A stretch of DNA of 42,797 nucleotides from Mycobacterium sp. Marseille-P9652 (GTDB lineage: Bacteria > Actinomycetota > Actinomycetes > Mycobacteriales > Mycobacteriaceae): contig NZ_CACRUY010000046.1 in assembly GCF_902652685.1 (NCBI RefSeq), forward strand, positions 1 to 42,797. The letters run 5' to 3'. Below the pieces are notes generated by a model. The model worked only from the letters and a program-made list of their open reading frames with translations. It was not told the DNA's origin and made no database searches. Positions 1-42,797 of the stretch are shown here, piece after piece. How positions within the stretch are numbered: position 1 is the stretch's first letter; each line of letters opens with the position of its first letter. The position numbers were made by a program, and so were the translations under genes.

Positions 1-1
1 C

Positions 2-1234
2 TCTCCGGCGCCCGGCCCCGGACCGGCGCCCGGCCCCGCACCGGCGCCCGCGCCCGGGGCCCCCGCGGGTGAGACGCCGCCGCCCATCCAGCCGCCGGAC
101 CCGCGCAAGGAGCTCGCCGAGCGCATCGCGGAGGAGAAGAACCTGCGCCAGAGCACCCGTCAGGGCATCCAGTACCTCGCCCTGCAGTTCATGGCGACCC
201 AGTGCGACAAGACCGACGTTCTGGCCGGCAACGACGACCCCGCGCTGCCCCTGGTGACCTGCTCCACCGACCACAAGGCGGCCTACCTGCTGGCGCCGTC
301 GATCATCAGCGGCGACCAGATCGAGGACGCCACCGCCTCGATGAACCAGCGCGGCATCGGGTACGTCGTCGACCTGCAGTTCAAGCCCGCCGCCGCGAAC
401 GTCTGGGCGGACTTCACGGCCGCGCACGTCGGCGAGCAGACCGCCTTCACCCTGGACTCGCAGGTCGTCAGCGCCCCGCGGATCAACGAGGCGATCCCCG
501 GCGGCCGCACCCAGATCAGCGGCGGCGACCCGCCGTTCACCGCCGCGACCGCCAAGCAGCTGGCCAACGTCCTGAAATACGGCTCGCTGCCGCTGTCGTT
601 CGAATCGTCCGAGGCCCAAACCGTCTCGGCGACACTGGGATTGACGTCGCTGCACGCGGGCCTGATCGCGGGCGCCATCGGGCTGCTGCTGGTGCTGTTG
701 TACTCCCTGCTGTACTACCGCCTGCTCGGGCTGCTGACGGCCCTGTCGCTCGCCGCCTCCGGCGCAATGATTTTCGCGATCCTGGTGATCCTGGGCCGGC
801 AGATCAACTACACCCTCGACCTCGCCGGTATCGCCGGTCTGATCATCGGTATCGGGACCACCGCGGACTCCTTCGTGGTGTTCTTCGAACGCATCAAAGA
901 CGAGATCCGCGAAGGCCGTTCGTTCCGGTCGGCGGTGCCGAGGGGCTGGGTGCGGGCGCGCAAGACGATCCTGTCGGGCAACGCGGTCACCTTCCTGGCC
1001 GCCGCGGTGCTCTACGCCCTGGCGATCGGCCAGGTGAAGGGCTTCGCCTTCACCCTCGGCCTCACCACGCTGCTCGACACCGTGGTCGTGTTCCTGGTGA
1101 CCTGGCCACTGATCTACCTGGCGTCCAAGTCCCCGACGCTGGCCAAGCCGGCGTACAACGGCCTGGGCGCGGTCCAGCAGGTCGCCCGCGAACGCCGGGC
1201 TTCGTCGGTCGTCAAGACGGGACGGGGATCGTAA
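2..1234 (+). CDS. secD: SecD, protein-export membrane subunit (5' end outside window)
   Basis: SecD works with SecF beside SecYEG, using the proton gradient to help pull exported proteins across the membrane. The frame is open from base 2 and about 410 codons are present. The missing start and first membrane segment lie to the left. A Pro/Ala/Gly-rich linker opens the visible part, followed by the periplasmic P1 domain and a C-terminal block of five hydrophobic segments. That block contains the SecD/SecF/RND-type stretch [20 protein letters not shown] and [15 protein letters not shown], typical of SecD. The TAA stop shares one base with the secF ATG (TAATG), so the two are translationally coupled. 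secD-secF-lipoprotein-apt-relA matches the order known from M. tuberculosis. Confidence 0.96.
5..58 (+). repeat. 18-bp tandem repeat, three copies, in secD linker
   Basis: Copies start at 5, 23 and 41. The first two share the 16-base core CCGGCGCCCGGCCCCG and the third is slightly diverged. Eighteen bases equal six codons, so the repeat encodes a Pro-Ala-Pro-Gly-Pro-X type motif in frame within the SecD linker, and copy-number change would not shift the frame. The array may begin left of the window. Confidence 0.75.
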
Positions 1235-2499
1235 TGGCCACCGAAGCCACTGAAGCCGCTGGAGCGGTGGAGCCGACCGGGAGCGCCGCCGACCAGCCGC
1301 GGCACAGCTTCCTCTCCCGCCTCTACACCGGCACCGGCGCCTTCGAGGTGATCGGGCGCCGCCGGCTCTGGTACGCCATCAGCGGGGCGATCGTCGCGGT
1401 CGCCATCGTCAGCATCCTGTTGCGCGGCTTCGTATTCGGGATCGACTTCAAGGGCGGCACGACGGTGTCGATGCCCGCCGCGGGCGCGGCCGGCACGGTC
1501 CAGACGACGCAGGTGTCGGACGTGTTCCGCAAGACCATCGGCAAGGACGCGGAGTCGGTCGTGGTGGTCGGCAGCGGCGGCTCGGCGACGGTGCAGATCC
1601 GCTCGGAGACGCTGACCAACGACCAGACGGCCAAGCTGCGCACCGCCCTGTATGACGCGTTCCAGCCGAAGGGGCTCGACGGCAAGCCCAGCAAGCAGGT
1701 CATCAGCGACTCGGCGGTGTCGTCGACGTGGGGCGGCCAGATCACCACCAAGGCGCTCATCGCGCTGGTGGTGTTCCTGGCGCTGGTCGGCCTCTACATC
1801 ACCGTGCGCTACGAACGCTTCATGGCCATCTCGGCGCTGACGACCATGTGTTTCGACCTGACCGTCACCGCCGGTGTCTACTCCCTGGTCGGCTTCGAGG
1901 TCAGCCCGGCCACGGTCATCGGCCTGCTGACGATCCTCGGTTTCTCCCTGTACGACACCGTCATCGTCTTCGACAAGGTCGAGGAGAACACGCAGGGCTT
2001 CCAGCACACCACCCGGCGGACCTTCGCCGAGCAGGCCAACCTGGCGATCAACCAGACGTTCATGCGCTCGATCAACACCAGCCTGATCTCCGTGCTGCCG
2101 ATCCTGGCCCTCATGGTCGTGGCGGTGTGGCTGCTGGGCGTGGGCACGCTGAAGGACCTGGCGCTGGTGCAGCTCGTGGGCATTCTGGTCGGCACGTATT
2201 CGTCGATCTTCTTCGCCACCCCGTTGCTGGTCACGCTGCGCGAACGCACCGAGCTGGTGCGCACGCACACCCGGCGGGTCCTGCGGCGGCGCTCCTCGGG
2301 CGCCAAGGCCGACAGCGAGGCCGACACCACGGATCCGGGCACCGAGACGACCGGCGAGACGCCTGCCGAGCCGGCCTCGGAGGCGGCTTCGGAAGCCGCG
2401 CCGGCCCGGACGGCGAGCAAGCCGGCGCCGGGCGCGCGCCCGGCGCGGCCCACGGGGACCCGCCGCCCGACCGGCAAGCGAAACGCCGGCCGGCGGTAG
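1234..2499 (+). CDS. secF: SecF, protein-export membrane subunit
   Basis: SecF (421 aa) is the partner of SecD in the SecDF accessory complex of the general secretion pathway. It has a first membrane segment near residues 45-67, then the family signature GIDFKGGT. A periplasmic domain follows, and then a C-terminal group of five hydrophobic segments including VIGLLTILGFSLYDTVIVFD, the SecF counterpart of the SecD motif. The last 70 or so residues are a low-complexity Glu/Thr/Ala/Pro tail ending in a basic Arg/Lys-rich stretch, probably cytoplasmic. The ATG at 1234 overlaps the secD stop codon. The next gene starts five bases after the SecF stop, so all belong to one transcript. Confidence 0.97.
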   Translation: MATEATEAAGAVEPTGSAADQPRHSFLSRLYTGTGAFEVIGRRRLWYAISGAIVAVAIVSILLRGFVFGIDFKGGTTVSMPAAGAAGTVQTTQVSDVFRKTIGKDAESVVVVGSGGSATVQIRSETLTNDQTAKLRTALYDAFQPKGLDGKPSKQVISDSAVSSTWGGQITTKALIALVVFLALVGLYITVRYERFMAISALTTMCFDLTVTAGVYSLVGFEVSPATVIGLLTILGFSLYDTVIVFDKVEENTQGFQHTTRRTFAEQANLAINQTFMRSINTSLISVLPILALMVVAVWLLGVGTLKDLALVQLVGILVGTYSSIFFATPLLVTLRERTELVRTHTRRVLRRRSSGAKADSEADTTDPGTETTGETPAEPASEAASEAAPARTASKPAPGARPARPTGTRRPTGKRNAGRR

Positions 2500-2504
2500 G
2501 CCCG

Positions 2505-4166
2505 ATGTCCATCCGGACCGGCCGGCGGGGCGTGGCGGGGTGGGTAAGCGTTGGCGTGGTGGGGGTGCTGGTGGCCGCCGGCGTCCTGGCCGCGTGCTCC
2601 GGCAGCGCCGCGTCGCAGATCGATTACGTGGTCGACGGGCCGCTGTCCACCTACAACACCAACACCGTGGTGGGCGCCGCGTCGGGCGGGGCGCAGGCGT
2701 TCGCCCGCACGCTGGCCGGCTTCGTCTACCACGGGCCGGACGGGCAGGTCGTTCCCGATCGCGACTTCGGCAGCGTCTCGGTGGTGGGCGGGGCGCCGCT
2801 GGTGCTCGACTACCAGATCGCCGACAACGCCGTCTACTCCGACGGCAAGCCCGTGACGTGCGACGACCTGGTGCTGACCTGGGCCGCTCAATCGGGCAAG
2901 TTCCCCGAGTTCGACGCCGCCAGCCAGGCCGGCTACGCCGACATCGCGAACGTCGAGTGCACCCCGGGCCAGAAGAAGGCCCGGGTGTCCTTCGCGCCGG
3001 ACCGCAGCGTCGTGGACTACTCGCAACTGTTTCCGGCGACCTCGCTGATGCCGTCGCACGTCATCGCCGACCGGCTCGGCGCGGACGTGACCGCGGCGCT
3101 GCTGAGCCGAAACGGGCAGCAGGTGGCGCAGATCGCCAAGCTGTGGAACACCATCTGGGATCTCAAGCCGGGCGTGGACCTCAAGCTGTTCCCCTCGTCC
3201 GGGCCGTACCGGATCGAGTCGATCCTGGATCGCGGCGGGGTGGTGCTCGTCGCCAACGACCGGTGGTGGGGCCCGAAGGCGATCACCAAGCGCATCACGG
3301 TGTGGCCGCAGGCGCCCGACATCCAGGACCGGGTGAACAGCCGCAGCGTCGACGTGGTCGACGTCGCCGCCGGGTCGTCGGGGGCGCTCGCCACGCCCGA
3401 CAACTACGAGCGCAGCGAGTCGCCCTCGGGCGGCATCGAGCAGCTGATCTTCGCGCCGCAGGGGCCGCTGGCCCAGCCCAAGGCGAGGCGCGCGGTCGCG
3501 CTCTGCACGCCGCGCGACACGATCGCCCACGACGCCGGGGTGCCCGTCGCCAACTCGCGCCTGAACCCGGCCACCGACGACGCCGTCGCCGCCGGTGAGG
3601 GGGCCGCCGAGTCGGCCCCGTTCGGCAAGGCCGACCCCGCGGCCGCCCGCGACGCGCTCGGCGGTGCGCCGCTGTCGGTGCGGGTCGGCTACCAGGGGCC
3701 CAACGCGCGGCTGGCGGTGACCGTGGGGGCCATCGCCAAGTCGTGCGGGGCCGCCGGCATCGCCGTCACCGACGCCCCCTTGGACTCGCCGGGCCCGCGC
3801 GCGCTGCGCGAGGGCAAGATCGACATGTTGCTGGCCAGCACCGGCGGGGCGGCGGGCAGCGGTTCCACCGGCTCGTCGGCGATGGACGCCTACGACCTGC
3901 ACACCGGCAACGGCAACAACCTGTCCGGCTACTCGAATCCGCAGGTCGACGGGGCCATCTCCGGGTTGGCGGTGTCGGCGGACCCCGGCGAGCGGGCCAG
4001 GCTGCTGGCCGAGGCCGCCCCGGCGCTGTGGGCCGACATGCCCACGTTGCCGTTGTACCGGCAGCAGCGCACGTTGTTGCTGTCGAAGAAGATGTATGCC
4101 GTGACGAAGAATCCGACCCGGTGGGGCGCCGGCTGGAACATGGACCGCTGGGCGCTGGTGGAATGA
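2505..4166 (+). CDS. Extracytoplasmic solute-binding lipoprotein (family 5, Rv2585c type)
   Basis: This 553-aa protein has a lipoprotein signal: basic start, hydrophobic stretch and lipobox LAAC with the lipidated Cys at residue 31. The rest resembles periplasmic oligopeptide/dipeptide-binding proteins (SBP_bac_5), with a typical [13 protein letters not shown] stretch (residues about 110-122) and a C-terminal DLHTG...GYSNPQVD block. It would sit on the outer face of the membrane and hand a ligand to an ABC permease, but no permease or ATPase genes are adjacent. The substrate is unknown; peptides are a family-based guess. It starts five bases after secF and its TGA overlaps the apt ATG (ATGA). 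Confidence 0.9.
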
Positions 4167-4684
4167 ACGCGGCCGACGCGATCGCTTCGCTGACCCGCGA
4201 GGTCGCCGACTTTCCCGAGCCCGGGGTCCAGTTCAAGGACCTCACCCCGGTGTTCGCCGACCGCGCCGCGATGACGGCGATCGTCGACGCCCTGGTTCCG
4301 GTCGCGTCCGGGGCCGACCTGGTGGCGGGCATCGACTCCCGCGGCTTCCTGGTCGCGGCGGCGGTGGCGGGCCGGCTCGGCACCGGCGTGCTGGCCATCC
4401 GCAAGGCGGGCAAACTGCCCCCGCCCGTGCATGCCGAGTCCTACGACCTGGAGTACGGCAAAGCGACGCTGGAAATCCCCGCCGACGGGATCGATCTGCG
4501 CGGCCGCCGGGTCGTCATCATCGACGACGTGCTGGCCACCGGCGGCACGCTGGGCGCGGCGACGCGCCTGCTGCGGCGGGGCGGGGCCGACGTGATCGCG
4601 GCCGCCGTCGTCATCGAGCTGACCGCGCTGGGCGGCCGCCGGGCCGTCGCGCCGCTGCCGGTCCACAGCCTAAGCAGCGCCTAG
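4163..4684 (+). CDS. apt: Adenine phosphoribosyltransferase
   Basis: Apt salvages adenine: adenine + PRPP gives AMP + pyrophosphate. The 173-aa product has the type I phosphoribosyltransferase fold with the PRPP loop [13 protein letters not shown] at residues 117-129, plus the Apt-typical [14 protein letters not shown] (17-30) and [10 protein letters not shown] (57-66) segments. The length fits classical bacterial Apt. The ATG at 4163 overlaps the stop of the preceding lipoprotein gene by four bases, pointing to coupled translation. apt next to relA is a common actinobacterial arrangement that links purine salvage with (p)ppGpp metabolism. Confidence 0.96.
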
Positions 4685-4720
4685 GGGGCCCGGGGAGGCG
4701 ATATCCTCGAGAGATGTTGG

Positions 4721-4726
4721 AGGAGG
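4721..4726 (+). promoter_or_regulatory. Shine-Dalgarno site that fixes the relA start
   Basis: AGGAGG lies eight bases upstream of GTG 4735. It is inside the reading frame if the upstream ATG at 4714 were used, so it favours the GTG start. Confidence 0.7.
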
Positions 4727-4734
4727 TGACCGAC

Positions 4735-7140
4735 GTGGCAAACGACCAGAGCGCAACGCAGGCTCTCGACGGGCCCGCCGAGTCCCCGCCCGTGTCGCCC
4801 GAGCCGGCCTCGGGACCGCCCACCGCGCCCCTGCCCGTCGCCGAGGCGTCCGAGCAGCCGACCGAGACCCTGAAGACCTCGAGCAGCGCGTCGCGCCGGG
4901 TCCGGGCCCGCCTGGCCCGCCGGATGACCGCCCAGCGCAGCCAGCTCAACCCGGTGCTCGAACCGCTGGTCGCGGTCCACCGGGAGATCTATCCAAAGGC
5001 GAACGTGCAGCTGCTGCAGCGGGCCTTCGAGGTCGCCGACCAGCGTCACGCCACCCAGCTGCGCCACTCCGGCGATCCCTACATCACCCACCCGCTCGCC
5101 GTCGCCAACATCCTCGCCGAGCTGGGCATGGACACCACCACGTTGGTGGCCGCGCTGCTGCACGACACGGTCGAGGACACCGGCTACACGATCGAGCAGA
5201 TGTCCGAGGAGTTCGGCGACGAGGTGGCCCACCTGGTCGACGGCGTGACCAAGCTGGACCGGGTGGTGCTGGGCAGCGCCGCCGAGGGCGAGACGATCCG
5301 CAAGATGATCACCGCGATGGCCCGCGACCCGCGGGTGCTGGTGATCAAGGTCGCCGACCGGCTGCACAACATGCGCACCATGCGCTTCCTGCCGCCCGAG
5401 AAGCAGGCGCGCAAGGCCCGCGAGACCCTGGAAGTGATTGCGCCCCTTGCCCATCGGCTGGGTATGGCCAGCGTCAAGTGGGAGCTCGAGGACCTGTCGT
5501 TCGCGATCCTGCATCCCAAGAAGTACGACGAGATCGTCCGGCTGGTCGCCGGCCGCGCGCCGTCGCGCGACACGTATCTGGCCAAGGTCCGCGCCGAGAT
5601 CACCAACACGCTGGGCGCGTCGAAGATCAAGGCCACCGTCGAGGGCCGCCCGAAGCACTACTGGTCGATCTACCAGAAGATGATCGTCAAGGGCCGCGAC
5701 TTCGACGACATCCACGACCTGGTCGGCATCCGCATCTTGTGCGACGAGATCCGGGACTGCTACGCCGCCGTCGGCGTGGTGCACTCGCTGTGGCAGCCGA
5801 TGGCCGGGCGGTTCAAGGACTACATCGCGCAGCCGCGCTACGGCGTGTACCAGTCGTTGCACACCACGGTCGTCGGGCCGGAGGGCAAGCCGCTGGAGGT
5901 GCAGATCCGCACCCGCGACATGCACCGCACCGCCGAGTACGGCATCGCCGCGCACTGGCGCTACAAGGAAGCCAAGGGGCGCAACGGCGTTCCGCACCCG
6001 CACGCCGCCGCCGAGATCGACGACATGGCGTGGATGCGCCAATTGCTCGACTGGCAGCGGGAGGCCGCCGACCCGGGCGAGTTCCTGGAGTCGCTGCGTT
6101 ACGACCTTGCGGTGCAAGAGATCTTCGTGTTCACCCCGAAGGGCGACGTCATCACGCTGCCCAACGGTTCGACGCCGGTGGACTTCGCCTACGCCGTGCA
6201 CACCGAGGTCGGTCACCGCTGCATCGGCGCCCGGGTCAACGGGCGGCTGGTGGCGCTGGAGCGCAAGCTCGAAAACGGCGAAGTGGTCGAGGTTTTCACG
6301 TCCAAGGCGACCAACGCGGGGCCGTCGCGGGACTGGCAGCAGTTCGTGGTGTCGCCGCGCGCCAAGACCAAGATCCGGCAGTGGTTCGCCAAGGAGCGCC
6401 GCGAGGAGGCGCTCGAGGCGGGCAAGGAGGCGATGGCCCGCGAGGTGCGGCGCGGCGGACTCCCGTTGCAGCGCTTGGTCAATGCCGAGTCGATGGCGGC
6501 GGTCGCGCGGGAGCTGCACTACGCCGACGTGTCCGCGCTGTACACGGCGATCGGGGAGGGCCACGTATCGGCCAAGCACGCCGTGCAGCGGCTGCTGGCC
6601 GAACTCGGCGGCATCGACCAGGCGGAGGAGGAGCTGGCCGAGCGGTCCACGCCGACGACCATGCTGCGCCGCCCGCGCAGCAGCGACGACGTGGGTGTTT
6701 CCGTACCGGGGGCGCCCGGCGTCTTGACCAAGCTGGCCAAGTGCTGCACCCCGGTTCCGGGCGACCAGATCATGGGCTTCGTCACCCGCGGCGGGGGAGT
6801 GAGCGTGCACCGCACCGACTGCACCAATGCGGCCTCCCTGCAACAACAGTCGGAGCGCATCATCGAAGTGCACTGGGCGCCCTCGGCTTCGTCGGTGTTC
6901 CTCGTCGCGATCCAGGTCGAGGCGCTCGACCGGCACCGGCTGCTGTCCGACATCACCCGCGTGCTGGCCGACGAGAAGGTGAACATCCTGTCGGCCTCGG
7001 TCACCACCTCCGGTGACAGGGTGGCGATCAGCCGCTTCACCTTCGAGATGGGCGACCCCAAGCACCTCGGTCACCTGCTCAACGTCGTGCGCAACGTCGA
7101 GGGCGTGTTCGACGTCTACCGGGTGACGTCCGCCGCTTAA
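4735..7140 (+). CDS. relA: Bifunctional (p)ppGpp synthetase/hydrolase (Rel)
   Basis: This 801-aa Rel makes (p)ppGpp from ATP and GTP/GDP under starvation and hydrolyses it otherwise. Domains in order are an HD hydrolase (His143-Asp144 in LLHDTVED, later KVADRLHNM), a synthetase (about 230-395, with [19 protein letters not shown]), a TGS domain (about 450-515), a zinc-finger/helical region with CCTPVPGD, and a C-terminal ACT domain. Both catalytic halves look intact. An in-frame ATG lies at 4714, but GTG 4735 has AGGAGG eight bases upstream. It also aligns with the start of M. tuberculosis Rel as I recall it (MAEDQ versus VANDQ). The TAA stop overlaps the stop of the convergent gene in a TTAA palindrome. 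Confidence 0.97.
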
Positions 7141-7505
7141 CGGCGCTTCGCCGGCCGCCGGCGCTCCAGCGGCACCTTCACGACCTTGGTGTCGGACTCG
7201 TGCTGGTCCTCCAGAACGATGACGCCCTCCGCGTCACTGCCGACCGGTTTGGCCGCACCCTCCAGCACCTCGCCGACAACCCGTACCGAACTTGGGAACG
7301 CGGTGTTGGTCAGCACCTTGAACAGGGGAACCGCCGCGATGAACAGGGCCAGCGGCGGTTCGATCAGCCCCAGGCCGGTGGCGGCCACCAGGCCACCGAA
7401 ATACCCGATCGACCTGGGCACGTCCACTTCGATACTGCCCAGTTGAATTTCCAGAACGTTTTCCGGCGCTCCGAACCGGATCTCGACCGCACTGTTGGTT
7501 GCCAT
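7137..7505 (-). CDS. Small hydrophobic protein of unknown function
   Basis: I do not recognise this 122-aa protein. Residues 1-30 are polar with beta-strand-like alternation, and residues 34-66 form one or two hydrophobic, Gly/Ala-rich segments that could cross or sit on the membrane. The C-terminus (from about 105) is basic and ends in RRRPAKRR. The ATG at 7505 was preferred to the upstream in-frame ATG at 7607 because GAAGGAG precedes it at a good distance. The longer version would also overlap the cyclase gene upstream. It starts 58 bases after the stop of the cyclase/ATPase gene on the same strand, so cotranscription is likely. Its TAA overlaps the relA stop. Confidence 0.7.
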
Positions 7506-7563
7506 GAGGACTCCTTCGGCTGACTTCTCTTCAGGCAGCCAGGGGTACCCGCAATCGCCCGGC

Positions 7564-10500
7564 CTAGACCATTGCCCGGGCCCAATCGATATGTCCCTCG
7601 AAGCCAAGCGAATTCGCCATGTCGCGGTAGCGGTCGCGGAAGCTTACGTACGCGACTTCGTCACCGCGGGCCCGCGCCAGCAGCGCCCGCAGACGCAGCA
7701 GCCAGATGTCGCGCATGACCAGGGCTTCATCGGCGGCCGCGGCTGCCAAGCGCTCGATCGCGACCTCGGCCTCGGCGATGTCACACTCCGCGCCCCGCTC
7801 GAGCAACGTCTCCACCAGCACACCGGCTGTGCAGACGCTCCACACCGGCTGTTGTCCCTCCCGGACTAGGTCGTCCACGACTGACCGCATGAGCGGAATC
7901 GCCTCATCGCGTTCGCCGCATCGAGCCCTCTCGCGTGCCGAATAGACTTTGAACAGAGGCACATCGAACATGTTGTGTTTTCGGTGTAGACACGCTTCGC
8001 CGGCCTCGTCGAGCAGCGTCTGTCCGCTGGAACGCTCCGCATCCTTCTGACGGTGAACCAACGCAAGGCCCAAAGTCGCCCGGGCGAGGTCCAGCGCCAG
8101 GTCGTCCGCGGATCGTTCGGCAATCCGTAGCGCATCCTCGATCTCGCGCATCGCTGAATCGTCGGGCCGGAGCACGCCAAGCGGTATGCCCGGCCAGTAC
8201 ACGTAACCGACGCCCGCGGCGTACGACAACGAGTCCGCGCTGCGGGCCATCGCCAGGCCGTCACGCAGGTCGTCGCGCCACCCGGGATGACCCAAGCAAT
8301 ACCTGGCAAATGCGCGCGTCGCGAACGCGAGCGCTAATGGAGACCCAATAAGCAAGTTGCCTTTGGCAGGGTCGCGGTCGGCCAGGTCGATGACGCGCTG
8401 TGACCACCGCAGCACGTCACTCCACTCGCCGCTCTCAAACTTGGCGTAGATCGGCCCAAAGGACAGGCCCACCGTCAACGTTGGGTCGCCAAGTGACTCA
8501 ACGAGGGCCCACGATTCCGACGCCAACCGCGACGCCTCGCGGATCCGGGCTCGCCAAGCGTGAACCGTCACCAGCCCCGCCATGCCGATGGCCAGCGACG
8601 CCTTATCCCCTTCGTCAGTACACAACTGCTGCAATTCCTCAAAGCGGTCTCCGGCGACATCAACCTGGACTCGATAGGCAGTGCCGCACAGCATGGTGCG
8701 AGGAGCAATGCGCATGGCTGCCCGGTCAGGGTCCTCGGCGGGTAAAGCGTCGGCGATTTCTACCGCTCGTTGCCAGCTGAATTCCGCGGCAGCGATGTCG
8801 CGGTTGGTGGCCCAGGTCGCCGCGCGCATGTGCCAGCCGTAGGCGCTGCGCGGATCGCCGGCAGCATCCAGATGCCGGGCTATCAGCGCCGCGTTCTCCT
8901 CGGTAGCGGGGTCACCTGACTCGAGTACATTCGCCACGCGCCGGTGCAATTCGGCGCGGTCCGACTTGAGCTGCGCCTCGTAGGCCACCGCGCGGATCAG
9001 CGGGTGATGAAAGACGTAGTCGGGTTGGGGGGCCAAGCCGACCTGATCAATGAGCTGGGCCGCGACCAAGTCGTCGGTCACCGGTTCGACGCCGAGCCTC
9101 CGAAGAAGTCCGAGGCTGAACCGCGAGCCGATCACCGCCGCCGCGTTGAGCGTGCGCTTGGCGGCTGGCTCGAGTCGATCGATGCGGGCCCCGATAGTCG
9201 CCTGCAAGGTGGCCGGCACGGTGGCATCATTCGTATCCGCGGCCGACACGTAGGCTCCGGCCTGGCCCTGAAGCACCCCGCGCTCGGCGAGTTCGCGCAC
9301 CATCTCCTCGGCGAAATACGGGTTGCCCGCGGCCCTTTCGACGATCCTCGGGCCGAGGTTTCCGACCGAGGGGTCCTCACCGATCAACTCGCGGACGAGT
9401 GCCGTCATTTCCGAATCACTCAGCGGCGCAAGGCAAATGGTGTGGGCGCCCGCCACGCGGCTGAGCGCGCCCCGATACTCGGGCCGGTAGGTGATCAGCA
9501 CCAGCGACGGAGTCCGGGGGATTACCTCGAGGAACGCGATCAGCATCGATTCGCTGGCCGCGTCGATCCAGTGGACGTCCTCGATGACGTAAACCGTTGG
9601 CGTGTTGCGGGCCAGGGATGCCGCATTCACCAATGACGTCAAACGCCGCCGGCGGGCGTCCGGGTCGATCTTGGGCAGCGCAGCGTCGGGATCTGCGATA
9701 CCCAAGAGGTCATCCAAGAGTGCCATGTCCTCGGGGTCGGCGCCGCGGACTCTGGCGCGGAGGCGGGCGCGAGCCGCCTGTGGATCGAGACCGTCGACGC
9801 CGGTGTTCGTGCGTAACAATCGGGCCACGACGTGGAACGCGATATCAGCGGCGTGCGATTCGCAGGAGGTGGTGAACACCTCGGCATTTTGGCGGCGGGC
9901 CAGCGCGGCGACCTCCCGCACCAGACGGCTCTTGCCGATGCCGGGCGACCCCACGACGCCGACGATGGCGCCGTGGCCGGTGATGGCGCGGTTCAGCAGG
10001 TGCTCGACGGTTGTCAGCTCCCACTGACGGCCGACCAGTTTCGACTCGGAGCGCGCGGTAATGCGACGCCCGTCGCCCGCACTCAGGAGGCGATACGCCG
10101 CGACCGGCTCGTCCGCCCCCTTGATGTGAACGATTTCGGCCTCGCACAGGTTGGCGGCGCCCTCAACAAGTCGCGCGGTCGACGCGCTGAGCATGACCCC
10201 GCCCGGCGGCGCCACCGATTCCATTCGCTGGGCCATGCCGACCTGTTCGCCCACGGCGGCGTAACCGAAATGGCCCGAACCCAAGCCGCCGGCCGTCACC
10301 TGGCCGGAGTTGAGCCCCACCCGCAATCGCAGTTCCACGCCGTCCCGCTCCGCGATCGCGTCCGCGAGCCGTTTCGCCTCCTCCTGAATGCCCAGCGCGG
10401 CGAGGCAGGCGCGGACGGCGTGGTCCTCCAGAGCGACCGGCGCGCCGAACACCGCCATGATCCCGTCACCGGTGAATTGTGTGACCGTGCAGCCGTACCG

Positions 10501-10734
10501 CCGCACCGCCGTCGCGCAGCGATCGGTGAGGTCGGCCATGATCTCCCGAAGTCGCTCCGCGCCGACCACTGCGGCGAGGTCCATCCAATGGACGACGTCG
10601 GCGAATAACACCGTCACCTGCTTGTACTCGGCGGAAGCATGGTGTTCGGCGATGGGTGCACCGCATCGGTCGCAGAAGCGCGCACCATCGCGCGCCCTCG
10701 TGCCGCATAAGTGGCAGGCGGCCGCTGCGGTCAT
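7564..10734 (-). CDS. Zinc-ribbon / class III nucleotide cyclase / STAND ATPase regulator
   Basis: A 1056-aa cytoplasmic signalling protein. Order: zinc ribbon with Cys7, Cys10, Cys21, Cys24; class III adenylate/guanylate cyclase domain (about 36-215) with metal-binding Asp46 (LFADVV) and Asp90 (FTGDG); AAA/STAND ATPase with Walker A GSPGIGKS (262-269) and Walker B VYVIED (381-386); then a long helical TPR-like tail. The transition-state Asn of canonical cyclases (VNxAxR) is Gly here (VGMAQR), with the Arg kept, so activity is uncertain. No C-terminal LuxR HTH is visible, unlike M. tuberculosis cyclase-ATPase-HTH proteins such as Rv0386. GGAGGTCGG precedes the ATG. It is divergent from the PE-lipase gene and absent from this place in M. 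tuberculosis. Confidence 0.88.
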   Translation of the reverse strand: MTAAAACHLCGTRARDGARFCDRCGAPIAEHHASAEYKQVTVLFADVVHWMDLAAVVGAERLREIMADLTDRCATAVRRYGCTVTQFTGDGIMAVFGAPVALEDHAVRACLAALGIQEEAKRLADAIAERDGVELRLRVGLNSGQVTAGGLGSGHFGYAAVGEQVGMAQRMESVAPPGGVMLSASTARLVEGAANLCEAEIVHIKGADEPVAAYRLLSAGDGRRITARSESKLVGRQWELTTVEHLLNRAITGHGAIVGVVGSPGIGKSRLVREVAALARRQNAEVFTTSCESHAADIAFHVVARLLRTNTGVDGLDPQAARARLRARVRGADPEDMALLDDLLGIADPDAALPKIDPDARRRRLTSLVNAASLARNTPTVYVIEDVHWIDAASESMLIAFLEVIPRTPSLVLITYRPEYRGALSRVAGAHTICLAPLSDSEMTALVRELIGEDPSVGNLGPRIVERAAGNPYFAEEMVRELAERGVLQGQAGAYVSAADTNDATVPATLQATIGARIDRLEPAAKRTLNAAAVIGSRFSLGLLRRLGVEPVTDDLVAAQLIDQVGLAPQPDYVFHHPLIRAVAYEAQLKSDRAELHRRVANVLESGDPATEENAALIARHLDAAGDPRSAYGWHMRAATWATNRDIAAAEFSWQRAVEIADALPAEDPDRAAMRIAPRTMLCGTAYRVQVDVAGDRFEELQQLCTDEGDKASLAIGMAGLVTVHAWRARIREASRLASESWALVESLGDPTLTVGLSFGPIYAKFESGEWSDVLRWSQRVIDLADRDPAKGNLLIGSPLALAFATRAFARYCLGHPGWRDDLRDGLAMARSADSLSYAAGVGYVYWPGIPLGVLRPDDSAMREIEDALRIAERSADDLALDLARATLGLALVHRQKDAERSSGQTLLDEAGEACLHRKHNMFDVPLFKVYSARERARCGERDEAIPLMRSVVDDLVREGQQPVWSVCTAGVLVETLLERGAECDIAEAEVAIERLAAAAADEALVMRDIWLLRLRALLARARGDEVAYVSFRDRYRDMANSLGFEGHIDWARAMV

Positions 10735-10893
10735 CCGACCTCCGCGCTCGGCCCCCCAAGCTTCAGGTCCACCAGCATAGGGCGCTGACCAGCGGCAGGT
10801 TGAAGAAGTGCAGTACTCCGCTACTGAATTCCCTGGGGCTGCGCCGCCGGACGATGGGCGTCAACCGGTGGGCCTACGAGGAGGCAGGCGGAC
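10735..10893. other. Divergent intergenic region between cyclase and PE-lipase
   Basis: These 159 bases must hold the promoters of both divergent genes. A 5-bp inverted repeat, CAGTA-N6-TACTG (10811-10826), is the only dyad I noticed and could be an operator, but it is too short to be convincing. No clear -10 element was assigned. Confidence 0.35.
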
Positions 10894-12249
10894 ATGTCGT
10901 TTGTATTCACCGCACCGGAGCTGATGAGCTCAGCGGCAGAGGATTTGGTTTCCATCGGTGTCGATCTCAACGCAGCCCACGCGGCGGCGGCCACCCGGAC
11001 CACGGCGGTGCTGGCCGCCGCCGAGGACGAGGTGTCGGCGGCGATTGCGGAGCTGTTCTCCGCTCACGGTCAAACCTTCCGGGCGCTCGGTGCCCAGGCG
11101 GCGGCGTTCCATGACCAATTGGTGGGGACGCTGAGCGCGGCGGCGGGCCAGTATGCGGCGGCGGAGGCCGCCAATGTCGTCGCCGCGGCGGCGAGTCCCC
11201 TGCAGACCGTGGAACAGGACCTGCAGGGTGTGATCAACGCGGTCGTCACCGAAATCTTCGGCTCCCCGGCCGGTCCGCCGATCCCGGCAAATCAGCCGGC
11301 GACCTTCACCGGCGCGGTGTCGCTGGCAACCAAATTCGAGAACAACGTGCTGTTGTGGCCGCTGAAGCAGCTGTGGAGCATACCCGCCGTCTACCAGCAG
11401 CTTGCGACGCCCAGTTCTCCCGTGTTGTCGCTGTTCACGGGCGACAACCCGCTGATGGGCTGGTTGATGGGCAACTCGCCTCCGCCGCTCTTGCCCATGT
11501 TGCTGGGAGAGACGGTGCAGTACACCAGCTACAACGGGATGAGCGTCGTGCAAATCACGCCGGCCCACCCGTCCGGCAACTACGTGGTTGCGCTGCACGG
11601 CGGTGGCTTCATCCTCCCGCCATTGATCCTGCATTGGGTGGACTACACGGTGATGGCCTACCAGACCGGCGCGACCATCGAAGTGCCGATCTACCCCTTG
11701 CTTCAGCAGGGAGGCACCGCCGGGACGGTGGTGCCGAACGTCGCCGGTTTCATCTCCGCCCAAATTGCGGCACACGGGGCGTCGCACGTCAGCGTGCAGG
11801 GTGACTCCGCGGGCGGCAGCATTGCCCTGGCCGCCGCCGAATACCTGGTGGCCCACAACCAAGCCGTCCCGTCCTCAATGGTTTTGCTGGCGCCATGGCT
11901 GGACGCAACCGTCAGCAATCCCAACATCCCGCTCGTGCGCGATCCCTTCCTCCCGCCCGTCGAATTCGGTCAAGAGCTCGGCAGGGCGTGGGCGGGCAAT
12001 CTTCCCTTGGACGACCCTCTCGCGAGCCCGCTCTACGGGTCACTCAAGGGTCTTCCTCCGACGACTGTCTACGCGGGCTCACTGGATTCCAACACGCCAA
12101 ACACCCTTGTCCTCCAGCAAGAAGCAGCATTGCAAGGGGCACCGATGAGCTTCGTCTACGCCACCGGCGGAATCCACGACTGGGTTCTGGTCACCCTGGA
12201 CGGGGTCCGTTACTGGCCGCAGATCGACCAGGAACTCGGTATCGCGTAG
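10894..12249 (+). CDS. PE-domain lipase/esterase (LipY-type, HSL family)
   Basis: A 451-aa protein with an N-terminal PE domain (about 1-95, [10 protein letters not shown]) that carries the type VII secretion signal YxxxE at Tyr87-Glu91. A linker is followed by an alpha/beta-hydrolase of the hormone-sensitive-lipase family: oxyanion HGGG (235-238), nucleophile Ser305 in GDSAGG, Asp398 and His428. The Asp-His spacing of 30 equals that recalled for M. tuberculosis LipY (Rv3097c), a triacylglycerol lipase. It is probably exported by an ESX system (ESX-5 by analogy) to act on lipids in the cell envelope or outside. GAGGAGG lies nine bases before the ATG. No PPE partner is adjacent. Its stop is six bases from the stop of the convergent LuxR gene. 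Confidence 0.9.
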
Positions 12250-12255
12250 AGGCGC

Positions 12256-14871
12256 CTAATTCGTTTGCGGCCGCGGTATCAGGGCGCCGAGTTCGTCGCG
12301 GCTCGCGGTGCCGGTCTTCGCCATCGCCCGGTAGATGTGGCTCTCGACGGTGCGCACCGAGAGCACAAGGCGTTCGGCGATGGCGCGGTTGGAGCATCCC
12401 TCGCCGATCAGCGTCACGATCTCACGTTCGCGTTCGGTGAACGGGACGGGTTCGTTGGCCTGTCGAAGCGCGGGAGTCCATGCGCCCCCGCATCGTTCGG
12501 CCAGCGCCTCAGCGCGCGCCGCGCATGCCAGAGCCGACCCCCGGAGCCCCTGGCCGCGATACGCCAGGGCGGCGTAGGCGGCTGCGTCGATGGCGGCAAC
12601 CATGTCGCCCATCCGCTCGAATTCCTCTGACACCTCACCTAATTCAGCGGCATTGCCGTCGCGCAAGGCGGCCGAGAACCGCGCGGCGGTGCCGGCACGT
12701 GGTCCCTCAACGACCGTTTTGAGGTCACGCAACCGTGCTGAGCCCGAGCGGTCACCGAACTGCGCGGCGGTCTGCAGACAGAACACCTCGGCCGCGAGCT
12801 GACCCTTGGCCGCGGCCCTGTCGGCCGCCGACCGCGCGAGGGCGATCGCCTCGGTGGCGGCGCCTTGACCGGCCGCCACCCATGCCCGGGCCAGGCTCCG
12901 TTCATAATCCAGCAGCCGGAAGGGACGCCGTTGCTCGTCGAGCGTGTCAAGGGTGGCGGCTGCCTCGGCCGTCCGACCGCGCATGGCGAGGGTGGTGGCA
13001 CGCGGCACGTGATAGCGAAATCCCCAGCCCAGCGCGTGCGTGGCGGAGAGGCCCACTGCGGCCTGGTCGAGCAGCGCGGCCGCCGAATCCAGGCATCCGG
13101 CGCCGAGTGCGGCCCGACCCGCCACCGCGGGACCCAACAATTGGGCCGCACCCGGCAGGTCGGCCGCCTGCCGGTGCACCTGCTCGGCCAGCTCGAGCGC
13201 GTCGGCGATCCGGCCGGCCAGCAGCAGCGCGCTCACGTGTGCGTCGGCGATGTTGAACCTCATGTGCGGAGCGTCGAAGGACCGCGCCGCGGCGGCATAC
13301 CCGGTCTCGGCGGCGGCCACGGCTTCGCTCACGCGACCCGCATCGGCCGGGATCGCGGTCAGGGCAAAGGCGATTTCGGCGCCCACGACGGCCGGCAACT
13401 CGTCCAACGCAAGGTGCTGCGACGCGCGGATCGCCGCTTCCGGCTCGTCAACCGCAAACCAGTAGACGGTGAGAAAGGCATCGATATAGCTGCGGGCTTG
13501 TGGTGAGGTGGCCGGTGCGGCCGCGTCGATGAGTTCTTTCGCCCGTGCCGGGTCGCCCAGCGCCCACAGCATGTTGCTGGCCCGCAGGAACGCAAGTCTG
13601 GCACGCTCGGCATCGCTCAACTGGTCGGCATCGACGCCGCCCAGCACCGCCTCGGCCTCCTCGGCCCGGCCCATCCACGAAAGCGCATGACCCCGAACAA
13701 AATTCGGTTCTGGGCCGCCTCCCGCGCGCATGGCCGCCTCCGCGAGTCGATCGGCGAGGGGCAGATCGGCCAGCCACACGGCGCCATGGGCGGCCTTCAC
13801 CAGCAGGTGGGCGTCCGGTGTGAGGTCGGAGTCGAGGCTCAACGCGGCGCGCCGCACGACGACCTGAATGTCGTCGTGGTCATCGGCTTCGGCGAGTTCG
13901 CAGGCGACCTGACCGCGCAAGCGTCGCAGGCGGGTCGCCGCGGCGCTTCTGCGGCGCACCTCGCCGTACATGGGATGCGCCACACGCACTTCCATGCCGC
14001 CGGCGACGGGCTCGACTGAGATGAGGCCGCGGGTTTCGGCCTCCTCGACCGCGGCCCGATCGGTGATACGGGTGAGGCACGCCAGTTCGATCGGCTCCCC
14101 GACGGCCACCACGTCGATCACATCGCTGACACGCTCGGGAAGTGCCCCGATGCGCGATTCGATGAGCTCGACCAGGCCCGGTGGCATGACGGGATCGCCA
14201 AGCCACCGCCAGTACCCCTGCTCCTGCACGATTCGGCCGTCGGCGACCTCCTGCTCGACGATGTTGCGCAGGTAGAGAACGTTGCCGCGGGTCAGCTTCC
14301 ACAACCGTTGTGAGGCAACCGGATCCATCGGTCCACCCAAGGCGTCCGACAAGAGTTTGGCGGTTTCGTCCGCTGACAACGGCTGCAGGTCGAGCCGGTC
14401 GAAATGGCTGAGCGCCCATATTTCTCGCACAGCGTCGGGGACCGGTTCACCGTCGCGAATGGTGAGAATCAGCTTCGCCTGGCCACGTTGGACGAGTTGG
14501 TGCACGACGAAGATCGACAGATCGTCGAGCAACGGCACGTCGTCGACGCAGATCACCACCGGCGCGGCCGTCGATGCCGGCGTCAGCGAATCGATCACCC
14601 CGCTCAGCAGTTGAACCGTGTCGGTGACCCCCGACGGCGCCCAGGCCGTGAAGGCACCCAGCGGAATGGTTCGCGACAACGACGTGCCGACCACCCACCG
14701 GCATTCCCAGCCGCGGGACCGCGCGGCGGAGAGGGCCTCACGGGCGACCCGGCTCTTGCCCACACCCGCCGCCCCACAGATGAGGATTCCCGAAGCATCC
14801 GGCGCCGAGATGGCGGCCCGCACGGCTGCCATCTCCTCGGAGCGACCGATCAACGGCCACGTCAGGCGCAC
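12256..14871 (-). CDS. Large ATP-binding LuxR-family transcriptional regulator
   Basis: An 871-aa regulator of the LAL/STAND type. It has an N-terminal ATPase with Walker A GAAGVGKS (33-40) and Walker B VVICVDD (105-111), a long Ala-rich helical, TPR-like middle, and a C-terminal LuxR/GerE helix-turn-helix (about 805-865, FTEREREIVTLIGEGCSNRA then RTVESHIYRAMAKTG). Such proteins usually bind a ligand or partner through the repeats and activate genes. The target is unknown; the convergent PE-lipase and the upstream kinase are the obvious candidates. The GTG start at 14871 is 33 bases after the kinase stop and sits six bases after a TAAGCT -10 element, so it may have its own leaderless transcript. 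It resembles the split cyclase-less regulators of M. tuberculosis. Confidence 0.88.
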   Translation of the reverse strand: MRLTWPLIGRSEEMAAVRAAISAPDASGILICGAAGVGKSRVAREALSAARSRGWECRWVVGTSLSRTIPLGAFTAWAPSGVTDTVQLLSGVIDSLTPASTAAPVVICVDDVPLLDDLSIFVVHQLVQRGQAKLILTIRDGEPVPDAVREIWALSHFDRLDLQPLSADETAKLLSDALGGPMDPVASQRLWKLTRGNVLYLRNIVEQEVADGRIVQEQGYWRWLGDPVMPPGLVELIESRIGALPERVSDVIDVVAVGEPIELACLTRITDRAAVEEAETRGLISVEPVAGGMEVRVAHPMYGEVRRRSAAATRLRRLRGQVACELAEADDHDDIQVVVRRAALSLDSDLTPDAHLLVKAAHGAVWLADLPLADRLAEAAMRAGGGPEPNFVRGHALSWMGRAEEAEAVLGGVDADQLSDAERARLAFLRASNMLWALGDPARAKELIDAAAPATSPQARSYIDAFLTVYWFAVDEPEAAIRASQHLALDELPAVVGAEIAFALTAIPADAGRVSEAVAAAETGYAAAARSFDAPHMRFNIADAHVSALLLAGRIADALELAEQVHRQAADLPGAAQLLGPAVAGRAALGAGCLDSAAALLDQAAVGLSATHALGWGFRYHVPRATTLAMRGRTAEAAATLDTLDEQRRPFRLLDYERSLARAWVAAGQGAATEAIALARSAADRAAAKGQLAAEVFCLQTAAQFGDRSGSARLRDLKTVVEGPRAGTAARFSAALRDGNAAELGEVSEEFERMGDMVAAIDAAAYAALAYRGQGLRGSALACAARAEALAERCGGAWTPALRQANEPVPFTEREREIVTLIGEGCSNRAIAERLVLSVRTVESHIYRAMAKTGTASRDELGALIPRPQTN

Positions 14872-14877
14872 GGCCAG

Positions 14878-14883
14878 AGCTTA
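14878..14883 (-). promoter_or_regulatory. -10 element for leaderless LuxR mRNA
   Basis: On the minus strand TAAGCT (TANNNT) is followed by six bases and then the GTG start, the spacing of mycobacterial leaderless transcripts. It lies in the 33-base gap after the kinase stop. Confidence 0.45.
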
Positions 14884-14904
14884 GAAGCGTCGGTGCCCCC
14901 GGCG

Positions 14905-16644
14905 CTAGCCCACCGTCACCGATTTGATCGTGACCGTGGACGACGGCATGCCGCTCTCCCGGTTGCCGGCCACACCCAGCTTGGCGATCTTGTCGAGGGT
15001 CGCCAGCCCCGCCTCGTCGACCGTGCCGAATACCGTTGACTCCGGGTTGATTTCGGCGTCGCGGTAGACCATGAAGAACTGGCTCTCGTTGGTGTTGGGC
15101 CCGGCGGTGGCCATGGCGACGGTCCCGCGCGGGTACAGCACCGTCGCCTTGAGCGCGGGGTCGTCCGCCTTGTACTGATTGGTGGGGTACTCGTCGGCGT
15201 ATTCGTATCCCGGGCCGCCGCTGCCCTCGTTGTCGGGGCCGCCGCACATCAGCGTTCCCTCCTCTTTCGCGTCGACCAGCCGGCCACACTCGGTGTTGTC
15301 GAAGAACTGCTGTCTGGCCAGGCTGACGAAGCTGTTGACCGCGCAAGGGGATTCGGAGTTGGCGAGCTGGATGCCGATGTCACCGAAGTTGGTGGAGATG
15401 GTCGCGTGGATCTGCGCGGGTTCGGTCGACACCGGGCCCGACGGCGGCGGGTTCACCGGCTTGGTGGACGGGTCCGGTGCGGGCGGGTACTGGCAGTCGG
15501 CGCCGGGCTGGGTGGGGGGCGCGAACGCGGGCAGCGGCGGCACGGTCCCGGCGGCCTGGGCGGTCGACCCGGGCGCGGATCCGGGCCGCGCGGGCGCCTT
15601 GCCGCGCGTCGGCGACGGCGAGGCCGTGCTGCTCGCGTTGTCGTGGCTGTGGGTCACCAGCGAGACCACCAGCGCCACCACCGCGGCCAGCGCGACCAGT
15701 GACCCGCCGACGATGCCGACGATGAGCCGCCGGTTGGAGGTGGCGGCCGCAGGCGGTGGAGGGGTGATCGGCGGCGGCATGGGCCCGGGCGGCATCGGCC
15801 CGGGCGCCTGGGGTGCGGGCGCGCCCGTCAGCGCCGCCCGGGCGGCCTCGGCGAGCTCGATGGCCGTCTGGTAGCGCTCGTCGACGTCCTTGGCCATCCC
15901 GCGGGCGACCACCTCGTCGAAGGCCGGTGGGATGTCGGGCGCGCTCGCCGACGGTCGCGGCGGTGGCGTGTTCAGGTGCGCGTTGAGCTGCTCCTCGAGG
16001 TTGTCGCCGGTGAAAGGCCGCTTGCCGGTGAGGCATTCGTACAGCACGCAGGCCAGGGAGTAGACGTCGGCGCGGTGATCGGTTGTGCCCCTGAACCGCT
16101 CGGGCGCCAGGTAGGCGACAGTGCCCATGGTGGCCCCGGTCTGCGTGAGCGCGGTGTCGTTCATCGATCGTGCCAGGCCGAAGTCGATCAGGTAGACGAA
16201 GTCCCGCGCGGTGGTCACCAGGATGTTCTTCGGTTTGATGTCACGGTGGACCAGCCCCACCCGGTGGGCGCTATCCAGCGCCGCCGCAACCTGTTCGATG
16301 ATGGCGACGGTGCGTTCGGGGCTCAACCGTCCGCCGTTCTCGACGATGTACTCGGCCAGGTCGCGTCCCTCGATCAGCCGCATGTCGACGTACAGCCGGC
16401 CGTCGAGTTCGCCGTAACCGTGGATGGGCACGATGTGGGGATCGTTGAGACCCGCGGCAATGCGCGCCTCCCGCCGGAACCGGCGCTGAAAATCGTCGTC
16501 TTCAGCCAGATGTGGAGGGAGGACTTTGAGCGCCACCACCCGATCCGTCGTGGCGTCGTAGGCGCGGTACACGCGCCCCATGCCGCCGCGCCCGAGCAAC
16601 CCCTGTATCTGGTAGTGCCCGAACGTTTCCGGATCGATACTCAT
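14905..16644 (-). CDS. Receptor Ser/Thr protein kinase with extracytoplasmic cyclophilin domain
   Basis: A 579-aa PknB-type receptor kinase. The cytoplasmic kinase (about 11-270) has Gly loop GRGGMG (18-23), Lys40, HRD 133-135 with KPKN, DFG 154-156, Thr-rich activation loop and APE 180-182, so it should be active. A Pro-rich juxtamembrane stretch (275-300) leads to one membrane helix (about 306-331) and a Ser/Pro linker. The outer domain (about 405-579) is a cyclophilin-type peptidyl-prolyl isomerase with Arg455 and SQFFMVY kept. His before the catalytic Arg is Gly. Four Cys (384, 434, 453, 467) match those of the neighbouring PpiB and may form disulfides. I know no M. tuberculosis kinase with this sensor. 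It follows ppiB by 56 bases. Confidence 0.92.
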   Translation of the reverse strand: MSIDPETFGHYQIQGLLGRGGMGRVYRAYDATTDRVVALKVLPPHLAEDDDFQRRFRREARIAAGLNDPHIVPIHGYGELDGRLYVDMRLIEGRDLAEYIVENGGRLSPERTVAIIEQVAAALDSAHRVGLVHRDIKPKNILVTTARDFVYLIDFGLARSMNDTALTQTGATMGTVAYLAPERFRGTTDHRADVYSLACVLYECLTGKRPFTGDNLEEQLNAHLNTPPPRPSASAPDIPPAFDEVVARGMAKDVDERYQTAIELAEAARAALTGAPAPQAPGPMPPGPMPPPITPPPPAAATSNRRLIVGIVGGSLVALAAVVALVVSLVTHSHDNASSTASPSPTRGKAPARPGSAPGSTAQAAGTVPPLPAFAPPTQPGADCQYPPAPDPSTKPVNPPPSGPVSTEPAQIHATISTNFGDIGIQLANSESPCAVNSFVSLARQQFFDNTECGRLVDAKEEGTLMCGGPDNEGSGGPGYEYADEYPTNQYKADDPALKATVLYPRGTVAMATAGPNTNESQFFMVYRDAEINPESTVFGTVDEAGLATLDKIAKLGVAGNRESGMPSSTVTIKSVTVG

Positions 16645-16651
16645 CTGAACG

Positions 16652-16657
16652 ACGATA
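16652..16657 (-). promoter_or_regulatory. -10 element for leaderless kinase mRNA
   Basis: Minus-strand TATCGT (TANNNT) is followed by seven bases and then the kinase ATG. No good Shine-Dalgarno is present, which fits leaderless initiation. Confidence 0.45.
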
Positions 16658-16700
16658 ACGAATCACGGCCCGGAAACGGTGATTCGCACCGCTCGAAGGG

Positions 16701-17600
16701 TCAGTCGAGCAGTATCGACTTGATGGTGACGTCGACGGCCGGCGGCCCGTCCTCGCCGCCGCCGGCGACGCCGGCCTTGGCGATCTTGTCAAGAACGGCG
16801 AGCCCGTCGGGCTGGATCGTGCCGAACACCGTGTACTGCGGCGGCAACTGAGAATCCTTGTACACCATGAAGAACTGGCTGCCATTGGTGCCGGGCCCGG
16901 CGTTGGCCATGGCCAGCGTTCCGCGCGGGTACAGCACCGGCTCCTGCGCCTTCGGGTCGTTCGGCGGGTACTGGTCGGTCGGGTACTCGTTGGCGAACTG
17001 ATAGCCGGGACCGCCCGTCCCATCACCCTTGGGGTCGCCGCACTGCAGGACGCCCAAATTCGCGGAGGTGGTCAACCGGTGGCACTTGGTGTTGTCGAAG
17101 TACTTCTGGCCGATCAGGCTCGCGAAACTATTGACGGTGCAAGGTGATTCGTTGTTGGCCAGCATCAGCCCGAGGTTGCCCTGGCTGGTCGCCATGCTCG
17201 CGCTCACCTGGGCCGGGTCGGTGGGGATCTTGCCGGTCCGCGGCGGCTTGACCGGCTTTGCCGCCGGTTCCTGAGGCGTCGCCTGGTACTGGCAGTTGGC
17301 GCCGAGGTTGGCCGACGGCTTGAACGGCGGCAGAGGCGGGGTCGATCCCGTCTGGGGCGGGGTTTCGCTGGTGGACGCGGGCGCGCTGCTGCTCGGGGTG
17401 GTGGTCGACGCGGTATTGGTCTTGTGCTCGTGCTTGGTGTTGACGACCGCGATCACGGCCACGACGATCACGGCCAGCGCCAGGGCCGAGCCGGCGGCGA
17501 TGACGATGATGCGGCGCCGCTTGGCCTGCTTCTGGCGCCGCTCGAGCTGACGTTCGAGTTTGCGCTTGGCGTTGGCGCGTCGCTGTTCGTTCGTCGGCAC
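16701..17600 (-). CDS. ppiB: Membrane-anchored peptidyl-prolyl cis-trans isomerase B
   Basis: A 299-aa cyclophilin. It has a basic cytoplasmic N-terminus, one membrane anchor (about 28-54), a Ser/Thr/Pro linker and an extracytoplasmic isomerase domain (about 125-299). That domain has the catalytic CHRL (Arg55 of cyclophilin A), SQFFMVY and YTVFGTI. It would catalyse prolyl isomerisation of exported proteins. Four Cys (in ANCQY, SPCTVN, TKCHR, LQCGD) are shared with the kinase sensor domain. The GTG start gives VPTNEQRR, matching M. tuberculosis Rv2582 as recalled (PTNAQRR), with GGAGG upstream. It is the first of three consecutive minus-strand genes (ppiB, kinase, LuxR) and is divergent from the glyoxalase gene. 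Confidence 0.94.
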   Translation of the reverse strand: MPTNEQRRANAKRKLERQLERRQKQAKRRRIIVIAAGSALALAVIVVAVIAVVNTKHEHKTNTASTTTPSSSAPASTSETPPQTGSTPPLPPFKPSANLGANCQYQATPQEPAAKPVKPPRTGKIPTDPAQVSASMATSQGNLGLMLANNESPCTVNSFASLIGQKYFDNTKCHRLTTSANLGVLQCGDPKGDGTGGPGYQFANEYPTDQYPPNDPKAQEPVLYPRGTLAMANAGPGTNGSQFFMVYKDSQLPPQYTVFGTIQPDGLAVLDKIAKAGVAGGGEDGPPAVDVTIKSILLD

Positions 17601-17711
17601 GGCCGATATGCCCTCCAGGTCGATGAGTCGAGCCCAAGTCCGCCGCTCAGGCTAGTGCGGGCGCCGCGACCCGTGTCAAGCGGGCCTGCCGGAGATGGGA
17701 AACTGGGATTC

Positions 17712-18386
17712 GTGTTGATCACCGGATTCCCCGCCGGCATGTTGCAGTGCAACTGTTACGTGCTGGCCGAGCGGCAGGGTGCCGACGCCATCGTCGTCGA
17801 CCCCGGTCAGCGCGCGATGGGCGCCCTGCGGCGCATCCTCGACGAGAACCGGCTCACCCCGGCCGCCGTTCTGCTCACCCACGGCCACATCGACCACATG
17901 TGGTCGGCGCAGAAAGTGTCCGACACCTTCGGTTGCCCCACCTACATCCACCCCGAGGACCGGTTCATGCTCACCGACCCCATCTACGGACTGGGCCCGC
18001 GGGTGGCCCAGCTGGTGGCGGGGGCCTTCTTCCGCGAGCCCAGGCAGGTGGTGGAGCTGGACCGCGACGGCGACAAGATCGACCTGGGCAGCGTGAGCGT
18101 CAACGTCGACCACACGCCCGGACACACCCGGGGGTCGGTGACCTTCCGGATCACCCAGGCGGCCAGGACGGGCGCCGACGTGGTGCTGACCGGTGACACG
18201 CTGTTCGAGCGCTCGATCGGCCGCACCGACCTGCACGGCGGCAGCGGACGCGACCTGCTCACCTCGATCGTCGAGAAGCTCCTGGTGCTCGACGACGCCA
18301 CGGTGGTGCTCCCGGGGCACGGCAACGCCACGACGATCGGCGCCGAGCGCCGGTTCAACCCGTTCCTCGAAGGGCTGAGCCCGTGA
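17712..18386 (+). CDS. Metallo-beta-lactamase-fold hydrolase, glyoxalase II-like (Rv2581c type)
   Basis: A 224-aa protein of the glyoxalase II branch of the metallo-beta-lactamase fold, the same length as M. tuberculosis Rv2581c. It carries the metal-binding motif THGHIDH (residues 56-62), then [19 protein letters not shown] and [10 protein letters not shown], which supply the remaining His and Asp ligands for a two-metal site. The probable reaction is hydrolysis of a thioester such as a hydroxyacyl-thiol; in mycobacteria the thiol would not be glutathione. The natural substrate is unknown. GTG 17712 is chosen to match the family length; other in-frame starts upstream run into the ppiB region. 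Its TGA overlaps the hisS GTG (GTGA), so the two are coupled. Confidence 0.88.
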
Positions 18387-19645
18387 CGGAGTTCGTCGCT
18401 CCGAAGGGAGTGCCCGACTACGTGCCGCCCGATTCCGCCGGGTTCGTGGCGGTGCGCGACGGGTTGCTCGACGCCGCCCGGCGCGCCGGTTACGGCTACA
18501 TCGAGCTGCCCATCTTCGAGGACACCGCGCTCTTCGCCCGCGGCGTCGGCGAGTCGACGGACGTCGTGTCCAAGGAGATGTACACGTTCGCCGACCGCGG
18601 TGACCGCTCGGTGACGTTGCGGCCCGAGGGCACTGCCGGGGTGGTGCGGGCGGTGATCGAGCACGGCCTGGACCGCGGCGCGCTGCCGGTCAAATTGTGT
18701 TATGCCGGACCGTTTTTCCGTTACGAACGCCCGCAGGCCGGCCGTTATCGGCAGCTGCAGCAGGTGGGCGTGGAAGCGATCGGCGTCGACGACCCGGCAC
18801 TGGACGCCGAGGTGATCGCGGTGGCCGACGCGGGCTTCCGATCGCTCGGGCTCGAGGGGTTCCGGCTCGAGATCACCTCCCTGGGCGACGACACCTGCCG
18901 CCCGCAGTACCGGGAACTGTTGCAGGAGTTCCTCTTTGGGCTCGACCTGGACGAGGAGACGCGGCGGCGCGCCGAGATCAACCCGCTGCGCGTGCTCGAC
19001 GACAAACGCCCGGCGGTGCGGGAGATGACGGCCGACGCGCCCGTGCTTCTCGACCACCTGTCCGACGTCGCCAAGCAGCACTTCGACACCGTGCTTTCGC
19101 ACCTCGACGCGCTCGGTGTGCCGTACGTCATCAACCCGCGCATGGTCCGCGGGCTCGACTACTACACCAAGACCACCTTCGAGTTCGTGCACGACGGGCT
19201 GGGCGCGCAGTCCGGCATCGGCGGTGGCGGGCGCTACGACGGGTTGATGCACCAGCTCGGCGGACAGGACCTCTCCGGCATCGGCTTCGGGCTCGGCGTC
19301 GACCGGACCCTCCTGGCGTTGCGTGCCGAGGGCAAGAGCGTGGGGGAGACCGCGCGTTGCGACGTGTTCGGGGTGGCGCTGAGTGAGCCCGCCAAGCTGC
19401 GGCTGGCGGTGCTCGGCGCGCGGCTGCGCGGCTCCGGCGTCCGCGTCGACATGGCCTACGGCGATCGCGGGCTCAAGGGTGCCATGCGCGCCGCCGACCG
19501 GTCCGGGGCGCGTTTCGCTCTGGTCGCGGGGGACCGGGACCTGGAGGCCGGGACGATCGGGGTCAAGGACCTGTCGACCGGGGAGCAGGTGGCGGTGCCG
19601 ACGGAGTCCGTCGTCGCGGAGGTGCTTGCCCGGCTGGGCCGCTGA
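18383..19645 (+). CDS. hisS: Histidyl-tRNA synthetase
   Basis: HisS charges tRNA-His with histidine using ATP. The 420-aa product is a class II synthetase. It has motif 1 around [17 protein letters not shown], motif 2 [16 protein letters not shown], the histidyl signature [13 protein letters not shown], motif 3 [13 protein letters not shown], and a C-terminal anticodon-binding domain (about 325-420). Length agrees with mycobacterial HisS. It starts with GTG overlapping the stop of the preceding hydrolase gene by four bases, as in M. tuberculosis. The next gene begins 41 bases downstream under an SOS box and is not part of the same regulatory unit. Confidence 0.97.
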
Positions 19646-19678
19646 GGCTCGCGAACTTGTCGTAGGGTCGTGGCATAC

Positions 19679-19694
19679 TCGAACACATGTTCGA
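19679..19694 (+). promoter_or_regulatory. SOS box (LexA operator) over the start codon
   Basis: TCGAACACATGTTCGA matches the mycobacterial LexA consensus TCGAAC-N4-GTTCGA exactly. The ATG of the DUF222/HNH gene (19687) lies inside the operator. A CATACT element (19674-19679) seven bases upstream of that ATG could be the -10 of a leaderless transcript, so LexA would cover the promoter and start together. Confidence 0.9.
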
Positions 19695-21120
19695 CGAACC
19701 GTCGCATTCCACCCCCGCGGTCTTGCTGCAACGCATCGGCGGGTCGGCGCGGGCCGAGAATCGGGCGGCCGCCGCGCAGTTGGACGCCATCGGGGAGCTG
19801 TTCGCGCACCGGCACTCGCACTGTGCCCAGCCCGAAGACTGGGCGATCGACACCACGGAGTCCGTGGCCGCGGAGGTGGCCGCCGAGCTGCGGATCTCGC
19901 AGGCGCTGGCCGCCTCGCGGGTGCGGTACGCGCGGGCGATGCGTGAGCGGCTGCCGAAGGTCGGGGAGGTCTTCAAAGCCGGAGACATCGATTTTCGGTT
20001 CTTCGCCACGATCGTGTATCGCACCGATCTGATCGAGGACGCTGACGTGCTGGCTGCGGTCGATGCCCGGTTGGCGGCCAATGTGGCGCGCTGGCCGTCG
20101 ATGACGCGCTCACGGCTGGCCGGGCAGGTCGATGCGATCGTGGCGCGCGCCGACGCCGATGCGGTGCGCCAGCACCGCGAGCGGCACTCGGATCGGGAGG
20201 TGGTCTTCGGCGAGGTGGTCGGAGGCATGTCGATGATCCAAGGCTGCGTCTTCACCCCCGACGCCCACGCGCTGGACCGGAGGCTGGATGCGCTGGCGGC
20301 CACCGTGTGCGACCACGATCCGCGCACCGCGGCGCAGCGCCGCGCCGACGCGCTGGGCGCTCTGGCGGTCGGGGCCGACCGGCTGGGCTGTCGGTGTGGG
20401 CGCCCGGACTGTGCGGCCGGGGCACGCCGGCCGGCCTCGCCGGTGGTGATCCATGTGATCGCCGAACAGGCCACCCTCGCCGGCACCGGCACCGCCCCGG
20501 CCTCCGAACTCTGCGCCGACGGGCTGATCAGCCCCGAGCTGGTGGCCGAACTGGCACGGTCGGCGAAGCTGGTCCCTCTCGTGCATCCCGCCGATGCCCC
20601 ACCCGAGCAGGCGTACGTGCCGTCCAAGGCGTTGGCCGATTTCGTGCGCTGCCGGGATCTGACGTGCCGCTGGCCGGGCTGCGACGTGCCCGCCATCCGC
20701 TGCGACCTCGACCACACCATCCCGTACGCCCTGGGTGGGACCACCCATGCGGGAAACATCAAGTGCTACTGCCGCACTCACCACCTGATCAAGACCTTCG
20801 GGGAGTGGGCCGAAAAGCAGCTGCCCGACGGCACCCTGATCCTCACCTCCCCCGCTGGGAGCACCTACGTCACCACCCCGGGCAGCGCGCTGCTGTTCCC
20901 CAGCCTGGCCTACGCGGTCGGCGGCATGCCCACCCCCGAAGCCGAACCGCCGTCGCAGGATTACTGCGTCGAGCGCACCGCGATGATGCCCACCCGCCGC
21001 CGCAGCCGCGCACAGGACCGCGCCTACCGGGTGGCCACCGAACGCCGCCACAACCGCGAGACCCGCCTCGCCCAGCGCGCCGGGCCCGCCCCGCCAGACG
21101 ACGAGCCGCCACCCTTCTGA
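19687..21120 (+). CDS. DUF222 / HNH endonuclease protein (13E12 family)
   Basis: A 477-aa member of the REP13E12 family. It has an N-terminal DUF222 domain (about 30-300) and a C-terminal HNH nuclease domain with Cys327 and Cys332 (TCRWPGC), the catalytic Asp342-His343 (DLDH), Asn357 and Cys362-His365-His366. It ends in an Arg-rich and Pro-rich tail. The biological role is unknown; HNH and SOS control suggest DNA processing after damage. Several M. tuberculosis 13E12 copies are known to be LexA-controlled, and this one has a perfect SOS box across its start. In M. tuberculosis a 13E12 copy serves as the integration target of prophage phiRv1; no prophage is present here. It replaces dhaA, which follows hisS in M. 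tuberculosis. Confidence 0.9.
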   Translation: MFDEPSHSTPAVLLQRIGGSARAENRAAAAQLDAIGELFAHRHSHCAQPEDWAIDTTESVAAEVAAELRISQALAASRVRYARAMRERLPKVGEVFKAGDIDFRFFATIVYRTDLIEDADVLAAVDARLAANVARWPSMTRSRLAGQVDAIVARADADAVRQHRERHSDREVVFGEVVGGMSMIQGCVFTPDAHALDRRLDALAATVCDHDPRTAAQRRADALGALAVGADRLGCRCGRPDCAAGARRPASPVVIHVIAEQATLAGTGTAPASELCADGLISPELVAELARSAKLVPLVHPADAPPEQAYVPSKALADFVRCRDLTCRWPGCDVPAIRCDLDHTIPYALGGTTHAGNIKCYCRTHHLIKTFGEWAEKQLPDGTLILTSPAGSTYVTTPGSALLFPSLAYAVGGMPTPEAEPPSQDYCVERTAMMPTRRRSRAQDRAYRVATERRHNRETRLAQRAGPAPPDDEPPPF

Positions 21121-21182
21121 GGTCGCGCAGCGCGCACCCGGTCTGACAAGCCAATCCACTAACTCGCATCGCCCGGCCGCAT

Positions 21183-21188
21183 TACGCT
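21183..21188 (+). promoter_or_regulatory. -10 element for leaderless hydrolase-cyclase mRNA
   Basis: TACGCT (TANNNT) is followed by seven bases and the GTG at 21196. There is no Shine-Dalgarno, which fits a leaderless transcript separate from the SOS-controlled gene upstream. Confidence 0.45.
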
Positions 21189-21195
21189 GCAGACC

Positions 21196-22737
21196 GTGCC
21201 CGAGACGTTGTACGCATCGTGCGGCGATCTGAGCCTGGCTTATCAGCTGTTCGGGGACGGACCGATTGAGATGGTCTTCGTCGGATCGTTCGTCAGCCAC
21301 GTCGAGCTTTGCTGGACGGTTCCCGAGTGCGCGGCCTTCTTCGAGCGCATATCCACGTTCTGTCGCGTCCTCCTGTTCGATAAGGCCGGGGTGGGTCTGT
21401 CGGATCCCGTGCCGAAGGTTCGCACACTGGACGATCGGGCGGCCGAGATCGAGGCCGTCATGGACGCCGTCGGCTTCGAAAGGGCGGTACTTTTCGGCGG
21501 TAGCGAGAGCGGGCCGGCCGAAATCTTTTTCGCCGCAAGCCGACCGGAGAGAACGCGGGCGTTGATCCTTTCCGGCAGCTTCGCGTACTTCGGCTTCGGC
21601 GGCTGGGATGACTTGGACCTCGATCCGGAAGAGCTCCGGACGCGCCTGCTTCGCGAGCTGGGTGAGCAGTACACCCCCTCGGTGCAGCAGGTCGCGCGCT
21701 GGCAGGCCTGGTGCCGCGCCGCGCGCTCGACGTGGGGGAATGGCGAGACAACCAAAGCGCTCCTGCCGTCGGTGCGGTCGATGCGTGCGCTCGCAATGGT
21801 GGAGCGCATGAGTGCCAGCCCGGGGATGGCACGCGCGGCGCTGGAGGCGGCGTTCCGGATCGACGTGCGGTCGATCCTGCCGACGATCAGCGCACCCACC
21901 CTGGTTATCCATGCCCGTGACGAGGTCATTCCAGTGCAGGAGGGCCGCTACATCGCCGATCACATCCCAGGCGCGCGGTTACTCGAAGTCGAGGGCAAGG
22001 ACCACTCGCCGTGGCTGGCGGATCCCGACAGGATCCTGACAGCCGTCGAGGAGTTCCTCACCGGCGGCCAGGGGGCGCCATCGTTGTCGCGTCGCGCGCT
22101 GCGCACCGTGTTGTTCACCGATATGGTCGCCTCGACTGAACACGCCGCGGCGACCGGCGATGAGCGGTGGCGGGCTGTGTTGCACAGGTTCGCCGAGATC
22201 ACCGCGGAGCTTGCGCAACGCTTCGGTGGCACAGTCGTGGAAAGCACGGGCGACGGTCACCTCGTCACTTTCGACGGCCCTACGCCGGCCATTCGTTGCG
22301 CCGAGGCCCTGCGCGCTGACGCCGAGACATTGGGTATCGAGATCCGGGCCGGCATCCACACGGGTGAGTGCGAACTGCGGGACGACCGCATCGCCGGCAT
22401 CGCCGTTCACATCGCGGCGCGAATCCTGGGCGAGGCCGGCGCGGGGGAGATCCTCGTCTCGCGCACCGTCCGTGACCTGGTGATCGGCTCGGGCATCGGA
22501 TTCGAGGACCGAGGAAGCGTCGAGCTGCGCGGAGTGCCCGGCACCTGGCAACTTCTGGTGGTTGATCGCCGTGGACCACGGGCGGGATCGGCCGAGGCGA
22601 ATCTGGCATCTTCTCCGACCCCCGGCCCTCAGGTCGCCATGCGGCGCTCGGACCGGGCCGTCGCCGCGATGGCCAAGCGCACTCCATGGATCCTGCGCGG
22701 AATAGCTCGCGTGCTTCCGGCCACCGGCGGGCGCTGA
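21196..22737 (+). CDS. Alpha/beta-hydrolase fused to class III nucleotide cyclase (Rv1900c/LipJ-like)
   Basis: A 513-aa two-domain protein. The N-terminal alpha/beta-hydrolase (about 1-290) has a probable triad Ser103, Asp242, His270. Its nucleophile elbow reads GGSES, where the usual last Gly is Ser. The C-terminal cyclase domain (about 300-455) keeps both metal Asp residues, Asp309 (LFTDMV) and Asp353 (STGDG). The transition-state Asn of canonical cyclases is His (AVHIAAR), with the Arg kept, so catalysis is uncertain. The architecture matches M. tuberculosis Rv1900c (LipJ), a hydrolase-cyclase. A C-terminal tail of about 50 residues is basic with a weakly hydrophobic end. The ligand or substrate is unknown. 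Confidence 0.88.
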   Translation: MPETLYASCGDLSLAYQLFGDGPIEMVFVGSFVSHVELCWTVPECAAFFERISTFCRVLLFDKAGVGLSDPVPKVRTLDDRAAEIEAVMDAVGFERAVLFGGSESGPAEIFFAASRPERTRALILSGSFAYFGFGGWDDLDLDPEELRTRLLRELGEQYTPSVQQVARWQAWCRAARSTWGNGETTKALLPSVRSMRALAMVERMSASPGMARAALEAAFRIDVRSILPTISAPTLVIHARDEVIPVQEGRYIADHIPGARLLEVEGKDHSPWLADPDRILTAVEEFLTGGQGAPSLSRRALRTVLFTDMVASTEHAAATGDERWRAVLHRFAEITAELAQRFGGTVVESTGDGHLVTFDGPTPAIRCAEALRADAETLGIEIRAGIHTGECELRDDRIAGIAVHIAARILGEAGAGEILVSRTVRDLVIGSGIGFEDRGSVELRGVPGTWQLLVVDRRGPRAGSAEANLASSPTPGPQVAMRRSDRAVAAMAKRTPWILRGIARVLPATGGR

Positions 22738-22757
22738 CCGCGCCACTTGACTCCGTA

Positions 22758-22773
22758 TCGAACTATTGTTCGA
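22758..22773 (+). promoter_or_regulatory. SOS box (LexA operator) before radical SAM gene
   Basis: TCGAACTATTGTTCGA is a perfect TCGAAC-N4-GTTCGA site ending eight bases before the ATG. A possible -10, TATTGT, lies inside the operator, so LexA would block the polymerase. From memory, the M. tuberculosis orthologue Rv2578c is in the LexA regulon. Confidence 0.92.
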
Positions 22774-22781
22774 ATAGAGCG

Positions 22782-23804
22782 ATGCGCTGGGCCAACCAAG
22801 CCGTCGCCGTCAACGGCAAGCCCGTCGAGGACGGGGCGCTGCCGGGACTGCAGCGGATCGGCTTCGTCCGAAGCGTGCGAGCGCCGCAGTTCGAGGGCAT
22901 CACGTTCCACGAGGTGTTGTGCAAGTCGGCGCTGAACAAGGTGCCCAATGCGGCGGCGCTGCCGTTCACCTACACCGTCAACGGTTACCGCGGCTGCTCG
23001 CACGCCTGCCGCTATTGCTTCGCCCGGCCCACCCACGAATACCTCGACTTCGACAGCGGCACCGACTTCGACACCCAGGTCATCGTCAAGACCAACGTCG
23101 TCGAGGTGCTGCGCAGGGAACTCGGGCGGCCGTCGTGGCGGCGCGACACCGTCGCCCTCGGCACCAACACCGATCCCTACCAACGTGCCGAGGGCCGCTA
23201 CGCGCTGATGCCGGGCATCATCGACGCCCTCGCTCGTTCCGGCACGCCGCTGTCGATCCTGACCAAGGGCACGCTGCTCCGCCGCGACCTTCCGCTGATC
23301 GCCCAAGCGGCGCAACAGGTTCCACTGTCGGTGGCGGTGTCGCTGGCGGTCGGCGACCCGGAGCTGCACAGGGATGTCGAGCCCGGCACGCCCACCCCGC
23401 AGGCGCGCCTGGCGCTGATCTCCGCCATCCGCGAGGCCGGCCTCGACTGCCACGTCATGGTCGCGCCGGTGCTGCCGCACCTCACCGACTCCACGGAGCA
23501 CCTCGACCACCTGCTCTCCCAGATCAAGGCGGCCGGCGCCACGGGCGTGACGGTCTTCGGGCTGCATCTGCGAAGCTCCACCCGCGGCTGGTTCATGGCG
23601 TGGCTGGCCCGCTCCCACCCCGAACTCGTCGGCCGCTACCGCGAGCTGTACCGACGCGGCGCCTACCTGCCGCCGGCCTACCGCGAGGCCCTACGCGAGC
23701 GGGCCGCGCCGCTGATCGCCAGGCACCGGCTGGCCGGTGACCATCGCGCGTTCCCGAAAGGTGCGACCACCGCCGCGGAACCCGTTCAGCCGACGCTGTT
23801 TTGA
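22782..23804 (+). CDS. Radical SAM protein, SOS-controlled (Rv2578c/SplB-like)
   Basis: A 340-aa radical SAM enzyme, the same length as M. tuberculosis Rv2578c. The [4Fe-4S] cluster ligands are Cys72, Cys76 and Cys79 (GCSHACRYCF, CxxxCxxC). The family is related to spore photoproduct lyase, an enzyme that reverses a UV lesion in DNA, hence the name SplB used for it. The actual substrate in mycobacteria is not established. ATG 22782 is chosen because the SOS box immediately precedes it; the frame stays open upstream but would run through the operator into the cyclase gene. The stop is one base from the stop of the convergent phosphatase gene. Confidence 0.9.
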   Translation: MRWANQAVAVNGKPVEDGALPGLQRIGFVRSVRAPQFEGITFHEVLCKSALNKVPNAAALPFTYTVNGYRGCSHACRYCFARPTHEYLDFDSGTDFDTQVIVKTNVVEVLRRELGRPSWRRDTVALGTNTDPYQRAEGRYALMPGIIDALARSGTPLSILTKGTLLRRDLPLIAQAAQQVPLSVAVSLAVGDPELHRDVEPGTPTPQARLALISAIREAGLDCHVMVAPVLPHLTDSTEHLDHLLSQIKAAGATGVTVFGLHLRSSTRGWFMAWLARSHPELVGRYRELYRRGAYLPPAYREALRERAAPLIARHRLAGDHRAFPKGATTAAEPVQPTLF

Positions 23805-23805
23805 G

Positions 23806-25383
23806 CTACCGCGGGTTGTCACCGCGCGGCTTGGCCAGGGTGAACTGGTCGACCACGCTGACGGCCCCCAGCGGCCCGGTCAGCGCGTAGTGCGTCGCCT
23901 TGATGGAGGTGTTGCCGCCGGGCTGACCAGGATCGACGTCGAAAGATGCGAAGCCGTAAGGGTTGTCGCGGTCGCGGAACGCCGACCACGGCGCGTCCTC
24001 CATGACATAGATGGGCGCCTTGCGACCGATCGCGGGATCGAACGCGCCGACGCCCATCAGCACGCGGCAGCGGGGCTGGGGGAAGAAGAACCCGTTGCTG
24101 GGCAGCGACGTTCCGCCGCCGCCGATGACCAGGTGCACCGTTCCGCGGGTCGCGTCGATCAGGTCGCCCCGGGTGTCGACGGGAATCGGCGTGCGGGTGT
24201 CGGTCCCCAGCGTCCCGCGCAGCGGGTGCGACCGCTCGTAGTGGTGCTCGTGCCCGCACACCACGAGGTCCACCTTGTACTGGTCGAACAACGGCAGCCA
24301 TTCCTCGCGGATGCCCAGGTCGGCCCCGTTGGCCTTGTCGGCGGTCGAGATCGCCGTCTGGTGCATGCACACCACCACCCAGTCGATGCCCGGATCCCGG
24401 CGGGCGGCGTCCAATTCGCTTGCGAGCCAACGTTTCTGTTCGCCGCCCGAGTAGCCGTGCACGTAGAAGTTGCCGCCGTCCTGGAACGCCACGTCGTCGT
24501 TGTTCAGGCTGATCACCCGCACCGAGCCCGCCGTGAACGAGTACCAGAGGCCGCGCAATTCCTCACCGGCGCCCGAGTCTGGCACGGCGAAGTACGTCTG
24601 GTAGGCACCGAACCCGACGGGGCCGTTGCCGAGCTCGTTCTCGTGGTTGCCCGCCGCCGGCATCCACGGTCGGTGCCGTGCCGAGCGCGTGTTGTTCTCG
24701 AACCAGTTCGACCACGTGCGGATCCGGTCCTGGGCGAGGTTGGCGTAGCACAGGTCGCCGTTGACGAGGTTGAACAGCGGGGCGAGTCGTTCGATCGCCA
24801 GCGTGGTGTCGGCCGCGGCCGGTGACCCGATGTTGTCGGTGCCGTACGTCCCGTCGGGCAGCTTCTCCAGGGCCGGGGTCGACTGGTCGCCGAAGCTGGT
24901 GAATCGCAACGGCTTTCGGCCCGACGGCGCGGTGCGCACCGTCCCCGTCTCGGGCTCGGCGCCGTCGTGCACCGCCGCGTAGACGTAGTCGGTGTCGGCA
25001 GCCAGCCCGGTGAGGCGCGCGTGATACACGCGAACCTCGATGCCCGACTTGGCATCCCGGTACGTGCGGGTCTCGGCCGAAACGGTGCGGCCGAAACCGG
25101 AAGCGGGTGTGCCGAGCATGACGCGGGGGTTGCGGACGGCGTCGACGGTGTGCCAGGACACCACGACCTCGCGGGAAGCGTCCTTGCCGAACTGCAGGTG
25201 CAGGCCGGCGACCGGCGGCGCCCCGGTGCGGTCGGGCTGGTACCACAGCGCCGGCGCGTGGGGGTGCGACAACGACCACAGCGCCACGGCCCCACCGCCG
25301 ATCCCCGCGCCGAGGGCCGCCGACGCCGCGCCCGTCGTCAACAGACGGCGCCGGGTGATGCCGGTGCGGGGTTCGTCGCTCAT
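23806..25383 (-). CDS. Tat-exported purple acid phosphatase-like metallophosphoesterase (Rv2577 type)
   Basis: A 525-aa protein with a twin-arginine signal (TRRRLLTTGA near residues 10-19, then a hydrophobic stretch), so it is exported folded. An N-terminal fibronectin-like domain (about 45-150) precedes the catalytic metallophosphoesterase domain. Metal ligand motifs are FGDQ (Asp166), GDLCY (Asp210, Tyr213), GNHE (Asn246, His247), His341 in MHQT and GHEHH (His378, His380). This is the set for a purple acid phosphatase with a Tyr ligand. It would hydrolyse phosphate monoesters outside the membrane. A short C-terminal domain follows. It is divergent from the small secreted protein gene, 48 bases away, and convergent with the radical SAM gene. 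Confidence 0.92.
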   Translation of the reverse strand: MSDEPRTGITRRRLLTTGAASAALGAGIGGGAVALWSLSHPHAPALWYQPDRTGAPPVAGLHLQFGKDASREVVVSWHTVDAVRNPRVMLGTPASGFGRTVSAETRTYRDAKSGIEVRVYHARLTGLAADTDYVYAAVHDGAEPETGTVRTAPSGRKPLRFTSFGDQSTPALEKLPDGTYGTDNIGSPAAADTTLAIERLAPLFNLVNGDLCYANLAQDRIRTWSNWFENNTRSARHRPWMPAAGNHENELGNGPVGFGAYQTYFAVPDSGAGEELRGLWYSFTAGSVRVISLNNDDVAFQDGGNFYVHGYSGGEQKRWLASELDAARRDPGIDWVVVCMHQTAISTADKANGADLGIREEWLPLFDQYKVDLVVCGHEHHYERSHPLRGTLGTDTRTPIPVDTRGDLIDATRGTVHLVIGGGGTSLPSNGFFFPQPRCRVLMGVGAFDPAIGRKAPIYVMEDAPWSAFRDRDNPYGFASFDVDPGQPGGNTSIKATHYALTGPLGAVSVVDQFTLAKPRGDNPR

Positions 25384-25418
25384 GCCTGCTTCATACCGGA
25401 GCCAGGTAAAGAATCCGG

Positions 25419-25424
25419 TAGCGT
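25419..25424 (+). promoter_or_regulatory. -10 element for leaderless mRNA of the MmpS-like gene
   Basis: TAGCGT (TANNNT), seven bases, then ATG 25432. No Shine-Dalgarno is present in the 48-base divergent gap. Confidence 0.45.
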
Positions 25425-25431
25425 TGGCGAT

Positions 25432-25875
25432 ATGACCAGCGTGCGAAGAGCGACTTTGGCGGCCGGGTGCGCCGCGTTTGCCGCGGCCCTGGGACTCGCC
25501 GTCACGCCGGCAATCTCATCGGCCGACCCGGCCGGCCACCAGGTGACCTACACCGTCACCTCGACCGGCAACCTGACCGGCAACGTCCGCTACATGAACA
25601 CCGATCCGCCCAGCCAGGCGGCTTATGACGCCAACTCGTCGCAGTTCATGAGCTCCGTGCCCGCGACGTTCACCGCCGGTCAGCCGCTGACCTACACGGC
25701 CACCCTGGCGGACCCCAACCAGTGGGCGATCGTCACCGCCAGCGGCGGCTGCCACTGGCCGGACTGCGACTCGTCGAACGTGCCCCAGATTCAATGCCAG
25801 ATCGCGGTCGACGGCCAGGTGGTGGTGACCCAGAGCGCGACGACGGGTGTCACCTGCTCGACGCGGCGCTGGTAG
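25432..25875 (+). CDS. Small secreted protein with MmpS-like fold (Rv2576c type)
   Basis: A 147-aa protein with a Sec signal: basic start (TSVRRATLAAG), hydrophobic core to about residue 25 and a likely cut after AISSADP-type small residues. The mature part is beta-rich. Its pattern VTYTVTSTGNLTGNVRYMN, a Trp-containing middle and a paired-Cys CQIAVDGQVV...VTC end recalls the extracytoplasmic domain of MmpS accessory proteins. The order of those elements is what I compare; similarity is modest and no MmpL partner is adjacent. The position matches M. tuberculosis Rv2576c. Its function is unknown. Confidence 0.85.
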   Translation: MTSVRRATLAAGCAAFAAALGLAVTPAISSADPAGHQVTYTVTSTGNLTGNVRYMNTDPPSQAAYDANSSQFMSSVPATFTAGQPLTYTATLADPNQWAIVTASGGCHWPDCDSSNVPQIQCQIAVDGQVVVTQSATTGVTCSTRRW

Positions 25876-25883
25876 CCGGCGGA

Positions 25884-27467
25884 TCATCGGCGCATGGGGA
25901 CGGCTAGGTAGTACTCCAGCCGCCGGGCGCTGTCGACGGTGAAGCCCAGCGCCGTGGCCACGCCGTCGTCGTCCGACAGCAGCCAGCGCTCGGTGTGCTG
26001 GCGCTGGAATTCCGTCCACGACGGCACGGTGAACCGTTCCAGGACGGTGTCGGGCTGTTCGAGGCTGCGGTAGAGCCGCCAACTGTGGCCACCCGTCCGC
26101 AGGCGAGAGCGCCGCACCGCGCTCATCGCGTCGACGAAACAGGAGAGCTCGCCTTCCGGCACCCGGTACCAAACGGTCACCAGGACCGGCCCGTCGTTGG
26201 GGTGTGGCTCGAACAACAGCAGCGGCGACGGCCATGCCCTCGAGATGTCGCGGCTCAGCTTCCCGGTCGCCGGTCGCAGCGGGAGCACGGCGACGCTCAG
26301 GGCGGCGAAGCCGAGTAACGCCGCCGAGCACAGCAGCGCGATGCCAAGCCCGGCGTGCGTGGCGACGACACCCCAGAGATATGCCCCGAGTGCCTGGGAT
26401 CCCGTAAACACCAGCAGATACATCGACAACCCGCGGGCCCGGACCCAGCGCGGCAATTGGAGCTGCGCCGCCGCGTTCAGCGTCGTCAACGTGATCAGCC
26501 AGGTCATCCCCGACAGTGCCAGGAAGGGTATCGCAGCGGCGAAGGGCAGCCAGGCCACCGCAATTGTCGCCAGGCCGTATCCGGCGGCGCAGGCCGCCAG
26601 CAGGGCGTTCGGTGAAATCCTTTCGCGCAGGGGCGCGGGAACCGCGACCGCCAGCACCGCGCCAAAACCTATGGTGCCCAGCGCCACGCCGTAGCCACCG
26701 GCCCCGAGGTGCCAGCTGCGGGCGGCGGCCACCGGCAACAGGGCCAGCAGGGCCGAGGCGGGGAACACGAAAAGCGCTGCGCGCAAAAGGATCCGGCGGA
26801 AGATCGGACCGTTGACCACGTAGTGCAGTCCGTTGGCGATGGCCTGACCGATGCGTTCCCGTTCGATGGGCGCCATCTGCTTGGGTCGTTGCCAGGCCCA
26901 CAGGGCGATCATGATTCCCGTGAACGAGATGGCGTTGAGCGCGAAAACGGCTGCGGCACCGGCCAAGGCGACGACCAGGCCGCCGATCGCCGGTCCGATC
27001 GCCCGGGCGATGTTGACCGAGACGCTGGCCAGGGTGGCGGCGGCCGGGATCTCTTCGCGCGGGACGACCTCGGGTTGGATCGCCTGCCAGGCCGGTGCGG
27101 TCAGAGCTGAGGCGAGGCCGACGGCCGCGGTGAACGCCAGCAGTAGCGCCGGGGTGAGGCCGCCGAGGTAGGTCAGCAACGCCAGGGCGAGCGTCACCAC
27201 CACCGCATAGGACTGCAGGAACAGCAGCAACCGCCGCCGGTCGAACAGGTCGGCAATCACACCGGCGAACAAGGCCAGAACCAGCGTCGGCCCGAGGCTC
27301 GCCGTCTGGACCAGCGCCACGATGGTGGCGCTACTGTGCTGCTCGACCAGGAACCACTGCGCCGCCACGCCCTGCATCCACGTGCCGAGGTTGGAGACGA
27401 ATTGCGCGACGAACAGGCTGCGAAACACACGGTGGCGCAACGGTGCCAGTGTCGACGGCTGCTCCAT
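25884..27467 (-). CDS. MFS exporter (EntS-like) with C-terminal soluble domain
   Basis: A 527-aa major facilitator protein of the MFS_3/EntS group. About 12 hydrophobic segments span residues 12-410, with the loop signature between helices 2 and 3 (GVIADLFDRRRLLLF). The last 110 residues (about 415-527) are soluble. The stretch VLVTVWYRVPEGELSCFVDA and the HSWRLYRS and VPSWTEFQRQH segments resemble a ferredoxin-like dimeric alpha/beta barrel (ABM/NIPSNAP-like), as seen fused to other MFS_3 proteins. It likely exports a small molecule such as a siderophore or drug; the substrate is not known. The gene begins 18 bases after the zinc peptidase stop on the same strand. It is not at this place in M. 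tuberculosis. Confidence 0.87.
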   Translation of the reverse strand: MEQPSTLAPLRHRVFRSLFVAQFVSNLGTWMQGVAAQWFLVEQHSSATIVALVQTASLGPTLVLALFAGVIADLFDRRRLLLFLQSYAVVVTLALALLTYLGGLTPALLLAFTAAVGLASALTAPAWQAIQPEVVPREEIPAAATLASVSVNIARAIGPAIGGLVVALAGAAAVFALNAISFTGIMIALWAWQRPKQMAPIERERIGQAIANGLHYVVNGPIFRRILLRAALFVFPASALLALLPVAAARSWHLGAGGYGVALGTIGFGAVLAVAVPAPLRERISPNALLAACAAGYGLATIAVAWLPFAAAIPFLALSGMTWLITLTTLNAAAQLQLPRWVRARGLSMYLLVFTGSQALGAYLWGVVATHAGLGIALLCSAALLGFAALSVAVLPLRPATGKLSRDISRAWPSPLLLFEPHPNDGPVLVTVWYRVPEGELSCFVDAMSAVRRSRLRTGGHSWRLYRSLEQPDTVLERFTVPSWTEFQRQHTERWLLSDDDGVATALGFTVDSARRLEYYLAVPMRR

Positions 27468-27485
27468 GGCGTGGGCTGCCGGCTG

Positions 27486-28364
27486 CTAGCCGAGGTTCGG
27501 CGCCGAGAACGTGTCGCACTGGTTCGGGTCACCGCTCTGGTAACCGACGGTGAACCAGTGCTGGCGCTGCGCCGACGAGCCGTGCGTCCACGACTCGGGG
27601 TTGACGCGCCCGGTGGCTTCCTTCTGGATGCGGTCATCGCCGACCGAGGCCGCCGCCGACAGCGCGTCGGCGATGTCCTTGTCGCTCAGCGGCTGCAGGT
27701 AGGGCACGCCGGTGCTCTCCTGCTTGACCGTCGACGCGTAGTGCGCCCAGATGCCGGCGTAGCAGTCGGCCTGTAGCTCGGTGCGCACGCCGTTGCCGCC
27801 GGCGCCCTGCGCGCCCTGCTGCGAGCGGCCCAGGACGCCCTGCAGCTGCTGGACGTGGTGCCCGTACTCGTGGGCGACGACGTACTCCTGCGCGAACGGC
27901 CCACCGCTGGAACCGAACTTGTCGACCAGCTCCTGGAAGAACTCGGTGTCGAAGTACGCCGTCTGGTCCACCGGGCAGTAGAACGGCCCGACGGCCGTCG
28001 TGGCGGGCCCGCAGCCGGTGTCGACAGAGCCGGTGAACAGCCGCAGATGGGGCCGGGTGTACTTGCGGGGCATCAGCTGGTGCCAGACGGCGTCCACGGA
28101 GTTGCCGGTGGCCACCACCCGGCACTGCACGTACTTGTTGGCGTCGGCGCCCGTCTTGCACTGGCTGAGGTCGAACCCGGGCGCCGAGTCGTATTGGGTG
28201 TCCATGGGCTGCTGGCTCAGCACGCCGCCGGGGTCGACGCCGAAAAACAACGCGAGAAAGATGATCAGCAGCCCGCCGGCGCCGCCCCCGAGGGCCATGC
28301 GCATGCCGCCCCCGCCGGAGCTCGACGCGGTGCTGGTGTCGATCTGCATTCCGTCGTTGAACAT
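27486..28364 (-). CDS. Membrane-anchored neutral zinc metallopeptidase (YpfJ family, Rv2575 type)
   Basis: A 292-aa protein of the predicted neutral zinc metallopeptidase family (YpfJ, PF04228). A Gly-rich cytoplasmic start is followed by one membrane helix (about 28-42). The large outer domain has HEYGH (His165, His169 as zinc ligands, Glu166 catalytic) and the downstream helix TELQADCYAG supplying the third ligand. Several Cys suggest disulfides. The protein substrate is unknown. The length and the start match M. tuberculosis Rv2575. The ATG sits six bases after a TAGATT -10 element, so leaderless. The MFS gene follows closely and may be cotranscribed. M. tuberculosis Rv2574, next door there, is missing here. 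Confidence 0.9.
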   Translation of the reverse strand: MFNDGMQIDTSTASSSGGGGMRMALGGGAGGLLIIFLALFFGVDPGGVLSQQPMDTQYDSAPGFDLSQCKTGADANKYVQCRVVATGNSVDAVWHQLMPRKYTRPHLRLFTGSVDTGCGPATTAVGPFYCPVDQTAYFDTEFFQELVDKFGSSGGPFAQEYVVAHEYGHHVQQLQGVLGRSQQGAQGAGGNGVRTELQADCYAGIWAHYASTVKQESTGVPYLQPLSDKDIADALSAAASVGDDRIQKEATGRVNPESWTHGSSAQRQHWFTVGYQSGDPNQCDTFSAPNLG

Positions 28365-28370
28365 CGCACT

Positions 28371-28376
28371 AATCTA
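28371..28376 (-). promoter_or_regulatory. -10 element for leaderless zinc peptidase mRNA
   Basis: Minus-strand TAGATT (TANNNT), six bases, then ATG at 28364. It lies in the 28-base gap after the reductase gene. Confidence 0.45.
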
Positions 28377-28392
28377 TCCGGTTGTGGCGGGT

Positions 28393-29280
28393 CTATCCCG
28401 GGCCGTCGCTCGCCGCCGCCAACAGCGGGACCACCACGTCGCTGATCGGGGTGCGCAGCCCGTGGGCCCGCGCCTTGCGGACGATCACCCCGTTACGGAT
28501 GTCCCACTCCATCGGCCGGTGCTGCTCGCGATCAGCCAGGATCGACGTCCCCATGTCCTCCGGGGCGCGGCGGAACAGCTCGACCAGCTCGTCGGCCACC
28601 GCGTCGTCCAGCCGGGCGCCCTCGGCCCGCGCGACGGCCAGGCACTCCGCGACGTAGGCGCGCGACAGCGCGGCCACGTCGTCGCGGCGGAACATCCCCG
28701 ACCGGCGCCCCGACAGCGCCATGAACCCGGCCAGTGCATTGGTCAGCAACTTGCGCCAGGCGGCCGTGATGATGTCGGGGTCGCAGTCGACGCGGCAGCC
28801 GGCGCCGCGCAGCAGTTCGGCGAGCTCCTCCGCCGCGGGGCCGCTGGGCAGCACCAGCGCCGCCTCACTGCGCAGCCGCACCCAGCCCGCGGGCTGGGTT
28901 TCGGCCGAGTACCAGACGATCCCGGGCACCACCGGCGAGGACGGGCAGTGCGGCTTCACCTGCTCGACCTGCTCGACACCGTTCTGCAGCACGGCGACCG
29001 TCGTGTGTTCGTCGCAGAGGCGCGTCAGCCAGGCCCCGGCCTGTGGGTTCTGGGTCGCCTTGACCGCGAGGACGACGACGTCGACCGTGCCGGTGACCGC
29101 GCCGGGATCGGTGAGCACCGGGCCGGGAACCACGATCGGGTCGGAGCCGTCGGGCCGCAGTTCGATGGTGTCGCGGGGGGTGCGCCCGCACACCAGCACC
29201 GGGTGCCCGGCCCGGTGCAGCAGCGCGGCGACCGTCGTGCCGACGGCGCCCGGACCGACGAGTGCGATTCTGGTGGCGAT
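28393..29280 (-). CDS. Ketopantoate reductase-like NAD(P)-binding protein (Rv2573 type), probable ATC start
   Basis: A 295-aa protein of the ApbA/PanE family, which reduces 2-dehydropantoate to pantoate with NADPH. It has the N-terminal Rossmann motif [12 protein letters not shown], then [10 protein letters not shown] and LQNGVEQ, and a C-terminal helical domain with [13 protein letters not shown]. True PanE activity is not assured. The Rossmann strand begins at ATC 29280 (frame IATRIALVG) where homologues, as I recall, have ATG. A TAATTT -10 lies seven bases before this ATC, exactly leaderless spacing. The nearest upstream alternative is GTG 29313 (306 aa), which would add 11 residues upstream of that -10. 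It is divergent from aspS. Confidence 0.8.
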
Positions 29281-29287
29281 AGGACAG

Positions 29288-29293
29288 AAATTA
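29288..29293 (-). promoter_or_regulatory. -10 element placed for a leaderless start at ATC 29280
   Basis: Minus-strand TAATTT, seven bases, then ATC. The element argues that the transcript begins at the codon homologous to ATG in relatives. Confidence 0.45.
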
Positions 29294-29301
29294 CCTGCCT
29301 C

Positions 29302-29307
29302 TAGACT
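29302..29307 (+). promoter_or_regulatory. Probable -10 of the aspS promoter
   Basis: TAGACT (TANNNT) 34 bases before the aspS GTG would give a leader of about 28 bases containing the AGGGGAG ribosome site (29331-29337). Confidence 0.4.
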
Positions 29308-29341
29308 GGGCACTCGTTCCAACTGGTCGAAGGGGAGTTTT

Positions 29342-31113
<1,772 letters not shown>

Positions 31114-31117
<4 letters not shown>

Positions 31118-31545
31118 GCGAAATGCCCGACACCCAGACCATCAACTCGTTCAACCAGAGCATCATCGACGAGTTCCGATCCAACGGCGGCAAGGTCGGC
31201 GGCCAGTTCGAGGGCGCCACGTTGCTCCTGCTGCACACCACCGGCGCCAAGTCGGGCGAGCCGCGGGTTTCGCCGCTGGCGTACTTCGACATCGACGGCA
31301 AGCTGATCATCATCGGCTCGTTCGCCGGGGCCCCCGTCAGCCCGGCATGGGTCCACAACCTGCGCGCCAATCCCGCCGCCCGCGTAGAGGTTGGCACCGA
31401 GCAGTTCGACGTTACCGCCCACGAGCTGCCCCGCACCGAGCGCGACGCGCTGTTCGACAAGATCTCCGCCGCCGCGCCGGGCTTCGCCGAGTACCAGTCC
31501 AAGACGAGCAGGGTCATACCGCTGTTCGAGTTGCGGCGAACCTGA
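31114..31545 (+). CDS. Deazaflavin (F420)-dependent nitroreductase-family protein (Ddn-like)
   Basis: A 143-aa protein of the Ddn split-beta-barrel family that binds coenzyme F420. The family pattern is clear: [19 protein letters not shown] (about 37-55), then a GSFAGAP...[18 protein letters not shown] stretch (about 69-94). Members reduce quinones or nitro compounds using reduced F420; the substrate here is unknown. The ATG overlaps the aspS stop by four bases (ATGA), so it is translated from the aspS transcript. In M. tuberculosis, Rv2571c follows aspS directly, so this gene is an addition to the locus. Confidence 0.88.
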
Positions 31546-31584
31546 CGCTCGCCTCCCGCGCCGGCGGTGCGGTAAGCAGGCAAC

Positions 31585-32607
31585 GTGAAATCGTTGCGCG
31601 CCGCGGCGCGCGCCGGCCTCAGGCGGCTGCGCGACCGGTGGTTCAACCTCGTGCAGACGGCGGTCGCCGCGGGGTTGGCCTGGTTCCTCACCCACGACCT
31701 GCTGCACCACCCGCAGCCGTTCTTCGCGCCGATCGCCGCCGCGGTGTGCCTGTCGATCAGCAACGTCCTGCGCGCACAGCGCGCCGTCCAGATGATGATC
31801 GGGGTGACGCTCGGCATCGGGCTGGGGACGCTGGTCCAGTGGGTGCTCGGGCCGGGCGCCGTCGCCATCGGCGTCGCCGCCCTGTTCGCGTTGGTCGTGG
31901 CGATGGTGATCGGGACGGGCTTCATCGGCCAGGGCATGATGTTCGCCAACCAGACCGTCGTCTCGTCGATCCTGGTGATCGCCCTCTACCGCAGCGGTGT
32001 CGGCCTGGAGCGTGTCCTCGACTCCCTGGTCGGCGGCGTCTTGGCGATCGTGTTCGCCGTGCTGCTGTTCCCGGCCGACCCGATGAAGGTGCTGCGGCGG
32101 GCGCGCGCCGGCGTGCTCGGCGTCCTGCACAACGTCCTGGCGCGCAGCGCCGACGTCGCCGCGGGACGGCGGGCGGTTCCGGGGGACTGGCCGCTGTCGG
32201 CCGTCGACCGGGTGCACGAACAAATCGGCGGGCTGATCGAGGCGCGGACCACCGCCCGTCAGGCCGTGCGGATCTCGCCGCCGCGGTGGCGCATGCGGGC
32301 CGCCGTCTACGCCGCCGACCACCAGGCCGTCCACGTCGCCCTGCTGGCCGGCTCGGTGCTGCAACTGGCGCGCCTGGTCGACGCTCCCGCGTCGGGCACG
32401 GTCCACACCGTGCTGGTCGAACTTGCGGCGGCCGCCGCGCTGGTGGAAACCGATCCGGCCGGGGCGTCGGCGTACATCGCCGCCGCGCGCCACTGCGCCT
32501 CATCGCTGCTGACCGACGCCCGCGAGAAGGACGACGTGGTGCTGGCCGACGTCGTCTCGGCCTGCGTCGACGACCTGCAGCGGGTCATCGACCTGCGGCG
32601 GGTGTGA
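31585..32607 (+). CDS. FUSC/aromatic-acid-exporter-like membrane protein (Rv2571c type)
   Basis: A 340-aa membrane protein. The N-terminal half (about 20-170) has five or six hydrophobic segments, with the FUSC/ArAE-like pattern PFFAPIAAAVCLSISN near residues 45-60. The C-terminal half is a soluble, Ala-rich helical domain. Related proteins export aromatic acids or are fused to p-hydroxybenzoate efflux systems; the substrate here is unknown. The start is GTG 31585. A near-consensus TAAGCA lies six bases before it, a weak leaderless candidate. It follows the Ddn-like gene by 39 bases on the same strand and may share its transcript. It is convergent with the YjbR gene, with four bases between the stops. 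Confidence 0.85.
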   Translation: MKSLRAAARAGLRRLRDRWFNLVQTAVAAGLAWFLTHDLLHHPQPFFAPIAAAVCLSISNVLRAQRAVQMMIGVTLGIGLGTLVQWVLGPGAVAIGVAALFALVVAMVIGTGFIGQGMMFANQTVVSSILVIALYRSGVGLERVLDSLVGGVLAIVFAVLLFPADPMKVLRRARAGVLGVLHNVLARSADVAAGRRAVPGDWPLSAVDRVHEQIGGLIEARTTARQAVRISPPRWRMRAAVYAADHQAVHVALLAGSVLQLARLVDAPASGTVHTVLVELAAAAALVETDPAGASAYIAAARHCASSLLTDAREKDDVVLADVVSACVDDLQRVIDLRRV

Positions 32608-32611
32608 GCGC

Positions 32612-32998
32612 CTACATCGCGGCGAGGAACTCCTGGACGAGCTTCTTGGGCGCCTGGGTCAGCCAGGCCTCGGTGATCAGCTCCTCGAGCGCGCGGACCG
32701 AGGCCTCGGAGAGCCGCACCAGCACCGCCGGGTAGCCGTCGAAGTGCGGCGTCGTGAAGTAGATCGACGGCTCGTCGGCGATCAGCGCGAACTTGACGCC
32801 CTCGTCGGACACCCGCACACCGAGGATGTCGCCCTCGGGCGCCTGGACCCCGGCCCGCGACAGCGCCGCGCGGTCCGATGGGCGGAGGGGCCGCTCCCAC
32901 GCCAGCAACTTCTTGCCGACCCGCCAGTCGTGCGGTGACGGCTCCGAGGTGAGGGCCAGCCCGCCCACGATGCGGGCGACGTCGTCCCACGTGGCCAC
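32612..32998 (-). CDS. YjbR/MmcQ-family protein (Rv2570 type)
   Basis: A 128-aa protein of the YjbR (MmcQ-like) family, a small DNA-binding-like double-wing fold of unknown role. It starts ATWDDVARIVGGLALTSE, typical of the family, and has the characteristic middle with KLLAWERPL and a C-terminal helix rich in Leu/Ala. The start is GTG with GGGAGGAC nine bases upstream. Length matches M. tuberculosis Rv2570 as I recall it. It is divergent from the transglutaminase gene (72 bases) and convergent with the FUSC-like gene. Confidence 0.85.
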   Translation of the reverse strand: MATWDDVARIVGGLALTSEPSPHDWRVGKKLLAWERPLRPSDRAALSRAGVQAPEGDILGVRVSDEGVKFALIADEPSIYFTTPHFDGYPAVLVRLSEASVRALEELITEAWLTQAPKKLVQEFLAAM

Positions 32999-33069
32999 CT
33001 CTCGATTGTCCTCCCGCTTTGTTGCGGTTGGCTCGCGATTGGCAAACGGTCTGTGGTGGGATCAGCATC

Positions 33070-34011
33070 GTGGGTGACGACGAATCCGGGGTCGCGCGCC
33101 GCCATCGCGTCACGCACCGCACGGAGTACCGCTACTCCGACGTGGTGACGAGCTCGTACGGCCGCGGGTTCCTCACGCCGCGCGACTCGCTGCGCCAGCG
33201 CTGCGTCGCCCACCGGCTGATCGTCGATCCGGCGCCGGCCGACCGTTCCACCAGCCTCGACTGCTACGGCAACATCAGCTCTTATTTCCATGTCACCGAG
33301 CCGCACCGCGCGCTGACGATCACCAGCGACAGCATCGTCGACGTGTATCCGCCGCCGCCCGAGCGGTACACCAGCGGGCCGGCCGTGCAGCCGTGGGAGT
33401 TCTCCCGGCCCGCCGGCCGCCGGGGAGCGCTCGCCGCCGAGTTCACCCTGGACCTGAACCCGCCGGAGATCACCGACGAGGTGCGCGACTACGCCGCGCC
33501 CAGCTTCGAGCCGGACCGGCCGCTGGTCGACGTGCTGCGCGACCTCGCGTCGCGAATCTTCCGCGACTTCACCTACCGTTCGGGGTCGACGACGATTTCC
33601 ACCGGGGTCAAGGAGGTTCTGGCGGCCCGGGAAGGGGTATGTCAAGACTTTGCCAGGCTGGCGATCGCCTGCCTGCGCGCCAACGGTCTTGCGGCCAGCT
33701 ACGTCTCGGGGTACCTGGCCACCGACCCGCCCCCCGGAAAGGATCGCATGATCGGCATCGACGCCACCCACGCCTGGGCCGGGGTGTGGACCCCGCAGGA
33801 GCCCGGTCGGTTCGAGTGGCTTGGGCTCGATCCCACCAACGACCAGCTGGCCGACGAGCGGTACATCATCGTCGGCCGCGGCCGCGACTACGCGGATGTG
33901 CCGCCGCTGCGCGGCATCATCTACACCAACTCCGAACACAGCAAGATCGACGTCGCCGTCGACGTCGTCCCGTGGTCGGACTCGCTCGAAGGCGACCCCT
34001 TCGATGCGTGA
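33070..34011 (+). CDS. Transglutaminase-like cysteine protease (Rv2569c type)
   Basis: A 313-aa protein with an N-terminal bacterial transglutaminase domain (beta-rich, RVTHRTEYRYSDVV onward) and a transglutaminase/protease core. The likely triad is Cys191 (EGVCQDFARL), His234 (DATHAWAGVW) and Asp254 (LGLDPTND). No signal peptide is visible, so it should be cytoplasmic. GTG 33070 gives a length equal to M. tuberculosis Rv2569c; an upstream in-frame ATG at 33019 would add 17 residues unlike the family. Proteins of this type occur with circularly permuted ATP-grasp and alpha-E proteins, where they are predicted to cleave or transfer peptides. Its stop overlaps the start of the metallopeptidase gene by eight bases. 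Confidence 0.87.
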   Translation: MGDDESGVARRHRVTHRTEYRYSDVVTSSYGRGFLTPRDSLRQRCVAHRLIVDPAPADRSTSLDCYGNISSYFHVTEPHRALTITSDSIVDVYPPPPERYTSGPAVQPWEFSRPAGRRGALAAEFTLDLNPPEITDEVRDYAAPSFEPDRPLVDVLRDLASRIFRDFTYRSGSTTISTGVKEVLAAREGVCQDFARLAIACLRANGLAASYVSGYLATDPPPGKDRMIGIDATHAWAGVWTPQEPGRFEWLGLDPTNDQLADERYIIVGRGRDYADVPPLRGIIYTNSEHSKIDVAVDVVPWSDSLEGDPFDA

Positions 34012-35059
34012 CTTCCACTGCCCCAACTGCGGCCAGCGCCTGGCGTTCGAGAATTCCGAGTGCCTGTCGTGCCACAGCGCGCTCGGCTTCTCGCTCGAGC
34101 AGATGGCGTTGCTGGTGATCGCCAAGGGCGACCAGGGTGATCATGCCGGCGCCGTGGACGCAGACGACTACCAACTGTGCGCGAATCTTTATCTGGCCGA
34201 ATGCAATTGGCTGGTTCCCAAGAGCGACCGCGGCCATCTGTGCGTGTCGTGCGCGCTCACGCTGGAGCGGCCGAACGACGCCGACACCGACGGGCTGGCG
34301 GCCTTCGCCCGCGCCGAGGCGGCCAAGCGCCGGCTGATCGCCGAGTTGCACGAGCTGCGGCTGCCGATCATCGGTCGCGACCGGGACCCCGACTACGGGC
34401 TGGGCTTCCGGCTGTTGTCCAGCGCGCACGAGAAGGTGTTCACCGGGCACGAAAACGGGCTCATCACACTGGATTTGGCCGAGGGCGACGACGTCCATCG
34501 CGAACAGCTGCGGGTCGAGATGGAAGAGCCGTACCGCACGCTGCTGGGGCACTTCCGCCACGAGGTCGGCCACTACTACTTCTACCGGCTGGTCGCCCCG
34601 TCCGGCGACTACCTCGCCCGGTTCAACGAGCTGTTCGGGGACCCCGACGCCGACTATCAGGAGGCGCTGGACCGGCACTATCGCGACGGCGCGCCCGACG
34701 GCTGGGAGGAGAACTTCGTGTCGTCCTACGCGACCATGCACGCCGCCGAGGACTGGGCCGAGACGTTCGCCCACTACCTGCACATCCGCGACACGCTAGA
34801 CACCGCCGCCTGGTGCGGCCTGGCGCCGGCGTCGGCGACCTTCGACCGGCCCCTGTTGGGCCCCAGCGCTTTTCAGACGATCATCGACACGTGGCTGCCG
34901 CTGTCGTGGTCGCTGAACATGGTGAACCGGTCGATGGGCCACGACGACCTCTACCCGTTCGTGCTGCCGACGAAGGTGCTGGAGAAGATGCAGTTCATTC
35001 ACACCGTGATCGACGAGGTGACCTCGGACGAGCGGGGGCCGGCGGCAATCGCGGGCTAG
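34004..35059 (+). CDS. Zinc-ribbon zinc metallopeptidase (Rv2568c type)
   Basis: A 351-aa cytoplasmic protein of the putative zinc-binding metallopeptidase family (PF15887). A zinc ribbon at the N-terminus (Cys6, Cys9, Cys20, Cys23) is followed by a second Cys pair (Cys80, Cys83). The peptidase motif HEVGH is at 186-190, and a downstream EDWAETFAHYLHI segment supplies a Glu as third zinc ligand. The substrate is unknown. The ATG overlaps the stop of the transglutaminase gene by eight bases, so the pair is cotranslated. In M. tuberculosis Rv2567 follows directly, while here a membrane protein gene intervenes. Confidence 0.85.
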   Translation: MRDFHCPNCGQRLAFENSECLSCHSALGFSLEQMALLVIAKGDQGDHAGAVDADDYQLCANLYLAECNWLVPKSDRGHLCVSCALTLERPNDADTDGLAAFARAEAAKRRLIAELHELRLPIIGRDRDPDYGLGFRLLSSAHEKVFTGHENGLITLDLAEGDDVHREQLRVEMEEPYRTLLGHFRHEVGHYYFYRLVAPSGDYLARFNELFGDPDADYQEALDRHYRDGAPDGWEENFVSSYATMHAAEDWAETFAHYLHIRDTLDTAAWCGLAPASATFDRPLLGPSAFQTIIDTWLPLSWSLNMVNRSMGHDDLYPFVLPTKVLEKMQFIHTVIDEVTSDERGPAAIAG

Positions 35060-35138
35060 CAGAATCGACTGTGCGTCCACGGCGTTGAGCGTGAATCCTG
35101 GGATGCGACACGCCGGGTCGGGCCGCCACCAGTTCACT

Positions 35139-35157
35139 GTGAAAGCCATGGCTTCAC
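35139..35157. repeat. Imperfect palindrome before the DUF6629-like gene
   Basis: GTGAA-A-GCC-AT-GGC-TTCAC is a dyad with one unpaired A. The two-base centre makes an RNA hairpin unlikely, so a protein-binding site is the better guess. Confidence 0.35.
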
Positions 35158-35167
35158 ACTCGGGCGA

Positions 35168-35184
35168 GCCTGGCGCCTCCAGGC
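35168..35184 (+). terminator. Possible hairpin after the metallopeptidase gene
   Basis: GCCTGG-CGCCT-CCAGGC forms a six-base stem with a five-base loop, 109 bases past the stop of the upstream gene. No U-tract follows. Many mycobacterial terminators lack one, but support is weak. Confidence 0.3.
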
Positions 35185-35225
35185 AAGCTCGATTGGCCGC
35201 CCCTTGAACCGTGCACAATGGGGCG

Positions 35226-35903
35226 GTGTGCTTCTCGATAGCGGCCGATCTGGTGGTGGGCACCGCCCTGGTGCCGGTAGCGATCGCGACCCTGCGCGAA
35301 GTCAAGCTGTGGCGTGAGATTCCATTCGCTCTGCTACCCGCGGTGTTCTCGGTCCATCAGTTCCTCGAGGCGGCCGTGTGGCCCAACGGCGTCGTCTCCG
35401 CCGGGATGGCAGAGTTCGCCGTGCGGGCTTACATATTCATCGCGCTGCCGCTGCTTCCGGCGTTGGTCCCAGTGGGGATCTTGATGCTCGAACCGCGCGG
35501 CGCGCGACTGCGGGTGGCGCCGTTCGCGGTTCTCGGCGCCGTCGTTTCGGCCTATCTGGCTTTCGTGGTCCTCGCCGAACCAATCGGCGTCAAGAGGTGC
35601 CCCCACGCGCTGGAATACCAGACCGCCGCTCGCGAAAGCTACGTGTGGGCAACGCTCTACATCGTCGCCGTCATCGGGCCGGCATTGCTGTCTGGCTACC
35701 GCTCCATCGTGGCGTTCGGCTTGGCAAACCTGGTGGGCCTGGTTGCGGTGGCCCTCCTTTACTTCGAAGCGTTCGCGTCATTCTGGTGTATCTATGCCGC
35801 TGTGGTGTCGGTCTTGGTGCTGGTGCACATGCGGCGTCGTCGGCGGCTGCCCGATCCACACCGCTACCGCGGCGTCGCCATGGACGAGGCGGCATCGATC
35901 TAG
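35226..35903 (+). CDS. Multipass membrane protein, DUF6629-like
   Basis: A 225-aa protein with about seven hydrophobic segments and a short basic tail (MRRRRR). It begins CFSIAADLVVG and has VHQFLEAAVW near residue 47, resembling the DUF6629 family, whose members start MCFSxEADLV as I recall. Its function is unknown. GTG 35226 is preferred to GTG 35211 because the CFS motif then starts at residue 2. CACAAT six bases before this GTG is a weak -10 candidate. It is convergent with the ATP-grasp gene: both stops share the palindrome CTAG at 35900-35903. M. tuberculosis has no gene here. Confidence 0.75.
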   Translation: MCFSIAADLVVGTALVPVAIATLREVKLWREIPFALLPAVFSVHQFLEAAVWPNGVVSAGMAEFAVRAYIFIALPLLPALVPVGILMLEPRGARLRVAPFAVLGAVVSAYLAFVVLAEPIGVKRCPHALEYQTAARESYVWATLYIVAVIGPALLSGYRSIVAFGLANLVGLVAVALLYFEAFASFWCIYAAVVSVLVLVHMRRRRRLPDPHRYRGVAMDEAASI

Positions 35904-38518
35904 GCCGGCATCATCCGGCGTTCGTCGGGGCCCCACAGCGGCTGCATGCCGCCGGGCAGCGCGAGCTGCGTGGTGGTGATGACCTCGGCCAGATCGCGCA
36001 GCTGCGCGTGCACGGCGCCGAGCAGTTCGGCCAGGTCTCCACGCCGGCCGTCGGCGACCTCGTCGAGCTCGTCGGGGTGCGACCTGCGCAACAGGGTGGC
36101 GATCTCGTCCACCAGCCGTTCCGGCCGCGACGACCCCGACGCGCCGGGCAGGTCCTTGAGCGCGCTGCGCAGCCGCTCGACCTGGTACTGCAGCGACCGC
36201 GGGTTCTGGGCGTCGAACAGCATCAGGTCGGACACGGCGGCGACGCTGACGTTGCCGACGGTGCGTCGCCGGTAGATGACCGACGACTCGCACGCGACAA
36301 GCGCCGACTCGATGATCGTCTGCTCGGCGGCGGCGCCGCGAACCGTCGTCAGGGTGGCGCGCAGCAGCGCGGTGAGCCACAGGCCGCGCTCGATGCGCTT
36401 GCCGATGTCCATCATCGTCCAGCCGGCGTCGCGCACCATCGACTCGCCGGCCACCCCGGCCAGCGTCAGCATCCCGGCCAGCGTCTGCGTCTGGGCGGAG
36501 GCCAGCAGCGCGTCGGCCTCGGTCAGCGAGTCGGGCGGCTCGGCCGGCTGCGCGATCGCCCGCTCGACCCCGGCCAGCACCATCCAGGTGTCGTTGGACA
36601 GCTGGTCGCGCACGGCGCGCGCGGCCAGGGCGAGCCCCTCCACGGACTGCACGAGCGATCCCGGCCGTTCGGGGTCCACGGTCAGCGACCACAGCGTCGA
36701 GGGCGCGACCGCGATCATCTCCGCGTGGTCGGCGCCGGTCCCGGTGTCGGTGCCGGTGATGTCGCCCAGCGCGGCCAGCAGGACCGGTACGCAGTCGCTT
36801 TCCTCGCTGTCCTGGTGGTGGCGGTAGACGTGGTAGCGGTCGCGGGTCACGATCAGCAACCGGGCCATGTTCTCGGCCCGCTCGCCGTAGCGCCCGATCC
36901 AGAACAGGTCGGACAGCACGCGCGGCGAGCTGACGCCCCAGGTGCCCGCGGCTGTCTTGGCCGGCGGCTCGATCGAGAGGCTGACGGTCTCGGTGCGCGC
37001 CCGCTCCGTCGGCCGCACCCAGACATCTTTGGCGGCAACGGTTTTCAGCGTGTAGGCCTCGGGCCCGGGCGCCAGCACGTACCCGACCCCGCCGATCATC
37101 GGCGCGTACCCGCTGCGCTGGGCGACGGTGAACAGCCGCATGCCGACGCCCGCGGACGACAGCGCGCCGGCGTGGTCGGTGGGCGCCGACGAGAACTGCG
37201 GCAGTTCCTGGCCCACCCACTGCCACGGCGCCGCCTCGATCCGCGCCGCCAGCGCCGCCAGCCGACGCGACGAAAGCGCCGGGCCGACAAGGGTTTCCGC
37301 GCCCACGGTGGACTTCACCAACAGCGACGGGAGGTTGGCCAGCAAGTGCGAGCGCTCGCTGGAGATGCCGCCCCAGTACACCGGCGCCGTCTGCAGCAGC
37401 GGGGCTTCGGACAGCAGCCGCTTGGCCAGCTCGGGCAGGAAGCGCAGCAAGCCCGGGCTTTCCAGGATGCCGCTGCCGAGCGTGTTGACGACGGTCACCG
37501 TCCCGCGCCGCTGGGCCTCCACCAGACCCACCACGCCGAGCATCGAATCCGCGCGCAGGTCAAGGGGATCGACGTATTCGGCGTCGACCCGGCGCAGCAC
37601 CACGTCGACGCGTTTGAGCGTGCCCAGCGAGCGCATCCACAGCTTGCCGTCGCGCACCACCAGGTCGGCGCTCTCCACCAGCGGGAAGCCCAGCTGGGTG
37701 GCGAGGTAGGCCTGGTCGAAGGCGGTCTCCGAGTAGATGCCGGGCGTGAGCACCACGACCACCGGGTCCTGGGCCACGTCGGGCGCGGCGTCGATCAGCG
37801 CCAGCCGCAGCGCCTGCGCGAACGGGGTGGTCGGCCGCGGCGCGATCCGCTCGTAGAGGTCCGGGATCGCGTGCGCGACGACGCGGCGGTCGGCCAGCGC
37901 GTAGCCGGCGCCCGACGGCGCCTGCGTCCAGTCGGCATTGACCCGGAAGCTCCCGTCGGGGAGCCGGCTGAGGTCGCAGGCGTGCATGAACAGCTGGTGC
38001 CGGCCGGGCACCTCGATCCCGATGGCCGCGCGCACGTAGCCCGGATGGCCGAACAGCAGCTCCGGCGGCAGCACGCCCTCGGTGATCATGGTCCGCGGCC
38101 CGTACAGGTCGGACAGCACGGCGTCGAGCAGGCGCGAGCGCTGCAGGAGCCCGGCCTCGAGCACCTCCCAGTCCGCCGCCGACACCACGATCGGCAGGGT
38201 GTCCAGGCGCCACGGCCGGGGCTCCAGGCCGTGCCCGGTGGGGCCGACCTCGGTGTAGGTGATGCCGTCGTTGTCGATCAGGCCGTGCACCACCGACCGC
38301 AACCGGTCCAGCCCGGCCCGGCCGCGCTGGGCGACCGTGTCGGCGAGCTCCCACCAGGCCGGCCGCACCTGCCCGTCGCGGTCGACGAACTCGTCGTACC
38401 CGATGCCCGGGCCGTGACGCAGGTCGAACAGCGTCTCCTGGGCGCGTGCGGTGCGGTACGCGGCCAGCAGGCGATCGGCGTCGTAACCCAGTCCGGGGGC
38501 CAGTTCGGGTGGGGCCAT
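35900..38518 (-). CDS. Circularly permuted ATP-grasp plus alpha-E domain protein (Rv2567 type)
   Basis: An 872-aa protein with two parts. Residues about 1-480 form a circularly permuted ATP-grasp domain (type 2, DUF404/DUF407), with segments such as LPIVVSAADWEVLEAGLLQR, HPGYVRAAIG and VVVLTPGIYSETAFD. Residues about 520-872 form an alpha-E domain (DUF403), rich in helix-forming Leu/Ala/Glu, starting near RVLSDLFWIGRYGERAENMARL. ATP-grasp enzymes ligate a carboxylate to an amine. This group is predicted (Iyer, Aravind and colleagues, 2009) to build or attach peptides together with transglutaminase-like proteins. The ATG shares one base with the stop of the upstream transglutaminase/DUF2126 gene, so the two are coupled. 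No experimental function is known to me. Confidence 0.9.
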   Translation of the reverse strand: MAPPELAPGLGYDADRLLAAYRTARAQETLFDLRHGPGIGYDEFVDRDGQVRPAWWELADTVAQRGRAGLDRLRSVVHGLIDNDGITYTEVGPTGHGLEPRPWRLDTLPIVVSAADWEVLEAGLLQRSRLLDAVLSDLYGPRTMITEGVLPPELLFGHPGYVRAAIGIEVPGRHQLFMHACDLSRLPDGSFRVNADWTQAPSGAGYALADRRVVAHAIPDLYERIAPRPTTPFAQALRLALIDAAPDVAQDPVVVVLTPGIYSETAFDQAYLATQLGFPLVESADLVVRDGKLWMRSLGTLKRVDVVLRRVDAEYVDPLDLRADSMLGVVGLVEAQRRGTVTVVNTLGSGILESPGLLRFLPELAKRLLSEAPLLQTAPVYWGGISSERSHLLANLPSLLVKSTVGAETLVGPALSSRRLAALAARIEAAPWQWVGQELPQFSSAPTDHAGALSSAGVGMRLFTVAQRSGYAPMIGGVGYVLAPGPEAYTLKTVAAKDVWVRPTERARTETVSLSIEPPAKTAAGTWGVSSPRVLSDLFWIGRYGERAENMARLLIVTRDRYHVYRHHQDSEESDCVPVLLAALGDITGTDTGTGADHAEMIAVAPSTLWSLTVDPERPGSLVQSVEGLALAARAVRDQLSNDTWMVLAGVERAIAQPAEPPDSLTEADALLASAQTQTLAGMLTLAGVAGESMVRDAGWTMMDIGKRIERGLWLTALLRATLTTVRGAAAEQTIIESALVACESSVIYRRRTVGNVSVAAVSDLMLFDAQNPRSLQYQVERLRSALKDLPGASGSSRPERLVDEIATLLRRSHPDELDEVADGRRGDLAELLGAVHAQLRDLAEVITTTQLALPGGMQPLWGPDERRMMPA

Positions 38519-41500
38519 TACGTCTGCACGGTACGCACGCGCCGCAGGTCGAGGATGCCCGGCGCGCCGACGTCGGTGAAGATCCTGGCCTGTTTCTCCC
38601 GGATGCCGGCCAGGTCGAGCTTGCCCGGGGTGAAGCCGGTGGCCTCGAACCGGCGGGCGCGGCGCGCCTCGGCCTCCACGGCGTTGACCGGCGGCTCGTC
38701 GTAGGCGCGGCCGCCGGGGTGGGCGACGTGGTAGGTGCAGCCGCCGCGCGACGTGCCGCTGGTGAGGTCGATCAGCTCGAACTGCAGGGGCACGTCGGTG
38801 GAGATGGTCGGGTGCAGCGCGCTGGGCGGCTGCCAGGCCTTGAACCGCACACCGCCGACGTGGATGTCGGGCTTGTCGGTGGCCAGCAGGGGCACCGGAT
38901 AGCCGTTGGCCGTGACCACGTACCGGTGCCGGTCGGCGCCGATGATGCGGACCTGGATGCGCTCGACCGACGAGTCGACGTAGCGGGCGGTGCCCGTCGC
39001 GGTGGCCTCCTCGCCGAGGGTGTTCCACGGCTCGATCGCGCCGCGCAGCTCGATCTCCACGCCGTCGAACACCGCGGTGCCGATGCGCGGGAAGCGGAAC
39101 TCGGTGAACGGGTCCAGCCAGCTGGTCTCGAAGGCGATGCCGTGCGCGCGCAGGTCGGCGGCCACCTCGGCGATGTCGTGAATCACGAAGTGCGGCAACA
39201 GGTACCGGCCGTGCAGGTTGGCTCCGTGCCGGATCAGCGGGGCGCGCAGCGGCTCTTCGGCGAACCACGCCACCAGCGAGCGCACGAGGAGCGACTGCAC
39301 CATCGCCATGCGCAGGTGCGGCGGCATCTCGAAGCCACGAAGCTCCAGCAGGCCCAGCCGGCCGCGCGGGCTGTCGGGGTTGTAGAGCTTGTCGATGCAG
39401 AACTCGGCGCGATGGGTGTTGCCGGTGATGTCGGTGAGCAGGTGGCGCAGCGCGCGGTCGGCCACCCACGGCTTGGGGGCGCCGCCCGCGCACTGGCGGG
39501 CGATCTCGGCGAACGCGATCTCGAGTTCGTACAGCGCCTCGGCGCGCCCCTCGTCCACCCGGGGCGCCTGCGAGGTGGTGCCGACGAACCGCCCGGCGAA
39601 CAGGTAGGACAGCGCGGGGTGGCGCTGCCAGTAGGTCAGCAGGGACACCAGCAGGTCGGGGCGGCGCAGCAGCGGCGAGTCCGCGGGCGTCGCGCCGCCC
39701 AGCGTGATGTGGTTGCCGCCGCCGGTGCCGCCGTGCGTGCCGTCGACGTCGAAGCACTCCGTGGACAGTCGCGCCAGCCGGGCCTGCTCGTACAACGTCT
39801 CGAGCAGCTCGTATTGCTCGTCGAACCCGGCGCAGGGTGCGACGTTGACCTCGATGACGCCGGGGTCGGGGGTGATCGTCGTCGACCGCAGCCGCGGATC
39901 GGGCGGGGGACCGTAGCCCTCGACCACCACCGGGCAGTCGGCCTTCGCCACCGCGGTCTCGACCCGGGCGACGAGGTCGAGGAAGTGCTCGAGCGCCTCG
40001 GTGGGCGGGAGGAACACGTGCAGCAGCCCGTCGCGGACCTCGGCGACCAGGGCGGTGGGCGGCGCGTCGTCGGGGTCGGTGACGACGGCGTCGGTCGACT
40101 CCGTCGACAGAACGCCGTCCGCGGCGAGGGGATCCGCGTCGAACGACGGCCGGGGCGGCTTCCAGCTGATCGAGTCCAGCGGCAACCGCAGCCCCGCCGG
40201 GGAGTCGCCGGGAACCAGGACGATGCGCCCGCGCCGCAGCCGCCAGTCGGCGCTGGCCCAGCCCAGGTCGTCGTCGCGGCGGTGCAGCGGCAGCACGAAA
40301 GCGGTTGGCCGCGAGGTTGATTCGTCCAGGCGCCGCAGCAGGGCGGCGCGGGCCGCCGCGGAGTCGTCGGCGAGGTCGTCGGCGGGGTCGACGGCCTCGC
40401 CCTCCGGCAGGCGCGCCTTGGCCGCCAGCCGGTGCAGCGGGTCTTCGTAGGCCGGCCGCACCTGCGAGAGCGGCAGGCCGAAACCGTCGGCGACCCCCGC
40501 CAGCACCTCGCACGCCGCGTCCTCGGGGGCGGGCGCGCCGGGCTCCTCGGCCCAGGGGTCGGCGAGCAGCGCCTCGTCCGTCCAGACCGGTTGCCCGTCG
40601 GTGCGCCAGTACAGCCCGATCTGCCAGCGGGGCAACGGTTCCCCGGGATACCACTTGCCCTGCCCGCGCTGGACCAGCCCGCCGGGCGCCCACGCCGCCT
40701 TGAGGCGGGCGGCCAGTTCGGAGGCGCGCCGCCGCTTGAGCGGGCCGTCGGCGGCCGTCGTCCACTCCTCGGAGACCTGGTCGTCCACCGACACGAACGT
40801 GGGCTCGCCGCCGATCGTGAGCCGGACGTCGGCGGCGGCCAGGCGCTCGTCGACGGCGCGGCCGACGTCGCGGACCGCCTGCCAGGCTTCGTCGGTGTAG
40901 GGCAGCGTGACGCGCGGATCCTCGTGGACGCGGGTGACGGTGTTGGAGAACTCGAGCACCGATTCGCAGGGCTGGGTGCCGCCGGTGATCGGCGCGGCGC
41001 CGGCCGGGTGCGGCGTGGCCGCCAGCGGGATGTGGCCCTCGCCGGCGAACAGCCCGGACGTCGGGTCCAGCCCGATCCAGCCCGCGCCGGGGATGTACAC
41101 CTCGGCCCAGGCGTGCAGGTCGGTGAAGTCGGCGGCGGGTCCCGACGGCCCGTCGAGCGCCTCGACGTCGGACGCGAGTTGCACCAGGTAGCCGGACACG
41201 AAGCGGGCGGCCAACCCGAGCTGCCGCAGGACGGAGACCAGCAGCCAGGCCGAGTCGCGGCACGAGCCGACGCCGGTGCGCAGCGTGTAATCGGGCGTCT
41301 GCACGCCGGGTTCCATCCGCACGCTGTAGGCGACGTCGGCGTTGACCGCGCGGTTGAGCCGCACCAGCATGTCGATGGTGCGGGTGCCGTCGGGCACGGA
41401 GAAGGCGCGCACCCACGCCCGCGTCAGCTCGCCGGGGCCGGAACCCTCGCCGTCCTCGGCCCCGTCGTCCACGGGCCGCAGGTAGGGCTCGAGGTCGTCG

Positions 41501-41841
41501 GCCAGCGCCTTGGGGTAGGCCATCCCGCCCGGCCGCCACGTCTCGGCCCAGTCCTCGATGAAGAAGTCGAACGGGTTGATCACCTTGAGGTCGGCGATCA
41601 GCCCGACCGTGATCGTCAGTTGGCGCATGGGGTTCGGAAACACCAGGCGCGCAAGGAAATTGCCGACCGCGTCCTGCTGCCAGTTGATGAAGTGCTCGGC
41701 GGGCTCGACCCGCAGCGAATAGGCCTCGATCGGCGTGCGGCAGTGCGGCGCCGGGCGCAGCCGGACGACGTGCGGATACACGCCGACCAGCCGGTCAAAG
41801 GTGTAGCTGGTGCGGTGCTCCAGCGCCACTTTGATGCTCAT
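38518..41841 (-). CDS. Giant transglutaminase-like / DUF2126 protein (Rv2566 type)
   Basis: An 1107-aa cytoplasmic protein. The N-terminal transglutaminase part (about 1-290) has triad candidates Cys194 (GVGSCRDSAWLL), His243 (DLHAWAEVY) and Asp259 (GLDPTSG). The remainder (about 300-1107) is DUF2126, with conserved-looking stretches such as RLTIGGEPTFVSVDD, GGGNHITLGG and ITGNTHRAEFCIDKLYNPDS. The DUF2126 part has been predicted to be related to ligase/peptidase systems, but no reaction is proven. The gene is translationally coupled to the ATP-grasp/alpha-E gene. The same core set recurs together in many bacteria (COG1305, COG4196, COG2307, COG2308), which implies one pathway for a peptide product or tag. 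Confidence 0.9.
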   Translation of the reverse strand: MSIKVALEHRTSYTFDRLVGVYPHVVRLRPAPHCRTPIEAYSLRVEPAEHFINWQQDAVGNFLARLVFPNPMRQLTITVGLIADLKVINPFDFFIEDWAETWRPGGMAYPKALADDLEPYLRPVDDGAEDGEGSGPGELTRAWVRAFSVPDGTRTIDMLVRLNRAVNADVAYSVRMEPGVQTPDYTLRTGVGSCRDSAWLLVSVLRQLGLAARFVSGYLVQLASDVEALDGPSGPAADFTDLHAWAEVYIPGAGWIGLDPTSGLFAGEGHIPLAATPHPAGAAPITGGTQPCESVLEFSNTVTRVHEDPRVTLPYTDEAWQAVRDVGRAVDERLAAADVRLTIGGEPTFVSVDDQVSEEWTTAADGPLKRRRASELAARLKAAWAPGGLVQRGQGKWYPGEPLPRWQIGLYWRTDGQPVWTDEALLADPWAEEPGAPAPEDAACEVLAGVADGFGLPLSQVRPAYEDPLHRLAAKARLPEGEAVDPADDLADDSAAARAALLRRLDESTSRPTAFVLPLHRRDDDLGWASADWRLRRGRIVLVPGDSPAGLRLPLDSISWKPPRPSFDADPLAADGVLSTESTDAVVTDPDDAPPTALVAEVRDGLLHVFLPPTEALEHFLDLVARVETAVAKADCPVVVEGYGPPPDPRLRSTTITPDPGVIEVNVAPCAGFDEQYELLETLYEQARLARLSTECFDVDGTHGGTGGGNHITLGGATPADSPLLRRPDLLVSLLTYWQRHPALSYLFAGRFVGTTSQAPRVDEGRAEALYELEIAFAEIARQCAGGAPKPWVADRALRHLLTDITGNTHRAEFCIDKLYNPDSPRGRLGLLELRGFEMPPHLRMAMVQSLLVRSLVAWFAEEPLRAPLIRHGANLHGRYLLPHFVIHDIAEVAADLRAHGIAFETSWLDPFTEFRFPRIGTAVFDGVEIELRGAIEPWNTLGEEATATGTARYVDSSVERIQVRIIGADRHRYVVTANGYPVPLLATDKPDIHVGGVRFKAWQPPSALHPTISTDVPLQFELIDLTSGTSRGGCTYHVAHPGGRAYDEPPVNAVEAEARRARRFEATGFTPGKLDLAGIREKQARIFTDVGAPGILDLRRVRTVQT

Positions 41842-41926
41842 AACCGCTGATCAAATCACGAGCGGAGCAAGCCTGCAGCGCAGCGCAATTGCGCGGTGGG
41901 GGCGCGGCCGGGCCGCCCGGTGACGC

Positions 41927-42793
41927 TTAGCCGGTGCTGTACGGCTGCGGCCCCGGGTAGCTCGGCGGCGGCCCGGCCTGGTAGCCGGGTTGCTGCTCCT
42001 GGACGGGGGCCACCTGGCCGCCGGAGAGCTTGCGGTAGGTGTAGGTCAGGATGAGCTGGGCGACAGGGAATCCCACGACCAGCCCGACGAGGCAGAGCAA
42101 TTCGCCGACCAGCAGCGCCGCCATCTGCACCAGCCACGACAGCAGGGTGCCGCCGATGTTGGACCGGACCGTCGTGAAGCTGGCCTTGAAGGACTCGAAC
42201 GGCGTCAGGGACCGGTCGACGACGTACGGGATGGCGAAGATGGCCAGGAACGCGAAGATCAGACCGGGGATGATGCACAGGATCATGCCGATCCACGTGC
42301 CGAGGGCGATCAGCAGCGCGGTCAGCAGCACCCGGCCCAGGTTGCGCGGCTTGAAGAACGACCCGATGGTGACCGGCCTGCCGTCCGCGAGATCGAGGCA
42401 GCCGGTGAGCAATCCCGCGTGCATCACGGTGGCCGCCAGGAAGATCAGGACGTAGCCGATGACCATGACGGCGACGGAGGCCGGGCCCAGCGTGACGCTG
42501 GTGCTACCGAAGGTCTGGCCGTTGTCGTCGGTGAACGTCGTGCTCGTCTGCTCGCCGAGCGCCGCGGGAAGGAACCCGGTCAGCGCGGCCAGGATCGAGA
42601 CGATCACGCCATACACCAGCGTCGGCACGATCAGTGCCGTCGCGTTGGACGTGAAGGTCTTCCACGACCAGTTGAACGCCTGACCCACGTCGAACTGCGG
42701 GGTGGGCTGGCCGCCGTAGCCGGAGGGCGCGCCGTAGCCCTGCGGCGGCGGGGGAGGTGCGCCGTAATTGGGCGGGGGCGTGTACCCGCCCAA
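41927..42793 (-). CDS. Pro/Gly/Tyr-rich multipass membrane protein
   Basis: A 288-aa protein. A Pro/Gly/Tyr-rich N-terminus (about 1-35) precedes the domain FDVGQAFNWSWKTFTSNATAL and about six hydrophobic segments (40-255). A second Pro-rich tail (about 262-288) follows. The membrane part resembles DUF4013/glycerophosphodiester phosphodiesterase membrane-domain proteins, so the family is only loosely assigned and no enzyme site is visible. The only available start is TTG 42793, because an in-frame TAA lies directly before it (42794-42796). No gene like it occurs at this place in M. tuberculosis. It runs in the same direction as the transglutaminase/DUF2126 gene, 85 bases upstream of it. Confidence 0.75.
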   Translation of the reverse strand: MGGYTPPPNYGAPPPPPQGYGAPSGYGGQPTPQFDVGQAFNWSWKTFTSNATALIVPTLVYGVIVSILAALTGFLPAALGEQTSTTFTDDNGQTFGSTSVTLGPASVAVMVIGYVLIFLAATVMHAGLLTGCLDLADGRPVTIGSFFKPRNLGRVLLTALLIALGTWIGMILCIIPGLIFAFLAIFAIPYVVDRSLTPFESFKASFTTVRSNIGGTLLSWLVQMAALLVGELLCLVGLVVGFPVAQLILTYTYRKLSGGQVAPVQEQQPGYQAGPPPSYPGPQPYSTG

Positions 42794-42797
42794 TTAC

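Follow-up and report, generated by a model that had tools for sequence, protein, structure and literature searches.

How a peptidyl-prolyl isomerase could come to form the outer domain of a bacterial receptor kinase, and what it might do there, is the question raised by a pair of genes on a contig of Mycobacterium sp. Marseille-P9652 (NZ_CACRUY010000046.1; the whole stretch analyzed, 42,797 nucleotides in length, is referred to below as the window). One gene encodes a Ser/Thr kinase that ends in a cyclophilin domain, and the other is ppiB (Table 1).

Table 1. Coordinates of the kinase–cyclophilin gene, its domains and its neighbours in the window.
Feature	Position	Strand	Product or residues	Basis or remark
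ppiB, membrane-anchored cyclophilin	16701..17600	-	299 aa, P0002	56 nt upstream of the kinase gene
Kinase–TM–cyclophilin fusion gene	14905..16644	-	579 aa, P0001	Full-length relatives elsewhere
Hanks-type Ser/Thr kinase domain	15871..16614	-	Residues 11-258	Pfam PF00069, invariant columns
Single membrane helix	15652..15729	-	Residues 306-331	AlphaFold2 helix and hydropathy peak
Cyclophilin domain	14911..15402	-	Residues 415-578	Pfam PF00160, structure model and fold matches
AAA/LuxR regulator	12256..14871	-		Pfam; same strand, 33 nt downstream of the kinase gene
PE-domain hydrolase	10894-12249	+		Between kinase and relA in the window
Cyclase/AAA protein	7564-10734	-		Between kinase and relA in the window

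Judged by its architecture, namely kinase motifs, a single transmembrane helix and a predicted outer fold, the fusion protein is a receptor-type, PknB-like Hanks Ser/Thr kinase. It scores 155.1 bits with PF00069, and its kinase motifs are all intact (Lys40, HRD 133–135 and DFG 154–156), with no variation in them among 38 intact fusions aligned. The best relative of solved structure is PknE (2h34; 302.1 bits), and the NCBIfam model of StpK7 (NF052427) matches residues 4–369 only, with 451.6 bits, below its curated cut-off of 900, which leaves the protein outside StpK7. A Pro/Thr/Ser-rich linker connects the membrane helix to the outer folded part, which spans residues ~403 to 579 in the AlphaFold2 model. 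The cyclophilin domain exceeds the PF00160 gathering cut-off, is well modelled and also matches the fold, and from the predicted orientation of the protein it probably lies outside the membrane. Its sequence is 56% identical to that of the adjacent PpiB. An intact catalytic core, one membrane helix and a cyclophilin sharing more than half its residues with PpiB had all been noticed by eye in an earlier note on this DNA, and these observations, like the fold that the note had proposed to model, are borne out.

The same note was aware of no earlier description of such a kinase in mycobacteria, a statement contradicted by the work of Krupa and Srinivasan (2005; PMC1262709). That paper describes a “kinase + transmembrane segment + peptidyl-prolyl isomerase” in M. 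avium subsp. paratuberculosis (gi|41407147), an architecture then thought to be unique to M. avium among the sequenced mycobacteria, and suggests a role in folding. The window fusion falls into this class, with its N-terminal kinase, central TM segment and C-terminal Pro_isomerase domain in a Mycobacterium; compared by description, the two proteins share domain order and genus and are very probably of the same family. The section on the fusion contains no analysis of its origin, neighbours, active site or distribution. The further possibility, that the fusion was already known as a characterized kinase, thus holds in part: it had been described in PMC1262709, and no characterization was found in openly licensed papers. 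PMC1262709 was the sole description found among the openly licensed papers examined, which yielded no experimental study of the kinase–cyclophilin design; the words isomerase, cyclophilin and paratuberculosis are absent from the text of PMC2877116. What is new below, as far as this literature shows, is how widely the fusion occurs, that it arose more than once, that other anchors exist and that the active site has decayed.

A search of mycobacterial genomes, which the earlier note had suggested, was carried out with the outer part of the fusion (residues 366–579) in 396 Mycobacterium genomes, the counts being taken by reading the rows of matches. A clearly related, fused-type cyclophilin is found in at least 60 of the 396 genomes. 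It lies in a single frame of at least 527 aa in 54 of them; in the remaining six the frame is shorter, cut by a contig end, a run of N, a stop or a rearrangement. Outside this set are one further genome (G261) and seven with other fusions. Of 30 loci retrieved in the genus search, 27 were verified to hold kinase and cyclophilin in one frame, and the other genomes of the 54 were judged on frame length unless their locus was fetched separately. Among the named carriers in which one frame encodes both domains are M. alsense, M. nebraskense, M. colombiense, M. triplex, M. paraense, M. interjectum DSM 44064 and Candidatus M. methanotrophicum. An artefactual or chance origin of the fusion is ruled out: it recurs across many genomes, and the mapped loci share one gene order.

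The gene is not intact everywhere. It is broken or inverted in M. bohemicum (L046, L139), M. lepraemurium (L106), M. genavense (L045, L133), the ATCC record of M. interjectum (L122) and L047/L111. As the two M. interjectum records disagree on whether the gene is intact, some of the breaks may be sequence errors. The gene is dispensable, given that several records have it in broken or rearranged form and that the search did not find it in the majority of genomes. In Mycobacterium sp. 4858 (L101:1950-5620), pieces of kinase and ppiB lie on both strands, as would result from an inverted duplication or from an artefact of the contig. Outside the genus, a kinase accompanied none of 20 cyclophilin loci at family level (151 genomes searched, ten of the same genus; loci picked mainly for long frames) and none of 18 long-frame loci from PF00160 surveys of the class (69 genomes) and phylum (70 genomes), and no kinase was present in eight further non-Mycobacterium loci either. 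In this thin survey, the kinase–cyclophilin fusion was not found outside Mycobacterium.

Where mapped, the fusion gene lies between ppiB and relA. In 28 loci mapped with flanks, the order, where the contig permits, is hisS, gloB, then ppiB and the kinase gene on the opposite strand, then relA; the exceptions are L047, which is rearranged, and L061, a paralogue at another place. This paralogue (L061:1477-3321, + strand; G070) is a related kinase of the same kinase group, and its outer domain resembles, by eye, an amino-acid-binding-protein-like sensor. A complete free PpiB adjoins the fusion in all intact loci whose contig extends that far. Roughly 27–156 nt separate ppiB from the kinase gene in 48 loci (domain ends, same-strand neighbours), and in the window the two genes probably share one transcript. 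There, three extra genes (7564-14871) separate the kinase from relA; the LuxR/AAA regulator and the cyclase have no match in any of the 28 loci compared, among which the regulator is particular to the window genome. MAP 1050c, a 33 kDa cyclophilin-type isomerase in an antigen panel of M. avium subsp. paratuberculosis (Table 1 of PMC3389728), could, from its size, correspond to the unfused PpiB encoded here.

Two variants of the arrangement occur. Five mapped genomes (L054–L058) and M. asiaticum carry, beside ppiB, a kinase-only gene whose product ends in a short Thr-rich tail, and in M. asiaticum a short cyclophilin fragment (L155:5672-5841) is located between ppiB and the kinase that lacks the outer domain. 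Conversely, two kinase–cyclophilin genes follow ppiB in tandem in several genomes (L042, L043, L126, L129, L135, L187, L188, L190 and L191), with the first copy interrupted in L042 and L187.

To trace the origin of the fused domain, 82 cyclophilin domains were picked from the 204 of a quick tree and placed in a more careful one; the two trees agree in outline. Rows on the window's side of the tree are termed slow growers and the remaining Mycobacterium rows fast growers, labels taken from taxonomy. The slow-grower cyclophilins form one group (support 100/98), and the main fused clade, which includes the window domain, is a single branch inside it (100/99). The L140 and L142 fusions group with this branch (98/82), as does an unfused second cyclophilin from Mycobacterium sp. 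1245111.1. By its place in this tree, the fused domain is of mycobacterial PpiB descent, but the adjacent ppiB is its sister and no recent parent, the two having separated near the base of the clade or earlier. The earlier note had proposed that ppiB was duplicated and fused to a PknB-type kinase, with a cyclophilin tree as the check; the sensor domain does fall within the mycobacterial PpiB lineage, not far from PpiB, and the part of the proposal that has to be given up is the adjacent gene as likely parent, the split being old. A recent copy of the adjacent ppiB is ruled out by the tree as the source of the main-clade domain.

Such an origin comes close to the truth for the fusions of the G036 and G155 type. 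At these two loci (L059 and L112, respectively), the fused PpiB nests among the free PpiBs of close relatives, and a stretch like PpiB's basic N-terminal tail is retained between kinase and membrane helix, which looks like a separate joining of a kinase to a whole ppiB. On the sequence evidence, then, kinase and PpiB were joined at this locus at least twice. The kinases of the locus nevertheless cluster together (81 rows; SH-aLRT 91, a modest support), so that kinase and ppiB were probably neighbours early. L046 is sister to the window kinase in the kinase tree.

A second cyclophilin beside ppiB is present in many genomes of the family, with two or more cyclophilins in 16 of 20 fetched loci, and these second copies have membrane anchors of their own. 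A lipobox-like signal was recognized by eye in L156, L180 and L182 and, within the genus, in L138, L272 and L275; Pfam finds a DUF4190 membrane domain in the fast-grower loci L134 and L176, and the same motif is visible in ten more. Close relatives (77–100%) of the lipoprotein-type copy of L138 occur in four of 392 genus genomes, with a lipobox noted in two of the four. Since relatives carry such differently anchored second cyclophilins beside ppiB, the kinase may have replaced the anchor of a pre-existing one. Uniting the fused domain with the fast-grower second cyclophilins in one clade is disfavoured by 27 to 30 log units but is not rejected by the AU test (p 0.088 and 0.084); nor does that test reject uniting all second-position copies of the window clade, fused and unfused (L138), with p 0.457. 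The membrane helix of the fusion is more similar to that of free PpiB (mean local score 70.5, 44.9 when shuffled) than to that of the kinase-only relatives (53.0, 36.9 when shuffled).

We then compared the active sites, with sites named by human CypA numbering and with a list of CypA pocket residues. In the window domain, Gly454 replaces His54 before a retained catalytic Arg455, as had been noticed earlier, and Thr464, Cys467, Thr513, Phe524, Ile532 and Ser536 occupy further CypA-type sites. Six of the 11 pocket residues are kept, including Arg455 and Phe524, and five are lost (replaced by Gly454, Thr464, Thr513, Ile532 and Ser536), making the window domain intermediate in pocket loss. It lacks the complete motif of active PPIases of the PpiB type, the only type that this motif covers (Arg55 with His54, Asn102, Phe113, Leu122 and Tyr126). 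Residues were counted in 87 free slow-grower PpiBs and 68 main-clade fused domains, eight of the latter from broken or cut copies. His is found at position 54 in 85 of the 87 free PpiBs and in none of the 68 fused domains; Asn102 in 84 against 11; and Arg55, Phe113, Leu122 and Tyr126, each present in all 87 free proteins, in 58, 15, 10 and 3 of the 68, respectively. Free PpiB itself differs from CypA by Cys at 63 and Tyr at 126. The first three cysteines are kept in 67, 67 and 68 of the 68 fused domains, and the fourth in 56. Outside the main clade, seven of eight fusions keep all 11 pocket residues, L173 being the exception (mean retention 0.97).

Pocket decay in the main clade is therefore plain, and we asked how far it is confined to the pocket. 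In the 113 free PpiBs, 102 columns are at least 95% fixed. At 6 of the 11 that belong to the pocket, versus 17 of the 91 others, fewer than half of the 60 fused rows retain the residue of the free proteins (Fisher p 0.015). If positions 112 and 129 are added to the pocket, the counts become 6 of 13 versus 17 of 89 (p 0.068). These p values are rough, since the pocket list is carried over from CypA and the rows are related. The comparison suggests a restriction to the pocket that depends on the set of columns, and as 17 fixed columns outside the pocket changed too, part of the change may be plain relaxation. The retention of Arg55 in most rows, and of Phe113 in the window, makes residual catalysis possible. 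Taken with the residue counts, the losses at pocket columns lend support to the earlier suggestion that the domain may bind more than catalyse, which we consider likely.

Could the fused domains nevertheless act as PPIases or chaperones? Seven of the eight fusions outside the main clade have the pocket for it, Arg55 persists in most of the main clade, and M. tuberculosis PpiB is reported (PMC4794191) to be an active PPIase and chaperone; the lack of His54 throughout the main clade, the scarcity there of Phe113, Leu122 and Tyr126, and the full free PpiB already next door make this reading unlikely. Distinctly improbable is a cyclophilin that serves purely for oligomerization or structure, with no specific ligand. 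It would agree with the oligomeric state reported for recombinant M. tuberculosis PpiB (same source), although that protein was GST-tagged, and with the kinase-only form, which implies that the kinase can do without the domain; yet groove residues seem more changed than the rest, subject to the column set, which a pure scaffold would not predict.

Selection on the three coding regions was estimated from dN/dS. In six pairs with the window, the values are 0.29–0.46 for the fused domain, about two to three times those of ppiB (0.10–0.16), and 0.13–0.19 for the kinase; in four closer pairs the fused domain has 0.11–0.21 versus 0.05–0.12 for ppiB, and in one of these it is not higher. The fused domain is under purifying selection, which in the six window pairs is weaker than that on kinase and ppiB. 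That the gene is on its way out, its relaxed domain being of no current use, kept for a time after the fusion and often lost, would fit these higher values and the broken or rearranged genes of the several species noted above, but we rank it lowest of all in view of dN/dS well below 1 even in close pairs, the long open frame in 54 of the at least 60 genomes and the tandem duplications kept in several.

Instead, we propose that the fusion is a one-component receptor kinase in which an exported isomerase was captured as input domain and turned into a binding sensor, an account that we think somewhat more probable than otherwise. The Hanks-type kinase would lie in the cytoplasm, followed by one membrane helix, the Pro/Thr/Ser-rich linker and the cyclophilin fold outside. 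The isomerase would have been captured by the neighbouring kinase, and in the older capture the site would have decayed while fold and cysteines stayed: the main-clade cyclophilin has lost much of its proline pocket and has kept its fold, the first three cysteines and usually Arg55. This is what is expected of a domain kept for binding, but relaxed constraint alone could also produce it. The outer domain might bind some exported or envelope protein at a stretch that contains proline, or else a partner such as PpiB, while isomerizing it inefficiently or not at all, and ligand binding or clustering would then pair two kinase domains for trans-autophosphorylation. In PknB-type kinases, dimerization drives trans-autophosphorylation, and it is from these that we infer activation by ligand-driven dimerization; the sensing role and the ligand class are likewise read from the sequence, as predictions, whereas the architecture, its conservation, the gene order with ppiB, the decay of the site and the two or more joinings are directly legible in it. 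M. tuberculosis PpiB is reported to bind cyclosporin A (PMC6333787), and together with its reported isomerase and chaperone activities (PMC4794191) this makes a binding role plausible for its fused relative.

A wider form of this proposal is put forward tentatively, as possible rather than probable. An exported isomerase would have been captured at least twice at one locus as the input of a receptor kinase, and the catalytic pocket of the older capture dismantled while a complete PpiB stayed adjacent. The locus would then offer a graded set of natural proteins, with young fusions of intact pocket at the enzyme end and the main clade as pure sensors at the other, and with the kinase reading the prolyl clients or partners of PpiB.

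Several known systems resemble the fusion in part. PknE of M. tuberculosis, the nearest solved kinase, has a thioredoxin-like outer domain in place of the cyclophilin; we take it to be the kinase gi|2131007, in which case it is like the window fusion in bearing a folding enzyme outside. For gi|2131007, PMC1262709 describes an extracellular DsbA-like domain. PknQ of M. ulcerans (PMC4238996) is also a mycobacterial kinase with a domain of exported proteins outside, but that sensor is FepB-like and the gene is megaplasmid-borne. TRIMCyp, the TRIM5–cyclophilin of primates and rodents, is a parallel for the independent and repeated joining of a cyclophilin to another protein; unlike the fusion, it is eukaryotic, retrotransposed and antiviral and has no kinase.

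The sensor described here has a traceable lineage and a living, unfused sister gene beside it. To our knowledge, the inputs sensed by mycobacterial receptor kinases are largely open. Versions with an intact pocket, with a decayed pocket, with the kinase only and with an unfused second cyclophilin coexist in nature, and as they span the steps from folding enzyme to signal input, each step could be assayed by comparing natural proteins.
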